Position numbers and translations under genes: made by a program. Below the pieces are notes generated by a model. The model ran no database searches. It was not told where the DNA came from and saw only the letters and a program-made list of their open reading frames with translations. DNA of 64,000 nt, taken from the NCBI RefSeq assembly GCF_030824435.1, contig NZ_JAVBXS010000020.1, positions 1 to 64,000 of the forward strand, written 5' to 3'. Positions within the stretch are counted from its first letter, which is position 1; each line of letters opens with the position of its first letter. The DNA comes from Rheinheimera sp. GTDB lineage: Bacteria; Pseudomonadota; Gammaproteobacteria; Enterobacterales; Alteromonadaceae. Below are positions 1 through 64,000 of the stretch, one piece after another.

Positions 1-81
1 GCGTCTTTTTATCGACATTTTCAACTTATTTCAAACTCACCCGGCTTGCTGCTTTCGCACCACCCCGTCGGCATGGCGCGC

Positions 82-109
82 ATTATAGGGCGTTTTTGAA
101 ATGGCGCAA
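82..109 (-). promoter_or_regulatory. rRNA-operon-type promoter pointing left
   Basis: Read on the minus strand there is a -35 hexamer TTGCGC (104-109), a 16-base spacer and a perfect -10 TATAAT (82-87). A GC-rich discriminator (GCGCGCC) follows, and an A/T-rich stretch lies upstream at about 115-135. This is the architecture of gammaproteobacterial rrn P1 promoters: short spacer, GC discriminator, UP-like element. In E. coli murI lies next to an rRNA operon, which agrees with murI being nearby here. The rRNA genes themselves would lie outside the window. Another stable RNA operon is possible. Confidence 0.6.
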
Positions 110-250
110 GCGGGAATTTATAGTTTTTTGCAGTTTCCAGCTCAACCGCTCATTAAAGCTCCGATCTGTGCATTTTTGATGCAAAAGTCTTTGGTTTTTC
201 TCTGTTTTATCTGTTGGCGAAGCGGTAGTGACTGGTTAATATAGCTTTTG

Positions 251-265
251 ACTACTATAAGTAGT
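251..265. promoter_or_regulatory. Small palindrome upstream of the RRM gene
   Basis: ACTACT-ATA-AGTAGT is a perfect inverted repeat with 6-base arms and a 3-base centre, about 47 bases before the start codon at 312. It could be an operator or a short leader hairpin. No regulator can be named from the sequence. Confidence 0.3.
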
Positions 266-311
266 TTGTTTTTCTCAGTGTCTTTTACTCTCATGTATCT
301 AGGAATAGCTT

Positions 312-812
312 ATGTCATCAAGTTTACGTAGTTCTTTACCCTTTACTCTGGCTCTGGCCATTCTGGTTTATCTGATCACTTATTTCCTTCCTGCCGACTT
401 ATTGCCGTCAGCCGGCATTGCTATGACTATCGGTGTAATTGTTGCCGGTATTCTGGTTCCCATTCTGGTTGAAACCAAAGCTTTACCTTCTGCAACCGAA
501 GGCAAGGCAACAAAATCATCAGCTGTTGTTGCTTCCTCTGGCGACACCGCCACTTTATATGTGGGTAACTTACCTTACCGCGCCAATGAGGACGCTGTTC
601 GTGAATTGTTTCAGCAATCAGGCAATGTGGTAAATGTGCGGCTGATGAAAGACAGACAAACTGGTCGCCGCCGTGGTTTTGGTTTTGTCGAAGTGGCGTC
701 AAAAGACGCCAACAAGATGATTCAGAAACTGAATGATTTTGAGTTTGAAGGCCGCACGCTGAAAGTGCGTGAAGCCAAAGAACGTCAGGATAACGAAGAC
801 GGCGAAGAATAA
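312..812 (+). CDS. Membrane-anchored RNA-binding protein (RRM domain)
   Basis: A 166-residue protein with two predicted transmembrane segments (about 10-27 and 33-53) followed by one RNA recognition motif (about 80-157). RNP2 is LYVGNL (82-87) and RNP1 is RGFGFVEV (121-128), both with the aromatic residues that stack on RNA bases. The last residues are acidic and lysine-rich (KERQDNEDGEE). The start is preceded by AGGA at a good distance. Bacterial RRM proteins are usually short and soluble; here the domain is tethered to the inner membrane and probably faces the cytoplasm. The gene converges on murI with one base between the stop codons. The RRM assignment is firm; the RNA target and role are unknown. 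Confidence 0.85.
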   Translation: MSSSLRSSLPFTLALAILVYLITYFLPADLLPSAGIAMTIGVIVAGILVPILVETKALPSATEGKATKSSAVVASSGDTATLYVGNLPYRANEDAVRELFQQSGNVVNVRLMKDRQTGRRRGFGFVEVASKDANKMIQKLNDFEFEGRTLKVREAKERQDNEDGEE

Positions 813-813
813 G

Positions 814-1599
814 TTATGAAGCAATCGGCATTGGCCAGCATTGATGCTGGTCAAAGCCGAGTTGTATTAATCTGTTCGTCTGCACTTCATTCAGCTCTCT
901 GGTACTGATAAAACAATGCTGGTACTGCTTTTTATATATAAGCTTCTCACCCACCAGTTGTCTCACCCTGCGCGCTATAGCGTCCCCCGTTTCCAGCAAT
1001 ACTGTTGCCGCTGGTAAAGCGCACTTTATTTCCTCAGCCAGAAAGGGGAAATGAGTGCACCCCAATACAACGATATGTGAATGATGTTCTGCTAGCGGGC
1101 TGACAGAAAGAATGTCGCTGACTTGTTGCTGCACGTCTTGCTGATACCAAACCTTATCTTCAGCTAAACGCACCAGCTCGCTGCTGCCAAACTTAATCAC
1201 CTGGTCATTAGGTGCAAACTGACGGATAAGACCGGCAATATAATCACCGTTTGCCGTTGCAGGTGTCGCCAGTACGGCAAAACCATGACCCAAGCTTAAA
1301 GCCGCCGCTGGTTTAATTGCCGGAACCACCCCAACAAAAGGAATAGCAAAGTGTTGTCGCAGGTATTCAACAGCCTGAGTAGTGGCCGTATTGCAGGCAA
1401 TCACTATCAAATCAGCGCCAAGATCTAGCAGATGTTCAGACAGCTGATAGAGTCGTTGTTGAATAAAACTTTCGCTTTTTTCACCATAAGGCAGATATTT
1501 ATTATCCATCAGGTAGATATAGTCGGCAGCAACCTGCTGCTGCACTTGCTGGTACACACTTAACCCACCTACACCACTGTCAATAAATCCTATCCGCAT
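814..1599 (-). CDS. murI: Glutamate racemase
   Basis: MurI interconverts L- and D-glutamate in the cytoplasm and so supplies D-Glu for the peptidoglycan stem peptide. The 261-residue protein starts with the family signature MRIGFIDSGVGGLSV. It has both catalytic cysteines in context: Cys69 in ACNTATT and Cys181 in GCTHFPF. Length is normal for the family. The 3' end contains a 36-base imperfect hairpin and abuts the convergent RRM gene. The neighbouring rRNA-type promoter recalls the E. coli murI-rrnB arrangement. Confidence 0.95.
   Translation of the reverse strand: MRIGFIDSGVGGLSVYQQVQQQVAADYIYLMDNKYLPYGEKSESFIQQRLYQLSEHLLDLGADLIVIACNTATTQAVEYLRQHFAIPFVGVVPAIKPAAALSLGHGFAVLATPATANGDYIAGLIRQFAPNDQVIKFGSSELVRLAEDKVWYQQDVQQQVSDILSVSPLAEHHSHIVVLGCTHFPFLAEEIKCALPAATVLLETGDAIARRVRQLVGEKLIYKKQYQHCFISTRELNEVQTNRLIQLGFDQHQCWPMPIAS
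825..860. terminator. Long hairpin at the convergent RRM/murI junction
   Basis: TCGGC, TTG and CCAGCA pair with TGCTGG, CAA and GCCGA around a TTGA loop, with one A-A mismatch and one G-T pair. It lies within the last codons of murI, just past the RRM gene stop. Only weak T-runs follow on either side, so it may act as a shared weak terminator or a 3'-end stabiliser. Confidence 0.35.
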
Positions 1600-1768
1600 T
1601 TGCTTCTCCCCGGCAACAGGCCATTATTCTGCCAGAAGCAGCAGCGCCCGGCAGCAAATTAAATACCTGCGGCACAAGCCACAACTACATATATATAGTG
1701 GCGCTTCATTGGATCTTGCAGCAAAACCTCTTAGAATGGCCGCCTTTTTAAGCAAGGGGGCATTCAAG

Positions 1769-2863
1769 ATGCAATTAGGACAGGTTTTTCCGGAACAATA
1801 TCAGACTTTACTAACAGAAAAAGTCGACGCCATGCAAAAGCTGTTTGCCCCTTTTGGCGTGGAGAAGGCTGAGGTTTATCCTTCAGCCCCGGCACATTAC
1901 CGGTTAAGAGCTGAGTTTCGGATTTGGCATGAAGGGGATGACATGTTCCACATTATGTTTGACCCAGAGACCAAAACCAAACAGCGTATTGATTATTTCC
2001 CTGTAGCTTGTAAAACCATTGCTGACTTTATGCCGGTGCTTATTCAGGCGCTAAAACAACGGCCTTTATTACGCAATCGTTTATACCAGATTGACTATCT
2101 TGCCACTTTAAGTGGTGAGCTGGTGGTATCGCTGATTTATAAAAAACCAATACCAGCGGAATGGGCTGCCGAAGCTGCTGCACTCAGGGCAGAATTTGCT
2201 GCTTTATATAAGGTGGATTTTATTGGCCGCGCCCGTAAACAAAAAATACTGGTTGAACGCGATTTTGTGGTTGAACAACTGCAGGTGCAACAGCAGCAGT
2301 TAAAGTACCAGCAAATTGAAAACAGCTTTACCCAACCAAACGGTGAAGTGAATCAAAAAATGCTGGGCTGGGCCTGCGACATCGCCAAAAACTTAAGCGG
2401 CGATTTACTCGAGCTGTATTGTGGCAATGGCAACTTTTCGCTGGCGCTGGCCCCTTATTTTAACCAGGTGGTGGCAACTGAAATTGCCCGCTCGTCCATT
2501 CGTTGTGCCGAATACAATATTGCGTTGAATCAAATCAATAATGTGCGGGTTCTGCAGATGTCAGCTGAAGATGTCAGTGCGGCGCTTTTGCAAGGTCAAC
2601 AGTTAAAAACAATAGATTTAGCAGGTTTGCAGCTGAATACCATTTTGGTTGACCCGCCAAGAGCAGGTTTGGATCCGGCCACCGAACAGCTGGTCAGCCG
2701 CTTTGACGATATTCTGTATATCTCCTGCAACCCGGAGACGCTGGCGCATAATCTGCAAACCTTGTGTAAAACCCATCAGGTGCAGACATTTGCGCTTTTT
2801 GACCAGTTCCCTTACACCCACCACATTGAATGTGGCGTCTGGCTGAAGAAAATTATTCTTTAG
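1769..2863 (+). CDS. trmA: tRNA (uracil-5-)-methyltransferase
   Basis: TrmA makes m5U54 in the T-loop of tRNAs using S-adenosylmethionine. The chosen start ([11 protein letters not shown]) gives 364 residues, against 366 in E. coli, and follows a strong AAGGGGG site. An upstream in-frame ATG at 1709 would add 20 residues unlike the family. The SAM site [16 protein letters not shown] is present, and DPPRAG precedes the catalytic cysteine in YISCNPETL (about residue 320). The C-terminal [10 protein letters not shown] contains the general-base region. It is divergent from murI and converges on fabR, overlapping its 3' end by 11 bases. Confidence 0.95.
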
Positions 2864-3461
2864 GTCTGCGACCATAACCGGCAGCACCATGCGCCAGCCA
2901 GCGTAATTGTGTGATGGTCTTGTGCGTAATTTGCAAACGTAAGTCCGGGCTGGCGTCTAAAGCGTCGGCCCCGGCATGAAATACCAAAGTGACCATGGCT
3001 TCCGCCTGCACCTGAGCAAACTCATCCGGACAAGCCGTTTCTTTTCGCAGGTAATCGGCAAGTTCAGCACAAAAATGTTGAATTTCGCGGGCTACTGCAC
3101 GGCGAAATGGCGCTGAAGTACCGGAACGCTCCCTTAATAACAACCTGAATACGTTACTGTTTCCCACCACAAACTCCATAAAAGTTTCGATGGAAGTGCG
3201 AATAACACTGCCGTTTTTTTCAATACGGTGTCTGGCCTGACGTAATAACTGCCTTAACATTAAACCTGCTTCATCCACCAGGGTTAAACCCAGCTCGTCC
3301 ATATCGGCAAAATGCCGGTAAAAGGAGGTTGGTGCTATACCAGCTTCACGCGCCACTTCACGTAAACTCAGACTGGAAAAACCTTTATCCGGACTTAACT
3401 GCGCAAAAGCAGCATCAATAATAGCGCGGCGGGTACGTTCTTTTTGTTGGGCTCTGGTCAC
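2853..3461 (-). CDS. fabR: TetR-type repressor of unsaturated fatty acid synthesis
   Basis: A 202-residue TetR-family regulator closely resembling E. coli FabR. The N-terminal helix-turn-helix reads [20 protein letters not shown] (about 29-48), and the middle segment [20 protein letters not shown] is typical of FabR. FabR senses the saturated/unsaturated acyl pool and represses unsaturated fatty acid genes. Here it is divergent from a fatty acid desaturase gene, and a perfect 18-base palindrome lies between them. Control of the desaturase is therefore the likely job, as for DesT in Pseudomonas. The regulatory link is inferred from context. Confidence 0.9.
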
Positions 3462-3498
3462 AATGCCTCCCTGTCTTTAATCTCTGGCATTTTATACC

Positions 3499-3526
3499 TT
3501 GACCCGCCGCAATTGCACAGTAAAAT
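3499..3526 (+). promoter_or_regulatory. Predicted desaturase promoter
   Basis: A -35 TTGACC (3499-3504) and a -10 TAAAAT (3521-3526) are separated by 16 bases. The expected transcription start, near 3533, falls inside the FabR-like palindrome. A bound repressor would therefore block initiation. Confidence 0.5.
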
Positions 3527-3527
3527 T

Positions 3528-3545
3528 AGCTTACAGATGTAAGCT
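3528..3545. promoter_or_regulatory. FabR/DesT-like operator
   Basis: AGCTTACAGATGTAAGCT is a perfect palindrome with 8-base arms and a 2-base centre, in the 86-base gap between fabR and the desaturase gene. Its form (AGC-xACA-N2-TGT-x-GCT) resembles known FabR and DesT sites. It ends two bases before the ATG at 3548, so it overlaps both the likely transcription start and the place where a ribosome binding site would be. Confidence 0.7.
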
Positions 3546-3547
3546 AT

Positions 3548-4699
3548 ATGTACCTAAAAATGCAAAAACCACCTATTATCTGGACCAACGTCCTGCTGTT
3601 TAGTATCACTTTTCTGATTGCAGCTATTGCTGTGCCTTATTATGCCCTGACGGTTGGTTTTACCGCAGTTGAAATTATCGCCACTATTTTGTGCCTGGGT
3701 TATTGCGGTATGTCTATTACCGCTGGTTATCACAGATTATGGGCGCATAAAACTTACGAAGCCCATCCGCTGTTGCAGTGGTTTTTTGCCATTGGTGGAG
3801 CTTTTGCATTGCAAAACAGTGCCTTACATTGGTCATCTGATCACAGGGTGCATCACAAGTTTGTTGATCAAAACGATAAAGACCCCTATTCAGCACAACG
3901 TGGTTTCTGGTTTAGTCATATTGGCTGGATGCTGCGTGAATACCAAAGCCAGCGTTACAGCGACTACAGCAACGTGCGTGATTTACAAAACAACGCCATT
4001 GTGATGTTTCAACACAAACATTATTTATTACTGACTGTTGCCACCAACTTTGGTATTCCGTTGTTTTTAGGTTTTTTAACCGGCAGCTACCTCGGCATGT
4101 TGCTCAGTGTAGGTGTACTGCGTCTGGTACTGAGTCATCACTTCACGTTTTTTATCAACTCTTTAGCCCATATCTGGGGCAACCAGCCTTATACAGATGA
4201 AAACAGTGCCCGTGACAATGGTGTTTTGGCATTTTTAACTTATGGCGAGGGTTACCATAACTTTCATCATATTTTTGAATATGACTATCGCAACGGCATT
4301 CGCTGGTGGCAATTTGACCCAACCAAGTGGCTGATCAAAACCTGCTCCTGGCTGGGTTTAACCCGCAATCTGAAAGTGTGCCCTGAAGACCGCATTATGA
4401 AAGCTAAAGCGCTGATGCAACTTAAAAGAGCTCAGGCCAAAGCAAAAATGTTACCAGACGCGGAGTTATTGCTGGCGCGGATGGAACAAGAATACGCCTT
4501 GTTACTGGAACGGATGCAGGCTTATTACGCTGTACAAAAGCAACTGTTACAGCAGAAAAAAGACCAGTTACAACTGAAAAAAGCGCAGCTGATGCAACAA
4601 TACAATGATTTTGATATACGTTTGCAATACAACGAAATGAAGCAAAATTGGCACCACCAACAACGCCAATGGCAGAGTTTTATTCAGCAATATGCATAA
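3548..4699 (+). CDS. Membrane fatty acid desaturase with C-terminal coiled coil
   Basis: A delta-9-type acyl desaturase that introduces a double bond into membrane-lipid or acyl-CoA chains. The three di-iron histidine boxes are visible: HRLWAH, HRVHHKF and HNFHH. Several hydrophobic segments lie between them. The catalytic domain ends near residue 285. The remaining hundred or so residues are a charged, glutamine-rich coiled coil that typical bacterial desaturases lack. The first ATG (3548) has no good ribosome binding site; a second ATG at 3560 is possible. The divergent fabR and its operator imply control by membrane fluidity or acyl composition. Confidence 0.85.
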   Translation: MYLKMQKPPIIWTNVLLFSITFLIAAIAVPYYALTVGFTAVEIIATILCLGYCGMSITAGYHRLWAHKTYEAHPLLQWFFAIGGAFALQNSALHWSSDHRVHHKFVDQNDKDPYSAQRGFWFSHIGWMLREYQSQRYSDYSNVRDLQNNAIVMFQHKHYLLLTVATNFGIPLFLGFLTGSYLGMLLSVGVLRLVLSHHFTFFINSLAHIWGNQPYTDENSARDNGVLAFLTYGEGYHNFHHIFEYDYRNGIRWWQFDPTKWLIKTCSWLGLTRNLKVCPEDRIMKAKALMQLKRAQAKAKMLPDAELLLARMEQEYALLLERMQAYYAVQKQLLQQKKDQLQLKKAQLMQQYNDFDIRLQYNEMKQNWHHQQRQWQSFIQQYA

Positions 4700-4727
4700 G
4701 TCGGCCATTGTGCTGATTTTCCTGATG

Positions 4728-4751
4728 AAAAGGCAACGCAAGTTGTCTTTT
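4728..4751 (+). terminator. Terminator after the desaturase gene
   Basis: A 10-base stem (AAAAGGCAAC against GTTGTCTTTT, one G-T pair) with a GCAA tetraloop, ending in a T-rich run, lies 28 bases after the desaturase stop. Confidence 0.5.
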
Positions 4752-4822
4752 CTGCTTCAACATATTCAAATGATACTGCTATCATCAAAGTTCAGATAAT
4801 TAGACCAGAATAGGGATCTGCT

Positions 4823-6250
4823 GTGCCTGCCAAATCAAGTTCTGCCACACCACAAGCACATTATCAGTATGACGCCATCATTATCGGCACTGGCCCTGGT
4901 GGTGAAGGCGCAGCCATGAACCTTGCTAAAAGCGGTAAAAGAGTGGCCGTTGTTGAGCGCCATGAACAGGTCGGCGGCGGCTGTACCCATTGGGGGACTA
5001 TCCCTTCCAAAGCACTACGCCATTCGGTCAGCCGTTTTATTGAATACAATGAAAACCCATTGTTTCAGATGGAAAATCAGTCTGCCAATCTCACTTTCCC
5101 ACAAATTTTAAAACATGCAGCTGGTGTTATTCGTAAACAGGTGCGACTTCGCAGCAGTTTTTATGATCGCAACAGAGTCGAAATTTTTGCCGGTGAAGCT
5201 TCATTTATCGATACTCACACTATTAACGTAAAACCGGCCAATGGCCCTGATCGGCAAATCACCGCTGAAACCATCATACTGGCCACCGGCTCCAGACCCT
5301 ATCGCCCAGCTAATGTCGATTTTAACCATCCACATATTTTTGACAGTGATACCATTTTGTCGCTGAAAGACGACCCACGTCACATTATTATTTTTGGTGC
5401 TGGTGTTATTGGTTGTGAATACGCTTCTATTTTCCGTGGTTTAGGGGTTAGGGTTGATTTAGTGAATACCCGTGACCGTTTGTTGTCTTTTATGGATGCC
5501 GAAATTTCAGATGCGCTGAGTTACCACTTCTGGAACTCGGGTGTGACCATCCGTCATGGTGAAGAGTTTGAAGCTATTGAAGGTTTAGAAGACGGTGTGA
5601 TTTTGCATCTGCAATCGGGCAAAAAGATGAAAGCCGACTGTATTCTGTTTGCTAATGGCCGCACCGGTAATACCGACACTCTGAACCTGGCAGCTGTTGG
5701 TTTAAAGGCAGACAGCCGTGGTCAACTCAAGGTAAATCACAATTACCAGACTGAAGTGCCGAACATCTATGCAGTAGGTGATGTGATTGGTTATCCAAGT
5801 TTGGCCAGCGCTGCTTATGATCAGGGCCGTATTGCAGGTAACGCTATTATTCATGGCCACTGCCCAATGCAGCTGATAGAAGACATTCCGGTGGGCATTT
5901 ACACCATACCTGAAATGAGTTCAGTCGGAAAAACCGAACAACAACTGACAGCGGCCAGAATTCCATATGAAGTCGGCCGGGCACAATTTAAACATCTGGC
6001 ACGGGCACAAATTGCCAATACCAATGTGGGCAGTCTTAAATTGTTGTTTCACCGCGATACCAAAGAAATTCTGGGTATTCACTGTTTTGGCGAAAGGGCA
6101 GCAGAAATTGTCCACATCGGCCAGGCCATTATGATGCAAAGTAATGGTGGAAATAATGTGGAGTATTTTGTTCACACCACCTTTAACTACCCGACCATGG
6201 CAGAGGCTTATCGGGTTGCAGCCATGAACGGTTTAAACCGTTTGTTTTAA
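4823..6250 (+). CDS. sthA: Soluble pyridine nucleotide transhydrogenase
   Basis: SthA (UdhA) is a cytoplasmic FAD enzyme that transfers hydride between NADPH and NAD+, mainly reoxidising excess NADPH. The 475-residue protein has the FAD site [17 protein letters not shown] near the N-terminus. It has [17 protein letters not shown], in which the usual disulfide partner cysteine is replaced by threonine, as in SthA. The second nucleotide site is [19 protein letters not shown], and the protein ends with [20 protein letters not shown]. The start is GTG, preceded by TAGGGA. Nearly the whole length can be matched by eye to the E. coli protein. Confidence 0.96.
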
Positions 6251-6284
6251 AATCATCAGTTTTCATTAACACAATGCTGAAAAT

Positions 6285-6307
6285 GGCGCAATTTTGCGCC
6301 GTTTTTG
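6285..6307 (+). terminator. Terminator of sthA
   Basis: GGCGCA-ATTT-TGCGCC is followed by GTTTTTG, 35 bases after the sthA stop. The T-run continues as a short TTTTG tandem repeat up to about 6322. Confidence 0.75.
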
Positions 6308-6322
6308 TTTTGTTTTGTTTTG
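6302..6322 (+). repeat. Short TTTTG tandem repeat
   Basis: About four copies of a TTTTG unit run directly behind the sthA terminator hairpin and about 60 bases before the next gene. The run is short and intergenic. Confidence 0.6.
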
Positions 6323-6381
6323 TCGAATAAACCGTTGTACACTCGAAAAAAACACCATAAAAAATTCCAGGGAGTTCGGGC

Positions 6382-7746
6382 ATGTTTCTGATGCGTTTAT
6401 GCTGTTATCTGCTTGCAGTCGGGTTCAGTAGTTCAGCCCTTGCCGATTTTGGCAGCGCGTACAAACTGTTCCAGGATAAAAACTACGAACAGGCAATGCC
6501 ACAGCTGCAGATTTTAGCTCAGCTTGGCCATCCACAAGCACAACTGATGCTGTCACAATGTTATGAAGAAGGTTTAGGCACTGCAGCAGATTTAAATAAA
6601 GCGTATGCCTGGGCGCTGACGGCAAAAGGTTTGTCGCAGCCTGGTGCCGCGGAAAAGTATGTGGAGCTGCGCGCCAAGCTGGAATCTCGTCGGGCAGGTA
6701 AACAGGCGTTTACCGAAATCAACGGCCAGTATGGCGCCCTGGCATTAAAAAGTAACCTTTATCCAACCATTCATCAGGTATATAACCAGCCGTCTATGGT
6801 TAAACCGCTTAAACAGGATAAACCAGATTACCCCAGCCACTTCCCACGCAGTGGTGTTGCTGCCTGGTCAGTAGTGACCTATGACATCAATGAAAATGGC
6901 CGGGTTGAAAACGCCAAAGTGGCGCTGTCTTTCCCGGCAGGTGCTCTTAATAAGTTTGTGCTGGAGGCAATGGAAAACTGGACCTTTACACCACCACGTA
7001 ATTCATACGGCGATGCTATCAGGCTTGACCATCAAATTCATGTGTTTAACCTGGATAAAGTGGTCACAGCATCACGTAAATTCGAAAGGGAAAACAGCGA
7101 GTACATTGACGCTATCCGTGCAGCTGCAGAAGCTAACTCGGCAGCGAACCAATATAAGTTTGGTCTGATAGCGCAAGCTGGATTGGTCAAAGGCCAGAAG
7201 GCACTACCCTGGTACTTAAAAGCTGCCATTAACGGTTATGCGCCAGCGCAGTTTACCGTGGCACAATGCCTGCTGACCGGCAGCCTTTGTGATAAAGACA
7301 GTAACAAAGCTATTAACTGGTTAACTTATGCTGCTGCAGACGGAGACCCACAAGCCAGCTATCTGTTGTCACATCAATTACTCGACAGTGACAATATTCA
7401 GTTTGATCCTGAGCGTGCTGCTCAATATCTGGAACGAGCCGCTGCCAAAAATTATGTGCCGGCCATAGTGGAATATGCTTCATTGCTGGCCATGTCGGAT
7501 AATCCAAAATTGCGGAACGCCGACCGGGCCATCGCACTTGCAGAACAAGGGCTGGAACAAGACGAAAACAATCCTAAGTTATTGTCAACCATAGGTATTG
7601 CATTGATTGAACAAGGGAAGCAGGAGCGTGGTGAAGAAATGCTGGAGCAAGCTGTTGCTGCTGCTGCAGACCGCAATTGGGCAACTGAAAACTACCGCGA
7701 TTTATTAAACGACTACCGTGGACAAGTGCAGGCTGAAACCGAATAA
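6382..7746 (+). CDS. Exported Sel1-repeat protein with embedded TonB-like domain
   Basis: A 454-residue protein with a signal peptide (cut probably after SSSALA, about residue 21). Sel1-type repeats lie before (about 30-85, with AQLMLSQCYEEGLGTAADL) and after (about 245-360, with APAQFTVAQCLLTGSLC) a central segment near 135-220. That segment resembles a TonB C-terminal domain (VVTYDINENGRVENAKVALS, then ENWTFTPPR). Sel1 repeats are helical hairpins for protein contacts; TonB-type C-termini bind cell-wall or outer-membrane partners. A periplasmic scaffold is plausible. It stands alone, with a strong terminator after it. No specific function can be named. Confidence 0.75.
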   Translation: MFLMRLCCYLLAVGFSSSALADFGSAYKLFQDKNYEQAMPQLQILAQLGHPQAQLMLSQCYEEGLGTAADLNKAYAWALTAKGLSQPGAAEKYVELRAKLESRRAGKQAFTEINGQYGALALKSNLYPTIHQVYNQPSMVKPLKQDKPDYPSHFPRSGVAAWSVVTYDINENGRVENAKVALSFPAGALNKFVLEAMENWTFTPPRNSYGDAIRLDHQIHVFNLDKVVTASRKFERENSEYIDAIRAAAEANSAANQYKFGLIAQAGLVKGQKALPWYLKAAINGYAPAQFTVAQCLLTGSLCDKDSNKAINWLTYAAADGDPQASYLLSHQLLDSDNIQFDPERAAQYLERAAAKNYVPAIVEYASLLAMSDNPKLRNADRAIALAEQGLEQDENNPKLLSTIGIALIEQGKQERGEEMLEQAVAAAADRNWATENYRDLLNDYRGQVQAETE

Positions 7747-7761
7747 AACAACCTGCCATCA

Positions 7762-7798
7762 AACAACAAAGGCGCCTATGGCGCCTTTGTTGTTTTTG
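7762..7798. terminator. Bidirectional terminator
   Basis: Perfect 15-base arms AACAACAAAGGCGCC and GGCGCCTTTGTTGTT surround a TAT loop, with T-runs on the plus side and A-runs on the other. It lies between the Sel1 gene and the convergent hemE. Confidence 0.85.
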
Positions 7799-7848
7799 TC
7801 TGACCCATCCTGAACAACGTTGACACTTGTTTCAGAACCAGTCAGCTT

Positions 7849-8925
7849 TTATAAAATGTCGGTATTCATATGATAAGTGCGGCTAAATGACTGTACCGCA
7901 TCAATAAAAATACCGGCTTTTTCCGGATCAACGTCAGGGGTAATACCATGACCCAGGTTAAAGACATGACCTGAACCCTGACCATAACCATCCAGAATAG
8001 CCTGAACTTCCAGACGAATGCGTTCAGGTGAACCTAGCAGGACAGCCGGATCCATATTGCCCTGTAGGGCAACCTTATCGCCGATACGGGCTCGGGCATG
8101 GCGGATGTCAATAGTCCAGTCCAGACCTACCGCATCACAACCCGTTGCAGCAATTTCTTCCAGCCACAAACCACCATTTTTGGTGAACAAAGTCACAGGC
8201 ACAGGCCGGCCATCGGCGTGGCGGGTTAAACCTTCCACAATTTGCTGCATATAACTTAATGAATATTCACGATAGGCATTGGGTGTTAACACGCCACCCC
8301 AGGTATCAAAAATCATCACCGACTGAGCACCGGCGGCAATTTGAGCGTTCAGATAAAGCACCACACTCTGCGCCAGTTTATCCAGCAAAATATGAATAAC
8401 TTCAGGCTCGCTATACATCATTTTTTTGATTTTCGAGAAGGTTTTGCTGCTGCCACCTTCAATCATGTAAGTGGCTAAAGTCCATGGACTGCCGGAAAAA
8501 CCAATCAGCGGCACTTCACCTTTTAATTCACGGCGAATGGTGCGCACAGCGTCCATCACATACTTTAATTCAACTTCCGGATCAGGCACCGGCAACTGTA
8601 CCACGTCCATAAAGTCATTGAGTTGTTTCTGGAATTTAGGACCTTCGCCTTCACCAAAATACAGGCCCATGCCCATAGCATCCGGAATGGTCAGAATGTC
8701 ACTGAACAAAATGGCAGCGTCCAAAGGATAACGACGCAATGGTTGCAAGGTGACTTCACAAGCCAGCTCCGGATTTTTACACAAAGACATAAAATCGCCA
8801 GCCTTGGCTCTGATCTCCCGGTATTCAGGCAAATAACGACCAGCCTGACGCATCATCCATATAGGTGTGCGATCAACAGGTTGTTTTAACAGGGCGCGCA
8901 GGTAACGATCGTTTTTTAATTCCAT
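7849..8925 (-). CDS. hemE: Uroporphyrinogen decarboxylase
   Basis: HemE removes the four acetate carboxyls of uroporphyrinogen III to give coproporphyrinogen III in haem synthesis, in the cytoplasm. The 358-residue protein carries the N-terminal signature [18 protein letters not shown] with the substrate-binding arginines. [15 protein letters not shown] contains the catalytic aspartate, and [17 protein letters not shown] and [13 protein letters not shown] are also present. Length is normal. It lies downstream of nudC on the same strand, as in E. coli, but a 300-base gap with a candidate plus-strand small RNA separates them. Confidence 0.96.
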
Positions 8926-9066
8926 CTTGGCTCTACCATTAAGCTGTGTTGAGTTATTTTAACAGCATAGTGGTTATGACACTATGTTTGCTGTTTAATG
9001 AATTTTTCTGCATTTATCTGCAAATTGACTCTTGCGGCGCGAAAAAGCTTCTGTTATAAAATCTCC

Positions 9067-9150
9067 GCGCTAGTGAAGAAATCTAAAAATAAGAGCTCGC
9101 ACCTACGGGCCCATAAATAAATACTTAAGCCACTTTTGTGGCTTTTTTAT
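9067..9150 (+). ncRNA. Candidate small RNA between hemE and nudC
   Basis: Plus-strand signals lie alone between two minus-strand genes. A -35-like TTGCGG (9032-9037), 17 bases, then TATAAA (9055-9060) is followed by a GC-rich discriminator. About 80 bases later comes a terminator (AAGCCAC-TTTT-GTGGCTT then TTTTT, about 9127-9148). There is no open reading frame of note in between. The T-run exists only on the plus side, so the hairpin does not serve nudC. No known RNA family is recognised. Confidence 0.4.
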
Positions 9151-9225
9151 TTGCTGTTTTTCTGAGCTGAATTGCGGTCAAGTCGCAGCGGATGTCAAAT
9201 CCGGCATGAGCAACGGCACGCATGC

Positions 9226-10026
9226 TTATGCAGCTGTTGAAGTCTCGTGCTGCAGCTGGCGAATCATTCGGCCAGACAAAGTTTGTATTGGCGGGATCTC
9301 CGGCAAATCGTCAAAATGAAACCACCCCGCTTCTTCTATTTCATCTTCCTGACAAACAATATCCCCACTTTGATAATCTGCCAGAAAACCGGCCATCAGC
9401 GAATGTGGGAAAGGCCAGGGCTGACTGCCAACATAACGCAGATTCTGAATACGCACCCCAACCTCTTCATACACTTCTCTGGCAGCAGCCTGCTCCAGCG
9501 TTTCGCCCGATTCCACAAAACCGGCCAGAATAGAGAAGAAACCCGGTTTATGACGTTTGGAACGTGCCAGCAGAATTTGTTGATCCTTTTTGATGGCGAC
9601 CAAAACACAAGGTGAAATCCGCGGGTAACAACGATGTCCACATTTATGGCATAACATAGCGAGCTCCCAGCTCACCAGCTGCATTTTGTTGCCACACTGG
9701 CCACAATACCTGTGCGACTGTAAAAACAGCGCCAGCTGACAGGCACGGGCCGCCAGCTCAAACCAGACAGGTTCCGTTTTTTCGAGCAAAGTCCGGGCGC
9801 TGTACCATTCATCAGCTTGTTGTTGATCATTACTTACCACAAGATAACAGGGCTGTTGCTGCCATTCACCAATATGGCAAATCATCTCAGGGTCGTTGAT
9901 CTGTTGTTGTTGCCAGGCACCAAAAGGAATACTCAGTGATTCGGCCGTTAATTTAAGTTTGCCTCTGTTCACCACAAACCAATAACCCTGATCTTGATGA
10001 TTTAACTGCAGACTATGACTCTTCAT
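9226..10026 (-). CDS. nudC: NADH pyrophosphatase / NAD-capped RNA decapping hydrolase
   Basis: NudC hydrolyses NAD(H) to NMN(H) and AMP and removes NAD caps from RNA 5' ends. The protein (266 residues from the ATG start MKSHSLQLN) has a four-cysteine zinc ribbon (CGQCGNK, then CHKCGHRC) near the middle. The Nudix box is GFVESGETLEQAAAREVYEE, and the NADH-specific SQPWPFPHSLM follows it. A longer reading from a TTG at 10062 adds residues unlike the family. It is divergent from rsd, with hemE next downstream, as in E. coli. Confidence 0.93.
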   Translation of the reverse strand: MKSHSLQLNHQDQGYWFVVNRGKLKLTAESLSIPFGAWQQQQINDPEMICHIGEWQQQPCYLVVSNDQQQADEWYSARTLLEKTEPVWFELAARACQLALFLQSHRYCGQCGNKMQLVSWELAMLCHKCGHRCYPRISPCVLVAIKKDQQILLARSKRHKPGFFSILAGFVESGETLEQAAAREVYEEVGVRIQNLRYVGSQPWPFPHSLMAGFLADYQSGDIVCQEDEIEEAGWFHFDDLPEIPPIQTLSGRMIRQLQHETSTAA

Positions 10027-10172
10027 GGTACTTTTACCGATACAACTTCTGGATGCAGACAAGCATCATAAAGGCAAATACTGAGCCGACCAATCAAAAA
10101 GTAGTTGATCTTTAGTGCAGAATTCTTTTAATTAGCGGTATAAGCCGAATTTAATCAAGCAAGGATATGGTT

Positions 10173-10661
10173 ATGTACACCCGTCTGCAAACAGCACGAC
10201 AACAATGGGGCGGCACTTCGACCGCTATTGATAACTGGCTGGAAGAGCGGCAACAACTGATCGTATCTTATTGCAAACTGGCTGCATTACCCCCTTTTGA
10301 TAAACAGCAGGACAATCAACTGCCTTCACAGGACGCTATTCTCAGTTTTTGTCAGTTGCTGATGGATTACCTGTCAGCGGGCCATTTTGAAGTGTATGAC
10401 CAGATAGTTTCGCAATGTCAGGTCAACGGCAGCGACAGCAAATCTCTGGCGGAAGCTTTGTATCCTAAAATCTCAGCGTCCACAGACTTGGCTTTGGAAT
10501 TTAACGATAAATATGCCGATGCTGAATCGGGCAGCAACTTCGGTGGTTTTGACGCTGATCTGTCAACTTTAGGGCAGGCACTGGAAGAACGTTTTGGTCT
10601 GGAAGATGAATTAATTCAAACCTTGCACAACAAACACGTGAAAGGTTCTGTTTCTGCCTGA
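10173..10661 (+). CDS. rsd: Regulator of sigma D (anti-sigma-70 factor)
   Basis: Rsd/AlgQ family, about 162 residues. Rsd binds the housekeeping sigma-70 in stationary phase and favours alternative sigma factors. Visible family features are IDNWLEERQQLIVSYCKLAAL near the N-terminus, FCQLLMDYLSAGHFEVYDQI in the middle and LGQALEERFGLEDELI near the end. AAGGA at 10161-10165 sits at the right distance for the ATG at 10173; the ATG at 10167 would add two residues. The divergent nudC neighbour and nearby hemE match the E. coli arrangement. Confidence 0.9.
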   Translation: MYTRLQTARQQWGGTSTAIDNWLEERQQLIVSYCKLAALPPFDKQQDNQLPSQDAILSFCQLLMDYLSAGHFEVYDQIVSQCQVNGSDSKSLAEALYPKISASTDLALEFNDKYADAESGSNFGGFDADLSTLGQALEERFGLEDELIQTLHNKHVKGSVSA

Positions 10662-10703
10662 AGCTTTTAACAACAGACAAGAATGAAACCACTCAAGACT
10701 AAA

Positions 10704-10735
10704 TAAAAAAACCGCCAATCAAGGCGGTTTTTTTA
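10704..10735. terminator. Bidirectional terminator between rsd and fkpA
   Basis: AAAAAACCGCC and GGCGGTTTTTT pair around an AATCAA loop, with A/T-runs on both sides. It lies between the convergent rsd and fkpA genes. Confidence 0.88.
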
Positions 10736-10771
10736 TTGTCCACTAATCCGTTTTATAGGGTGTGGCAATTA

Positions 10772-11539
10772 TTACTTTTTTGCAGCTTCGCCAGCAGGAG
10801 CAGCTTCTTCAGCCACAATACCTAACAGCTCAACTTCAAATTGCAGCACGCTGTTTGCCGGGATAGGGCCAACATCACGGTCACCGTAACCTAAAGCTGA
10901 TGGGATAGTGAATTTGAACTTAGAACCAACGCCCATTAACTGTACGCCTTCAGTCCAGCCCGGAATGACCTGGTTTAACTGGAACTCAACCGGCTCGCCG
11001 CCGTTTGATTTGTCAGTGCTGTCAAATTCAGCGCCATCAATAAAAGTACCTTTGTATTTCACACGTACTTTTTCTTCAGCTTTTGGTTTTGGACCGTCAG
11101 CTGCAGTGATTACTTCATACTGCAGACCAGATTCAGTCACTTTTACGCCTTCTTTTTTGGCGTTTTCAGTCAGGAAAGCTTCGCCTTTAGCGATAGTTTC
11201 AGCAGCTTTTGCTTTAGCAGCTTCAGCTTGTTTAGCACGGAACTGTTCGTCTAAAGCTGTCATGATTTTCTGCACTTCTTCTTCAGTCAGTGCAGCTTTA
11301 CCAGCCAGAGAATCCTGCACACCACGAACCATGGTTTCAGAAGCTAATGGCAGGCCTAATTTTTTGTGTTCTTCTACGGCGCTGTTCAGGTATTTACCTA
11401 CAGAAACACCCATAGCATAAGATTGTTTTGCAGCGTCTGTATCCAGTACTGGTGCAGCTGGCGCAGCAGCTTCTTTCTGACAGGCAGACAATGAAATCAC
11501 GGCGGCGGCAATCAGCGACACCTTGGTCAATAAGCGCAT
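10772..11539 (-). CDS. fkpA: FKBP-type peptidyl-prolyl isomerase lipoprotein
   Basis: A 255-residue FkpA/Mip-like folding factor. From the ATG (MRLLTKVSL), preceded by GGAG, there is a lipoprotein signal ending in LSAC, so the mature protein is probably membrane-anchored in the periplasm. The N-terminal part is the helical dimerisation region (about 35-120, with SYAMGVSVGKYLNS). The C-terminal FKBP domain includes VRVKYKGTFIDGAEFDS, IPGWTEGVQLM and ALGYGDRDVGPIPANSVL. An alanine/glutamate-rich tail follows. It is divergent from a WD40 lipoprotein gene. Membrane anchoring is inferred from the lipobox; E. coli FkpA is soluble. Confidence 0.92.
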   Translation of the reverse strand: MRLLTKVSLIAAAVISLSACQKEAAAPAAPVLDTDAAKQSYAMGVSVGKYLNSAVEEHKKLGLPLASETMVRGVQDSLAGKAALTEEEVQKIMTALDEQFRAKQAEAAKAKAAETIAKGEAFLTENAKKEGVKVTESGLQYEVITAADGPKPKAEEKVRVKYKGTFIDGAEFDSTDKSNGGEPVEFQLNQVIPGWTEGVQLMGVGSKFKFTIPSALGYGDRDVGPIPANSVLQFEVELLGIVAEEAAPAGEAAKK

Positions 11540-11655
11540 TTGTTTCTCCAATAAACTGCAGACTTCGCTGCAAAAGTGTGTTGTTATAGTAATAAAGGAC
11601 TAACCTTTAACCATGCCTATACTACAGATTTGTGCTGATGACGTTAACACATAGA

Positions 11656-12621
11656 ATGAAATATCTAGGCATTTTTCTCAGCCTTTGGCTGGTAGCCTGC
11701 TCAGAAGTTCAAAACAAAGCCATTTCAAGCTTAGAACATGCATCTCATGGCACTGTAGCTGCCGCTATCTCAACCTCAGCTGAACTGGCCGCAGTTTCCA
11801 GCCTGACGTCCGGTGTTGTGGTGTGGGACTTAAAAACCCAAACTGCCAAATACCGCTTAAGCCAGCAAAATCCAACCGAAAACTTTATCAGTTATCTGGC
11901 TTTTAGCCCCGATGGCCAACATCTGCTCACGGCCGACGACAAAAGTTTGTCGTTATGGCAAATGACAGATGGCAAAAACATCGGCTTCTGGTCTTTGCCC
12001 ACATCCATAGTGCGTGATATTGCCGTTTCCCAGGGCGGCACTCAGCTGCTGATAGCACAAAGCGACAGCAAAGTGCAGCACATCACTTTAAAAACCGGCC
12101 GCAGGCTGGAGTTTTTAGGCCATAGCGAAAAAGTAAATACTGTGGCTTTGTCGCCAAACGGCCGTTATGCCCTGACCGGTGGTAATGATTTAAAAGCTTA
12201 TTTGTGGGATACCCAAACAGCGCAAATTTTGCAGACTTTTGTGCATCCAACCCGCGTGACCAAAGTGGCGCTGGACGCACAAGGTAAACTGGCTTTTACC
12301 GCTGATAGCCAGCAACAAGCCAGTATCTGGGATTTAACCACCGGAAAACTCAAACAAAAACTCGAACTTGGCCGCGGCAGGGTCTTTACCACTGCACGTT
12401 TTAGTGAGGATGGACAATATCTGATCACAGGCTCTGCATCACGCCGTGTCACTGTTTTTTCAGTTGCCACAGGTAAGGTGGTGAAAGATTGGCAGGTAAA
12501 ACCTTTTCCTGATAGCAAACCACCCAGCGCCGTGGTGTATGATGCCGCTTTTATAGCACCAGACCGGATCCTGACCGAAAGCTCCAGTGGTCTGGCAGAA
12601 ATATGGGAGTTTAAGCCATGA
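11656..12621 (+). CDS. WD40-repeat lipoprotein
   Basis: About 321 residues from MKYLGIFLSLWLVAC, a lipoprotein signal with lipobox LVAC; in-frame starts at 11632 (GTG) and 11638 would lengthen the N-terminus. The rest consists of WD40-like blades, for example YLAFSPDGQHLLTADDKSLSLWQ, here given only as its parts AFSPDGQ and LSLWQ, then VALSPNGRYALTGG with AYLWD, and ARFSEDGQYLITGSA. A periplasmic or outer-membrane beta-propeller that binds a partner is likely; the partner is unknown. The stop overlaps the slyX start (ATGA), so the two are probably co-transcribed. Confidence 0.8.
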   Translation: MKYLGIFLSLWLVACSEVQNKAISSLEHASHGTVAAAISTSAELAAVSSLTSGVVVWDLKTQTAKYRLSQQNPTENFISYLAFSPDGQHLLTADDKSLSLWQMTDGKNIGFWSLPTSIVRDIAVSQGGTQLLIAQSDSKVQHITLKTGRRLEFLGHSEKVNTVALSPNGRYALTGGNDLKAYLWDTQTAQILQTFVHPTRVTKVALDAQGKLAFTADSQQQASIWDLTTGKLKQKLELGRGRVFTTARFSEDGQYLITGSASRRVTVFSVATGKVVKDWQVKPFPDSKPPSAVVYDAAFIAPDRILTESSSGLAEIWEFKP

Positions 12622-12851
12622 GTGCACTGACACCTGCAGAACAACAACTGCAAACACAAATTTTTGATTTAGAAAGCAAACTGGCTTTTCAGGACGATGC
12701 TTTGCTGCAATTACACAGCGAATTGATAGAACACCAAAAACGCATCGAAAAGCTGCAACGTCAGGTGCTGATGTTGGCGGAAAAACTACAAGGCGGTGGT
12801 GACAGTGGTATTTTACGCAGCCACGAAGAGCCGCCACCACCCCATTATTAA
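12618..12851 (+). CDS. slyX: SlyX family coiled-coil protein
   Basis: A 77-residue coiled coil with the family pattern: heptads over residues 8-57 (LQTQIFDLESKLAFQDDALL) and the C-terminal PPPPHY. SlyX proteins are small cytoplasmic proteins of unknown function, usually next to slyD or fkpA; here fkpA is two genes away. The gene overlaps the WD40 gene by four bases. Confidence 0.9.
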   Translation: MSALTPAEQQLQTQIFDLESKLAFQDDALLQLHSELIEHQKRIEKLQRQVLMLAEKLQGGGDSGILRSHEEPPPPHY

Positions 12852-12940
12852 TTGATGTTTTTAACATTGCTGAATGCTGATAAGTTGGAAATTCAACGAT
12901 ACCAGCAGGATCGCAGCCCTGAGGCGGCAGCCCAAAATAC

Positions 12941-12964
12941 ACCGGAGTAACAGCTTACTCCGGT
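12941..12964. terminator. Palindromic terminator at slyX/yheV convergence
   Basis: ACCGGAGTAA-CAGC-TTACTCCGGT is a perfect 10-base stem with a 4-base loop. It overlaps the yheV stop codon and sits about 90 bases after slyX. Flanking T-runs are weak, so efficiency is uncertain. Confidence 0.55.
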
Positions 12965-13161
12965 TTAAACACGCCAATCACAGTTTCATTTTCCCGCGCC
13001 AGCCGCTCAACCTGCGACTCTGGCTGCGCCATCTGATAACCACAGCTGACACATTCGACTTTTTCCACATTGTGCTCAAGAAACAGCGACATAGTGTCAA
13101 CAGCCTTACATTTTGGGCAAGTTGCCCCTGCAATAAAACGTTTTTTCTTCCGGGTGCTCAT
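12955..13161 (-). CDS. yheV: YheV family zinc-ribbon protein
   Basis: A 68-residue protein matching YheV in length and sequence: KKKRFIAGATCPKCKAVD at the N-terminus, a second pair VECVSCGYQM, and the ending VIGVFKPE. The four cysteines (CPKC and CVSC) make a likely zinc ribbon. Function is unknown. It lies between slyX and yheS, as in many gammaproteobacteria. Confidence 0.9.
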   Translation of the reverse strand: MSTRKKKRFIAGATCPKCKAVDTMSLFLEHNVEKVECVSCGYQMAQPESQVERLARENETVIGVFKPE

Positions 13162-13289
13162 GCTTTAAATATCCTCGAAACAGGCAAAAATCAGCGAAAC
13201 TCTTGGTTTGTGAGGCCGATCCTATTACATTAGCAACCCAAATCGTATGGCCTGATGTCCGGGCCACACTGCTACAGGTATTGCTACAA

Positions 13290-15194
13290 ATGATCCAACT
13301 GCAACAAGTCGAATTACGCCGCGGCATTTTATGTTTGCTGCAACAGGCCGATCTTACCGTATTCCCCGGCCAAAAGGTCGGAATTATCGGCGCCAACGGT
13401 TGTGGCAAATCGACTTTATTTGCGTTGTTACAAGGCAAACTGCAGGCCGACGCCGGTACTGTCAGTATTCCCAATAGCTGGACTATAGCCACTGTTGCCC
13501 AGGAAACCCCTGCCGTTGAATGCAGCGCCATGGATTACGTGTTACAAGGCGACGAAGCTTTATACCCGTTATTAATGCAGGTGCGTCAGGCCCATGAAGA
13601 CACCGACCTGATTGCCGTACATCACCAGATAGAAACCCTGGACGGTTACCGCGCTGAAGCCAAAGCCGGCACTTTGCTCGATGGCCTGGGTTTTACCGGC
13701 GCTATGCAGCAGCAACAGGTCAAATCATTTTCCGGTGGTTGGCGCATGCGGCTGAATCTGGCCCGCGCTTTAATGCAACGCGCTGAATTGCTGCTACTCG
13801 ATGAACCCACCAACCACTTAGATTTAGACGCTGTATTGTGGCTGGAAAAATACCTCGCCAACTTCGAAGGCACTATGTTGCTGATTAGCCACGACCGCGA
13901 TTTTCTCGATGCCGTGGTCGACAACATAGCCCATATCGACAATCAGCAACTGACGTTATACCGCGGCAACTACAGCCAGTTTGAACGCCAGCGTGCTGAA
14001 CAAATGGCGCAACAACAATCTACTTTTGAAAAACAACAACGTCAGGTTGCCCACCTGCAAAAATTTATCGACAGGTTCCGCGCTCAGGCCACCAAGGCCA
14101 AACAAGCACAAAGCCGCATTAAAGCGCTGGAACGTATGACGTTGTTAGCGCCGGCACACGTTGACTCGCCTTTTCAGTTTGAGTTTCTTGACCCACGTTC
14201 GTTACCAAACCCATTACTGAAGATGGAAAACGTGCGTGCAGGTTATGGCGATCACAGTATTCTGCAACAAATTAATTTTCAGCTGTTGCCTGGCAGCCGC
14301 ATTGGTTTATTAGGCCGTAATGGTGCAGGTAAATCCACGCTGATTAAAATGTTGTCTGGTAGCATGCAGCCACAAAGTGGCACTGTCTGGTATGCCAATG
14401 GGGTCAGCATTGGTTATTTTGCCCAGCATCAGCTGGAAACTTTAAGGCCGGAAGATTCACCGCTGCAACATATGGTGCGGCTGGCACCACAAGCGACTGA
14501 ACAAAGCCTGCGCGACTTTTTAGGTGGTTTTGGTTTTCATGGTGACAAAGCTTTAGCTGCCTGTGCGCCTTTTTCCGGTGGTGAAAAAGCCCGGCTGGTA
14601 TTGGCCTTGTTGGTGTATCAACGTCCTAACCTGCTGCTGCTGGATGAACCCACTAACCACCTGGATTTAGATATGCGCGAAGCCATAGTGATGGCGCTGC
14701 AAGGTTTTGAAGGCGCTATTGTGGTGGTGTCGCACGACAGGCATTTATTGGCCAGCACCACAGATGAATTTTATCTGGTAGCCCATGGCAAAGTGGCGCC
14801 TTTTGCCGGTGACCTGAACGATTATTATCAGTGGCTGCAAAACGACACTAAAGCACAACAGGTCGTGGCTGAACCCGCCAGCAACGGCGCAGTACAACGC
14901 AAAGACCAAAAACGCTTGGAAGCGGATTTACGTAATTTAACCCGCAAGTTAAAACAAAACATCGAAAAGCTGGAACAACAACAACATCAGCTGGAAGCCA
15001 AACTGGCACTGTTGGAAGAAAAGCTGACTGATACCGGTTTATATGAGCAAAACCGCAAAGCCGAACTGACGCAGGTGCTGACAGAACAAACTAAATTAAA
15101 AGCCGAACTCTCGACAGTGGAAGAGCATTGGTTTGAAGCACAGGAACAGCTGGAACAACAAACCAACGATTTTTGGCAGAAAAATGGTGGCTGA
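13290..15194 (+). CDS. yheS: ABC-F family ATPase YheS
   Basis: A soluble duplicated ATPase of the ABC-F group, which binds ribosomes and helps translation through difficult sequences. From MIQLQQVELRRG it is 634 residues (E. coli 637); earlier in-frame codons do not fit the family. Walker A motifs are GANGCGKST and GRNGAGKST. The signatures are SFSGGWRMRL and FSGGEKARL, and LLLLDEPTNHLDLDA occurs in both halves. A lysine-rich linker (about 240-300) and a C-terminal coiled coil (about 535-630) are present. It overlaps the next gene by 11 bases. Confidence 0.94.
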   Translation: MIQLQQVELRRGILCLLQQADLTVFPGQKVGIIGANGCGKSTLFALLQGKLQADAGTVSIPNSWTIATVAQETPAVECSAMDYVLQGDEALYPLLMQVRQAHEDTDLIAVHHQIETLDGYRAEAKAGTLLDGLGFTGAMQQQQVKSFSGGWRMRLNLARALMQRAELLLLDEPTNHLDLDAVLWLEKYLANFEGTMLLISHDRDFLDAVVDNIAHIDNQQLTLYRGNYSQFERQRAEQMAQQQSTFEKQQRQVAHLQKFIDRFRAQATKAKQAQSRIKALERMTLLAPAHVDSPFQFEFLDPRSLPNPLLKMENVRAGYGDHSILQQINFQLLPGSRIGLLGRNGAGKSTLIKMLSGSMQPQSGTVWYANGVSIGYFAQHQLETLRPEDSPLQHMVRLAPQATEQSLRDFLGGFGFHGDKALAACAPFSGGEKARLVLALLVYQRPNLLLLDEPTNHLDLDMREAIVMALQGFEGAIVVVSHDRHLLASTTDEFYLVAHGKVAPFAGDLNDYYQWLQNDTKAQQVVAEPASNGAVQRKDQKRLEADLRNLTRKLKQNIEKLEQQQHQLEAKLALLEEKLTDTGLYEQNRKAELTQVLTEQTKLKAELSTVEEHWFEAQEQLEQQTNDFWQKNGG

Positions 15195-15792
15195 GTATAA
15201 CTCAGGCTCAAGTTCTGGCTCAGCGCTACCGCAGCAACCGGCAAACACAACTTTGCCGGATAAAGCTGAACTCTGGCGCTGGAGTTTGTTGTTCTACCCG
15301 GAAGTCAAAAATACCTGCCTTGTATGGCAGGACCAATATGGCCTTAACGTGAACCTGTTGTTGTTGCTGTTGTATTTGCAGCGGCAGCAGCTGTTATGCA
15401 GTAGCGAAAACATAAAATTGCTGCATCAAAGTTTAACGGCACAACAACAATTTACCTTACCACTGCGTCAATTAAGAAGAAGTTTGCCTGCAGATCTGAA
15501 TGACCAGGCGGCACAACAAATGAAACAAGCTTTGTTGCAGGCAGAGTTATGTTCAGAGCAGCTGGAGCAACAACAGCTGCTGGCCACTTTAGCCCTTTGT
15601 ACTCTTGATCATGCCGCTCCCGCTGATCCTGCGACTGCTTCTGCGCCGGCGGCAACAACAGTGGTGAGTCTGACTGAGCTGTATCTGCAATGGCTGGGCG
15701 CTGCAATAAGCCCCATCCTGCAACAGCAAATTTTTGATCTGGATCAACATGCCATACAGCTGGATTTTCAGACGCCAAAAAGCTTGATCTAA
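15184..15792 (+). CDS. TIGR02444 family protein
   Basis: A 202-residue protein with the family core: LWRWSLLFYPEVKNTCLVWQ, then YGLNVNLLLLLLYL, followed by a leucine- and glutamine-rich helical region. It begins within the end of yheS (ATG at 15184), so translation is probably coupled. Proteins of this family are found beside yheS in related marine bacteria; function is unknown. Glutamine content is very high in the C-terminal half. Confidence 0.75.
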   Translation: MVAEYNSGSSSGSALPQQPANTTLPDKAELWRWSLLFYPEVKNTCLVWQDQYGLNVNLLLLLLYLQRQQLLCSSENIKLLHQSLTAQQQFTLPLRQLRRSLPADLNDQAAQQMKQALLQAELCSEQLEQQQLLATLALCTLDHAAPADPATASAPAATTVVSLTELYLQWLGAAISPILQQQIFDLDQHAIQLDFQTPKSLI

Positions 15793-15854
15793 GTCAGGAT
15801 CTGCGTCCATTGGCGCACCTACACTGCCTTTATCAATCTGATGGAGGTAACACC

Positions 15855-15992
15855 ATGAACCTGTGGCAAGAATTCTTAAACGACCCGGTGATTTTTATTT
15901 CTTTTACTGGCCTCGCCATCGTTATTGGCTTGTGCCTGTTTTACGCTGTGTACTTTTTTTACAAAATTGGTCACGACGACGTAAAAAACTAA
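15855..15992 (+). CDS. DUF3149-like single-pass micro-protein
   Basis: A 45-residue protein, MNLWQEFLNDPVIFISFTGL at the start, with one transmembrane helix (about 12-36) and the charged tail YKIGHDDVKN. GGAGG lies at the right distance before the ATG. The form matches DUF3149 micro-proteins. It follows the yheS and TIGR02444 genes in the same direction. Function is unknown. Confidence 0.75.
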   Translation: MNLWQEFLNDPVIFISFTGLAIVIGLCLFYAVYFFYKIGHDDVKN

Positions 15993-16118
15993 AGGATCCC
16001 TGTCCTCGTTGCAGCTGCAGGGTAAACCGCGTTGTGGCAGTAACGATTTTGCTGTAAAAGTGCCTGCTGATACCGTTTTGGTATACCACGCCGGAAGCCT
16101 CTGCGACCGGCGTTTTTT

Positions 16119-16221
16119 ATGTTCACGACGAACGGTATACCGGCGTTGCAGGAGCAAAAAGCCGGTAATGTTCACGACGAACGGTATACCGGCGCTGCGG
16201 AGCAAAAAGCCGGTAATGTTC
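16119..16221 (+). repeat. Tandem palindromic repeat, about two units
   Basis: Two near-identical 48-49 base units run head to tail, starting at 16119 and 16168, with a third fragment (ATGTTC) at 16216. Each unit contains ATGTTCACGACGAAC, GGTATACC and GAGCAAAAAGCCGGTA. Across the unit boundary the sequence folds: GCCGGTA pairs with TACCGGC and, inside, GTTC pairs with GAAC. A degenerate relative (GGTATACCACGCCGG) lies just upstream at 16080-16094. The rest of the 15993-16266 gap holds no gene. Confidence 0.8.
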
Positions 16222-16266
16222 TGGGAGCTGACACCTTTGTCGCTCAGCCCTTCACCGACCTGCAGA

Positions 16267-17847
16267 TTAACCCCTGAGCCGCTGCACCAGTTGTTCAGTA
16301 TTGCGCCATGCCAGCGCATAAATGGTCAGTTGTGGATTGGCACCCAGGCTACTGGGTAATACTGACCCATCAATCACAGATAAGTTATTGAGTTGATGAT
16401 GATTGCCAAAAGCATCGACCACGCCTTTGGCGGCATCCACACTCATATTACAACCACCCATCACATGGGCTGAAGCCAGCGCTGCTCTATAGGTTTTTAG
16501 TGGTAAATCGGCAATAGCGGTTTTGGCTTGCTGCCAGCTACTGTAAAGCATGGCATCCTGATGCACCGGCATTACCGCTTCGGCGCCAGCGGCAAACTGC
16601 AACTCAGCCATAGCTAAATAAGCTTGTTGTACCCCACGCCATAAATAATCTGTGACCTGATAATCCAGCACCGGCTCGCCGTCAGCATCGAGTTGTACCT
16701 GCCCCCCTTGTGCCTGTGGGTGAAAACCGTCACGCAACAAAGCAATCATCACCTGCAAATGATTAAATTTTTGCATCATGCCGGCATGCAGCTCGGCCAT
16801 ACCGGTCAGTTTGGACGCCATCAGTACCGGATGAACCGGCGGCACTTCCAGTTTAAAACCAGCTTCGTTGCCCGCTGGCCAGACAAACTGATCGGAATAA
16901 ATAGATTGTGGCGCACCGGCATGACCGGAAATAGCGTCATGAAACAAAGCGCCGGAAATTACACTGGGGTGCAAATAAGTATGTTTGCCTAAACGACCGG
17001 AAGGGTCGGCAATACCGGAGCGCAATAACAAAGCAGGTGAATTAATAGCACCACCTGCCAGCACATAATGCCTGGCTTTAAACTTCAGTTTCACTCTGGC
17101 TGTTGGCTGATAATGCTGGTCAACGGCTACAGCATCAAGCTGCTGAATTTTATCGCCTTTAAACTGAAACTGCCGTGCTGACACTTTGCTGATTAATAAA
17201 GCGCCGCCAGCAAGAGCCGCTGGAATAGTGGTCACCAGCATCGATTGTTTGGCATTAAGCGGACAACCCATACCGCAATAACCTAAATTGGCACAACCAT
17301 GCACATTGCGTTCAATCACTGTGTATTGCCAGCCGAGGTTTTCACAACCACGTTGTAACGCCGCATTATTCGGGTTGGGCGGCACCTGCCACTTCGAAAT
17401 ATCCAAACGCCCGGCAGCCTTGGCAAAATAAGGCTCAAGACTTTGCTCACCACTAAAATCCAGGCCAAATTCACTGCGCCAATAATCCAGCGTTGGCTGT
17501 GGCGTGCGGATAGAAGTGGTCCAGTTGACAGTTGTAGAGCCGCCCACAGTGCGGCCCTGCAAAATGGCAATGGCCTGATCTTTGGTTTTACGGCCAGCAC
17601 CATCCTGATACAAATGTGGATAAGCCCAACGTTCCTGCTGGCGAAAATCGCTGCTGCTCCACAGCGCACCATGTTCTAACATAATTACCGACAAACCGGC
17701 CTGGGTCAGAATTTCCGCCGCCATACCGCCACCGGCGCCGGTGCCGATAATCACCACGTCCGCTTCAAATTGCTGATCTTCAGTTAAAGTCGCAGCATCA
17801 ATATGCCGCCAGCCGTTGGCAAGGCCTTGTTTAATTGGATCATTCAT
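16267..17847 (-). CDS. GMC-family FAD oxidoreductase (dehydrogenase large subunit)
   Basis: A 526-residue flavoprotein of the glucose-methanol-choline family. The FAD-binding motif VVIIGTGAGGGMAAEIL is near residue 40 and GSTTVNWTTS follows. GCANLGYCGMGC is a cysteine cluster seen in gluconate- and alcohol-dehydrogenase-like members. The C-terminal SVIDGSVLPSSLGANPQL closes the FAD site. From the ATG at 17847 it overlaps the stop of the upstream small-subunit gene by 8 bases. There is no signal peptide, so export may be by hitch-hiking on the Tat-type small subunit. The substrate is not predictable; no cytochrome subunit gene follows. Confidence 0.85.
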   Translation of the reverse strand: MNDPIKQGLANGWRHIDAATLTEDQQFEADVVIIGTGAGGGMAAEILTQAGLSVIMLEHGALWSSSDFRQQERWAYPHLYQDGAGRKTKDQAIAILQGRTVGGSTTVNWTTSIRTPQPTLDYWRSEFGLDFSGEQSLEPYFAKAAGRLDISKWQVPPNPNNAALQRGCENLGWQYTVIERNVHGCANLGYCGMGCPLNAKQSMLVTTIPAALAGGALLISKVSARQFQFKGDKIQQLDAVAVDQHYQPTARVKLKFKARHYVLAGGAINSPALLLRSGIADPSGRLGKHTYLHPSVISGALFHDAISGHAGAPQSIYSDQFVWPAGNEAGFKLEVPPVHPVLMASKLTGMAELHAGMMQKFNHLQVMIALLRDGFHPQAQGGQVQLDADGEPVLDYQVTDYLWRGVQQAYLAMAELQFAAGAEAVMPVHQDAMLYSSWQQAKTAIADLPLKTYRAALASAHVMGGCNMSVDAAKGVVDAFGNHHQLNNLSVIDGSVLPSSLGANPQLTIYALAWRNTEQLVQRLRG

Positions 17848-18355
17848 AAGCACGAAACTCCGGTGCCTGATACGCCAGTGCCTGCCAGTGTTGTGGCTGA
17901 CCATAATAAGCCGCCAACAGCAGCTCACGCAGGCCGCTATAAGCCTGTTGCAACAAGGTCAGGTAACTATCGCGCCAGCTGGTTAGTAGCTGCAAACGCA
18001 GCTCAAGCGATAACTCCGCCAGCGCCATACTGTGTCCTGTTAACGCCAGCCGGGTGAGCTGTTGTGATAACAAAAAAAATAACTGATGTAATTCAGCTTG
18101 TTGGCGTTTGGGCAAAAAAGGTAAAAAGTCCAGCACCGCCTTGCGGGTATTAAATAAGGCTTGCTGTTGTGCAGCTGGATCGCCAGGTAATGCGCCCAGC
18201 AGAATGGCCGGTAACAAAGCATCTAATACCAAAATGGCGTCTTGCTGCTTTTGTTCTTCTTGCCGATCAAACAGCGGATACAAAGTGACACCAGTGGCTA
18301 AAGTAGCGCCAGCAGCCAGACCAAGCATGATAAACTGTCGTCGTTGCATCTTCAA
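17840..18355 (-). CDS. Twin-arginine small subunit of the GMC dehydrogenase
   Basis: A 171-residue protein beginning MKMQRRQFIMLGLAAGATLA, a Tat-like signal with paired arginines and a hydrophobic stretch. The remainder is helical and glutamine/leucine-rich. In position and form it resembles the gamma (subunit 3) chain of gluconate 2-dehydrogenase-type complexes, which accompanies the flavoprotein through the Tat pathway. Its stop overlaps the GMC gene start by 8 bases, which implies translational coupling. Assignment rests mainly on context. Confidence 0.65.
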   Translation of the reverse strand: MKMQRRQFIMLGLAAGATLATGVTLYPLFDRQEEQKQQDAILVLDALLPAILLGALPGDPAAQQQALFNTRKAVLDFLPFLPKRQQAELHQLFFLLSQQLTRLALTGHSMALAELSLELRLQLLTSWRDSYLTLLQQAYSGLRELLLAAYYGQPQHWQALAYQAPEFRAYE

Positions 18356-18453
18356 AAGGCCCCGCCTTATCTGTTGTTGTTATTTTTTACTGAGCGCAAC
18401 AGTCTGTGATTAGACCAGTGTTAAAAAATCATTGTTCATGAGGAATCTCTAAA

Positions 18454-19461
18454 TTGCAAGCATGGCAAAAATCAGAGCAAATTGCTGATTTATCGGAATT
18501 TAAACCAGCCTGGTGGCTGAAAAACTGCCATTTGCAGACCATTCTGGCCAAATACCTGGCACCACGCCAACCACTGTTTTACCGGCCTGAATTATTCAAT
18601 TTACCTGATGGCGACGAGCTGATGTTGAGCTGGGGCGAAAAAAGCCCACAAAACAGCAAAGCGCTGGTGGTGATTTTGCATGGCCTGGAAGGCAATATTC
18701 ACAGCCATTATGTGCGCGGTATGCTCGCCAGCTTGCAACAACAGGGTTTTGCCGTGGTGCTGATGCATTTTCGTGGTTGCCATGGTGAGGCGAATAAATT
18801 GCCACGGGCTTATCATTCCGGTGATACCGCAGATTTTGCTTTTGTATTGCAACAACTTGGCGAGCGTTACCCCGGCCTGCCACTGGCTGGCGTTGGTTTT
18901 TCGCTGGGTGGTAATGTACTGATGAAATACCTGGGTGAAACCGCTGAACATTGCCCGTTAAAGGCAGCAGCGGCTGTTTCAGCACCTTTGCAATTGTCGG
19001 CCAGTGCGGATCGGATAAATCAGGGTTTTAGCAAATTTTATCAGCGGTATTTGCTTAAACGCCTGAAAGGCACAATGCAGCGTAAACTAAAACGCCACCA
19101 CAATTTCCCGTTGCCTGTCACTTATACGGATATTCAGCGGCTTGGCACTATCCGCGACTTTGATCAGCAGCTCACCGCCCCGTTACACGGTTTTCTCGAT
19201 GCTGAAGATTATTACCAAAAGGCCAGTGCCAAACCTTATTTGCGCCATATCAAGCGCCCGACTTTGCTGATCCACGCCAAAGACGACCCATTTTTAGCAG
19301 CAGATGTGATACCCACAGCTGCTGAGCTGAGCCCACACAGCCGATTGCTGGTCAGTGAATATGGTGGCCATGTTGGTTTTGTTTGTGGAGGTTTACCCTG
19401 GAAACCTGTGTATTGGCTGGATCAGGTGGTGCCGGCTTTTCTACAACAACATCTACTTTAA
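18454..19461 (+). CDS. yheT: Alpha/beta hydrolase YheT
   Basis: A 335-residue serine hydrolase of the YheT/EMB8 family. PAWWLKNCHLQTILAKYLAP is the family N-terminal signature. ILHGLEGNIHSHYVRGML forms the oxyanion region, GFSLGGNVLMKYLGE holds the nucleophile serine, HAKDDPF the acid and EYGGHVGF the histidine. The start is TTG with AGGA upstream. It is followed 9 bases later by yheU, as in E. coli. The natural substrate is unknown. Confidence 0.9.
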   Translation: MQAWQKSEQIADLSEFKPAWWLKNCHLQTILAKYLAPRQPLFYRPELFNLPDGDELMLSWGEKSPQNSKALVVILHGLEGNIHSHYVRGMLASLQQQGFAVVLMHFRGCHGEANKLPRAYHSGDTADFAFVLQQLGERYPGLPLAGVGFSLGGNVLMKYLGETAEHCPLKAAAAVSAPLQLSASADRINQGFSKFYQRYLLKRLKGTMQRKLKRHHNFPLPVTYTDIQRLGTIRDFDQQLTAPLHGFLDAEDYYQKASAKPYLRHIKRPTLLIHAKDDPFLAADVIPTAAELSPHSRLLVSEYGGHVGFVCGGLPWKPVYWLDQVVPAFLQQHLL

Positions 19462-19470
19462 GGACTTTGT

Positions 19471-19713
19471 ATGCTTATCCCATTTCAACAACTCAACCCC
19501 GATACCTTAACTGCGCTGATTGAAGCTTTTGTATTGCGCGAAGGCACAGACTACGGCGATTTTGATGTCAGCCTGCAAAACAAAGTGCAGATGGTGCTGC
19601 AACAACTGCAACAAGGCAAAGTGGTGATAGTGTATTCAGAGCTGGAAGAGTCGGTAGACTTAATGACAGTGCAGGATTACCGCCAATTGCTGGCAGCAGA
19701 CGAGCAGCAATAA
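19471..19713 (+). CDS. yheU: YheU family protein
   Basis: An 80-residue protein matching YheU: MLIPFQQLNPDTLTALIEAF, then VLREGTDYGDFDVSL, with an acidic C-terminus. Function is unknown. It lies 9 bases behind yheT and ends 6 bases from the convergent cysQ. Confidence 0.9.
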   Translation: MLIPFQQLNPDTLTALIEAFVLREGTDYGDFDVSLQNKVQMVLQQLQQGKVVIVYSELEESVDLMTVQDYRQLLAADEQQ

Positions 19714-19719
19714 GCGTTG

Positions 19720-20553
19720 TTATAACCCAGGCAGCACACGACCTGAATGATGCGCCTGAATCAGCTGTGGCCAGCCGACACTGGACTGCCCAATCACCAT
19801 AAAGTCGGGGTTGGCCAGAGTTTCACGCTGATTGTAACTGAGCGGAAAAAACTGGCTGTCGAGTATTTTACCACCGGCTTCTTCAACAATAATATGCACA
19901 GCGCCGGTGTCCCACTCGCCGGTAGGGCCAAGGCGTAAATAACAGTCGGCGCCACCTTCGGCCACTAAACAGCTTTTTAAACTGCAGCTGCCAAGTGGCA
20001 CAAATTCCACATCCTGCCCTGTTGCCAGCAACGCGTGAATACGTTCCAGCGGCTGGCGACGGCTGACCGCAATACGCAGCGGCAAACCGGCGTGATGCTG
20101 GCGCACCTTAATATGGTTAATTAAATTACGTTGTTGTTTAAAAGCACCATGACCGCGGGTAGCGTAATAACAAATTTGTTCTTTTGGCCAATAAATCACC
20201 CCAAGCGCCGGCCAGCCATGCTCCACCAGCGCTATGCTGACGGCAAAATCACCACTACGGGCGACAAATTCCTGAGTGCCGTCCATAGGGTCAATCAGCC
20301 AATAACGTGGCCAATGCTGACGCTGCGCTAAAGGTACTAAATTACTTTCTTCAGAAATAATAGGAATATCCGGCGTCAGGCTGCTGAGCCGGTCGATAAT
20401 AAGTTGGTTGGCGGCATAATCTGCGCTGGTGACAGGGCTGTTGTCGTCTTTGGCGGTGTGTTCGTAGTCGCCACTTTGATACATCTGCCAGAGCACTGCG
20501 CCGGCTTCAACAGCTGCAGCTTTTACCGGTTCTAACAGTCTACTTAAAAACAT
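19720..20553 (-). CDS. cysQ: 3'(2'),5'-bisphosphate nucleotidase
   Basis: CysQ hydrolyses 3'-phosphoadenosine-5'-phosphate, the by-product of sulfate assimilation, to AMP. From MFLSRLLEPV it is 277 residues. The inositol-phosphatase-type metal motifs are SEESN, LIDPMDGTQEFVARSGDFAV and EWDTGAVHIIVEEAGG. The start overlaps the end of nudE by 14 bases, so the two genes form one transcription unit. Confidence 0.94.
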   Translation of the reverse strand: MFLSRLLEPVKAAAVEAGAVLWQMYQSGDYEHTAKDDNSPVTSADYAANQLIIDRLSSLTPDIPIISEESNLVPLAQRQHWPRYWLIDPMDGTQEFVARSGDFAVSIALVEHGWPALGVIYWPKEQICYYATRGHGAFKQQRNLINHIKVRQHHAGLPLRIAVSRRQPLERIHALLATGQDVEFVPLGSCSLKSCLVAEGGADCYLRLGPTGEWDTGAVHIIVEEAGGKILDSQFFPLSYNQRETLANPDFMVIGQSSVGWPQLIQAHHSGRVLPGL

Positions 20554-21118
20554 CCTGATGGGTATCCAGATACTTTCGCGCCAGAAATAAAGCGGCAATA
20601 CTGCGCGCTTCGGTAAAATCGGCTTGTTGTAACAATTCGTCGAAATCTTGCCAGCGCCACTTTACCAGTTCCAGCGGTTCCGGCTCGTCGCCGGGCAACT
20701 GCTCAGGGTAAAGTCCCGTAGCAAGAACTATCTGCATTGTAGCATTAAAATATCCCGGAGCCAGCGTGACACTTTTCAGCGGCACTAAAGTATTAGCACC
20801 AAAACCAACTTCTTCTTTTAATTCACGATTGGCGGCCACCAGCACTTCTTCACCAGGGTCTATCAGGCCTTTGGGGAAACCCAGCTGGTAATCGTGGGTA
20901 CCGGCGCTGTATTCACGAATCAGGTAAAAATGTTCGGCATCAGGGCAAGCCACCACCATCACAGCACCCCGGCCAGAACCACGCATGCGTTCAAATAAAC
21001 GTTGTTCACCATTACTAAATTGCAGCTGGATTTGTTCAATTTTAAACAAGCGGCTTTGCGCCACTATTTCCTGACTGAGAATTTGCGGTTTTTGTTTGTC
21101 TTCCTGACGTTCAGCCAT
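20540..21118 (-). CDS. nudE: ADP compounds hydrolase NudE
   Basis: A Nudix hydrolase (192 residues from MAERQEDKQ) that cleaves ADP-ribose, Ap3A and NADH. The Nudix box reads GLIDPGEEVLVAANRELKEE, preceded by LGFPK. AGAGG lies before the ATG at 21118; a longer reading from 21142 is less likely. It is divergent from yrfG by 65 bases and overlaps cysQ downstream, the conserved nudE-cysQ pair. Confidence 0.92.
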   Translation of the reverse strand: MAERQEDKQKPQILSQEIVAQSRLFKIEQIQLQFSNGEQRLFERMRGSGRGAVMVVACPDAEHFYLIREYSAGTHDYQLGFPKGLIDPGEEVLVAANRELKEEVGFGANTLVPLKSVTLAPGYFNATMQIVLATGLYPEQLPGDEPEPLELVKWRWQDFDELLQQADFTEARSIAALFLARKYLDTHQDVFK

Positions 21119-21183
21119 ACCACTGCCTCTGCTACAATGCATTTTTCTGCGCTCTACTATAAATCGAACAGATGGAAAAACCT

Positions 21184-21861
21184 ATGCTGGACTGGGCGAA
21201 TATCGACACTGTTTTACTGGATATGGACGGCACCCTGCTGGACTTACACTTTGACAACTATTTCTGGCTGGAACATTTACCGAAACGCTGGAGTGAAATC
21301 AGCGGTATTAGTGTGAGTGACGCCAAAGCACAACTGAAAGCCGAATATGACGTGCTGCAAGGCAAACTGGAATGGTATTGCCTGGACTACTGGGGCAAAA
21401 GGCTGCAACTGCCTATTACCGAATTAAAACGCGAAGTAATGCACAAAATTGCCATGCGCGCTGACGTGCCCGACTTCTTAAATGCGCTGAAAAAAAGCGG
21501 CCGCAACATTGTGTTGGTGACCAACGCCCACCCGGGTAGTTTGTCATTAAAAATTGAGCGCACTGAACTTAGTAATTACATTAACGAGCTGATTTCTACC
21601 CATGAATTTGGCGTGACTAAAGAAAGTCAGGCGCTGTGGCATAAACTGCAAGCCCGCTTAGGTTTTGACCCCAAACGCACTTTGTTTGTCGATGACAGCC
21701 TGCCAATTTTGCATGCCGCCAAAGAGTTTGGTATTGGCCACTTGCTGGCAGTAGCCAACCCCGACAGCCAACTGCCGGTGCGTCAAATTACTGAATTTGC
21801 GGCTATTACCGACTACACCGTATTGCTGGATGAGATTTTGTTATCTACCCGTCTGGCCTAA
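21184..21861 (+). CDS. yrfG: GMP/IMP nucleotidase (HAD family)
   Basis: A 225-residue HAD-superfamily phosphatase matching YrfG. Motif I is VLLDMDGTLLDLHFDNYFW, motif II VLVTNAHP, and motif IV LFVDDSLPIL. YrfG dephosphorylates purine monophosphates. The ATG at 21184 fits the family N-terminus (LDWANIDTVLLDMDG); 21172 would add four residues. In E. coli hslR follows directly; here an accessory island and the gsp cluster intervene. Confidence 0.9.
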   Translation: MLDWANIDTVLLDMDGTLLDLHFDNYFWLEHLPKRWSEISGISVSDAKAQLKAEYDVLQGKLEWYCLDYWGKRLQLPITELKREVMHKIAMRADVPDFLNALKKSGRNIVLVTNAHPGSLSLKIERTELSNYINELISTHEFGVTKESQALWHKLQARLGFDPKRTLFVDDSLPILHAAKEFGIGHLLAVANPDSQLPVRQITEFAAITDYTVLLDEILLSTRLA

Positions 21862-21920
21862 GTAAGCCGTGACAGGCAAATAACCAGCGCTTATCGGGTT
21901 TGTTTTCACGACAGCCCAAC

Positions 21921-21955
21921 AAAAGCCTGCACCTTTTATGTTGCAGGCTTTTTTA
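21921..21955 (+). terminator. Terminator of yrfG
   Basis: AAAAGCCTGCA and TGCAGGCTTTT pair around a 10-base loop and are followed by TTTT, about 60 bases after yrfG. Confidence 0.85.
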
Positions 21956-21962
21956 TGCCCAC

Positions 21963-22532
21963 TTACATATGCTGTTTTAAAACGCCCAGCACTTTGCGGG
22001 TAAGTAGCGCCACTGCCATAGCCAACATGGCTGCTGCGGGCACTATCCACCACCCCATCACCTCGGGCGTAGCCATGGGCGGCACCGACACAAACCCCAC
22101 CACTATGCTGTTGCCGTGCGCCGTCGACCAGACCCCCACAGATTCTGGCAGCAGGAACTTGGCACCAGCGACAAACAACAAACACAAGGCAGTGCTAAAA
22201 CCAAACACCGCCATGGCAAAATACATCGTTGCAGTAACGCTTTTTTTCATGTTTTGAATAGCTTTAAAACCGCGTGGCGGCGGCGCGCCTTCTTCAATAT
22301 GGGCAATATATTGCGCAGCCAGCTGCCGGGGTTCACCAAAACCACGCAGAATAACCGCAACATCAACGCTGTTGCCGGCGGCTTCCTGCTGCTCTATCAC
22401 ATCAAACAAATGGCTTTCAATTTCGCGGATCACTTCCTGGCTTTCATGGGGGGCGAGACGTGCCAGATAACGGCGTAAATCATTGAGATAACGATGGATA
22501 AAGTCGTTGTTAGTTAATTCTGCCTGTTGCAT
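21963..22532 (-). CDS. HAAS-domain membrane protein, PadR partner
   Basis: A 189-residue protein with an N-terminal helical region (about 10-70: FIHRYLNDLRRYLARLAPHE, then EVIREIESHLFDVIEQQEA), typical of the HAAS domain. Two transmembrane segments follow (about 103-125 and 160-178). HAAS proteins are commonly encoded beside PadR regulators and may sense signals for them. It starts 1 base after the padR stop, with AGGAG inside the end of padR. Function beyond the pairing is unknown. Confidence 0.75.
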   Translation of the reverse strand: MQQAELTNNDFIHRYLNDLRRYLARLAPHESQEVIREIESHLFDVIEQQEAAGNSVDVAVILRGFGEPRQLAAQYIAHIEEGAPPPRGFKAIQNMKKSVTATMYFAMAVFGFSTALCLLFVAGAKFLLPESVGVWSTAHGNSIVVGFVSVPPMATPEVMGWWIVPAAAMLAMAVALLTRKVLGVLKQHM

Positions 22533-22533
22533 A

Positions 22534-22911
22534 TCAGACTCCTGTTATTTGCAGCGGTTGTGGGCCTGGGTTGGCCAGCAAAAATTCAATGTCGGCAACA
22601 GACTGGCGCCAGAGCCGGGTTAAATCTGTCAGTTTTTGCGCACCAAGCGCCGTAAGCCGGTAATACTTACGCGGCCGGCTGTCACCTTGCTGCAACCATT
22701 GTGCGTCCACCAGTTCGTCACGTTTGAGCCGGTCCATCAGCGGATACAGCGTACCTTCGGTAATGGTGGTCGACGGCAGGCTTTGTAATAACTTCAGCAG
22801 TTCCAGCCCATATAAAGTGCGCTGCTGCAAAGCCGCCAGAATGGCCAGTTCCAGCGTGCCTTTACGCAGCTGTACTTCCCATTTTTCCATCAGAGCTTCG
22901 TTCGGGTTCAT
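22534..22911 (-). CDS. PadR family transcriptional regulator
   Basis: A 125-residue regulator with the PadR winged-helix core: LRKGTLELAILAALQQRTLY, then ITEGTLYPLMDRLKRDELV and RPRKYYRLTALG. A C-terminal helix for dimerisation follows. It forms an operon with the HAAS membrane protein. A perfect 27-base palindrome lies 44 bases upstream of its start, so autorepression is very likely. The effector is unknown. Confidence 0.88.
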   Translation of the reverse strand: MNPNEALMEKWEVQLRKGTLELAILAALQQRTLYGLELLKLLQSLPSTTITEGTLYPLMDRLKRDELVDAQWLQQGDSRPRKYYRLTALGAQKLTDLTRLWRQSVADIEFLLANPGPQPLQITGV

Positions 22912-22955
22912 CTGTCACCTTGTTTGGCCAGGAGGCTGGTCTTGCTATGTATTGA

Positions 22956-22982
22956 ACTATACCTTGCATTACAAGGTATAGT
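22956..22982. promoter_or_regulatory. Perfect palindromic operator of the PadR operon
   Basis: ACTATACCTTG and CAAGGTATAGT are perfectly inverted 11-base arms around CATTA, upstream of padR. It is the only regulatory palindrome near this operon and probably the PadR binding site. It could also mark a divergent promoter into the island, but no plus-strand gene begins within 780 bases. Confidence 0.7.
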
Positions 22983-23054
22983 GTTGAGCATAGTGATGGG
23001 GGGTTGAAAGATCAAGTTTATTTTTTAAGCAATGGTGCTTTTTGGGGCTTTGAA

Positions 23055-23071
23055 TTTCAGCTTGCAGCTGA
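23055..23071. repeat. Short repeat, copy 1 of 2
   Basis: TTTCAGCTTGCAGCTGA occurs here and again at 23205-23221, 150 bases apart. The core CAGCT-TGC-AGCTG is itself palindromic. The pair may mark a duplication around the IS-end-like segment between them. Confidence 0.7.
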
Positions 23072-23100
23072 TGGGGCTGTACCGGGGGCGGTTCACGCTT

Positions 23101-23135
23101 ATGGGTGACACTTTTGTGCAATCACATAGGTAACA
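23101..23135 (-). mobile_element. Possible solo IS end
   Basis: On the minus strand TGTTACCTAT and TGTCACCCAT occur as two spaced direct copies 25 bases apart, starting from a TGT-type terminus. This resembles the terminal and subterminal transposase sites of some insertion sequences; I recall similar ends in IS481-type elements but cannot confirm this. No transposase gene or second end is seen, so at most it is a remnant. Confidence 0.3.
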
Positions 23136-23204
23136 GTTTTTTTGGTTTGTGTTCTGTTTGGCTTGGTTTTTTTGGTTGATGCCTGCGGCTTGGCGCGCTT
23201 TGGT

Positions 23205-23221
23205 TTTCAGCTTGCAGCTGA
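23205..23221. repeat. Short repeat, copy 2 of 2
   Basis: Second copy of TTTCAGCTTGCAGCTGA (first copy 23055-23071). The highly folded element starts immediately after it. Confidence 0.7.
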
Positions 23222-23500
23222 GGGTGTTATGCCGGGTTTCGCCCCGGCAGGCGAGTCCCTTTCTTTGCTGACAAAGAAAGGGACGCAAAGAAATCACCCC
23301 GAGATCGTTCGAAAGCCCGCTGTTTTGACTCGCTTTTGAGGCACCGCCAAAACTCGCGGAGTGCTAACGTCACCCCGCTCAGACAGTTGGCGGCTTAAAA
23401 CCTCAAAACCGGCCAAAACAACGGCTCACTAAACGGGGGAGAAAAGCGCTGGCTTGGTGAGTTGTTTTTTTTGGTTTGTGCCAAAAGCCGGCTAATGCCG
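23222..23500. repeat. Structured dispersed repeat element
   Basis: Successive hairpins can be read. TGCCGGG/CCCGGCA lies at 23230-23249. GTCCCTTTCTTTG/CAAAGAAAGGGAC (perfect 13-base arms, CTGA loop) lies at 23255-23284. A larger fold pairs GAGG and CCGCCAA with TTGGCGG and CCTC across about 23338-23403 and contains the small hairpin ACTC-GCG-GAGT. One frame reads FAPAGESLSLLTKKG, a pattern I recall from many spurious proteins in gammaproteobacteria. That suggests a widespread non-coding repeat. The right edge is uncertain. Confidence 0.55.
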
Positions 23501-23766
23501 AACGGTTGTGCTTTAAATCTCCTGCATAAGGCTTCAAAAACAACAGATGAAACTTCCAGTAAGCAATCATGCGTTAAATTTCGGACAAATAGCACACACG
23601 AAACCCAAATTTTGTCAGGAATTTTTTTAACCAATCGGAAAAAACGTTTGCAAAATAGGTATTTGAGTCTTACGGTGGGATAAATAAAAATCAGGATAGA
23701 AGGCATAAAAATTTCCCACTTGCGGGTGTTTTTCCTTCTATTAAGTTGTCAGCTAAATAAGGGGAT

Positions 23767-24534
23767 ATGACTTATACCATGGAGAGAGGGCAAGCACTTC
23801 ATCTACTAAGAGGGGCTCTAGCCGAGATATCGGATAGTCGAGGTTTCGCTAGAACTAACGACTTCTCTGGACTTCGCGAGGTGGATGCAAAGGTTCGAGA
23901 GGCACGCATGGTTCTGGAAGGTATCGACGGATTGCCTGAGTCGTTGCTCGAGTCGATGTCTAACGACCTAAACTTCCAAGCAAACAGTCGACGTGTCCGG
24001 CTAGAAGCGTTGGCTGGCTATATCAAAAGCGCCATAAAATTCACTGACACGGGTGCTTTCGAAAAACCTAAAAAGGTTATCCATTCACCCCCTGATTTCT
24101 CAGCACTGACTTCGTCAATGCCTGGGCTCACTGAAGAAATAAATCGACGCTGGCGCGAAGCTCAGAAGTGCGTTCACGTTGAGGCGTTTACGTCTGCTGT
24201 AATTTTGATGGGCAGTATACTTGAAGGCTTATTGCTCGCTCGAGCTCAGCTCTCTGCTTCTGTTGCTTACCAATCTCGCCGCGCTCCAAAAGACAAGAAT
24301 GGTAAAGCCGTTGCAATCCCGGATTGGACGCTCAACTCGCTTATTGATGTTGCGACTGACGCGGGTTGGATCAAAACGGATAGGGGCAAGTTTGGTCATG
24401 CGCTGCGAGAGTCCCGAAACATCGTCCATCCATGGCAAGCAGTGTCGATTCGCGCAGACTTTGATGGAGCAACTTGCCGCACATCATGGCAAGTGCTAGA
24501 TGCATCTGTGTCTGACTTGTTGAGGTCATTGTGA
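23767..24534 (+). CDS. Orphan island protein with conserved RNxxHP-type C-terminus
   Basis: A 255-residue soluble protein with no signal or membrane segment. The C-terminal half (about 120-235) has a helical core with AFTSAVILMGSILEGLLLA and then ALRESRNIVHPW. This arrangement recalls HEPN/DUF4145-like and abortive-infection C-terminal domains, where an arginine and a histidine near such a motif can form an RNase site; the spacing here is not canonical. Codon choice (CTA, CGA, AGA) differs from neighbouring core genes, suggesting transfer. It is followed by an attC-like hairpin, so it may be an integron cassette or defence-type gene. Function is unknown. Confidence 0.6.
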   Translation: MTYTMERGQALHLLRGALAEISDSRGFARTNDFSGLREVDAKVREARMVLEGIDGLPESLLESMSNDLNFQANSRRVRLEALAGYIKSAIKFTDTGAFEKPKKVIHSPPDFSALTSSMPGLTEEINRRWREAQKCVHVEAFTSAVILMGSILEGLLLARAQLSASVAYQSRRAPKDKNGKAVAIPDWTLNSLIDVATDAGWIKTDRGKFGHALRESRNIVHPWQAVSIRADFDGATCRTSWQVLDASVSDLLRSL

Positions 24535-24538
24535 GTAG

Positions 24539-24613
24539 AGCCAACAAGCCGTAGCAGTTCGCACCTTTCGCCGCGAGACTCGCTACGCTTGCCGTTATAC
24601 AGGAGCGTTATGT
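24539..24613. repeat. attC-like bulged hairpin
   Basis: Starting five bases after the stop of the orphan gene, AACAAGC-C-GTAGC-AGT-TCGC pairs with GCGA-G-ACT-C-GCTAC-GCTTG-CC-GTT. The long stem has single unpaired bases mainly on one side, the hallmark of integron attC sites. A GTTATGT core-like heptamer follows at 24607-24613, with GTTATAC at 24594-24600. The left core (AGCCAAC) fits the consensus poorly, so the call is tentative. Its place between two unrelated orphan genes is as expected for an attC. Confidence 0.4.
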
Positions 24614-24655
24614 GCTACCCAATTTATGAGCGCAATTTGGAGATAATTATAAAGA

Positions 24656-25312
24656 ATGGATATTAATGATTTTAGAGAGAAATTAGATGCTGATGAAGGG
24701 CTTATTTCTAAACCTAGAATACTAGTTAGTCTGTCTGTGATATTTATCGCTTTAAACATCTCAGGAGCATCGTTGCAAGAAGCTAATACATTAATATTTA
24801 AAATAAAATTTACACGGCACAAGAACCTTATTTATCTATTTTTTATATCAATATCTTTCATGCTTCTTAGATATTATGCCTACGCGAAATCCTATCACGA
24901 TTTGCTATTTTCATTTTGGTCAAAAAGAATGATTAGTGACTACAAAATATTTCAATATACACCTAAAGAAGAAGCTATTTCAGGACTACTTAGCAAGCGT
25001 ATTGATGTTTGGCCTGGTGATGAACCTGGCATACAAGATCTTAAATATGAGGTGGCAAGAATCTTTAAAAGGAATCTGGTTTATCAATGCTCTGGGCATG
25101 ATGAAATTCATGGTGATTATTATTATGATTCTAACATCGAACTTAATAAGTACAGTGAAACATGGCAACGTAAAGACTTTCTTATTTTATTAAAATTTGA
25201 AGCGCGCTACCAATTAGAAGCCATTTTAAAGTACAGAGAGTCTTTGGACATTCTGTTTCCCTATGTATTAGGGTTTGTCGCATTGTTTAGCTTCTTTATT
25301 AGGGACATTTAG
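24656..25312 (+). CDS. AT-rich orphan membrane protein, cassette-like
   Basis: A 218-residue protein of no recognised family. It has hydrophobic segments near 24-42, 57-75 and 198-214, and a charged central part (about 95-190) containing RIDVWPGDEPGIQDLKYEVA. The gene is plainly AT-rich, with many AAA, ATT and TTA codons, unlike the core genes on either side. It is bounded by GTTATGTGC (24607-24615) upstream and its exact reverse complement GCACATAAC (25320-25328) directly downstream, the pattern produced by an integron cassette. The start is uncertain by context but ATG at 24656 is the first good one. Confidence 0.6.
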   Translation: MDINDFREKLDADEGLISKPRILVSLSVIFIALNISGASLQEANTLIFKIKFTRHKNLIYLFFISISFMLLRYYAYAKSYHDLLFSFWSKRMISDYKIFQYTPKEEAISGLLSKRIDVWPGDEPGIQDLKYEVARIFKRNLVYQCSGHDEIHGDYYYDSNIELNKYSETWQRKDFLILLKFEARYQLEAILKYRESLDILFPYVLGFVALFSFFIRDI

Positions 25313-25319
25313 GGGCCAA

Positions 25320-25358
25320 GCACATAACACACGGTTCAAGCGGTAATGCTTCAAAACA
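25320..25358. repeat. Left half of a possible attC (truncated)
   Basis: GCACATAAC is followed by ACACGGTTCAAGCGG, which has the look of an attC left half (core ending in AAC, then a TTCAAGC box). It begins 8 bases after the membrane-protein stop. No matching right half with a GTT core is visible downstream, so the site would be broken. A weak hairpin AAGC-GGTAAT-GCTT lies inside. Confidence 0.35.
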
Positions 25359-25549
25359 AACATTCCCAACTAACCCCCAAACCAACACCGGGAGCTGCGG
25401 AGTGAGCATTCAAGAGTGAGCGCGGGAGGCGCGAACGGGCGAACGTAGTAGTTGCCGGTGGTGGTTCGCGCCCTGCCGGTTTAACCTTAGCTGTGCCAGT
25501 AAACTTCAACTGCCAACTTCAGCAGGCAGAACTGCAGAACGAGAGAATT

Positions 25550-25675
25550 TTAGTTACTGCCGAAAGTGATGCGTGCAATACCCGCTTTATCGCAGCCACT
25601 AACGCCTACCAGCGCCACACCAACCAAAAGCAACAACACCAAAGCGCTGCCCTTATCCGGCAGCGCCTGCTGCAA
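25550..25675 (-). CDS. Possible lipoprotein-like micro-protein behind gspN
   Basis: In frame with gspN, directly after its stop, a 41-residue reading from a TTG shows a strongly hydrophobic stretch (ALVLLLLVGVALVGVSGC) ending in a lipobox-like SGC, then DKAGIARITFGSN and a stop. No good ribosome binding site is seen. It may be a real micro-protein coupled to gspN, the remains of a longer gspN, or chance. Confidence 0.2.
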   Translation of the reverse strand: MQQALPDKGSALVLLLLVGVALVGVSGCDKAGIARITFGSN

Positions 25676-25678
25676 AAC

Positions 25679-26437
25679 CTACTGCCCTATCCGGCCTTGC
25701 AGCTTTAACGGGAAACGGCCTTCGGCGTCGGCTTGGCCGACAAACTGCATGGCCTGGTGCACTTCTTTTGGCATGGAGGCCGCTGGTTTCAGCGTGCCGG
25801 CAATCTGGTAACTGCCTTGTAAAATATCGGCTTTTACCAATAAACCCAGCGGGTTATCTGCTGTGGTTTGCAAACTGATATTGCCGTTGTCACAGTTAAG
25901 CACCGCGTCTATTGCCTGCAAATCAATCCAGCCGGTTGGTGTTTTAAATTTAGCCTGTTGCCAGCTGGCCTTGCCATCCAGCGCGGCACAATAAGGTTGG
26001 CCTAACACAAAATCTTTTAAGTTCAGCACTATAGCGCCGCTGGCATCCACCGGCATTGGCAACTGTAATTGCGGTATTATTGGGGCAACCGGCAACCTGA
26101 TGGTTGAGTTGTTTAACAACAGCTGACCAACACCCAACTCTGCCTGCACCGCCAGATAAGGCAAATTGCTGTCACGCAGGTTACCACCTTGCATCTTCAG
26201 GCCTAATTTACCGCGCCATAATAACGACGGCTGTAACTGCCAGCTGAGTTGTGGCAGATAAAACGGCGCTTTTTGTACGCCGGCAATCTGCCCGCTCCAC
26301 AAGGTGCCTGTCACAGGGCCAAGCTGCACATCTGCAGGTAAAGTCACTAGTTTTAGCCAGACATTGGCCGGTGTCAGCACCAGCGCAAATAGCAGATAGG
26401 CGGTAATACCCAAAGCCCATAACATCGATTTTTTCAT
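25679..26437 (-). CDS. gspN: Type II secretion protein N
   Basis: From MKKSMLWALG it is 252 residues with one N-terminal transmembrane helix and a periplasmic beta-rich domain, the GspN layout. Family features are PANVWLKL, GTLWSGQIAG and LSWQLQPSLLWRGKLGL. GspN is an accessory inner-membrane part of the machine. It is the last gene of the gsp operon, and the accessory island lies just beyond it. An upstream in-frame start at 26539 adds 34 non-hydrophobic residues and is unlikely. Confidence 0.88.
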   Translation of the reverse strand: MKKSMLWALGITAYLLFALVLTPANVWLKLVTLPADVQLGPVTGTLWSGQIAGVQKAPFYLPQLSWQLQPSLLWRGKLGLKMQGGNLRDSNLPYLAVQAELGVGQLLLNNSTIRLPVAPIIPQLQLPMPVDASGAIVLNLKDFVLGQPYCAALDGKASWQQAKFKTPTGWIDLQAIDAVLNCDNGNISLQTTADNPLGLLVKADILQGSYQIAGTLKPAASMPKEVHQAMQFVGQADAEGRFPLKLQGRIGQ

Positions 26438-26549
26438 CTGTACTAACTTTTCCCAGCTGTTGTTATCTGTGTTTGTATGTTGTGAGCAGACGTCGTGAAG
26501 CGGCTGTTGGCTATTGCGCCTGAATGCAACAAAGCACACACAAAGGTCA

Positions 26550-27014
26550 TTATTCCAGCACCATACGACGCACCCGCACCTGCCCCGGCACTTCGCTTTG
26601 CGCTATATCCAGCTGCACCAGCGTCACACCCTGCTGATATTGCAAGTCATGCAGCCAACGTAACAACTGATCAAAAGGCAAATCCTCCAGCGACAATTGC
26701 AACTGCTCATTTTGCGGCTGCATCCGGCTGACCTGCACCTGGTATGTATTGGCGGTTTGTGACACCACATCGGTCAGACTGCCCTGAGGTTTGCTGCTTG
26801 TGGTTGCCACCGACAATTTTGGTAACTGGCTTTGTAACCATTGCAGCTGTTCGGCCGCACCTTTGGCCGCCAGTTGCTGGTCAATTCTGGCCTGATGCAA
26901 AGGTTGCCAAATCAGCGCATAAAAGATGGCAATACCAAGCACAACTGCAGCACCTGTCAGCAGCTGCTGCTCGCGTTGTTGCAAAGACGCCCACCAGAGT
27001 TGAAATTGTTTCAT
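26550..27014 (-). CDS. gspM: Type II secretion protein M
   Basis: A 154-residue bitopic inner-membrane protein: a short cytoplasmic start (FQLWWASLQQREQQLL), one transmembrane helix (about 20-36), and a periplasmic ferredoxin-like domain ending in a beta strand (VRVRRMVLE). GspM binds GspL in the assembly platform. Its start overlaps gspL by four bases. Confidence 0.9.
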   Translation of the reverse strand: MKQFQLWWASLQQREQQLLTGAAVVLGIAIFYALIWQPLHQARIDQQLAAKGAAEQLQWLQSQLPKLSVATTSSKPQGSLTDVVSQTANTYQVQVSRMQPQNEQLQLSLEDLPFDQLLRWLHDLQYQQGVTLVQLDIAQSEVPGQVRVRRMVLE

Positions 27015-28201
27015 GTTTTACTCCGCATCGTGATGGTGCCTTGCACTTTGCCGGCAATATTACTTAAAGCGCCTTGCTCCACAGTAAAACCCTGTTGTTG
27101 TAACTGGGTTTTTAACTGCTCAAAACTCTGAAAACCATCGGCAGTGGCCTGAAACCTCAGTTCAGCTTTTTTGCTGTCATAACGCAGATTGTCCAGATTT
27201 AAGCCTTGTTGTTGTGCTAACAGCGGTTGCAGCTGTGACAACAAACCCACCAGACTCTGGTTAGGGTCGACACCGCCATTGGCCGCAAGTTTACGTTCCA
27301 CCTGCCGTTTCAGGTTCACAATACGCTCATTGGGGTATTTGCTTTTATAAAGTTCGGTTGCCGCACTTCTGGCCTGTGTGGCCTGGCGCTGATATAACCA
27401 GCTTTCAAGGCCAACACTGCTTAAATACAACAGCAGCACAGCAGCTGCCAATGAAATACTCAGCCGCCACTGTTGCCAATGTTTGTTTTGTGGTTTTTTC
27501 GGTGCGTAGTCGCCCTGCAACAAGCTAAACGAAGTTTTGTTTAACTGCCTTGCCAACAAAGCCAGCGGCAACTCGGCCGGCGCCAGCTGATGTTGTTGTA
27601 ATACCGCTTCTGGCCAGGGGCTGTAACTTAATACCAGCGGTAACGCCAGCAGCGCCAGATAATCCGGCCACCAGCTCTCGTCTATACAACTGACTTGCCA
27701 TGGCCCTTGTTTTAACAACCACTGACCCGACAATTCAATCACCAGCGGTAGTTCAGCATCGGGCAACAATAAAGCGTCGGGCACCATCCGCTGCACGCTA
27801 AAACCTGCTTGTTGTAACCAGGCCAGCCACTGCTCCATCATGGCACGGCGCACTACGGCCACTTGCTGACTGTATTGACCGTCCTGCTGCAAGGTCTGGC
27901 CTTGTAACAACAACAGCTGCTCAATATCTTCGGCCTGATCTTCTTCCAGCATAAAAGGCAGCGCCTGCAGCAGCTGACGATTAGGTTTGCCTGGCAAAGG
28001 CACAGTTTTCAGCACCACATCACAGGCCGGCACTAAGGCCACCACAGGGCGTTGGCCAAGACGCTGCGCCAACGCAGGCAAATCATCGGCGCCGGCTAAA
28101 CGGCCACTGGCAATTATTTCTTCATTCAGTGCCGACCAGACCAGCCAGTCGACCGGCGCATTGGCCACACTGCCAAGCCGGATTATCAGTTGTTCATTCA
28201 C
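27011..28201 (-). CDS. gspL: Type II secretion protein L
   Basis: A 396-residue GspL with a cytoplasmic actin-like part (about 1-235) that docks the ATPase GspE, one transmembrane helix near 250-265 (SISLAAAVLLLYLSSVGLE) and a periplasmic ferredoxin-like C-terminus (LRFQATADGFQSFEQLKTQL). It overlaps gspM and gspK by four bases each, so translation is coupled through the operon. Confidence 0.92.
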   Translation of the reverse strand: MNEQLIIRLGSVANAPVDWLVWSALNEEIIASGRLAGADDLPALAQRLGQRPVVALVPACDVVLKTVPLPGKPNRQLLQALPFMLEEDQAEDIEQLLLLQGQTLQQDGQYSQQVAVVRRAMMEQWLAWLQQAGFSVQRMVPDALLLPDAELPLVIELSGQWLLKQGPWQVSCIDESWWPDYLALLALPLVLSYSPWPEAVLQQHQLAPAELPLALLARQLNKTSFSLLQGDYAPKKPQNKHWQQWRLSISLAAAVLLLYLSSVGLESWLYQRQATQARSAATELYKSKYPNERIVNLKRQVERKLAANGGVDPNQSLVGLLSQLQPLLAQQQGLNLDNLRYDSKKAELRFQATADGFQSFEQLKTQLQQQGFTVEQGALSNIAGKVQGTITMRSKT

Positions 28202-29343
28202 CCTGGGCCTCCAAAGCGCCGAGCGACCACTTGTACTGCTTGATTGTCATCAACTTTAAATACCGAGGTCAATTTAAAACTGCTGTCTGCTAACTGTACC
28301 GTCAGCTCAGCCTGGAAATAACGCGACTTTACACTAAACATGGTTTTAACTTCTTCTGGTATCGCCAGACCACTCAACTGGCTGCTGGCCCAGAACTGCT
28401 CCAGACTATCAAAACCTTTTTCCGGCCGGCCATTAATTAACGACTGGGCGTCATCAATAGCCAGGCCTGGTATCATGCCAGCCAACACTGCAGCCTGGGC
28501 TTCAGTCACTGTATTTACATTCAGCTGCAACAACGACTGCTGAGGTATCACACAGACCAAAGGCGCCACCAGCGCATAATCAGCTGGTGTGACATCCAGA
28601 ATTTGCCGCAGCTCCGACTTACTGACCATCAGACTGTTCGCACTGTAATAAGGAAACTCAAGTGCCGCATAGTCGTTTTCTTCCGCACCACCGGCACTTT
28701 GCAGCTGATTGTCTGCATCCAGCCAGTCGGTCAGACGCGCCACCAGATATTCAGCTGGCATCGATAAATCGGCGGCTGATTGTTCCAGCAATCTTTGCAT
28801 GGCTTGCTGCGCCGGTGTTTGCACCAAGCCTGTTCTGTTGTTATTCGGCCTTGGCTGTTGTGGTTTATTCTGTTCGTCGGTTTTATCCGCGCCAGCGACC
28901 TCTCCCTCCGGGCTGCGATTTTGCTCAGCATCACTGTTAGGTGCGCCAGCTGTTTTCGGCGGCAGCTGCAAGGAATTTAAGTTAAAACAACCTTGTAAAT
29001 CAGTAATTTTTCCGCTGATACTGCCTTGCTCCACCGGGAAAGTGGCGCCTTCGGCCGCCCATGGCTGACTCAGATTAACGCTGTCTTTGCCCGCAGCTGA
29101 ACTTCTGATCAACTGCCGGCTAAATTCTTCAGCACCAAGCGCCAGCCATAACGCCTGTTGCCTTTCCATCAGGTTCAATTGGCGCTGCAACTGCAGCTGC
29201 AGGCGACCGCTCATGCTGACCGCAATCACTACCACCAGCGCCACCACCATCATCACTGCAATCAGCGCTACTCCGCGCTGTTGCCGTTTGGCTGTGATCA
29301 GCTGTGGCCGTGGCATAATCATCGGCAGTAATCTGGTTTTCAT
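28198..29343 (-). CDS. gspK: Type II secretion minor pseudopilin K
   Basis: A 381-residue GspK, the large pseudopilin at the pilus tip. The leader ends in RQQRG before VALIAVMMVVALVVV, the usual GspK cleavage variant without the +5 glutamate. An insert of about 40 residues (around 120-160) rich in Asp, Glu, Asn, Pro and Lys interrupts the domain after QGCFNLNSL. The C-terminal helix-hairpin-helix-like region (IDDAQSLINGRPEKGFDSLE) is present. Confidence 0.92.
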   Translation of the reverse strand: MKTRLLPMIMPRPQLITAKRQQRGVALIAVMMVVALVVVIAVSMSGRLQLQLQRQLNLMERQQALWLALGAEEFSRQLIRSSAAGKDSVNLSQPWAAEGATFPVEQGSISGKITDLQGCFNLNSLQLPPKTAGAPNSDAEQNRSPEGEVAGADKTDEQNKPQQPRPNNNRTGLVQTPAQQAMQRLLEQSAADLSMPAEYLVARLTDWLDADNQLQSAGGAEENDYAALEFPYYSANSLMVSKSELRQILDVTPADYALVAPLVCVIPQQSLLQLNVNTVTEAQAAVLAGMIPGLAIDDAQSLINGRPEKGFDSLEQFWASSQLSGLAIPEEVKTMFSVKSRYFQAELTVQLADSSFKLTSVFKVDDNQAVQVVARRFGGPG

Positions 29344-29969
29344 TGGGTTAGCCCGGCAGGTAAAGTAAAAATACGCTCAAACTCACCGGTGTTTTGTTGG
29401 GTAATCACCATTTTTAAAGCCTTTGGCATCTTCTCCTGTACCCAGCTGTCTTGCCAGGCGCCTTCCTGATCCAGATAGGTGATTTTAAAACTGTCGATAT
29501 CTTCAAGCAGCAGCTGGATTTGTGGTTCAGTGCCGGTCACGGCATCAGGAAATAAATAAAACAGCCGCTCCAGTTTATTTTCTTTTAAACGATAACCAAC
29601 CAGCTGCACTTCACTGCGTGGCAATATCATGCCGGGATTGGTCCAGCCGGCATGACTAAATGACACACCATCATCGTCACTTTCCAGCCAATTTGGCACA
29701 CCGGCCAACATCACTTTATTGGGTGCTTCACCACTCACCCGGATTTGCCTTGGCGCTATTTGCCACAGGTCCCGCTCCAGCAACATCATCACTTGCTGCA
29801 ACTTTTGTAACCGTGCCAGCGCCGCCTGTGAAGCTGTGTCACTGCGGGTCACACTATCCAGCACAGCCACAGATGCCAGCCCAACCAAAGCAAAAATGGC
29901 GGTTGCCAGCAACATTTCAATAAAAGTAAAACCTCTTTGGCCTGGCGCTGCCATTTGCAGTTGGCTCAT
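29340..29969 (-). CDS. gspJ: Type II secretion minor pseudopilin J
   Basis: A 209-residue type IV pilin-like protein. The prepilin peptidase site is GQRG before FTFIEMLLATAIFALVG, with glutamate at +5. The body contains LLERDLWQIAPRQIR, a GspJ hallmark. It caps the pseudopilus with GspI and GspK. It overlaps both neighbours by four bases. Confidence 0.92.
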   Translation of the reverse strand: MSQLQMAAPGQRGFTFIEMLLATAIFALVGLASVAVLDSVTRSDTASQAALARLQKLQQVMMLLERDLWQIAPRQIRVSGEAPNKVMLAGVPNWLESDDDGVSFSHAGWTNPGMILPRSEVQLVGYRLKENKLERLFYLFPDAVTGTEPQIQLLLEDIDSFKITYLDQEGAWQDSWVQEKMPKALKMVITQQNTGEFERIFTLPAGLTQ

Positions 29970-30379
29970 TCTTTGTCGCGCTCAGGTTTGCCAACAAAAG
30001 TCTGCAGGCTATAAATCACCCTTGCCGGCTCTTCCAGCGGACTGACCGTTACTTTGATCTGACGAAAATTCGGATCTGCGGTTTCCAGACTGCTTTGTTG
30101 CCATAACCACATGCGGTTAGCCATTTTTACTTCACCCTGCTTTTTTGCTTCAGGCGGCCATTTTTGCTCCAACCGGTTCAGCTGCAACTGATTTTCGGCA
30201 ATAAAACTGGCAAAAGTCATTTCTTCCAGCTGAGTGACAGCCCGAATATGTTCAGTAGTAGCGCGCATTACTGCCACGCCGGCGATGGCAAAAATAGCCA
30301 TGGCCACCAGGAGTTCAATCAGGGTAAAACCACTTTGGCCAGACTTAGCGGCTAATTTTTGTGGTGATTTAGCGGTCAA
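29966..30379 (-). CDS. gspI: Type II secretion minor pseudopilin I
   Basis: A 137-residue minor pseudopilin with cleavage at GQSG before FTLIELLVAMAIFAIAG (+5 Glu). ASFIAENQLQLNRL and WLWQQSSLETADPNF are typical of GspI. GspI nucleates the tip complex with GspJ and GspK. It overlaps gspH by 11 bases. Confidence 0.92.
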   Translation of the reverse strand: MTAKSPQKLAAKSGQSGFTLIELLVAMAIFAIAGVAVMRATTEHIRAVTQLEEMTFASFIAENQLQLNRLEQKWPPEAKKQGEVKMANRMWLWQQSSLETADPNFRQIKVTVSPLEEPARVIYSLQTFVGKPERDKE

Positions 30380-31058
30380 GTTCCACCTCGCCCCGCTCCA
30401 GCGGAATACTAAATACAGCCTTCAGCTGCTGTTTCCATGCCGGATTTTCGCTACTTTCTTTTAAAGTTAATAAAAAGGGGGTAATTTCACCTGAAGATAA
30501 AATAAAAATCTGCGGTTGTGCCGGGTCACCTTTTTTGCGCGGTTCGGTAACAAAACCGGTTTTTAGCGGTGCAGTGGCTTTTTTGTTTGGGTCTTTGCTG
30601 TCTTCCAGTTGTTTTTCACGTGCTTTGGCAGCGTCAATTTCATCAAAACTGTTTTCTTCAAACAGTTTGTCTTCTTCCTGCCATTCAACCTGACTGAGCA
30701 AATTGCCTTCACTCCACTCCAGGCCTTCGAGCTCCAGCTCAAACTCAATACCCTCAGCAAATTTGTAACTGCGTAATGCTTTAGGTTCACGGATGCTGTG
30801 CCACTTTTCGTCTTTAAACAGCATAAACCTGTAGCCTTCGTCATCCAGATACAAACCCAGTTCCTGCTGTTTTAGCATGGCTGTTTCAGAAGCCAGCTGA
30901 ATCAGCAGCTGTAGTTGTTCTGTTTGTTTTGCCAGCTTTTTATCGCGGCTTTCACCGGTAAAACTAATGACTACTGAAGCCGCCAGCAGTCCAATTAACA
31001 AAATAACCAGCAGAATTTCCACCAGAGTGAAACCCTGCGCCGGCGGCCGTAATTTCAT
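30369..31058 (-). CDS. gspH: Type II secretion minor pseudopilin H, elongated
   Basis: The prepilin site is AQG before FTLVEILLVILLIGLLAAS (+5 Glu). At 229 residues it is clearly longer than usual GspH proteins. The extra length is a charged insert at about 130-185 (EDKLFEENSFDEIDAAKARE, then KDPNKKATAPLKTG) before the final strands (IFILSSGEITPFLL). The first 120 residues follow the family (LGLYLDDEGYRFMLF). It shares one base with the gspG stop. Confidence 0.9.
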   Translation of the reverse strand: MKLRPPAQGFTLVEILLVILLIGLLAASVVISFTGESRDKKLAKQTEQLQLLIQLASETAMLKQQELGLYLDDEGYRFMLFKDEKWHSIREPKALRSYKFAEGIEFELELEGLEWSEGNLLSQVEWQEEDKLFEENSFDEIDAAKAREKQLEDSKDPNKKATAPLKTGFVTEPRKKGDPAQPQIFILSSGEITPFLLTLKESSENPAWKQQLKAVFSIPLERGEVELDR

Positions 31059-31498
31059 TAGTTTTGCTGATCGGCGTTGTCGCCGTCCAGATTCCAGTTG
31101 CCGATATCATCTTCGGTACCGGCTGTACGATCCGGGCCCATTGAATAGACGTCAATTTTGCCCATTTCACCCGGGCTTGCCAGCTGGTATTCACCGTCCC
31201 ACGGATCTTTTGGCAGACGTTTGACAAAACCACCTTCAGGAAAAGAACGTGGCACTGGTTCAGTGGTAACTTGGGTCACTAACGCCTGCAAACCTTGTTC
31301 AGTGGTTGGGTAAAAACCGTTGTTGAGTTTGTATAAATCCAGCGCGTTTTCCAGCTGCTGAATATCCACCACCACTTTTTGCTGGTCGGCTTTTTCTTTA
31401 TTGCCCATCAGGTTAGGCACTACCATACTGGCAATAATGCCCAGAATAACAATCACCACCATTACTTCTAACAGGGTAAAACCACGTTGCTGTTGCAT
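31058..31498 (-). CDS. gspG: Type II secretion major pseudopilin G
   Basis: A 146-residue major pseudopilin. The cleavage site is QQQRG before FTLLEVMVVIVILGIIASMV. The conserved body has LDLYKLNNGFYPTTEQGLQA and RLPKDPWDGEYQL, and the calcium-binding end is GPDRTAGTEDDIGNW. It polymerises into the periplasmic pseudopilus that pushes substrates through GspD. Confidence 0.96.
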   Translation of the reverse strand: MQQQRGFTLLEVMVVIVILGIIASMVVPNLMGNKEKADQQKVVVDIQQLENALDLYKLNNGFYPTTEQGLQALVTQVTTEPVPRSFPEGGFVKRLPKDPWDGEYQLASPGEMGKIDVYSMGPDRTAGTEDDIGNWNLDGDNADQQN

Positions 31499-31502
31499 CT
31501 TG

Positions 31503-32726
31503 CTAACCTCCTCCGACTAAATTATTCAAGGCTAAAATTGGCTGTAAAATCGCCAACACAATAAAAAGCACCATGCCGGCCATCACCGACACCAGCACAG
31601 GTTCAAATATCTTCAGCGACACTGTCACCAAAGTTTCAAATTCACGATCCTGGGTATTGGCCGCCCGCTCCAGCATACCGTCGAGCTGACCACTTTTTTC
31701 ACCACTGGCAATCATATGCAACATCATGGGTGGAAAAAGTTTGGTTTGATCCAAAGCACCACGTAAAGAAGTACCTTCACGCACCCGCAAAGTGGCTTCG
31801 CCAATGGCTTGTTTCATAAAGGTATTATCAAGCACGTCAGCGCTGATACGCATAGCCTCCAATAAAGGCACGGCACTGGCGTTTAAGATACTTAAAGTGC
31901 GGGCAAAACGGGCGGTATTCAGGCCTCTGCTGACTTTACCCAGCATGCCGGCTTTGAGTAACAATCTGTCGTATTTCAGCCGCAGCGCTGGTTTTTTTAA
32001 CGCCTTTTTCAGCGCCATCACCGCCAGCATCAAGGCCAGCAACACAAAAATGCCATAAGAGCGGATAAAGTCACTGGCCGCTATTAAAAACAAAGTGGCG
32101 CCAGGCAAACTCTGGCCCATATGTTCAAACTGCTCGACAATTTTGGGCACCACGGCCGCCAGCAAAATGCTGATCACTGCCACGGCAAAAAAGGTCAGAA
32201 TGGCCGGGTACAGCAGCGCCTGCATAATCTGGCTACGCATATGCTGACGTTGTTCGGTGTAATCGGCTAAGCGGTTGAGTACAGCATCCAGATGACCGGA
32301 TTTTTCACCGGCCGCCACCATAGAGCGGTACAGATGGTCAAATACATGCGGAAATTCTGCCAGGCCTTCAGCCAGACTGTAACCTTCCACCACTTTGGAA
32401 CGCACCATCATCATCATGCTTTGCAAACGCGGTTTTTCACATTGTTCCGCTACCGCCTGCAAGGCATTTTCAATAGGTAAAGCAGCTTCCACTAAAGTGG
32501 CGATTTGACGGGTAATAAGCGCTAAATCACTGGCGCTGATGCCACTTTGAAACCACTTTTTGCCGCTGGCCAGCATTTTTTCCTGCTGTGACGCCAGCTC
32601 CAGACTGAGCGGAGTTAACTTTTGCTCGCGCAATAACTGCCTGGCGTGACGGGCGTTATCGGCCTCCATCACCCCCTTGCTTTTGCGGCCTTTTGCATCA
32701 AGTGCCTGATATTCAAATGCCGCCAC
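31503..32726 (-). CDS. gspF: Type II secretion platform protein F
   Basis: A 407-residue polytopic inner-membrane protein with two homologous cytoplasmic domains (about 65-190 and 270-390) and three transmembrane segments (about 170-190, 220-240 and 375-397). Motifs AALPIENALQAVAEQ and FPHVFDHLYRSMVAAGEKSG are typical. The start is GTG and shares its first base with the gspE stop (TAG). Confidence 0.95.
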   Translation of the reverse strand: MAAFEYQALDAKGRKSKGVMEADNARHARQLLREQKLTPLSLELASQQEKMLASGKKWFQSGISASDLALITRQIATLVEAALPIENALQAVAEQCEKPRLQSMMMMVRSKVVEGYSLAEGLAEFPHVFDHLYRSMVAAGEKSGHLDAVLNRLADYTEQRQHMRSQIMQALLYPAILTFFAVAVISILLAAVVPKIVEQFEHMGQSLPGATLFLIAASDFIRSYGIFVLLALMLAVMALKKALKKPALRLKYDRLLLKAGMLGKVSRGLNTARFARTLSILNASAVPLLEAMRISADVLDNTFMKQAIGEATLRVREGTSLRGALDQTKLFPPMMLHMIASGEKSGQLDGMLERAANTQDREFETLVTVSLKIFEPVLVSVMAGMVLFIVLAILQPILALNNLVGGG

Positions 32727-34228
32727 TATGCATCCTCACGGGTTACCCGCAGCACTTCTTCCAGCGTGGTAAAACCTAACAACACTTTGGAAAAACCGTC
32801 CTGACGGATACTGGGGCTTTGGCTTCTGACATATTTTTCAATGGACTGTTCACCTTTGCCGTTGTGAATCAGCTCACGGCAATGTTCATCCACCACTATC
32901 AGTTCATGAATACCGGTCCGGCCACGGTAGCCGGTCTGGTTACATTGTTCACAACCAACAGCACGGAAAATCTGCTGACCGTCTTTTTTGGTGATGCCCA
33001 GCAAAGCCCGTTCTTCTTTGTCCGGTTCGTGTGCTTCTTTACAATGCACACACAAGGTACGCACCAGTCGCTGCGCTAATACTCCCAGCAAACTGGAAGA
33101 TAATAAAAAGGGTTCAACACCCATATCTTCAAGCCTTGTAATAGCGCCTGAAGCTGTGTTGGTGTGTAAAGTGCTGAGTACTAAGTGACCGGTGAGACTT
33201 GCCTGCACTGCAATTTGCGCGGTTTCTAAATCGCGGATTTCACCGACCATCACCACGTCAGGGTCCTGGCGCAAAATTGCCCGCAAACCACGGGCGAAGG
33301 TCATATTCACCTTGGTATTGACCTGGGTCTGACCTATACCTTCGAGCTCATATTCAATAGGGTCTTCGACGGTCAGAATATTCCGATCTTTGGTATTAAT
33401 GTCGGTTAAACCGGCATACAAAGTGGTGGATTTACCCGAGCCTGTTGGGCCAGTGACCAGAATAATGCCGTGTGGTTTTAAAATCAGTTTGGCAAAACTG
33501 TCCTGCACTGATGGCGTCATGCCTAAATCAGCCAGGTTCAGGTGTGAATTGTTTTTATCGAGTAAACGTAATACCACCCGCTCGCCGTGGCTTGACGGCA
33601 TGGTAGAAACCCGCACGTCCACAGCACGACCGGCAATGCGCAGACTAATACGGCCATCCTGCGGCACCCGTTTTTCGGCGATGTCGAGTTTGGCCATCAC
33701 CTTAATACGCGACACCAGCAAACTGGATAACTTGCGGTTTGGCCTGAGCATTTCACGCAAAATGCCGTCGATGCGAAACCGCACCACCAGCGCTTTTTCA
33801 AAAGTTTCGACGTGAATATCGGAAGCACCCAGTTTTATCGCTTCACCCAACATGGCATTGATCAGTTTAATAATGGGCGCGTCGTCTTCGTTTTCTAATA
33901 AATCTTCGGTTTCCGGAATTTCATCGGCCAAAGAAGCCAGATTCACTTCGTTGCCAATGTCCTGCATGATTTGTTGCGCTTCGCTGGAATCGCGCTGATA
34001 AGCCGCTTCCAGCATGGCTTCAAATTCTACCGCGCTGAGTTTTTGCACCACAAAAGGCAACGACAACACCCGCCGTACTTCCAGCATGGCGGCGGCATTG
34101 GTGTTGGGGTTAATCAACAACAGCCAATTGTCGCCCTGCGGCTGTAACAACACACCATGACGTTTGGCAAAACCAAAAGGCAGCCTGATCCGGCCTGTGC
34201 TGACTGCTTCCAGTTCAACATCAGCCAT
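32726..34228 (-). CDS. gspE: Type II secretion ATPase E
   Basis: A 500-residue cytoplasmic hexameric ATPase that powers pseudopilus assembly. Walker A is [15 protein letters not shown], the Asp box [12 protein letters not shown], Walker [13 protein letters not shown] and the His box [12 protein letters not shown] tetracysteine zinc motif (CVHC and CEQC, about 30 residues apart) is near 395-430. It ends where gspF begins. Confidence 0.97.
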
Positions 34229-36322
34229 TTAGTTTTGCTCCTGCGGTTTTTCATCCTGCTTCAGCGGATCTATAGCATCGAGTTTTTGCTGAATTTCCGG
34301 TGGCAGGGTACGGTCCTGGCCCCATACCGGCATTTCAGGTTTGTCGGTATTTGGCATTAACTTAATGCCATCATCCTGTGCGCTGAGTTGCTGTGCTCTC
34401 ATATAGTTGTATTTACGCTGGCTGACTTCGTTCATCACACCACCTTCACGCATAATGGTTGGGCGGATAAATACCATCAGGTTACGTTTTTTCTTTTCCG
34501 ATTTAGTAGAGCGGAATAACTGGCCTATCAGCGGAATATCACCCAGCAGCGGCACCTTGGATTCACTTTCCTGCACGTCTTCGTCAATTAAACCACCCAG
34601 CACCACAGTAGCGCCATCTTCGGCCATCACTGTGGTTTTAATTTCTCTTTTACTGACAATAGGGTTGCCTTCAATTTCACCGGCACGGCCCGACACTTCC
34701 TGCTCTATCGTCAGCTTAACGGCGTTGCCTTCGTTAATTTGTGGGGTGACTTTAAGCTTGATACCAATTTCCAGCCGGTCCAGGGTGGTAAAGGGGTTGG
34801 TGCCGCCTTGACCCGGGCTGGTGGTGGTTTTAATTGGAATTTCTTCACCCACAATAAAATACGATTCCTGGTTATCCAGCGTAGTGAGGTGTGGTGTGGC
34901 CAGAATATTGGAATTACTGTCGCTGGTAACGGCTTGTAAAATAGCGCCCCAGTCGTTTTTAACAATACCAAGCAAAGCGCCGTTTACACCGGAAAGCGCC
35001 TGGCCAATAGTGGTGTAATCAGGTTCTTGATCTGGTGTTTTAGTGGTGGTTTTGGTGCCGTCAGGCGCCACTACTGTTGTTTCAGTACCTTTTTGCGTAC
35101 GGCCAACAGCTGCTGCGCCGGCAGCCACTGTCGAAATTGGCATACCGGCATTGGTAAACTGCTGCATACCACCGGTTTCGCTAATCCATTGCACCCCCAG
35201 GTTAATACCTGAAGTTTCACCAATTTCCACAATAATGGCTTCAACCAGCACCTGAGCACGGCGTACGTCAATCTGGCGAATCACATCTTCCAGACTTCGA
35301 AGCATATCGGGCTGGGCTGTGACGACCACAGAGTTACTTTCGGCATGGCTTTCAATACTGACATCACCACGGCTGTTGCTGCGTGAAGCAGTCTGACCGG
35401 CCGCCTGACCTGCACTTTGACCTGCAGCTGCCGCCACCATAGAATTACTGACACCCTGTAACACTTTGACTAAGTCTTCTGCTTTGGCGTATTTCAGGTA
35501 ATACACTCTGGTGTTGCCCTGATTTTCCTGCTCAGCGTCCAGTCGTTTAACAATTTCAGCCACCCGCTGGCGCGCCTGTAACTCACCGGACACTATCACG
35601 CTGTTGGTGCGCTCATCGGCCACAATTTTGGGAATTAAAAATTCCGGCTGGTCGCCTTGCCCTTGTTTTTTATAGATATTGTCCAGTATGCGCACCACTT
35701 CGCCGGCGGAGGCAAAACTAAGCTTAATAATTTCAATATCCTGGTTACCGGCTTTATCCACCCGCTGGATAATGTCGACCAGCCGGTTTACCACTTCGGC
35801 CTGGCCCGTCATCATAATAACGTTGGACGGGTCGTAGTTCACCACATGGCCACCACCGGCCTGATCGGTAAACTGACGTAATAAAGGTGCCAGTTCACGC
35901 ACTGAAACGTTTTTTACCTGCACCACCCGGGTGACCATTTCGTCACCGATGCCACCATTGCCGTCACCCACTACCGGGATATTCGACATTTTGGCGTCTT
36001 TTTGCCGCACTACTTTGAGCACACCACTTTTCATCTCAACCACTGAGAAGTCGTACACTTCCAATACGTTCAGGAAAAACTGGTAATACTGCGCTTCGTT
36101 CAGCATTTCATAAGAACGCACATTAATACGGCCACGCACTTGCGGGTCGACAATAATGGTTTTATTCAGGTTTTTGCCAACGATGTTAATAAATTCATTA
36201 ATTTCAGTGCCTTTAAAATTTGGTTGATATTCAACAGCAGCACTGAAAAAACTAAGCAGGGCCAGAGCACCTGCGCCCAGCCACGACAACAACGCCGGAC
36301 GACGGATAGACTTTAAATTCAT
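34229..36322 (-). CDS. gspD: Type II secretion outer-membrane secretin D
   Basis: A 697-residue secretin with a signal peptide (cut after FFSAAVE or nearby). N0 begins YQPNFKGTEINEFINIV. Then come N1-N3 with repeated KH-like folds, a Ser/Gly/Gln-rich loop in N3 (QSAGQAAGQTASRSNSRGD), and the secretin pore domain with VPLLGDIPLIGQLFRSTKSE. The C-terminal S-domain region (after 620) would bind a pilotin. No pilotin gene lies in the window. It is immediately followed by gspE. Confidence 0.96.
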   Translation of the reverse strand: MNLKSIRRPALLSWLGAGALALLSFFSAAVEYQPNFKGTEINEFINIVGKNLNKTIIVDPQVRGRINVRSYEMLNEAQYYQFFLNVLEVYDFSVVEMKSGVLKVVRQKDAKMSNIPVVGDGNGGIGDEMVTRVVQVKNVSVRELAPLLRQFTDQAGGGHVVNYDPSNVIMMTGQAEVVNRLVDIIQRVDKAGNQDIEIIKLSFASAGEVVRILDNIYKKQGQGDQPEFLIPKIVADERTNSVIVSGELQARQRVAEIVKRLDAEQENQGNTRVYYLKYAKAEDLVKVLQGVSNSMVAAAAGQSAGQAAGQTASRSNSRGDVSIESHAESNSVVVTAQPDMLRSLEDVIRQIDVRRAQVLVEAIIVEIGETSGINLGVQWISETGGMQQFTNAGMPISTVAAGAAAVGRTQKGTETTVVAPDGTKTTTKTPDQEPDYTTIGQALSGVNGALLGIVKNDWGAILQAVTSDSNSNILATPHLTTLDNQESYFIVGEEIPIKTTTSPGQGGTNPFTTLDRLEIGIKLKVTPQINEGNAVKLTIEQEVSGRAGEIEGNPIVSKREIKTTVMAEDGATVVLGGLIDEDVQESESKVPLLGDIPLIGQLFRSTKSEKKKRNLMVFIRPTIMREGGVMNEVSQRKYNYMRAQQLSAQDDGIKLMPNTDKPEMPVWGQDRTLPPEIQQKLDAIDPLKQDEKPQEQN

Positions 36323-36349
36323 TAGGAGTGAACCATTATTAGCTGATTG

Positions 36350-37288
36350 TTATTGTGACAGACTAAACAAAACATCTTTAATCTCACCGTCACGTTCCAC
36401 TTTAATCGAGGCTTCTTTGGCCTCACGTAATTCATTGATCAGGCCATAAGCCTGTTGCATGTCGTTCAGCCGCACACCGTTAATCTCAATAGCAACGTCA
36501 TTTGGCATCAGCCCCATGCGGGCAAATAATTCCGGATCTTTGCCTGGTGTCAGCGCATAACCATACATCTGGCCGTTGCGATGACGCGGCGTAATACGAA
36601 TGTAATCAAAGAGTTTGGCGGGTTCTGCCAGCATTTCACGGCGCATAGCGGCAATGTCCTGCTGCGCCGGGCTGTATTCCATAGGTTCAGGCACGGCCTG
36701 CACTTCTTGTAGTTCACCTTCGTTATAAGCGCTGTTTTCCGCACTCAGCTGCTGATATTCAAGACCGTCCAGCATCAGGGTTTCAAATCGGCCCGACACG
36801 TTTAACAACACCCGATCTTCCAGCACTTGTTTTAAACTGGCGCTGGTACCTTCAATCTGTTCATCCACCCCATACACTTGCTCTACTCCATTACTTTCAA
36901 TAATGGCAGTGCCTTGTTCCGGTTTCTTTTTAGTGGCAACTACACCTGTCAGTTTTAAGTTCAGGCTGGTTTTGGGTGCATCGGTAGGGTTAGGCGCCGG
37001 CGTGGGGGCGGCTTCAGCTTTGGCCTGATATTCACCAAAAAGGTGAGCTGCCAACAAAGCATCAATGGCTGGCGACTGCTGCGAAGCTGCGGTGTGACTA
37101 CTGAGTGGCTGCACTGCCGTAACCACAGGCGCAGGCCACAACATCCAGCTGAGTCGGGCTGCCAGCCAGGCCAGCAACAACACCAGACCGACAGAAAACA
37201 GCATATTCAGCTGTTTCACCGGCACCCGCTGGTAAAGACGCATCAGCTCGGCAGGAAGTTCATGTCGGGAGATAGAGGGCCAATTCAT
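36350..37288 (-). CDS. gspC: Type II secretion protein C
   Basis: A 312-residue inner-membrane protein linking the platform to the secretin. It has one transmembrane helix (about 28-48), the HR domain (about 85-175, LNLKLTGVVATKKKPEQGTA) and a C-terminal PDZ-like domain (LTPGKDPELFARMGLMPNDV, then INGVRL). It is the first gene of the gspC-N operon. The promoter would lie in the 156-base gap to the divergent hslR. Confidence 0.93.
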   Translation of the reverse strand: MNWPSISRHELPAELMRLYQRVPVKQLNMLFSVGLVLLLAWLAARLSWMLWPAPVVTAVQPLSSHTAASQQSPAIDALLAAHLFGEYQAKAEAAPTPAPNPTDAPKTSLNLKLTGVVATKKKPEQGTAIIESNGVEQVYGVDEQIEGTSASLKQVLEDRVLLNVSGRFETLMLDGLEYQQLSAENSAYNEGELQEVQAVPEPMEYSPAQQDIAAMRREMLAEPAKLFDYIRITPRHRNGQMYGYALTPGKDPELFARMGLMPNDVAIEINGVRLNDMQQAYGLINELREAKEASIKVERDGEIKDVLFSLSQ

Positions 37289-37444
37289 CGTTTTCTAATT
37301 CTTTTTTTTAACCAAAATTCATCTTACTCAGTTGCTCAGGTATCAACAAGAGCAGCCTGAAAATTTACCAAATGATAACAAGTCACAACTGGAGGCAAGC
37401 TAAGCTTTATGCTAAGGTCGCGCCAGTTTTTTCGGGAGACTCTG

Positions 37445-37858
37445 ATGTCACACTCTACCGCAAATCCGCACAATACCACAGCCGTATTACGTTTAGATAA
37501 ATGGTTGTGGGCCTGTCGTTTTTATAAAACCCGCAGTCTGGCAAAAGACATGATTGATGGTGGTAAAGTTCAGTATAATGGCCAACGTTGTAAGGCCAGC
37601 AAAGCTGTGGAACTTGGCGCCACTATTAAACTGGCACAGGGTACAGATGAAAAAACCGTGATAGTGCGGGCTTTATCTGAACAACGTCTGGCCGCGCCGC
37701 TGGCACAGCAGCTCTATGAAGAAACCGCTGAAAGTGTACAACTCAGAGCAGAGCGTGCCGAACTTCGCAAACTGAATTTGTTGTTTGCGCCCCATCCGGA
37801 CAGCAAACCAGACAAAAAAATGCGGCGGCAATTATTGCTGCTCAAATCGCAACAATGA
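37445..37858 (+). CDS. hslR: Heat shock protein 15, ribosome-rescue S4 protein
   Basis: Hsp15 binds free 50S subunits carrying a nascent chain and tRNA. The 137-residue protein has an S4 RNA-binding domain (RLDKWLWACRFYKTRSLAKD, then GGKVQYNGQRCKASKAVE) and a basic C-terminus. The ATG at 37445 follows GGGAGA. hslO starts 7 bases after its stop, the conserved hslR-hslO pair. Confidence 0.93.
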   Translation: MSHSTANPHNTTAVLRLDKWLWACRFYKTRSLAKDMIDGGKVQYNGQRCKASKAVELGATIKLAQGTDEKTVIVRALSEQRLAAPLAQQLYEETAESVQLRAERAELRKLNLLFAPHPDSKPDKKMRRQLLLLKSQQ

Positions 37859-37865
37859 GGGTGTT

Positions 37866-38717
37866 ATGAGTCAATCTGATCAACTGGTCCGTTTTTTATT
37901 CCGCGAAAAAGATGTGCGTGGAGAAATTGTGCAGGTGGCTGCCAGCCTGGATCTGATGCTGCAAAATCACCAATATGCCCATCCGGTGAAACAACTGCTG
38001 GCCGAACTGGTCGCGGCCACCAGTTTATTAACCGCCACCTTAAAATTTGAAGGCCAGATTGCGGTACAGATTCAGGGTGATGGTCCGGTGAAATTTGCTG
38101 CGGTGAATGGCAATAACAAACAGCAATTCCGCGGTGTGGTGCGGATGCAAAGTGAAGTTACAGGCGACAGTTTCCATGAACTGATAGGCCAGGGCTTTTT
38201 ATTGGTCACTGTCACTCCGGAGCAGGGTGAACGTTATCAGGGTGTGATTCCTATTACCGGCACCAGCCTTTCTGAAACTCTGGAAGCTTATTTTAACCAG
38301 TCGGAACAACTGCCAACCCGCATTTATCTGCACACCGACATCACTGAAGCCCACAATAAAGCGGCCGGTTTATTGTTACAGGTGTTGCCGGTGGATCAGG
38401 ACAAAGCCAAGCTGGATTTTGCGGAGCTGGAGCAACTGACCGACACCATCACAGCAACAGAACTGCTGGAACTGGCACCGGAAGATATGTTGTACCGGTT
38501 GTTCCATCAGGAAGTGGTGGAATTGTTCCCGGCACAAAAAGTGGAATTTGTCTGTGGTTGTTCACGCGACAAATGTGAAGCAGCCATTATCAGCCTGGGC
38601 CAGGCCGCCATTGAAGAACATATTGCCGAAGGTAAACTGGATATCAGCTGCGAATATTGCAACACCACTTATCATTTTGATGCCAATGCGCTGGTGCAGC
38701 TGGCACGTAATTTTTAA
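37866..38717 (+). CDS. hslO: Redox-regulated chaperone Hsp33
   Basis: Hsp33 holds unfolding proteins under oxidative stress. From MSQSDQLVRFLF, preceded by GAGGG, it is 283 residues. The redox switch is intact: CGC in EFVCGCSRDKC and CEYC in LDISCEYCNTTY, the zinc-binding CxC and CxxC pair. The N-terminal domain shows LVAATSLLTATLKFEGQIAV and IQGDGPVKF. Confidence 0.95.
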   Translation: MSQSDQLVRFLFREKDVRGEIVQVAASLDLMLQNHQYAHPVKQLLAELVAATSLLTATLKFEGQIAVQIQGDGPVKFAAVNGNNKQQFRGVVRMQSEVTGDSFHELIGQGFLLVTVTPEQGERYQGVIPITGTSLSETLEAYFNQSEQLPTRIYLHTDITEAHNKAAGLLLQVLPVDQDKAKLDFAELEQLTDTITATELLELAPEDMLYRLFHQEVVELFPAQKVEFVCGCSRDKCEAAIISLGQAAIEEHIAEGKLDISCEYCNTTYHFDANALVQLARNF

Positions 38718-38726
38718 TAAATGCGG

Positions 38727-38751
38727 CTGACGGTGTTTCCTGCACCGTCAG
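38727..38751 (+). terminator. First hairpin after hslO
   Basis: CTGACGGTG and CACCGTCAG pair around TTTCCTG, 10 bases after the hslO stop. No T-run follows directly; the second hairpin next to it probably completes termination. Confidence 0.5.
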
Positions 38752-38756
38752 TCATC

Positions 38757-38783
38757 AAAGCCGGTGGCCAGACCGGCTTTTGA
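38757..38783 (+). terminator. Second hairpin after hslO
   Basis: AAAGCCGGT and ACCGGCTTT pair around a six-base loop and end in TTTTGA. Together with the preceding hairpin it separates hslO from pckA. The rest of the gap to 39029 (about 245 bases) is the pckA leader and shows no gene. Confidence 0.65.
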
Positions 38784-39029
38784 TCTCAAATTTCATTTTA
38801 ACTGCTCCGACCTGAAAGCAACTTCGTAACCCTCAATGCAGAGCAACAGATATCCAGACAGCTAAATTGCATATTCATGCAATTTATCGCCTGAGATTTT
38901 GCATACCGCGCTTTTTTTAGGCTTTTTCTACAATATCCTGTCGCCGTTTTTCTGCTTTTGCAGTAGAATGCGCTGAAATCATTTACCGCCTACAACACAA
39001 ACTCTGTACCCCCAAGGAGTCAGCTGATA

Positions 39030-40568
39030 ATGACCGCTCAAACTGTTCGTCACGTCGATTTAACTGTGGCCGATCTGGTCGAACACGCCATTCGCCGTCA
39101 GGAAGGAATTTTGGCCGATAACGGCGCTTTAGTCGTGAAAACAGGTGTTCGCACCGGTCGTTCACCAAAAGATCGTTATATCGTGAAGGAAGCGACCACT
39201 GAACAAGATATTCAGTGGGGTAACGTGAATCAGCCAGTTGCAGCTGAAGTATTTAACGCTTTGTGGGACAAAGCAGCACATTATATTTCCGACCGTGAAC
39301 ACTTTGTGTCTCACCTGGAAGTTGGTGCAGATCCGGAACATTACCTGCCAGTAGTAGTAACCACTGAAACTGCATGGCAACACGTGTTTGCCAAAAACCT
39401 GTTTATTACGCCAGCCCACTGGAATGCCGCCAACAAAGCCCAATGGCAAATTCTGAACGTACCAGGTTTTGTTTGTGATCCGGCCCGTGACGGTACCAAC
39501 TCAGACGGTACTGTGATGATCAACTTTGCTGACCGCAAAGTGCTGTTAGCAGGCATGCGTTATGCCGGTGAAATGAAAAAAGCCATGTTCTCTGTGCAGA
39601 ACTTCCTGTTACCGGCCAAAGGTGTATTACCAATGCACTGTTCAGCCAACGTCGGTGACGATGGCGATACCACTTTATTCTTTGGTTTGTCAGGCACTGG
39701 TAAAACAACTTTATCTGCAGATCCAAAACGCAACCTGATTGGCGACGACGAACATGGTTGGGCACCAGGCAGCGTATTTAATATCGAAGGTGGTTGTTAC
39801 GCTAAATGTATCGACCTGTCGAAGAAAAACGAACCTGTAATTTGGGATGCCATCCGTTTTGGCACCATTCTGGAAAACGTGGTACTGGACGCTAACCGCA
39901 CGCCAGACTACAAAGACGCCAGCCTGACACAAAACAGCCGCGCCGCTTACCCGTTAGCCCATGTGGAAAAACGTGTGCTGGCTAACCGCGCCGGTGAACC
40001 CCGTGCTGTGGTGTTCCTGACTTGTGACGTTTCTGGTGTATTACCACCGGTTTCTGTGTTGTCAGAAGAAGCAGCAGCTTATCACTTCTTAAGTGGTTAC
40101 ACTGCCAAAGTAGGTTCAACTGAAATTGGTTCTACTGCTGCCATTGAATCCACCTTCTCTACTTGTTTTGGTGCCCCATTCTTCCCACGTCCGGCCGGCG
40201 TTTACGCTGAGCTTTTAATCAAACGTGTCCGTGAATTTGGCAGTAAAGTGTACCTGGTAAACACTGGCTGGACCGGCGGTCCACACGGTGTAGGTAAACG
40301 TTTTGACATCCCGACCACCCGCGCCATTATTGACGCTATCGTATCGGGCGAGCTGGCGACAGTGGAAACTATCCACCTGCCACAGCTGAACCTGAACGTA
40401 CCTGTTGCTATTCCTGGTGTTGACAGCAAGCTGTTAAATCCACGTGATACCTGGGCTGACAAAACACAATACGACCAATTCGCTGCCAAACTGGCCGCTG
40501 AATTTGCCAATAACTTCAAGAAATACGACGTTTCTGAAGCCATTCGCAATGCAGGTCCAAAAGCTTAA
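39030..40568 (+). CDS. pckA: Phosphoenolpyruvate carboxykinase (ATP)
   Basis: PckA converts oxaloacetate and ATP to phosphoenolpyruvate and CO2, the first step of gluconeogenesis. The 512-residue protein is a little shorter than the 540 of E. coli. The kinase P-loop is [20 protein letters not shown], followed by DDEHGW for metal binding. [12 protein letters not shown] and [12 protein letters not shown] are also present. AAGGAG precedes the ATG. It stands alone between terminators. Confidence 0.97.
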
Positions 40569-40577
40569 TAAGCTTGT

Positions 40578-40597
40578 AAAGCCGGGTAACCGGCTTT
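40578..40597 (+). terminator. First hairpin after pckA
   Basis: AAAGCCGG and CCGGCTTT pair around GTAA just after the pckA stop. Confidence 0.6.
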
Positions 40598-40600
40598 AAT

Positions 40601-40630
40601 AAAAAAATCCGCCAATTGGCGGATTTTTTT
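40601..40630. terminator. Bidirectional terminator between pckA and envZ
   Basis: The 30-base segment is fully self-complementary: 13-base arms AAAAAAATCCGCC and GGCGGATTTTTTT around AATT. T-runs on both strands suit the convergent pckA and envZ. Confidence 0.88.
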
Positions 40631-40650
40631 ATGTCTGTAATTCAGCAATA

Positions 40651-41976
40651 TCAGTTTTTAGTGCTGCCGGCTTTGTTTTTCAGCGGCAAATACACAGTCG
40701 CCACTAAACCACCAAAAGCATGGTTATGTAAGGTGATTTCACCTCTGTGCATATCCACAATTTTTTTGATAATAGCCAAACCCAAACCAGACCCTGCGCT
40801 GCCCCGGGCGCTGTCGCCCTGAGTAAAAGGCTCAAACATCTGCGCCATTTGTGCTTCCGGAATGCCTGGGCCGTGGTCGCGCACCTGCACATAAACCCGC
40901 TGGCTCCCTTTTTCAAAACCGGTACGAACTTCAATGGCGCCGTCGGAATATTTAAAAGCGTTTTCAATCAGGTTGGTCAGCACCCTTTTAATGGCAATAC
41001 GCCTAAGCGGTACCAGCGGTAAATTCACCGCCAGTTCGGTTTGAATATCCCGTTGCTGCAAACGTTCGGCACTGATTTGTTCACTGACCAGCAGATTTAA
41101 ATCTTCTTCAGTGAGCGACTCTTCTTTGTGGTGGCGGATGTAATCAATAAACTGGTCGATAATGGCGTTCATATCGTCGATGTCATTGGCGATGCCATCC
41201 CTAATCCAACTGTCCGGTTCACTCATCATTTCACTGGCAAGCCGGATGCGGGTCAGCGGTGTGCGTAAATCGTGGGAAACCCCGGCCATTAATAAAGCCC
41301 GGTCTTTTTCCAGCTGTTTAATGCCTTTGGCCATGTGATTAAAAGCGCGGGTTACCGCAATAATTTCGCTGGAACCCACTTCAGGCAAAGGCTCTGGAAT
41401 ATCACCACGACCCACTCTGAGCGCCGCTTGTTGTAAACCCTGCAAAGGCCTGTTCAGCTGCCGCGCAAACCACCAGCCGCCGGCCACACTTAAAAAGCCA
41501 ATCAACAGAATATAAATCTGCAGCGGTTTAAAGTCGGTTTCATTGAGGCCACTCAGCGGAATGCGTACCCAATAGTCCGGTGCCTGAGGCGGACGCACCC
41601 AAAAAGCAAAACTTAAACTTTGTTCAATGCGTACTTCGGCCGGGCCACCCAGTTCACGTGACATTTGATCCGAGATGTACTGGTAATAAGTGGCGTCGGC
41701 AAGGCCATGCAACATGGCCTCATGCTGCCGATAAACCTCAATGCCGGTGGCTTGCTGGAAACGTTCGGTAATTTCAGCCGACAAGGTTGGATTAGTGTGA
41801 CCCACATCGATAAAAACCACTTTAATTTGCTTGGCAATTAAATGGTTAGTTTGTTGCAGGCTGGGTTGAATTACATAAACAGCCACCAGAAAATACGACA
41901 CCAGCTGATTGATCAACAATAAAAAACCAATCAAAAATACCGTTTTACCAAAGGCACTGCGCGGCAACAGTCTCAT
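40651..41976 (-). CDS. envZ: Osmosensor histidine kinase
   Basis: A 441-residue inner-membrane sensor kinase. There are two transmembrane segments (about 12-32 and 150-170) around a periplasmic loop. A HAMP domain follows ([19 protein letters not shown]). The H box is [20 protein letters not shown], the N box [10 protein letters not shown], and the G boxes DHGPGIP and [11 protein letters not shown]. It starts directly after the ompR stop. EnvZ phosphorylates and dephosphorylates OmpR in response to osmotic and envelope signals. Confidence 0.95.
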
Positions 41977-42702
41977 TTAGCTGGCAACACCATCTGGCAC
42001 AAACACATAACCCAAACCCCAGACCGTCTGGATATAACGTGGATTGGTCGGATCGTCTTCAATCATACGACGCAGTCTGGACACCTGCACATCAATACTC
42101 CGCTCCATCGCCGAATAATCACGACCACGCGCCATATTCATCAGCTTGTCGCGCGACAAAGGTTCGCGGGCATGACTGACCAGCACTTTAAGCACCGCAA
42201 ATTCACCGCTGGTCAGCGGCATCAGCTCGTCACCACGGCGCATTTCACGAGTCGCCAGGTTAAAGCTAAAAGGTCCGAACTTGACCATGGTTTCTTCCTG
42301 AGTGGGTGCGCCAGGCAGTTCTTTTGATTTACGGCGCAGCACAGCGCGGATACGTGCCAGCAATTCACGTGGGTTAAAAGGTTTGGGCAGATAATCATCA
42401 GCGCCCATTTCAAGGCCAATAATGCGATCCACTTCGTCGCCTTTGGCGGTCAGCATAATGATAGGAATTTCGTTTTCCTGTTGGCGCAATTTACGGCAAA
42501 TCGACAAACCGTCTTCGCCAGGCAACATTAAATCCAGCACCAATAAATGGAAATTTTCCCTTTCCATCAACCGGGTCATTTGTTCAAAATTGGCTGAAGT
42601 GCGGACGATATAACCTTGTTCCACCAGATAACGTTCCAATAAAGAACGTAATCTCATGTCATCATCAACCACCAGAATTTTGGTCGTTTCCTGAGTCTGC
42701 AT
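41977..42702 (-). CDS. ompR: Osmolarity response regulator
   Basis: A 241-residue response regulator. The receiver domain has the acidic pair (VVDDD), the phospho-acceptor aspartate in LLVLDLMLPGEDG and the lysine in PKPFNPRELLARI. The C-terminal winged helix includes REPLSRDKLMNMARGRDYSA and RYIQTVWGLGYVF. Binds promoters of porin and other envelope genes. It ends exactly where envZ starts. Confidence 0.97.
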   Translation of the reverse strand: MQTQETTKILVVDDDMRLRSLLERYLVEQGYIVRTSANFEQMTRLMERENFHLLVLDLMLPGEDGLSICRKLRQQENEIPIIMLTAKGDEVDRIIGLEMGADDYLPKPFNPRELLARIRAVLRRKSKELPGAPTQEETMVKFGPFSFNLATREMRRGDELMPLTSGEFAVLKVLVSHAREPLSRDKLMNMARGRDYSAMERSIDVQVSRLRRMIEDDPTNPRYIQTVWGLGYVFVPDGVAS

Positions 42703-42742
42703 AGTGAGTTACCTTGGATGCGGTTTTTTCTCACTATAAACG

Positions 42743-42778
42743 AAAAACCCGCAAGGTCGAAAACACATTGCGGGTTTT
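42743..42778 (-). terminator. Terminator of the small lipoprotein gene
   Basis: On the minus strand AAAACCCGCAA and TTGCGGGTTTT pair around a 13-base loop and run into TTCG and TTT. It lies 36 bases after the lipoprotein stop and ahead of ompR. Confidence 0.7.
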
Positions 42779-42813
42779 GGTGTTACAAATCGTTTCTGAT
42801 AAGGCCGGAGCCG

Positions 42814-43026
42814 TCAGGGTTTTGGCAGATCGGCACTGCTGACTTTTTTCAGCGGTGGATTCACCCACACCACATGCGCTACCTGGCGATGCTGACGTTG
42901 TGAATTTTCCGCTTTGTTTACCTGTTCCTGGTCAACGACATAAGCATAATTTTGATCAAGCGTGCTGCAACCGGTAAGCAAAAGTGCCAAAGTCGCCACG
43001 CCAACTAACAGTGTATTTTTCTTCAT
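42814..43026 (-). CDS. Small lipoprotein of unknown function
   Basis: From MKKNTLLVGVATLALLLTGC it is 70 residues with a clear lipobox (LTGC). The mature part is about 50 residues, polar, with a central VNKAENSQRQHRQ and the end SSADLPKP. AGAGGG precedes the ATG. Aspartate follows only a few residues after the lipidated cysteine (CSTLD), so sorting to the outer membrane is likely. It is monocistronic, with its own terminator. No family is recognised. Confidence 0.75.
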   Translation of the reverse strand: MKKNTLLVGVATLALLLTGCSTLDQNYAYVVDQEQVNKAENSQRQHRQVAHVVWVNPPLKKVSSADLPKP

Positions 43027-43164
43027 CTTGCTACCCTCTGGCTTGGTCTGTGTTCTGACTATAGCCAACTGCCCGGCAAATCAGCTAGCAGATTTTTGTT
43101 ACACGTAGATGACAACAAATAAAATCTGACAAAATTTTATTAAGCACATGATTTAAAATAAATT

Positions 43165-43455
43165 TTATTTTCTGAAATTATGTTGATTGGCACAGGCATG
43201 CACTACATCCGGCACCACTTCTGCCAGCTCCACCGCGGGTAAATGCTGCAACACACATTGATGAAAGGCTTTTTTGTCGGGCATCACCACCAATTCACGG
43301 TGCAGCTGATGACAGGATTTTTTTACCCAGTGCCACACTTCGGGCAGCTGGGCTTTAGCTGCATGTTGTAACAGACATTGTTGATATACCTCTTCCCGGT
43401 CTGCTGCCTTGGCCGCTATCGGCAGCAATAACATCATAAACAGCAGTTTTTTCAT
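43165..43455 (-). CDS. Small exported protein with duplicated C-x20-C motif
   Basis: From MKKLLFMMLLLPIAAKA (signal peptide, cut after AKA) it is 96 residues; GGAG precedes the ATG. The mature protein consists of two similar 28-residue segments, about 28-55 and 63-90. Each has QC-x-LQH near its start and a second cysteine 21 positions after the first. Each cysteine pair could form a disulfide across a helical hairpin. No known family is recognised; a periplasmic role is inferred. Confidence 0.7.
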   Translation of the reverse strand: MKKLLFMMLLLPIAAKAADREEVYQQCLLQHAAKAQLPEVWHWVKKSCHQLHRELVVMPDKKAFHQCVLQHLPAVELAEVVPDVVHACANQHNFRK

Positions 43456-43608
43456 CACAGGCTCCATTTGAGTTTGTGTGTTGAATCTAGCTGTTATTGC
43501 TGAAAATCGGCTGAACAAGCTGCCCACAGCGGTATTTTAACAGCAGATTTAAGCTGGTATTTTTGCTAAGGTAACGACAGTTTTCTGCTTTTTGAATGAC
43601 ACCTGATA

Positions 43609-44919
43609 ATGAACTTCTTCGACAAACTTTGGCAAAACACTCAGGGCTTTTTGTCCCAACCTAATTTTCTGCTGCAACTTGGCATTATCGCAGTGCTGAC
43701 CGCCTGCGGCTGGTGGCTGAATCATTTGCTACAACAACGGCTGATTGACGATGGCCGCAGTCATTTGCGCCATGTCGCCATCCGCAGTTCACAACGGATT
43801 TTTTTCCCGTTTTTTATGGCGTTTTTTTTGTGGCTGGCCGCTGAAGTGATGCTGAATTTTGACTTTAAGGCCGCAGTTTTACAGTTGCTGCAACCTTTTG
43901 CGTTGGCACTTGGTGCTATCAGGCTACTGGTGTATATGCTGCGTAAAGCTTTTTTGTCGAGCCCTTTGCTAAAAACGCTGGAACCTCTTATTTCCACTCT
44001 GATCTGGCTGGTGCTGGTGTTGCATTTAGTCGGCTGGTTGCCCGCCACCCGCGCTTTAATCGATCAGATAGCCCTGACCATAGGTTCTACCCGCATTTCT
44101 TTATTGATGGTGCTGGAACTGATCATGTTGGTTACAGCCGCCTTTACCATTTCGTTGTGGTTGGCGGAAATTATTAATCAGAGGGTAAAAAAGTCGCGCA
44201 ACATCAGCCCCAGCATGCAGGTGGGTTTAGTCAAATTCAGTAAGTTTTTTCTGGTGACAGTGGCCTTTTTAGTGGCGCTAAACGCCGCCGGCATCAGTAT
44301 GAGTTCGCTGGCCGTGTTTGGTGGTGCTTTGGGTGTTGGTCTGGGGTTGGGTTTACAGCGTATAGCGTCGAATTTTATCAGTGGTTTTATTCTGGTACTG
44401 GACCGCAGCGTAAAGCCGGGAGATCTTATTACAGTGGGGGAAAATTTTGGCCGGGTGGAACAACTGAATGCCCGTTATGTGGTACTCAGGAACCGTCAGG
44501 GTGTGGATTCGCTTATTCCAAATGAACATTTGATTATTAACGAAGTGACTAACTGGAGTTACGCCGACCCCAATGTGCGGCTGGATATCGACGTACAAGT
44601 GAGTTACAACGACGATCCGGAACAAGCCATGGCGTTCATGCTGGAATGTGCTTTTGCTTCGCCCCGTGTACTGAAAGATCCTGAACCCACCATCCGCCTG
44701 CTGAACTTTGCTGACAACGGTATTCATTTGCAGCTCAGAGTCTGGATAGCCGATTTAGAAAATGGCCGCGGCGCCGTCAAATCCGATATTAACAGAGCCA
44801 TCTGGCATCAATTTAAAAAACATGGCATCAGCTTCCCTTATCCACAACGGGATTTACATCTGAAAACCGGCTGGCCGCTGCCCGTCACTCCATCAGCACC
44901 ACAGCAGCCGGAGTCTTAA
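43609..44919 (+). CDS. MscS-type mechanosensitive channel
   Basis: A 436-residue small-conductance mechanosensitive channel family protein with about five hydrophobic segments. The pore helix is FGGALGVGLGLGLQRIASNF, followed by ISGFILVLDRSVKPGDLITV of the beta domain. The cytoplasmic vestibule has RYVVLRNRQGVDSLIPNEHL. It opens under membrane tension and releases osmolytes. A thiolase gene starts one base after its stop. Which MscS paralogue it is cannot be told. Confidence 0.9.
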   Translation: MNFFDKLWQNTQGFLSQPNFLLQLGIIAVLTACGWWLNHLLQQRLIDDGRSHLRHVAIRSSQRIFFPFFMAFFLWLAAEVMLNFDFKAAVLQLLQPFALALGAIRLLVYMLRKAFLSSPLLKTLEPLISTLIWLVLVLHLVGWLPATRALIDQIALTIGSTRISLLMVLELIMLVTAAFTISLWLAEIINQRVKKSRNISPSMQVGLVKFSKFFLVTVAFLVALNAAGISMSSLAVFGGALGVGLGLGLQRIASNFISGFILVLDRSVKPGDLITVGENFGRVEQLNARYVVLRNRQGVDSLIPNEHLIINEVTNWSYADPNVRLDIDVQVSYNDDPEQAMAFMLECAFASPRVLKDPEPTIRLLNFADNGIHLQLRVWIADLENGRGAVKSDINRAIWHQFKKHGISFPYPQRDLHLKTGWPLPVTPSAPQQPES

Positions 44920-44920
44920 A

Positions 44921-46111
44921 ATGACGGCCATAAAAGATATTCTGATCCTTGGTTGCGCCCGCACCGCCATTGGCAGTTTTGGCGGCAGCCTGTCCGGTTT
45001 GAGCCCGGCCGAACTTGGCACTTTTGCTGCCAAAGCCGCTATCGATAAAGCAGGAGTGGACGCTACCGCTATCGACCACGCTGTGTTTGGCCATATTATT
45101 ACCACTGCACCACAGGATGCTTATCTGGCACGCCATATAGCGTTAAATGCCGGTTTAGCCCAAAGTTCAGCCGCGATGAACGTGAACCGGCTTTGTGGCT
45201 CGGCCGTGCAGTCGGTGATTTCAGCAGCTCAGATGTTAATGCTGGGCGACAGTCAGCTGGCACTGGCCGGTGGCGCCGAGTCGATGAGCCGTGGTGCTTA
45301 TCTGCTGCCTGGCATTCGTACTGGTTTACGCATGGGCGCTGCGCCCCTGACCGATTTAACTTTAGGCATTCTGACTGACCCTTTTGGCAGTGGTCATATG
45401 GGTTTAACGGCAGAACATATTGCAGCTCAGTATCAAATCAGCCGGCAAGAACTGGATGAATTTGCGCTGCAAAGCCAACAGCGTGCCACTGCGGCAATTA
45501 ATGCCGGTTATTTTGCCAGTCAAATCGAACCTGTGACTGTCACAAGCGGTAAATCCAGTTTTGTATTTGATCAGGACGAACATCCGCGCTCTGATACCTG
45601 CCTTTTGAGTCTGGCGGCGCTCAAACCGGCTTTTGCTAAAGAAGGTGTGGTGACAGCAGGCAACAGCTCTGGTCTGAACGATGGAGCTGCCGCTTTGGTA
45701 CTCAGTACCCGTCAGTTTGCCGACAGTCATGGCCTGAAAGCCAGAGCCAGGCTCAGAGGTTATAAATTTGCCGGTGTAGCACCGGAGCTGATGGGGCTTG
45801 GCCCTATACCAGCAGTACAACAACTGCTGCAAAAAACCGGTTTGTCGGTGGCAGATTTAGACGTCATTGAATCGAACGAAGCTTTTGCCGCCCAGGCGAT
45901 AGCGGTCAGTCGTACTTTGGGTTTTGATAACAGCAAAGTGAACCCCAATGGCGGTGCTATTGCATTGGGGCATCCGGTGGGTGCCACAGGTTCTATTTTA
46001 ATTATCAAGGCATTACATGAACTGGAGCGTATCAACGGCCAGTTTGCGCTGGTAACTATGTGTATTGGCGGTGGTCAGGGCATTGCCTTGTTGCTGGAGC
46101 GGCTAAATTAA
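44921..46111 (+). CDS. Acetyl-CoA acetyltransferase (thiolase)
   Basis: A 396-residue type II thiolase that condenses or cleaves acetoacetyl-CoA. The nucleophile is Cys92 in NRLCGSAVQSV. NEAFAAQAIAV, GGAIALGHPVGATGS and CIGGGQGIALL hold the other active-site residues. It resembles AtoB/BktB/PhaA-type enzymes. It starts one base after the MscS gene, so they are probably co-transcribed despite unrelated roles. The exact chain-length preference is unknown. Confidence 0.92.
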   Translation: MTAIKDILILGCARTAIGSFGGSLSGLSPAELGTFAAKAAIDKAGVDATAIDHAVFGHIITTAPQDAYLARHIALNAGLAQSSAAMNVNRLCGSAVQSVISAAQMLMLGDSQLALAGGAESMSRGAYLLPGIRTGLRMGAAPLTDLTLGILTDPFGSGHMGLTAEHIAAQYQISRQELDEFALQSQQRATAAINAGYFASQIEPVTVTSGKSSFVFDQDEHPRSDTCLLSLAALKPAFAKEGVVTAGNSSGLNDGAAALVLSTRQFADSHGLKARARLRGYKFAGVAPELMGLGPIPAVQQLLQKTGLSVADLDVIESNEAFAAQAIAVSRTLGFDNSKVNPNGGAIALGHPVGATGSILIIKALHELERINGQFALVTMCIGGGQGIALLLERLN

Positions 46112-46145
46112 GCTGCATTTGCTTTTTGTAATCTGTCTGGCAAAC

Positions 46146-46180
46146 AACAGCAGCTCAGCTGATAGGCCTGGGCTGCTGTT
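46146..46180. terminator. Weak hairpin between thiolase and greB
   Basis: AACAGCAGC and GCTGCTGTT pair, with CAG/CTG adding to the stem, around a 9-base loop. It sits between convergent genes but has no good T-run on the plus side. Confidence 0.35.
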
Positions 46181-46211
46181 TGTCTGATGTATGTCTGGTG
46201 TTCACAAAACA

Positions 46212-46805
46212 CTATTCGGGCGCTGCCTCTTCTTCATCATCAAGCTCTGATGCTTCCAGTTCGTCCAGCGAACGACCGGCCCAATCCGGTAACACTTCAC
46301 TACCCGCTTTGGGGTAAAAAATATGGCTTACAGTCCACTCTTTGGCACCAGCCGGTGTTTGCACCACAAAAGCATCATCCACCTGTTTTTTTAACAAAGC
46401 ACGGGCCATTGGCGCGTCAATCGAGATGTAATCTTTGCGGCCATAAATTTCATCAGGCCCGACAATCCGAAATTTCAGGCTGGCACCTGTGTCATCTTCA
46501 ATTTCAACCCAGGCGCCAAAAAACACTTTGCCTTCTTGTTCAGGCGCAAAATCGACTATTTTTAAATCATCCAGACGCTTACGTAAATACCTGATTCGAC
46601 TATCTATTTGCCGAAGCAGCCTTTTGTTAAAGGTATAATCTGCGTTCTCTGAGCGGTCGCCCAAACTGGCTGCCCAGCTGACAATACGGGTCACTTCAGG
46701 CCGTTTTTTTAACCAAAGATGATCATGCTCCGCTTTTAATGCGTTGTAACCCTCGCGGGTGACCAGCTTGGTTTTTACCTGATGAATCACTTGTGCTCTT
46801 GCCAC
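46212..46805 (-). CDS. greB: Transcription elongation factor GreB with acidic tail
   Basis: GreB rescues backtracked RNA polymerase by stimulating RNA cleavage. The family core is complete: [19 protein letters not shown], the coiled-coil tip [15 protein letters not shown] with its acidic D-E-N-A-D, and [19 protein letters not shown]. The protein has 197 residues against 158 in E. coli. The excess is a C-terminal tail of about 35 residues ending in [11 protein letters not shown] plus a short N-terminal stretch. The start is GTG. It is divergent from tex. Confidence 0.93.
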
Positions 46806-46970
46806 TTGCTGCTCTTATCTGTTGTTAACCGGAAAAATTGTCAGCTCTGCCTCAGTGCAGGCAACAACATTGGATTTTTTGTCGCTGAAGATAGACAATA
46901 CCCGCCATCTGCGTTGTTATCCAGCCGACTGGCATTAATTGCCGCTGCAGGCTTTGAGGAATATAAGAAT

Positions 46971-49289
46971 ATGTCATTGATTGTCAAACAAATCGCTCTG
47001 GAAATTTCCGCACGTGCTGAACAGGTTGCCGCTGCTATTGCCTTGTTAGATGAAGGCGCAACTGTGCCTTTTATTGCCCGTTACCGTAAAGAAGTGACAG
47101 GCGGGCTGGATGATACCCAATTACGTTTGCTGGATCAGCGGTTAACTTATTTGCGTGAGCTGGAAGAGCGTCGTCTGGTGATTTTAAAAACCATTCAGGA
47201 ACAAGGCAAACTAACACCAGAGCTGGAAAAAGACATTCTGGCCGCCGACAACAAAACCCGTTTAGAAGATTTGTACCTGCCTTATAAAGCCAAACGCCGC
47301 ACCAAAGGGCAAATTGCGATTGAAGCAGGTTTGTTGCCTCTGGCTGATGCCTTGTTAGCCGACCCAAATCTGGCACCTGAATCTGCAGCGCAAGCTTATA
47401 TCAACAGCGAAGCCGGTTTTGCCGACATTAAAGCTGTGCTGGATGGCGCTAAATATATTCTGATGGAACGTTTTGCTGAAGATGCTGATTTGCTTGCCAA
47501 ATTACGCCGTCATTTAGCACAACATGCAGTGCTGAAAAGCAGCATGGTGCCTGGTAAAGAAACTGAAGGCGCAAAATTCCGCGATTATTTTTCTCACAAT
47601 GAAGCCTGGAAAAACGTACCTTCCCACCGCGCTCTGGCGATGTTCCGCGGCCGCAACGAAGGTGTGCTGAACCTGCAATTGCAACCCGACGCTGATGAAG
47701 AAAACGCGCACGCTAATTGCGAACAAATGATTGCCAGCCATTTTAACCTGCGCCAGCAAAACCGGGCCGGTGACGCTTTTATGCGTACCGTGGTGCAGTG
47801 GACCTGGAAGGTGAAGTTACATCTGCAACTGGAAAATGACTTGCTGGGTGAATTACGCGAAAAAGCCGAAGTTGAAGCTATCGCCGTTTTTGCCCGTAAT
47901 ATGAAAGACCTATTAATGGCAGCCCCTGCTGGTATGCGTGCAACTCTGGGCCTGGACCCTGGTCTTCGTACCGGCGTAAAAGTGATAGTAGTGGATGAAA
48001 CCGGCAAGCTGGTGGCCAACAGCACTGTATTCCCGCATGCACCACAAAACTTGTGGGACAAGTCGGTGAAAACCCTGGCCGCTTATTGCAAACAATTTAA
48101 AGTTGAACTGATTGCCATTGGCAACGGCACAGCTTCACGCGAAACCGACAAGCTGGCCGGCGACGTGATAAAAATGCTGCCGGAAATGCGCCTGACTAAA
48201 GTGATGGTGTCGGAAGCCGGTGCTTCTGTGTATTCCGCTTCTGAGCTGGCTGCGCTGGAATTCCCTGATTTAGACGTGTCGTTACGTGGCGCCGTTTCAA
48301 TTGGCCGCCGTTTACAGGACCCATTGGCTGAGCTGGTAAAAATTGAACCTAAAGCTATTGGTGTTGGCCAATATCAGCACGATGTGAACCAGAGCCTGCT
48401 GACTAAATCACTGGATGCTGTGGTGGAAGACTGTGTAAACGCCGTTGGGGTAGATTTAAATACCGCCTCGGTGCCGCTGCTGGCAAGGGTTGCAGGGCTC
48501 AATAAAACACTGGCACAAAATATTGTGTTGTACCGCGACAGCAATGGCCGTTTTATGCAGCGTAAAGATTTATTAAAAGTGCCGCGTCTTGGTCCTAAAG
48601 CCTATGAACAGGCCGCTGGTTTTTTACGCATCAGCAATGGTGTGAACCCGCTGGATGCTTCCTCTGTGCATCCGGAAGCTTATCCTCTGGTGGAAAAAAT
48701 TGTCAGCAAACACCAAAAATCAGTGCCTGAAATTATTGGCAACAGCAGTTTCTTAAAAAGCATTAACCCAGCCGAATTTGCCGATGAACATTTTGGTATT
48801 CCAACCATCAGCGATATTTTAAAAGAACTGGATAAACCTGGCCGCGACCCGCGCCCTGAGTTTAAAACCGCCAACTTTAAAGATGGGGTGGAAAAACTGT
48901 CAGATTTAACACCGGGCATGTTACTGGAAGGTGTGATTACCAACGTCACTAACTTTGGTGCTTTTGTGGATATCGGTGTACATCAGGACGGTTTGGTGCA
49001 TATTTCCTCTTTAACCGACAAATTTGTCAGCGACCCACATCAGGTGGTTAAAGCCGGTGACATTGTGAAGGTAAAAGTGCTGGAAGTAGAAGCTGACCGT
49101 AAACGTATTGCTTTGACTATGCGGATGGATGAACAACCACAAGCCCGTGGTATGGCCAAAGACAACAGCAAAGCTAATGGCTCTGGCGGTTCTCACAAAG
49201 CAGCACCAAAAGCTGCCAAAACTGTGGATAACGGCAATGCCGCTATGGGCAACGCTTTTGCCGCTGCCCTTGCCAAGCTGAAAAAATAA
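46971..49289 (+). CDS. tex: Transcription accessory protein Tex
   Basis: From [13 protein letters not shown], preceded by GAGGA, it is 772 residues (E. coli YhgF 773). The N-terminal HTH-like region has [19 protein letters not shown]. The YqgF-like domain has [16 protein letters not shown]. Helix-hairpin-helix elements ([20 protein letters not shown]) and a C-terminal S1 domain ([20 protein letters not shown]) follow. It binds nucleic acid and the transcription machinery. In-frame codons upstream to 46782 do not fit the family. Confidence 0.96.
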
Positions 49290-49412
49290 TAATGGTTTTG
49301 GGTTGATTCAGATGCTGCTAAGACTGTGATTAAATTTCACATTTTTAGACTAACCAGCGTCTACATCAGGTAAAAAAACTACCTGCTCTGGCAGAGGTTT
49401 TAAACCGACAAT

Positions 49413-49441
49413 AAAAACGCCGTCTTGCTGACGGCGTTTTT
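49413..49441. terminator. Terminator after tex
   Basis: AAAAACGCCGTC and GACGGCGTTTTT pair perfectly around TTGCT. It lies between convergent tex and the SprA-like gene and can serve both. Confidence 0.85.
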
Positions 49442-49486
49442 ATTTTTGGAATTGTCCTTTGGCGGCTGAACAGTCAAAGGTGATTA

Positions 49487-50500
49487 TCAGATGCTTTGTA
49501 ACAAAGGTCTTTCGGCAGGCATAGTGGCGCGGGCATAAAAACCGGCAATCACATCACTACGCAACTGCATCACAGGGTCTCTGGTAAAAGAGCGGGTTTC
49601 CGGTGCTGTGTAGCGGCTGAATTTTTCCTCTTTGTCTTGTTCTGCTGCTGCGTCGCCTTGTTGCTGCTTGCTGGTTGTATTGAAGTTATCGTCAGACACT
49701 AAACCAGCAGTTGCCTCTTCGTCTTTGAAATCTACCCGGCCAGTCATTTCGGCAAAAGCCGCTGTAGCATCATAATCACCGTCAGAAGCCGGCGGGTCGT
49801 TTAGCGGCAACAGCTCCTGGGCAAGTTCAATCTGGGCTTCAACAATCCGCCTGCTGGCTTCAGCGGCAATTTGCTGATCGGCACCTGAAGGGTCAGCTGG
49901 CGCCAGAGCCGCAGCTTTCACTTGCTGCATTTTAATAATGGTCGCTTGTGGGTCGCCAGGCACTTCGGCTAAATCGATATTAACTTCGCCGCCTACAGCA
50001 TATTTTTGACCATCGGGGCCTGTCTGATAACTGTAACTTGGGCTGCCGGCCAATTGACCGCCGACAGAAGCATGGGCTTGTTCGTGTGCTTTAACTTCAG
50101 CGTCACGCTTTTTCAGTTCGGCAATTTCACGTTGTTCGGCGGCTTGTTGACGTTTTTCCTCAGCTGAGCCGTCTTGTGAATTACCCTGGCTATTGTTTTG
50201 GTTATTACCACCGCCTTCACCATTTTGTTCACGACCTGAACTTTCTTCACCCCGGCCTTCAATAGCTTGTTTGAGCTCAGTGCCACGGTTTTTAATTTCA
50301 TCGCTGTAGGTGTGACCATTTGTTGTGTTGTGATTACGGCTTTTATCTTCAGAAATAACACCTTTTTCGGCGGCACCACGTTCGGCCTGAGTCACAGGCT
50401 CGATGATGTCGCGTTTTAAGTTCTCCCGGCGCGCCAAATCTACGGCAGGATTGCCGGGATAAGGATTAATGTTGGTAAAAGCCGGAGGGGTGATAATCAT
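49487..50500 (-). CDS. SprA-related putative metalloprotease
   Basis: A 337-residue protein whose centre (about 132-220) matches the SprA-related family: VKAHEQAHASVGGQLAGSPS, YQTGPDGQKYAVGGEVNIDL, and MQQVKAAALAPADPSGADQQ. HEQAH is a zinc-protease HExxH motif. The N-terminal third is low-complexity (Asn, Gln, Gly, Glu) and there is no signal peptide. It lies 10 bases downstream of a small flagellar-rod-like gene on the same strand. Protease activity is inferred from the motif only. Confidence 0.75.
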   Translation of the reverse strand: MIITPPAFTNINPYPGNPAVDLARRENLKRDIIEPVTQAERGAAEKGVISEDKSRNHNTTNGHTYSDEIKNRGTELKQAIEGRGEESSGREQNGEGGGNNQNNSQGNSQDGSAEEKRQQAAEQREIAELKKRDAEVKAHEQAHASVGGQLAGSPSYSYQTGPDGQKYAVGGEVNIDLAEVPGDPQATIIKMQQVKAAALAPADPSGADQQIAAEASRRIVEAQIELAQELLPLNDPPASDGDYDATAAFAEMTGRVDFKDEEATAGLVSDDNFNTTSKQQQGDAAAEQDKEEKFSRYTAPETRSFTRDPVMQLRSDVIAGFYARATMPAERPLLQSI

Positions 50501-50510
50501 CTTGTATTAC

Positions 50511-50819
50511 TCAGACCCGGATGTCGATAACAGAACCAAGCACTTCATCAGCCGTCTGAATAGAACGTACATTGGCTTCTGCATTAATTTGTTCTGTATT
50601 CAGTTGCACCAGACTTTGGGTCAGGCTTGGCACTTGCGATTCAGAACTTAAAGTGACACGGTCTGCACTGGCCTGTTGCACAGCAACATCTTCACGGGCA
50701 TTTAACAGCCGTTGTTGGTTGGTGGTTTCACGGTTGATATTCACTGTGGCTTCGGTTATGCCATAAGACGCACTCTGCAGACCTTGTGTGCCTGAAGCAA
50801 AAGCAGATTGTATGTCCAT
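50511..50819 (-). CDS. Small flagellar rod/hook-like protein
   Basis: A 102-residue protein rich in Ser, Thr, Gln and Asn. The N-terminus (IQSAFASGTQGLQSASYGIT) and the C-terminus (EANVRSIQTADEVLGSVIDI) look like the two terminal helices of flagellar axial proteins such as FlgB/FlgC/FlgE, which pair with each other. The domain normally between them is missing. No flagellar genes are in the window. It is co-oriented with the SprA-related gene, with 10 bases between. Function is unknown; export or polymer contact is plausible. Confidence 0.6.
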   Translation of the reverse strand: MDIQSAFASGTQGLQSASYGITEATVNINRETTNQQRLLNAREDVAVQQASADRVTLSSESQVPSLTQSLVQLNTEQINAEANVRSIQTADEVLGSVIDIRV

Positions 50820-50968
50820 GGTAGATCTCCGGCATTTAGCGAATTTGATTAAATTCTAATCAAGTTAAGCTTGATACTCAAGCTTAAGCCGGAAAAAGCG
50901 GCAAATATTTGCCGCCAGCGCGGATGCCTGTGTTGCTCAATGCTGACAACTGCTGTTGAAACTTTGTT

Positions 50969-51733
50969 TTATGCTGCTTTTTCGGCCCAGTGTTGCAACC
51001 ATTGCACAAACTCGGTTTGATGCGAAATAAAAGGTGCATGCGACGCTTTTGGCAATACCGTTATGTCTGCTGCCGGGCACAACTGCCGGAATAACTCCAG
51101 CATAGATACAGGCACCAGCGAATCAAGCCGCCCAAAACAACCAGCCAGCGGCATACGCAGTTCTGCCAGCTCAGCTCTTAAATCATGATGAGCCAGCAAC
51201 TGCAGACCACCGGCCAACGCTTCAGCCTGTGGTAATGGCAGGCTTAATACGGCCTGTTTTAATGTTTTGATATCCTGTCGTGCTGTTTCGCTGCCAAGCG
51301 CCTGGATCGCCAAAAAACGCTCGACTGTCAGCGCCAGATCTTTGGACAAGGATGTGGCAAATTGACTTAATACCCGCTCTTCCATGCCTGGCCAGCCAGC
51401 CTTGGCCAAAAAGCATGGGGAGCTGGCCACCAGTGCCAGGGCTTTTACTTTGTCAGGGAAATCAAGCGCCAGCCGGGTAGCAATAAGCCCGCCCAAAGAC
51501 CAGCCAAGCACCAGGCTTTGCGACGGAATTTGTGGTGCCAACTGAGCTGCTACAGCACTCAGGGTATAAGGGCTGGGGCACTGTTGATTCAGACCAAAAC
51601 CCGGCAGATCAGGCGTCAGCACCTGATAATTCTGCTGGAAAAAAGGAATGATCTGCTGCCAGACGGCATGATTTAAACCCCAGCCGTGCAGCAGCACCAG
51701 GGTGGGTTTGCCTCTTTGTGGCTGAACTGCCAT
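50969..51733 (-). CDS. bioH: Pimeloyl-ACP methyl ester carboxylesterase
   Basis: BioH removes the methyl group from pimeloyl-ACP methyl ester in biotin synthesis. The 254-residue alpha/beta hydrolase has VLLHGWGLNHAVWQQI, the nucleophile elbow LVLGWSLGGLIA, an acid in the GRLDSLVP segment and the histidine in KASHAPFISH. It is divergent from comF, 32 bases apart, as bioH and gntX are in E. coli. Confidence 0.92.
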   Translation of the reverse strand: MAVQPQRGKPTLVLLHGWGLNHAVWQQIIPFFQQNYQVLTPDLPGFGLNQQCPSPYTLSAVAAQLAPQIPSQSLVLGWSLGGLIATRLALDFPDKVKALALVASSPCFLAKAGWPGMEERVLSQFATSLSKDLALTVERFLAIQALGSETARQDIKTLKQAVLSLPLPQAEALAGGLQLLAHHDLRAELAELRMPLAGCFGRLDSLVPVSMLELFRQLCPAADITVLPKASHAPFISHQTEFVQWLQHWAEKAA

Positions 51734-51765
51734 AGTGATACCAAATGTTTATTTTTTGTGAATTT

Positions 51766-52533
51766 ATGCCGAATTTTGTGCCTTTATTGCATCAGTGTCT
51801 GCATTTTCTGCTGCCCAACAGCTGCCTTTGGTGTCAGCTGCCGGTACAACAAGCGCAGGCACAGATCTGCCAGTATTGTAACCCGGCGTTGCCTCGCTTG
51901 TCGCCTGCAGTGCCTTTGGACAACGCTTTGTTGTTACCGCAAGTGTCCCGCGGCCTCAAACCACGCTATTTTGATGCTTTATACAGCCTGAGCTGGTATC
52001 AGAACCCCTGGTCACACTGGATTGTTGCCTGGAAGTTTAACCAGGATCTGGCTTGTGGCGCTTTGCTCTGCCAGCAACTGGCGGCAGCGGCTGCAGGTTA
52101 TCTGCCGCCGCCCGATGCCGCTGTTTGTTATGTGCCCATCAGCAAAACAAGGTTAAAAGAGCGTGGATTTAATCAGGCTGAACAACTGGCACACGCTTTG
52201 GCTGCTGCATTACAACTGCCGTTATTAGCGCTTTTTGCCAGCAAAAAAGGCATTAAACATCAGGTGGGTTTAAGCCGCGCGCAGCGTAATGCCAATCTGC
52301 GCCGCCAGTTTAGTTTGCTGCCAAACAACAGGCTACCACAACATCTGCTACTGGTGGATGATGTGATCACCACTGGCGCCACTGTCAATCAGCTGACTTT
52401 GTTGTTAAAAAAACAGGGAGTCCAGACCGTGGATGTCTGGACTCTGGCTGTGACTTCCGCCAAAAGACAACGTCGTTATTCAGCTGCGCCGTCATCGTCG
52501 CCGGATGCCGAATCAAAAGCTTTAGCAAAATAA
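51766..52533 (+). CDS. comF: ComF/GntX family phosphoribosyltransferase-like protein
   Basis: About 255 residues from MPNFVPLLHQCLHF. The N-terminal zinc-ribbon has CLWC and CQYC, and the C-terminal PRPP-binding motif is LLLVDDVITTGATVNQL. KTRLKERGFNQAEQLAHAL is the family hallmark. ComF proteins aid DNA uptake; in E. coli GntX is needed for DNA use as nutrient. An ATG at 51745 would add 7 residues. The last 58 bases overlap the convergent peptidase gene. Confidence 0.88.
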   Translation: MPNFVPLLHQCLHFLLPNSCLWCQLPVQQAQAQICQYCNPALPRLSPAVPLDNALLLPQVSRGLKPRYFDALYSLSWYQNPWSHWIVAWKFNQDLACGALLCQQLAAAAAGYLPPPDAAVCYVPISKTRLKERGFNQAEQLAHALAAALQLPLLALFASKKGIKHQVGLSRAQRNANLRRQFSLLPNNRLPQHLLLVDDVITTGATVNQLTLLLKKQGVQTVDVWTLAVTSAKRQRRYSAAPSSSPDAESKALAK

Positions 52534-55049
52534 AGCGCATTAACCAGAATACGGCTGGAGCCGGTAAAATAACCACGGAACACCGGATTATCCACCATAG
52601 AGATCACCCGGCCTTTACCCAGAGTCTGAGCCAGCAAGGCCGGACTTTCACTGATTTGCCCCGCAAGTTCCGGCGCAACAAAACCCGCCAGCTGTTTGCC
52701 ACTGCGGTAAGTGCCTACAGTGACAAATTCTTTGCCGGCCGCTTTTAACAACATCAAATCATTTTTAAACACCGGCAATTCAGCTCTGGGTAAACCAAAA
52801 CTCAGCGGATGGCTTAAATCGAGTTCCAGCTGAAAAATGGCTCCGGCAATCCGTTGTTGCCCGGCCAGTTTTTCTTTGTCGTTGTAACGAAGCTCATCAA
52901 GTTTCACCAGTTGTTTCAGTTCATCTTTATTGGCAACTGTAGTGGCAAGCCAACCCTGTTTGGCAACAAACTCCAAAGCCGATTTTTGCGCCCATAACAC
53001 CCCACCGGCTTTGATCCAACTTTCCAGTTTGGCAATGTCGGTTTCTTTCCAGCTTTGATATTTGCCATCAGGCAATAAAATATGGCTATAGCGGCTTAAA
53101 TCTATCTGGCCAAGCCTTGTTGGTTCCACCAGACTTGGCGATACCCCTGCCAGCCGCTCCAGATTAAACCACAGCTCCCCTGCTTCACTGGAGTTAATGC
53201 CAGGCCCTGCCATCACTAACACTTTAGGTAACTGCAGTGGCACCATCTGATTACTGCCCAAATCCTGCCCCATAGGCGTCAGGCCTGATCCAATAGTCTC
53301 CAACTGCAAGCCCTGCTGTTGCTGTGCCTGTTGCAACAGGCTGAACCAGTCACCTTGTTGCAAACCGGCCGGTACCAGCACTGTTCCTGCCGCAAACTGC
53401 TGAACACCAGTTGCGGTTTGCGCGCTGAAGGCTTTGGTGGCAGCTCTGAGCTGTAAACCTTTTGCCAATAACTGCTGTACCAGTACAGGAGCACGTTGAT
53501 CCTGCCAGCGGATTGCATAAGCGTAAGCTCCGGCCGTGACAGGTGCAGCGGCAGCTTCTGTGCGCTGCCAAGCTGTTTTGCTTAATGCTGAAGGCACTTT
53601 ACGACTGCTGGCAAAGCTGATGTTATAGGCATAAGGCAAAGTCCAGGCCGACACATCATAAAAGGTATTGTCCCGGAAATTAGTTTCGGTACTGAATGCC
53701 GCTTTTAACAACCTGTATTGGCTTTGTTTTAATGGCACAAAATAACTCTGGCCTGCCGGAAATTGTTGTTCGCCCTGACTGACATCTTCGGTTAAGGCAT
53801 AAGCTTTAATTTGGTGTTGCGCCAACAGCGCCAATAAATCCTGCAACCTGCTCTGGTCGGCGCTTTCAGTCAGCAAATACCCCTGCACGGCGTCGTCCGC
53901 CGCCAAAGCTTGGCTATCACGGAAAAACTGCTGCTGCCATTGTTGTAACTCTGCTTTGTGGGCAACAGCACCTCTTAACGTTGATAAAGACGTCAAAAAT
54001 TGATTTTCAATGGTCGTGGCAAAACTTAAAGGACCGTTAATGCTGTCCTGTAAATGGCCGCGGCTACTGGCTTGTTCAAACAAAATGCCGACTGAACCAT
54101 GTACATCCGGGTAAGTAGAACCTTTACCGATATAAAAGTCGTCAAAACTCTCTTCGGTGTAATACAACTTGCCTTTATCATCAAAGGCTTTGGCGTGGTA
54201 CTGCGCCAGCAAAGCTGTCAGTTTATAGTTTTCATCCGGAGTTGCCGGGTTGTTGCGGCTTGGAATACCAGGCTGGAAAAAATAACTGCTGTTGGTACCC
54301 ATTTCATGGAAATCTCCCAGCACCTGTGGCAACCAATGGTGGAACTGGGCAATTCGGGCCCGGCTTTCCGGGTGCTGCAGCGGCAGCCAGTCACGGTTTA
54401 AGTCAAACCAATAATGATTGGGCCTGCCGTTGGGCCAGGGTTCGACATGCTCACGGTGTTGTGGATCGGCCACCGCATTTAAACCCTGATGCATATTAGC
54501 CCAGTTGGCAAAACGGTCATGACCGTCCGGATTTAAACTGGGCTGGATCAAAATAACAGCCTGCGCCAGCCATTGTTTTACTTCGGCGCTGTCACTGCTC
54601 AGCAGGTAATGCGCCAGCTGCATAGCGGCATTGGCGCCACTTGGCTCATTACCGTGAATGCTGTAACCAAGCCAGATCACCAGGGGTAGCTTTGGATCTG
54701 CTTTCTGTTCACCTTTGGCCACGGCCAGATGTTGACGTCTGATGTCTTCCAGCTTTGCCATATTGGCTTCAGAGCTCACCACCAGCTGTAACAACGGCCT
54801 TTGTTCATGGGTGCGGCCAATTTCCTGCAACTGCGCCCGTTGTGGCTGGCTTGCCGCCAGTTCACGGAAATAACGTTCAATTTGGTCATGGCGGGCATGC
54901 CACTGACCGGGCGCAAAACCCAAAACCTGCGCCGGTGCCGGTGCCGGCACCATGTTGTCTGCATGAGACGGGTTATTTGCAGCAAAGCCGGTTGCTACGC
55001 TACCACCGGTTAAAGTTAAGGCTGCAGCCAATAAGGTGAATTTATTCAT
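52476..55049 (-). CDS. M14 family zinc carboxypeptidase, exported
   Basis: An 857-residue exported peptidase. AGGAG precedes ATG at 55049 and a signal peptide ends near VATGFA. The M14 zinc motif H-x-x-E is in WLGYSIHGNEPSGANAAM, followed by QPSLNPDGHDRFANW and DLNRDWLPL. A histidine in GDFHEMGTNSSYFF is the third ligand candidate. A long C-terminal part (after 450) has a glutamine amidotransferase-like fold pattern (ILLPDGKYQSW). Convergent with comF, overlapping it by 58 bases. Confidence 0.88.
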   Translation of the reverse strand: MNKFTLLAAALTLTGGSVATGFAANNPSHADNMVPAPAPAQVLGFAPGQWHARHDQIERYFRELAASQPQRAQLQEIGRTHEQRPLLQLVVSSEANMAKLEDIRRQHLAVAKGEQKADPKLPLVIWLGYSIHGNEPSGANAAMQLAHYLLSSDSAEVKQWLAQAVILIQPSLNPDGHDRFANWANMHQGLNAVADPQHREHVEPWPNGRPNHYWFDLNRDWLPLQHPESRARIAQFHHWLPQVLGDFHEMGTNSSYFFQPGIPSRNNPATPDENYKLTALLAQYHAKAFDDKGKLYYTEESFDDFYIGKGSTYPDVHGSVGILFEQASSRGHLQDSINGPLSFATTIENQFLTSLSTLRGAVAHKAELQQWQQQFFRDSQALAADDAVQGYLLTESADQSRLQDLLALLAQHQIKAYALTEDVSQGEQQFPAGQSYFVPLKQSQYRLLKAAFSTETNFRDNTFYDVSAWTLPYAYNISFASSRKVPSALSKTAWQRTEAAAAPVTAGAYAYAIRWQDQRAPVLVQQLLAKGLQLRAATKAFSAQTATGVQQFAAGTVLVPAGLQQGDWFSLLQQAQQQQGLQLETIGSGLTPMGQDLGSNQMVPLQLPKVLVMAGPGINSSEAGELWFNLERLAGVSPSLVEPTRLGQIDLSRYSHILLPDGKYQSWKETDIAKLESWIKAGGVLWAQKSALEFVAKQGWLATTVANKDELKQLVKLDELRYNDKEKLAGQQRIAGAIFQLELDLSHPLSFGLPRAELPVFKNDLMLLKAAGKEFVTVGTYRSGKQLAGFVAPELAGQISESPALLAQTLGKGRVISMVDNPVFRGYFTGSSRILVNALYFAKAFDSASGDDDGAAE

Positions 55050-55174
55050 CACAACTCCTGTTACTTAAGCTCCACCTTAACAATAAAGATTGGGATTGCT
55101 CAAGCGGGGTTGGCAGGGCTGCGGCCAAGGAGTATCATAGCCATTAACCTAGTAATTTAGTCAGGTACTAAGCA

Positions 55175-55753
55175 ATGATTCATATTTCAGAAGCTGCGCA
55201 AGCGCACTTTGTTAAGTTGTTGGAAAAGCAGGCAGCCGGCACCAATATCCGGGTGTTTGTTGTCAATCCTGGCACGGCGCAGGCGGAATGTGGTGTGTCT
55301 TATTGCCCTGTTGATGCAGTGGAAGAATCCGATTTAAAAGTCGCTTTTAGCGGTTTTTCTGCGGTGATTGATGCTGACAGCAAACCTTTTTTAGTGGACG
55401 CTGAAATTGATTTTGTCACCGATCAGATGGGTTCACAGCTGACGTTAAAAGCGCCGAACGCCAAAGTACGCAAGGTCAATGACAACGCGCCGCTCAAAGA
55501 AAGAGTGCAATACGTCATCGACGCTGAGATTAACCCGCAGTTGGCCAACCATGGCGGCAGGGTATCTGTTGTTGAATTGACCGAAGAAGGTGTGGCAGTG
55601 CTGCAATTTGGCGGTGGCTGTAACGGTTGTTCTCAGGTGGATTTAACCTTAAAAGAAGGTATCGAAAAAGAGCTGCTGAACCGTTTTAGCGGTGAGCTGG
55701 CAGGCGTTAGGGATGTCACAGACCACCAGCGTGGCGAACATTCTTATTATTAA
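55175..55753 (+). CDS. nfuA: Fe-S cluster carrier protein NfuA
   Basis: NfuA carries [4Fe-4S] clusters to target enzymes and helps under oxidative stress. The 192-residue protein has a degenerate A-type N-terminal domain ([20 protein letters not shown]) and a C-terminal Nfu domain with the cluster motif [20 protein letters not shown]. It follows the bioH/comF neighbourhood, as in E. coli. Confidence 0.96.
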
Positions 55754-55762
55754 GCGCCGCCC

Positions 55763-55987
55763 ATGAGCGTGCGGTTAAAACTACCAACGGCTGCCCAGTG
55801 CGGCCGTTGTTTTATCTGGGGAATGGCCAGTTTTTGGCTGCTTTTCCTGATATTTCTGCTGTTACCGGCTGAACCACTCTGGTTATTGCAAACTGTGATT
55901 CTGTTGTGGTTATGCAGTTTTATCATTACTTTTGTGTGTTATTTACTGCTGATGCTGCGTCGTATGGGCATTTTGCCCGCGGACTAA
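55763..55987 (+). CDS. Small two-pass membrane protein (DUF3624-like)
   Basis: A 74-residue protein with a short N-terminus containing QCGRCF and two transmembrane helices (about 18-35 and 41-65). It starts 9 bases after nfuA and so is probably co-transcribed. Placement behind nfuA and the RC-containing N-terminus recall DUF3624 proteins; this is tentative. Function is unknown. Confidence 0.6.
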   Translation: MSVRLKLPTAAQCGRCFIWGMASFWLLFLIFLLLPAEPLWLLQTVILLWLCSFIITFVCYLLLMLRRMGILPAD

Positions 55988-56003
55988 TAGTTTTAAGGAT
56001 CTG

Positions 56004-57047
56004 TTGATGCGTTTTTTGTCTGCCTTGAGTTTTATACTCACCACAGTGCTCACCATCACAGCACTTACCAGCACAACAGCGCAGGCCGCTATTATTCTGC
56101 AATACCATCATGTGGCCAGCAACACACCAAAAACCACCAGCGTGACACCCGCTGAATTCCGCCAGCAGATGCAGCTGCTGAAAGAGCAAAAAATGAAAGT
56201 GGTGAGCCTGGAGCGCTTTATCAACCAGCTTAAAGCCGGTGAACCTTTGGCCGACAATGAAGTGGCCATTACCTTTGACGATGGTTTTGAAAATGTCTTC
56301 AGCAACGCCCGCCCTATTTTGCGGGAGTTTGGTTACCCCTATACCATGTTTTTAGGCCCGGCTTTAATAGACCGCAAAGAAGGTCCGGTGCTGAGCTGGC
56401 AGCAAATCCAGACCATGCATCACGAAGGGGTAATTATTGCCAACCACAGCTCTTATCACCACAGACTGGCAGTGCCCAATAAAGGCGAAAGCAAAACCCA
56501 ATGGCGCCAAAGGGTAAAAACCGACATTCTTCTTGCAGAACAACAACTTGAAGAAAAACTTGGCGTACGCCGCCAATGGCTGGCTTACCCTTATGGCGAT
56601 TTTAGCGCCGAGCTGGAAGCTTTAGTGACGGAGCTGGGTTTTATTGGTATTGGCCAGCAGTCTGGCGCTGTGGGCCCTGGTGTTTCTCTGACCCGTATTC
56701 CACGTTACCCCTCATCCAGTCAGTTTGCTGCGCTTAAACACTTCGGGCCTAAGTTAAAAACACTGGCTTTGCCGGTGACAGATTACAGCGGCGCCGATCC
56801 GGTCAGCAAAACCAACCCACCAAGCCTGAAGTTATCAGTGGATGCCAAAGACTTTAAAACGGCGCAGCTGAGCTGTTTTTTTAATGGTGAAGCGATACCG
56901 CTGAAGTGGCTGAACGACAGCACTTTTGTGGCCAAAGCCAACTCGCCACTGAAACTCAACCACAACAGATACAACTGCACTGCACCGAGTTTAACTAAAA
57001 AAGGTTATTTTTACTGGTTCTCCCAGCCCTGGGTCTTTATTCAGTAA
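56004..57047 (+). CDS. Exported polysaccharide deacetylase
   Basis: A 347-residue NodB-type deacetylase. A signal peptide ends at TTAQA (about 29). Motif 1 is EVAITFDDGFENVFSNARPI and motif 2 NHSSYHHRLA, providing the aspartate and two histidines for metal. WLAYPYGDFS is motif 3. A C-terminal beta domain (about 260-347) is extra to the catalytic part. It probably acts on peptidoglycan or another envelope polysaccharide. It follows the small membrane gene by 16 bases. Confidence 0.88.
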   Translation: MMRFLSALSFILTTVLTITALTSTTAQAAIILQYHHVASNTPKTTSVTPAEFRQQMQLLKEQKMKVVSLERFINQLKAGEPLADNEVAITFDDGFENVFSNARPILREFGYPYTMFLGPALIDRKEGPVLSWQQIQTMHHEGVIIANHSSYHHRLAVPNKGESKTQWRQRVKTDILLAEQQLEEKLGVRRQWLAYPYGDFSAELEALVTELGFIGIGQQSGAVGPGVSLTRIPRYPSSSQFAALKHFGPKLKTLALPVTDYSGADPVSKTNPPSLKLSVDAKDFKTAQLSCFFNGEAIPLKWLNDSTFVAKANSPLKLNHNRYNCTAPSLTKKGYFYWFSQPWVFIQ

Positions 57048-57062
57048 AACTTTGTTTTTACT

Positions 57063-57083
57063 AAATAATGCTCTGCATTATTT
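57063..57083. terminator. AT-rich hairpin between deacetylase and SCO genes
   Basis: AAATAATGC-TCT-GCATTATTT forms a perfect 9-base stem overlapping the SCO stop codon. It is weak in G/C and lacks a strong T-run. Confidence 0.3.
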
Positions 57084-57716
57084 CAGTTTTGCCAGCACCA
57101 GCGGGAAGTCAGCCAATAACATGGCCTTGCTGACCAGCGGCACCTTACCTGCTGCTAATTCAGGTTTAAACACAGCCACCAACTGTGCATCGGGGTTAAT
57201 CAGCACTATAGAAGCGCTGTGATCCACCAGATAATCCGGCTCAGTGGTGCTGCTGATGGCGTACATCAGGCTTAAATCCCGTACAAAAGGAAACAGCTGA
57301 TCATGGCCTGCAGTGACCCCTGTAATAGCAGGTTGCTGGAAATAGCCGACATAACTATTCAGCTGACTGATTGTGTCGCGTTGTGGATCGGCGGAAATAA
57401 ACCAGATTGCCAGTTTGTGTTGCGCCGGTAACATCTGCTGTAACTGGGCATAAGCGCCGGACAAAGTGGCCATGGTCATCGGGCAAATATCAGGGCAATA
57501 AGTGTAACCGACAAAAGCCAGAGTCCACTGACCGCGTAAATCCTGGCGACCCAACGTTTTTCCCGAATGGCTGCTTAACTTAAACTCTTGTAAATCCCGG
57601 GCTTTTGGATACACCAAAGCCGAAGCCGGCTCTGCGCTTAGTTGCAAATGCCGGTAACTGAACACACCGGCCAACATCACCAGCAACAACAATAAAGCCA
57701 CAACAATTTTTTGCAT
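57078..57716 (-). CDS. SCO1/SenC family copper chaperone
   Basis: From MQKIVVALLLLLVML it is 212 residues: one N-terminal membrane anchor and a thioredoxin-like domain. Copper ligands are the cysteines of YTYCPDICPMTMATL and the histidine in DYLVDHSASIVL. SCO proteins deliver copper to the CuA site of cytochrome c oxidase subunit II. Last gene of the oxidase assembly run cyoE-ctaA. GTG codons just upstream are alternatives. Confidence 0.92.
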   Translation of the reverse strand: MQKIVVALLLLLVMLAGVFSYRHLQLSAEPASALVYPKARDLQEFKLSSHSGKTLGRQDLRGQWTLAFVGYTYCPDICPMTMATLSGAYAQLQQMLPAQHKLAIWFISADPQRDTISQLNSYVGYFQQPAITGVTAGHDQLFPFVRDLSLMYAISSTTEPDYLVDHSASIVLINPDAQLVAVFKPELAAGKVPLVSKAMLLADFPLVLAKLK

Positions 57717-57760
57717 CTTCACCACAATTTCCCTGTCTCTGCACTACCGATGAAAAACGG

Positions 57761-58672
57761 TTAAAAAGCTGTCCATTTTAAATAATGGTCAACCATCAGC
57801 AGCAAGAATAACAACATCAGGTGCACAATGGAAAACCTGAATGTTTTGATGGCAGTATCTGCTTTGGCATGAAATTTCAGCTGCCAGGCCCAAGCCATAA
57901 ACCATAGGTTTAATACCACAGTGCCGGCGAGATAAATCACCCCTGTCATGCCCATCAGATAAGGCAATAAACACACCAGGAATAAAATCAGCGTATAAAG
58001 GAAAATAGCGGTTTTGGTAAATTCAATGCCATGGGTCACAGGCAACATCGGCATATTTACTTTGGCATAATCGTCGCGTCTGTGAATAGCCAGCGCCCAA
58101 AAATGTGGCGGCGTCCAGGCAAAAATAATCATCACCAATAATAAAGGTTCTGCTGCTATTTCACCTGTCATGCTGGTCCAGCCAAGCAGCGGTGGCATAG
58201 CACCCGCCAGCCCGCCAATCACAATATTCTGTGGTGTTGCCCTTTTTAAATACAGGGTGTACACCACGGCATAACCAAATAGGCTGGCCAGCGTCAGCCA
58301 TGCCGTCAGCGGGTTCACCATACTGTACAACAACACAAAACCACTAAACGCCAACACTCCGGAAAAAATCACCGCTTTTTCAGCGCTGATACGGCCACGC
58401 GCCACTGGCCTGTGGTGAGTGCGTGCCATTTGGGCGTCAATACGCTGATCCAGCACATGGTTCAGCGCCGCTGCTGCCGACGACAATAAACCTATACCCA
58501 AAGTGCCACACAACAACAAATCAACTGATGGCAAACCCGGTTGCGCCAGCAACATGCCCACCCAGGCCGTTAACAGCAGCAGCGCCACTACTTTGGGTTT
58601 GGTCAGCTGATAATAATCACGCCACACCAACTGCCAGCCACCCACTCTTTGCATCGTTTTTATCTGGGTCAT
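57761..58672 (-). CDS. cyoE: Protohaem IX farnesyltransferase (haem O synthase)
   Basis: A UbiA-family polytopic membrane enzyme (303 residues) that adds farnesyl to haem b to give haem O. The prenyl-diphosphate motif is [20 protein letters not shown], and the second is [19 protein letters not shown]. About nine hydrophobic segments are visible. AAAGGAGG precedes two adjacent ATGs (58675, 58672). It overlaps the ctaA stop. The product feeds CtaA. Confidence 0.95.
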
Positions 58673-59667
58673 CATGACCTCCTTTGTTGTTGTAACCGCA
58701 CACAAATCAGCGTCAGCACCATCAGCAGATTGGCGGCCACAAAGTTATGCGCCACCGCATTGCCAAGTGGCAACAACCACCAGATATTGGCCAGCCCTAA
58801 ACTAAATTGCAGCAGCAATAAAGCGCCAAGCAGCAACGGCATTCTGGCCATGCCAATGTGCTGGCGTTGTTGCCATAACCGCAGCGCAAACCAGCCAACA
58901 GCCAGCAGCGTCAGCACAGCGCCAATACGGTGGCTGATATGAATGGTTTGCCGCGCTTCTGCACTCATCACACCAAACTCGTAGTTGTCATGCCCCAGAT
59001 GTAAATCAAAAGCTTCAGAGAAATTCAGTTGTTGTTGCCAGCCTGCGTGGCAGACAGGCAATTCCACACAAGCCATGGCGGCATAATTGGCTGAAGTCCA
59101 GCCGCCCAGCGCAATTTGCCCCACTAAAATCAGCAATACCAACCATCCAGCACGCACCAGTGTTGCAGGCGCCTGATATTCCGCCAGCACTGGCCTTAAC
59201 TGTTTTGACAGCTGCCAGCGATACAACATCAACAGCGCCAACAAACTAAAACCGCCCAGTAAATGCCCCATCACCACCAGCGGGAATAAATTCAGCGTCA
59301 CTGTCCACATGCCAAGGGCGGCCTGAAACACCACCAAGGCCAGTAAGGCTGTGGGTAATAGCGTAATTTTTTGTTGCAAGCGCCAGCTCAGGAAAAAAAT
59401 GGTGGCAATGAACAAACCCAGGGTGCCGGCAAAATAACGATGCACCATTTCATTCCAGGCTTTATGCGCTTCCACCGGCCGCTCCGGAAATCTGGCTTCG
59501 GCCAAGGCCACATGGGTTTCGTGTTGCGGCACTTTCAGAAAACCATAACAACCTGGCCAGTCGGGGCAACCCAAGCCAGCATCGGTTAAACGGGTATAAG
59601 CACCAAGAATAATCACCAGCATGGCCAGAACTATGGCGGCACTCACCAGCATTCTTAATATTTTCAT
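58672..59667 (-). CDS. ctaA: Haem A synthase
   Basis: A 331-residue COX15/CtaA protein with about eight transmembrane segments. [20 protein letters not shown] is the first-loop signature with its cysteine pair. Haem-ligand histidines lie in [45 protein letters not shown] and [15 protein letters not shown]. It oxidises haem O to haem A for the oxidase. It overlaps the 169-residue upstream gene by four bases. Confidence 0.95.
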
Positions 59668-60173
59668 ACCGGCCCCCGGTCAAATTTCATCAACTTTTGC
59701 AAATCCGCCATCACAGCTTTGCCTGTTAACGGCAGCTGTTGTAAATCCTGTGGCAAGGCATATTGCAACAAGGCCAACCCCTGATGTTCCACCAACACCA
59801 GCTGACCGGCAGCTAAAGTTTTGTTGTCACTTTGCTGAAACTGCAATGGCGACGGCAGATCAGCTGGCGCTTCTGAGCCAATCACCCACAAGGTCAACTG
59901 TTGTTGTTTACGGCCAAGCGCAGTATGAATTTGTGTCATCAGTCTGAGCGCCTGCTGACAGTCGTTTAAACAAGGCGTTGGCGCCAGATAGACCAAACGC
60001 CAGTGCGGCTCAGATGCCGGTACCGCCGGCAATAATTGCACTTCTTCCGCGAGCCACTGCCCTTTACTGTTAACACCCGCCGAAAACCAACCTTGAGTTA
60101 ACAACAGTTGTGCCAGCGCAACAGGCAGCAGACAACAAAGCGCAAACAACCAGATAAACTTCTTTTTTGGCAT
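59664..60173 (-). CDS. Unknown membrane protein of the oxidase cluster
   Basis: A 169-residue protein with one N-terminal membrane helix (KKKFIWLFALCCLLPVALAQ) and a periplasmic domain. That domain has LVYLAPTPCLNDCQQALRLM, a Cys-x3-Cys motif in the position of a thioredoxin-like fold as in SCO proteins, and LTLWVIGSE. It lies between SURF1 and ctaA with tight spacing. A redox or copper role in oxidase assembly is inferred from the motif and context. Confidence 0.7.
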   Translation of the reverse strand: MPKKKFIWLFALCCLLPVALAQLLLTQGWFSAGVNSKGQWLAEEVQLLPAVPASEPHWRLVYLAPTPCLNDCQQALRLMTQIHTALGRKQQQLTLWVIGSEAPADLPSPLQFQQSDNKTLAAGQLVLVEHQGLALLQYALPQDLQQLPLTGKAVMADLQKLMKFDRGPV

Positions 60174-60890
60174 TCAGGCATCCTTCTGATAACTGGCGGC
60201 CATTGCCACAATGACAACAGCAATAGCCAATAACAACCACTGCACTGCATAAGCCCGGTGTTTTTCCGGTGGCAGTACCACGGCTTTGTAATGATGAATA
60301 AAAGGGGTTTGTTGTTGATAAAACACACCACTGAACAGCGGATGACCAAGCTGAGCTTCCAGTGTCTGTGGCTCAATCGTTTGCAAACGCATAGGCCAGT
60401 GGCCGTTATCTTCCAGATTTTGTCCAAGCCGCAAGCTGGCCACTTTGGTGCGTAGCACACCATCCAGCACAAATTCAGAGGGCACGCTAATTTGTGGCAG
60501 CTGGCTGCGCTCTGCCGGAGCGGCAACCCAGCCGAGGTTTACCAGCAACACCGGCGTGTTGTGACTGAGCTGTACCGGTACTAACACGTCGTAACCGGCC
60601 TTGCCTTGCCAGATTTGGTTATCTATCAGCCAGACAAAAGGCGCTAACCAGTGTGCAACACCTTGCAGCGGTGCACCGTCGATTTCAGTGGAAGATTTTT
60701 GATAAGCATCAGACCAGGATAAAGGCCCTTGTTGTTGCCAGCTGGAAATTTGCTGCAGTTGTAATTCTTTTTCGGCTGATCTTTGCCATTGCCACCAGGC
60801 CAGCTTGATTAACAGCAGAAAAGCGGCCAGAGTAATCAGCACTAACCACCAACGCAGTATAAAGATCTGATTAAACAAGCGGATCTGCAT
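60174..60890 (-). CDS. SURF1 family oxidase assembly protein
   Basis: About 238 residues with a transmembrane helix at each end (about 13-32 and near 212-230). The SURF1 features KLAWWQWQRSAEKELQLQQI, WLIDNQIWQGKAGYDVLVPV and LVNLGWV are clear. SURF1 helps insert haem A in subunit I. The ATG at 60890 is placed well after GGAG; 60896 is an alternative. It is head-to-head with a DUF2909 gene 26 bases away. Confidence 0.92.
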   Translation of the reverse strand: MQIRLFNQIFILRWWLVLITLAAFLLLIKLAWWQWQRSAEKELQLQQISSWQQQGPLSWSDAYQKSSTEIDGAPLQGVAHWLAPFVWLIDNQIWQGKAGYDVLVPVQLSHNTPVLLVNLGWVAAPAERSQLPQISVPSEFVLDGVLRTKVASLRLGQNLEDNGHWPMRLQTIEPQTLEAQLGHPLFSGVFYQQQTPFIHHYKAVVLPPEKHRAYAVQWLLLAIAVVIVAMAASYQKDA

Positions 60891-60916
60891 CTGCATCTCC
60901 GTCAAACTGAGGTTGT

Positions 60917-61126
60917 ATGCTGGTCAAACTGATACTCATAGCTTTACTGCTCTTTATCGTTTTTAACCTGTTCCGCGCTTTATGGCTGATGCTGAAAAAT
61001 GATCCGGATAAAGTCAGCATGTCAAAATATCTTGGCCGGCGCGTGTTATTTTCCGCCATTGTGATGGCGCTGCTTATTCTGGCGCTGGCGATGGGCTGGA
61101 TAAGCCCACATCAACGCCCTTATTAA
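60917..61126 (+). CDS. DUF2909 two-pass membrane protein
   Basis: A 69-residue protein with two transmembrane helices (about 3-22 and 44-62) and a middle loop NDPDKVSMSKYLGRRV. It matches DUF2909 proteins found in cytochrome oxidase clusters. It is encoded on the strand opposite its neighbours and has its own terminator. GAGG precedes the ATG. Function is unknown. Confidence 0.85.
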   Translation: MLVKLILIALLLFIVFNLFRALWLMLKNDPDKVSMSKYLGRRVLFSAIVMALLILALAMGWISPHQRPY

Positions 61127-61170
61127 CTTTCCTATCTTTCCTGGGGTTCCCAAACTTCCTCAAACGAGAG

Positions 61171-61200
61171 AGCTGGCCACATAACGCGGCCAGCTTTTTT
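61171..61200 (+). terminator. Terminator of the DUF2909 gene
   Basis: AGCTGGCC and GGCCAGCT pair around a 9-base loop and are followed by TTTTTT. It sits just before the end of the convergent ctaE. Confidence 0.85.
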
Positions 61201-61202
61201 GC

Positions 61203-62084
61203 TTATAAAACGTATACAAACACAAATAAACATAACCAGACCACATCGACAAAATGCCAGTACCAGGCAGCCGCCTGAAAGGCAAAATGGTTATGGGCGG
61301 TGAAATGATTTTTCAGCAAAATACGCAGCAAAATGACTGAAAGGAAAATAGCACCTAAGGTCACATGCAAGCCGTGAAAACCGGTCAGCAGGAAAAAGGT
61401 ATTACCATAAATGCCTGAATCGAGTTTTAAACCCAGGTCACGGTAAGCGTGGATATATTCATAAGCCTGACAAGCAAGAAATGCCGCGCCAAGCAATACA
61501 GTTAGTGTCAGCATTAACTTCAGCTGCACCCGCTTGCCTTGCTCAAGCCCAACATGGGCAAAGTGCAAAGTTACCGAAGAGGTCAGCAGGATCAGGGTGT
61601 TATATAACGGCAAACCTTGCCATGGCATAGCAGTGGTTTCAGTGCCACCCGGTGTTTTGGTCATAGGCCAGTGCGCGCTGAAATCCGGCCACAACAACTG
61701 TGCTGTCATCGCATTATTACTGGCACCATCCAGCCATGGCATGGCTATCATCCGGGCGTAAAACAAAGCGCCAAAAAAAGCGCCAAAAAACATCACTTCA
61801 GAAAAAATGAACCAGCTCATACCCTGCCGGAACGACCTGTCCATTTGTTTGCTGTACAAACCATGCATGGATTCATCAATGACATTGCGAAACCAGCCAA
61901 CCAGCATAAACAACAACACGACCACACCGGCCAGCAGCAGATAACCACCATAACCTTCTTTGTTTTTGGTTACTTCATTCACAAAGTTGCCGGCACCAAA
62001 AGCAATCATAAAAAGCGCCACTGCGCCGACTATGGGCCATGGGCTTTGTTCAGGTACATAATATTTTTCGTAAGCGTTACTCAT
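61203..62084 (-). CDS. ctaE: Cytochrome c oxidase subunit III
   Basis: A 293-residue subunit with seven transmembrane segments. SEVMFFGAFFGALFYARMIA and GFHGLHVTLGAIFLSVILLR are subunit III signatures, and it ends with WYWHFVDVVWLCLFVFVYVL. AGGGGG precedes two adjacent ATGs (62087, 62084). It overlaps ctaG. Part of the aa3-type proton-pumping terminal oxidase. Confidence 0.96.
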   Translation of the reverse strand: MSNAYEKYYVPEQSPWPIVGAVALFMIAFGAGNFVNEVTKNKEGYGGYLLLAGVVVLLFMLVGWFRNVIDESMHGLYSKQMDRSFRQGMSWFIFSEVMFFGAFFGALFYARMIAMPWLDGASNNAMTAQLLWPDFSAHWPMTKTPGGTETTAMPWQGLPLYNTLILLTSSVTLHFAHVGLEQGKRVQLKLMLTLTVLLGAAFLACQAYEYIHAYRDLGLKLDSGIYGNTFFLLTGFHGLHVTLGAIFLSVILLRILLKNHFTAHNHFAFQAAAWYWHFVDVVWLCLFVFVYVL

Positions 62085-62655
62085 CATTGCCCCCTGTAGG
62101 GATCAGAGCTGCCACTGTTTCAGCAGGTGCATGTTTTGTCATGTCATACAGCGTGTAAGACAAAGTAATGGTGCTGAATTGCTCCGGCAGAGCGGGATCC
62201 ACATAAAATTGTAATGGCATCAGTAGTTTCTGACCTGCAGTCAGAACCTGTTGGTTAAAGCAAAAACATTCCATCTTATTAAAGTACAAAGCGGCCTGAC
62301 CAGGTGACACCGAAGGCACCGCCTGCCCTGTCATAGTGTTTGCTGTTGGGTTTTGCGCTTCGTAATACACCAGTTTGATTTCGCCGGGATGTACCACGAT
62401 TTTTTGCGTTTGTGGCGCAAAAAGCCACGGCATATCGGCATTGGGCCTGGCCAGAAATTCAATAGTGACAGTCCTTTTGCCGTCTACCACTGCATTGTCA
62501 GCAGTGGCCGCCATAGTGCTGGTTTTGCCGTTGATGCCGGTTAAATCACAAAACACGTCATACAGCGGCACCAGCGCAAAACCAAAACCAAACATCAGCG
62601 CAGTTGCCAACAACAGACGTTTAATCAAAGGTTGATGATCAGGTTGCCGCTGCAT
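62077..62655 (-). CDS. ctaG: Cytochrome c oxidase assembly protein CtaG (Cox11)
   Basis: A 192-residue protein with one N-terminal transmembrane helix and a periplasmic immunoglobulin-like domain. The copper motif is FNKMECFCFNQQVL, with the conserved CFCF. LVPLYDVFCDLTGINGKT is the N-terminal signature. It delivers copper to the CuB site of subunit I. It lies between ctaD and ctaE, as is usual. Confidence 0.95.
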   Translation of the reverse strand: MQRQPDHQPLIKRLLLATALMFGFGFALVPLYDVFCDLTGINGKTSTMAATADNAVVDGKRTVTIEFLARPNADMPWLFAPQTQKIVVHPGEIKLVYYEAQNPTANTMTGQAVPSVSPGQAALYFNKMECFCFNQQVLTAGQKLLMPLQFYVDPALPEQFSTITLSYTLYDMTKHAPAETVAALIPTGGNDE

Positions 62656-62665
62656 CAGACTGCTC

Positions 62666-64000
62666 CTATTTCACTTCCGGTGGTGTGGTAAAACTGTGAT
62701 AAGGCGGTGGTGACGATAAAGTCCACTCCAAACCTTCAGCGCCTTCCCACACCTGATTTGTGGCTTTTTCGCCACCTTTAATACATTTCACTAATACCCA
62801 GACAAACAACAGCTGGGACAGGCCAAAGGCAAAACCACCAATGCTGATAAAAGCATTAAAATCAGCAAATTGCAGTGCGTAGTCAGGGATCCGTCTTGGC
62901 ATACCTGCCAAACCGACAAAATGCATCGGGAAAAACAACATATTGACGGAAATCAGCGAACACCAGAAATGCCATTGCCCCAGGGTTTCGTCGTACATAT
63001 GGCCTGTCCATTTTGGCAACCAATAATAAGCAGCAGCCAGAATGGAAAAGATGGCACCTGTTACCAGCACATAATGGAAATGCGCCACCACAAAATAAGT
63101 GTCGTGGTACTGGAAGTCCGCCGGAGTAATAGCCAGCATCAAACCGGAAAAACCACCTATGGTAAACAGCACAATAAAGGCCAGCGCAAACATCATCGGT
63201 GTTTCAAAGGTCATGGCGCCTTTCCACATAGTGGCCACCCAGTTAAACACTTTGACCCCTGTTGGCACTGCAATCAGCATGGTGCAATACATAAAAAACA
63301 GTTCAGCGAATACCGGCATGCCGGTGGTGAACATATGGTGCGCCCAGACTAAAAACGACAACAAAGCAATACTTGAAGTGGCATACACCATAGAGGCGTA
63401 ACCAAACAGCGGCTTACGGGCAAAAGTAGGCACTATGCTGGAGACAATACCAAAGGCAGGCAGAATCATGATGTACACTTCGGGATGACCAAAAAACCAG
63501 AAAATATGCTGGAATAACACAGGGTCACCGCCACCGGCGGCATCAAAAAAGCTGGTGCCAAAATATTTGTCGGTCAGCACCATAGTGACAGTGCCAGCCA
63601 GCACCGGCATCACTGCTATCAGCAAATAAGCGGTAATTAACCAGGTCCAGACAAACAACGGCATTTTCATCCAGGTCATGCCTGGAGCACGCAGGTTAAA
63701 AATGGTCACAATGACGTTAATTGCGCCCATAATCGACGAAATACCCATGATATGCACTGAAAACACAAACAAAGCCGTGCTATCACCACTGTATTTTGTT
63801 GATAAAGGTGCGTAAAAAGTCCAGCCAAAACCAGGCCCGCCGCCTTCCATAAACAAAGATGCCAGCAAAATGGCAAAAGCAAATGGCAAAATCCAGAAGC
63901 TCCAGTTGTTCATCCGTGGCAACGCCATATCAGGCGCACCAATCATCATCGGAATCAACCAGTTAGCCAAACCAGTAAAAGCTGGCATCACAGCGCCAAA
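62666..64000 (-). CDS. ctaD: Cytochrome c oxidase subunit I, 5' end outside window
   Basis: A partial gene: 444 C-terminal residues are present and the reading frame continues past base 64000 (first visible residues FGAVMPAF). CuB and haem ligands are visible in FWFFGHPEVYIMILPAFGIV, VWAHHMFTTGMPVF and YFVVAHFHYVLVTGAIFSIL. The segment HPEVY holds the His-Tyr cross-link. It catalyses O2 reduction and proton pumping. Subunit II (ctaC) is expected upstream, beyond the window. Confidence 0.97.
   Translation of the reverse strand, partial: FGAVMPAFTGLANWLIPMMIGAPDMALPRMNNWSFWILPFAFAILLASLFMEGGGPGFGWTFYAPLSTKYSGDSTALFVFSVHIMGISSIMGAINVIVTIFNLRAPGMTWMKMPLFVWTWLITAYLLIAVMPVLAGTVTMVLTDKYFGTSFFDAAGGGDPVLFQHIFWFFGHPEVYIMILPAFGIVSSIVPTFARKPLFGYASMVYATSSIALLSFLVWAHHMFTTGMPVFAELFFMYCTMLIAVPTGVKVFNWVATMWKGAMTFETPMMFALAFIVLFTIGGFSGLMLAITPADFQYHDTYFVVAHFHYVLVTGAIFSILAAAYYWLPKWTGHMYDETLGQWHFWCSLISVNMLFFPMHFVGLAGMPRRIPDYALQFADFNAFISIGGFAFGLSQLLFVWVLVKCIKGGEKATNQVWEGAEGLEWTLSSPPPYHSFTTPPEVK

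Follow-up and report, generated by a model that had tools for sequence, protein, structure and literature searches.

The window, i.e., the whole 64,000-nucleotide stretch of Rheinheimera sp. DNA that was analysed, carries on its forward strand an attI site, a first cassette, an attC site (attC1), a second cassette and half of a second attC site (attC2), in that order. Cassette 1 (23749..24607) is bounded by the attI junction and the core of attC1, and cassette 2 (24608..25350), the right end of which is eroded, starts G|TTATGTGC, exactly complementary to its own R''. The complementarity is not exact for cassette 1, the attI junction GTCAGC and the R'' AGCCAAC forming no exact complement. The left neighbour of these features is the interspersed repeat REPA (23230..23475), which has 16 matches in the genome of the window (hereafter G000) including itself, and a second repeat, REPB (25351..25480), lies in the right flank, with 24 further G000 matches to parts of 25351-25450. 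No divergent intI adjoins the array; upstream lie REPA and then PadR and HAAS genes, and no integrase remnant was found by tblastn in up to 1.5 kb upstream of the attI site, where only matches of E 0.7 or worse were obtained. Elsewhere in G000, one match above the integron-integrase cut-off was observed (G000:C14:3-908, 465 bits); this gene is cut by the contig edge near its start and lies on a contig different from that of the window.

Gene 1, in cassette 1 (23767..24534), encodes an uncharacterised protein of 255 aa, and its ATG lies 19 nt past the attI junction. The C-terminal part of the protein weakly resembles DUF4145 (E 0.055, under the Pfam cut-off), and its RESRNIVH stretch may resemble the HEPN motif. 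A homologue in the relative G019 (34% identity over 128 aa), whose N-terminus matches Stk2 (PADLOC, 1.2e-11), is located inside a two-cassette array with attI and two attC matches; partial homologues were also observed in 10 plasmid records, and none were found on viral contigs. Gene 2, in cassette 2 (24656..25312), encodes 218 aa with hydrophobic stretches recognised by eye and is assigned to no family, as no Pfam or NCBIfam match was found for its product and PADLOC gave only PD-T4-9_C at E 0.025. It is AT-rich, as first described, with a GC content of 0.323 against 0.484 for the window. Homologues at 42% exist in G002 and G004, with no cassette context around them by eye, and no relatives of protein 2 were found on plasmids.

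Recombination sites of the window

The attI site (23680..23751) was recognised by R1, a sequence-only model built from 10 intI-linked attI sites with the window absent from training, at 52.1 bits (E 2.4e-13 genome-wide), and its junction follows G 23748. The core triplet is GTC, not GTT. The region before gene 1 is similar to the DNA that separates intI from the first cassette in two relatives, G009 and G017 (78% over 74 nt; E about 1.6e-13 against 13 short sequences), and alignment with other upstream regions identifies 23648..23676 (TTGCAA, 17 nt, TACGGT) as a likely remnant of the cassette promoter Pc, the counterpart in relatives reading TTGAAA, 17 nt, TAGTTT; its promoter role is putative. 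A second class of attI was seen by eye in G000 at L231 (contig C55) and L252 (C44), with cassettes and attC sites. These sites end GTTGATTAA(G/A)TTG|TTA at C55 and C44 and are not detected by R1, which gave no match at E up to 5 in 14 other G000 stretches, some of them with second-class sites.

The attC sites carry the motifs RYYYAAC and GTTRRRY. A hand-made scan for these motifs combined with folding returned 21 plus-strand and 26 minus-strand matches in the window, too many of them due to chance, and a covariance model, R2, was therefore built from 14 attC sites picked by eye from integrase-adjacent arrays of relatives and then aligned, with the R''/R' and L''/L' pairs assigned by hand and the window absent from training. 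When both strands of the 64 kb were searched with R2 at E up to 10, a single match was obtained, which is attC1 (24538-24615, full length, 23.8 bits, E 0.0016), with R'' AGCCAAC at 24539-24545 and R' GTTATGT at 24607-24613, so that the core lies at 24607 as the preliminary description had predicted. Genome-wide, its E is 0.094 under a rough calibration, the weakest among 12 R2 matches in G000. The hairpin with bulges claimed for this stretch is likewise reproduced, 24537-24602 folding at -20.1 kcal/mol for the top and -29.5 for the bottom strand with RNA energy parameters. attC1 holds two R'-like cores 13 nt apart (GTTATAC at 24594-24600 and GTTATGT from 24607), an arrangement that would possibly fit the scar of a deleted cassette.

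Both inverted 9-mers from which the locus was originally picked out are where they were reported: GTTATGTGC occupies 24607-24615, and GCACATAAC, which is exactly its reverse complement, occupies 25320-25328 and starts 7 nt past the stop codon of gene 2. When the two intergenic stretches were subjected to 5000 first-order shuffles, 100 of these (2%) produced an inverted match of 9 nt, and the pair by itself is thus only suggestive. The half attC2 (25320..25350) consists of R'' and an apparent L'', its 3' half is missing and it gives no R2 match, in agreement with the earlier remark that the second site seemed to have lost its right half; from 25351 onwards the right flank is common to two relatives. 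Taken together, the matches to the attI and attC models bear out the initial reading of an integron-cassette-like unit with its integrase outside the view. The proposed broken array with two proteins is also supported, while the attI at its head, the fact that gene 1 is a cassette too, the integrase elsewhere in the genome and the genus-wide set of loci had been overlooked.

Dispersed attI sites across the genus

The comparison set comprised 22 genus genomes (Rheinheimera in the wide sense), G000 included. The gene gspN is present in all 22, and in 19 of the 21 others it adjoins the HAD gene with no insert. The remaining genomes, G017 and G019, have an insert at the place of the window, where homology to the window ends at ~23470 and resumes at 25351, and between the same flanks they carry a gene different from those of the window. 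This gene is accompanied by a remnant of an attI, which scores 17.3 and 14.2 bits, and is followed by an attC-like site that scores 20.0 bits (E 0.018) in one relative and 14.7 bits (E 0.39) in the other. One place is thus occupied by different genes. The preliminary description would have abandoned its reading had there been no attC match and had both genes been fixed at this place in relatives without attC-like flanks; what was found is an attC match and, in the relatives, a different gene with an attC-like site. Empty sites were sought in close relatives, and those sites that were examined carried other content, leaving target duplication unreadable; one such counterpart site, in G000, has a second-class attI by eye, other cassettes and an attC of 43.2 bits.

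At an E limit of 0.01, R1 detected 99 attI matches, 96 of which also pass a limit of 0.001, in 20 of the 22 genus genomes, ranging from 0 to 9 per genome. Only 13 of the 99 lie beside an integrase and 86 do not, an attI being called unlinked if its contig has no integrase above the cut-off in the surrounding 1 kb or so; for L174, only 172 nt from a contig end, linkage cannot be excluded. An integrase above the cut-off was present in 18 of the 22 genomes, and attI matches were also observed in genomes lacking one, namely G008 (1), G016 (5), G020 (1) and G021 (9, in a single contig), so that loading in trans cannot be assumed there now. As a control, 59 family genomes were searched with stricter filters and an E limit of 0.001; of the 57 that belong to other genera, one matched R1 (2.3e-6). 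A pattern search of a collection of 84,980 species returned 24 stretches from Rheinheimera, Arsukibacterium or a gammaproteobacterial MAG. One unlinked site, L148 (G013:C1:1040133), is preceded by a 24-aa remnant of an integrase N-terminus, 96% identical.

For closer study, 40 of the 86 unlinked sites were retrieved, the majority of them ranked in the upper half by score, with weaker ones left out and some better-scoring ones passed over for their short flank (G014:C6, G011:C35, G001:C19, G016:C5, G004:C145, G011:C64:1672 and G001:C25). R2, run with an E limit of 0.01 on 43 loci of together 229 kb (39 of the retrieved sites, L133 being left out, with L083, L022 and both relatives at the place of the window), gave 65 attC matches distributed over 31 loci, all of them on the strand of the attI and downstream of it. 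Within single-contig genomes, an R1 attI is present no more than about 4 kb away for 9 of 16 attC matches in G021 and for 2 of 14 in G015, in which 4 more are close to the integrase; those attC matches that are remote from R1 sites may belong to other attI classes or to none. A small contig of G000 (L253, C87, 4316 bases) carries five attC matches and is perhaps a piece of the integrase's own array that was split in assembly.

A first gene was assigned to 41 of 42 cores, and in 38 of the 41 cases the distance from the junction to its start is 12 to 47 nt; among the first genes are one transposase-like and one phage-integrase-like gene (L143 and L165). When 43 cassette proteins were scanned jointly, matches from single members, which the joint scan leaves unnamed, covered 34 Pfam families including Cap15, and the PADLOC scan of the same proteins, likewise naming no members, covered 26 families including 2TM effectors, PD-Lambda-3_A, PDC-S33 and Stk2. 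Some first cassettes of the dispersed sites encode defence-like proteins (Cap15 / 2TM effector, PD-Lambda-3_A, PDC-S33, Stk2-like).

Many of these units have upstream sequence in common to about -205, and their similarity to the integrase-linked G009 region ends near -134 in the longest cases. A motif picked by eye, TGCCAAAAGCGGACATT, was observed in the interval from -300 to -120 of 14 out of 43 units when up to 4 mismatches were allowed, 12 of them at -198 to -201, against a background of 25 in 3000 random windows; the window itself has a left-end counterpart at 23479..23495 with 5 mismatches, at -201 from the start of the attI model. Downstream, AATGTCCGCTTTTCGCTC was found in 4 of the 43 units, the L162 copy being located where an attC match ends. 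The two motifs have an inverted core in common and may represent the ends of a mobile unit. By eye, similar ends also seem to be present at two loci of G000 without recognised attI, C79 and C94, and at both of them REPA forms inverted pairs about 1.3-1.5 kb apart that surround single genes. REPA, which occurs just upstream of attI (about -500 to -205) in five of six class-A sites examined (G000, G017, G019), was considered as part of a mobile attI unit, a proposal weakened by its 16 matches in G000 and by its also flanking genes without recognised attI.

Cassette turnover and competing explanations

Cassette ends were examined at 42 sites, i.e., 41 unlinked sites and the window, with L162 left out for want of a definable core. 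The 9 nt after the junction recur downstream as an exact reverse complement at 18 of the 42 (mean 0.8 and maximum 3 in 200 permutations), and at 28 when one mismatch is allowed (permuted mean 13, maximum 22); the window and 23 other sites lack the exact recurrence. Differences between species were assessed in ten orthologous groups, where 34 pairs were compared and two with short flank matches only (L153/L176 and L159/L176) were left out. The first 450 nt past the junction are unrelated (blastn, E up to 1e-4) in 31 of the remaining 32 pairs, which are not independent, 21 of them coming from one group of seven species, in which L133 has only about 230 nt past the junction. The sole matching pair is G017/G019 at the place of the window. 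The left flanks of the same places show matches of 82-97% that extend for up to 1.27 kb (92% over 953 bp for L150/L152). Of the 32 pairs, 28 also match in the 200 nt that precede the junction; L083/L231 and L022/L234 have no match there, and the window has just 19 nt in common with G017 or G019. Right flanks match again further downstream in six groups. The change point falls at G|TT in most sites; in G001, G012 and one G021 site, the difference extends into the final 20 nt of attI. Cassettes in common to different sites were also observed: one occurs in the integrase array of G009 and in G009:C24 (99.4% over 325 bp, GTT at both ends), one in G002:C57 and at a different site of G021 (99.3% over 418 bp, GTT at both ends) and one in the G013 array and G013:C1 (92% over 496 bp, GTT at the left end, the right one not clean).

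We consider it highly probable that the two cassettes of the window belong to an integron platform, now eroded and devoid of an integrase of its own, which is a member of a family spread through the genus and for which an integrase acting in trans is the best explanation. A platform would comprise a Pc-like region, an attI and at least one cassette away from the integrase, some platforms lying at one place in several species. The integron integrase encoded elsewhere would insert and exchange the cassettes of such platforms in trans, and each platform would contribute its own promoter to them; from the sequence comparisons, this is the best reading of cassette insertion and exchange. In the window, damage seems to have affected the core triplet of attI, the promoter -10 box and attC2, whereas both genes have stayed open, so that exchange has probably stopped and the two genes seem locked in place. 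Our confidence was slightly lowered by the documented exchange of arrays through homologous recombination and by attC clusters without recognised attI. A wider model, which we regard as quite possible and put forward tentatively, is a distributed integron in which one integrase would serve many promoter-bearing attI slots that spread as a unit with inverted ends (TGCCAAAAGCGGACATT on the left, AATGTCCGCTTTTCGCTC on the right), possibly via an unknown enzyme.

Each dispersed platform might alternatively be a former complete integron that has lost intI, with cassette differences that predate the loss and no action in trans needed, which appears rather unlikely. It would account for the upstream similarity to integrase-linked regions extending to about -134, for the integrase start of 24 aa retained at L148 and for the four genus genomes without intI above the cut-off. 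Nevertheless, the other 41 unlinked sites resemble the window in giving only tblastn matches of E 0.7 or worse within at most 1.5 kb upstream (172 nt at L174 and 892 nt at L145), and many platforms have the left segment to about -205, which is absent from the compared integrase-linked sites and points to one dispersed lineage. The 99.4% identical cassette in an array and a remote platform of one genome, moreover, suggests recent movement.

Real platforms whose arrays are exchanged by homologous recombination through attI and its flanks, and not by integrase, are an unlikely explanation, although about 280 bp around attI are common to the platforms and the cassette arrays of the SGI1 integron are exchanged in this way according to PMC7056807. 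The shared cassettes bounded by GTT have different neighbours on both sides in two of three cases, as integrase action predicts. Improbable is an origin through off-target insertion at chance genomic sites (attG type) leading to ordinary CALINs, a route known for these elements (PMC8618304), with which the attC matches away from R1 sites (7 of 16 in G021 and, near-integrase ones excluded, 8 of 14 in G015) would agree: the window, at 52.1 bits, and the studied sites were found via a 77-nt attI match with similar upstream sequence, and some attC clusters without an R1 match have the second attI class by eye (G000:C55, C44). That two ordinary accessory genes inserted between repeats just happen to be accompanied by a hairpin and an inverted 9-mer can hardly be credited, since the 2% shuffle rate, the low attC score and the occurrence of REPA and REPB around genes without recognised attI are outweighed by an independent attI match at the expected place and a different gene there in two relatives.

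Comparison with known integron systems

Integrons typically have one attI near the integrase, and the cassettes nearest to it are the most likely to be expressed, as stated in PMC9024848; if the preferred reading of platforms served in trans is true, many attI sites with their own promoter regions would allow numerous first cassettes to be expressed simultaneously in one cell. According to the same text, attI is poorly described outside class 1 integrons and hence undetected by IntegronFinder, so that attI-headed CALINs may be overlooked elsewhere. Among listed titles and abstract openings, mainly of non-subscription literature, no description of dispersed attI sites was found. Dispersed attI would, if real, account for integrase-less arrays at fixed places, and attI-headed platforms make the origin of CALINs testable.

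In terms of a complete integron, the window has a recognised attI, with its core triplet altered, and no adjacent intI. The sedentary chromosomal integron, with intI, attI and a cassette array on the chromosome, exists in Rheinheimera too, but it typically has one attI near the integrase (PMC9024848), whereas most attI matches here are not integrase-adjacent. In CALINs, as outlined in that source, attC cassettes likewise occur without a neighbouring integrase, and none is nearby in the window; the IntegronFinder 2.0 default given there is at least two attC sites (PMC9024848), and the window has one scorable attC match and a half site. The present array also differs from CALINs in being headed by attI and a promoter-like upstream region. 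The SGI1 complex class 1 integron has a second attI with its own cassette away from the first, as here, but there the two attI lie within one 15-kb element (PMC7056807), compared with up to 9 attI matches per genome in this genus. Cassettes of the delta-attI type in class 1 and 2 integrons also have attI sequence off its usual place; there, a partial attI replaces attC 3' of a gene within an array (PMC12901181), whereas here attI heads separate arrays. The conserved-position CALINs of Xanthomonas are integrase-less arrays at several fixed loci of one genus, as in the present case; the available text of PMC12444791 describes attC clusters at seven loci and does not mention attI there, whereas the arrays described here are headed by attI and their first cassette varies between species.
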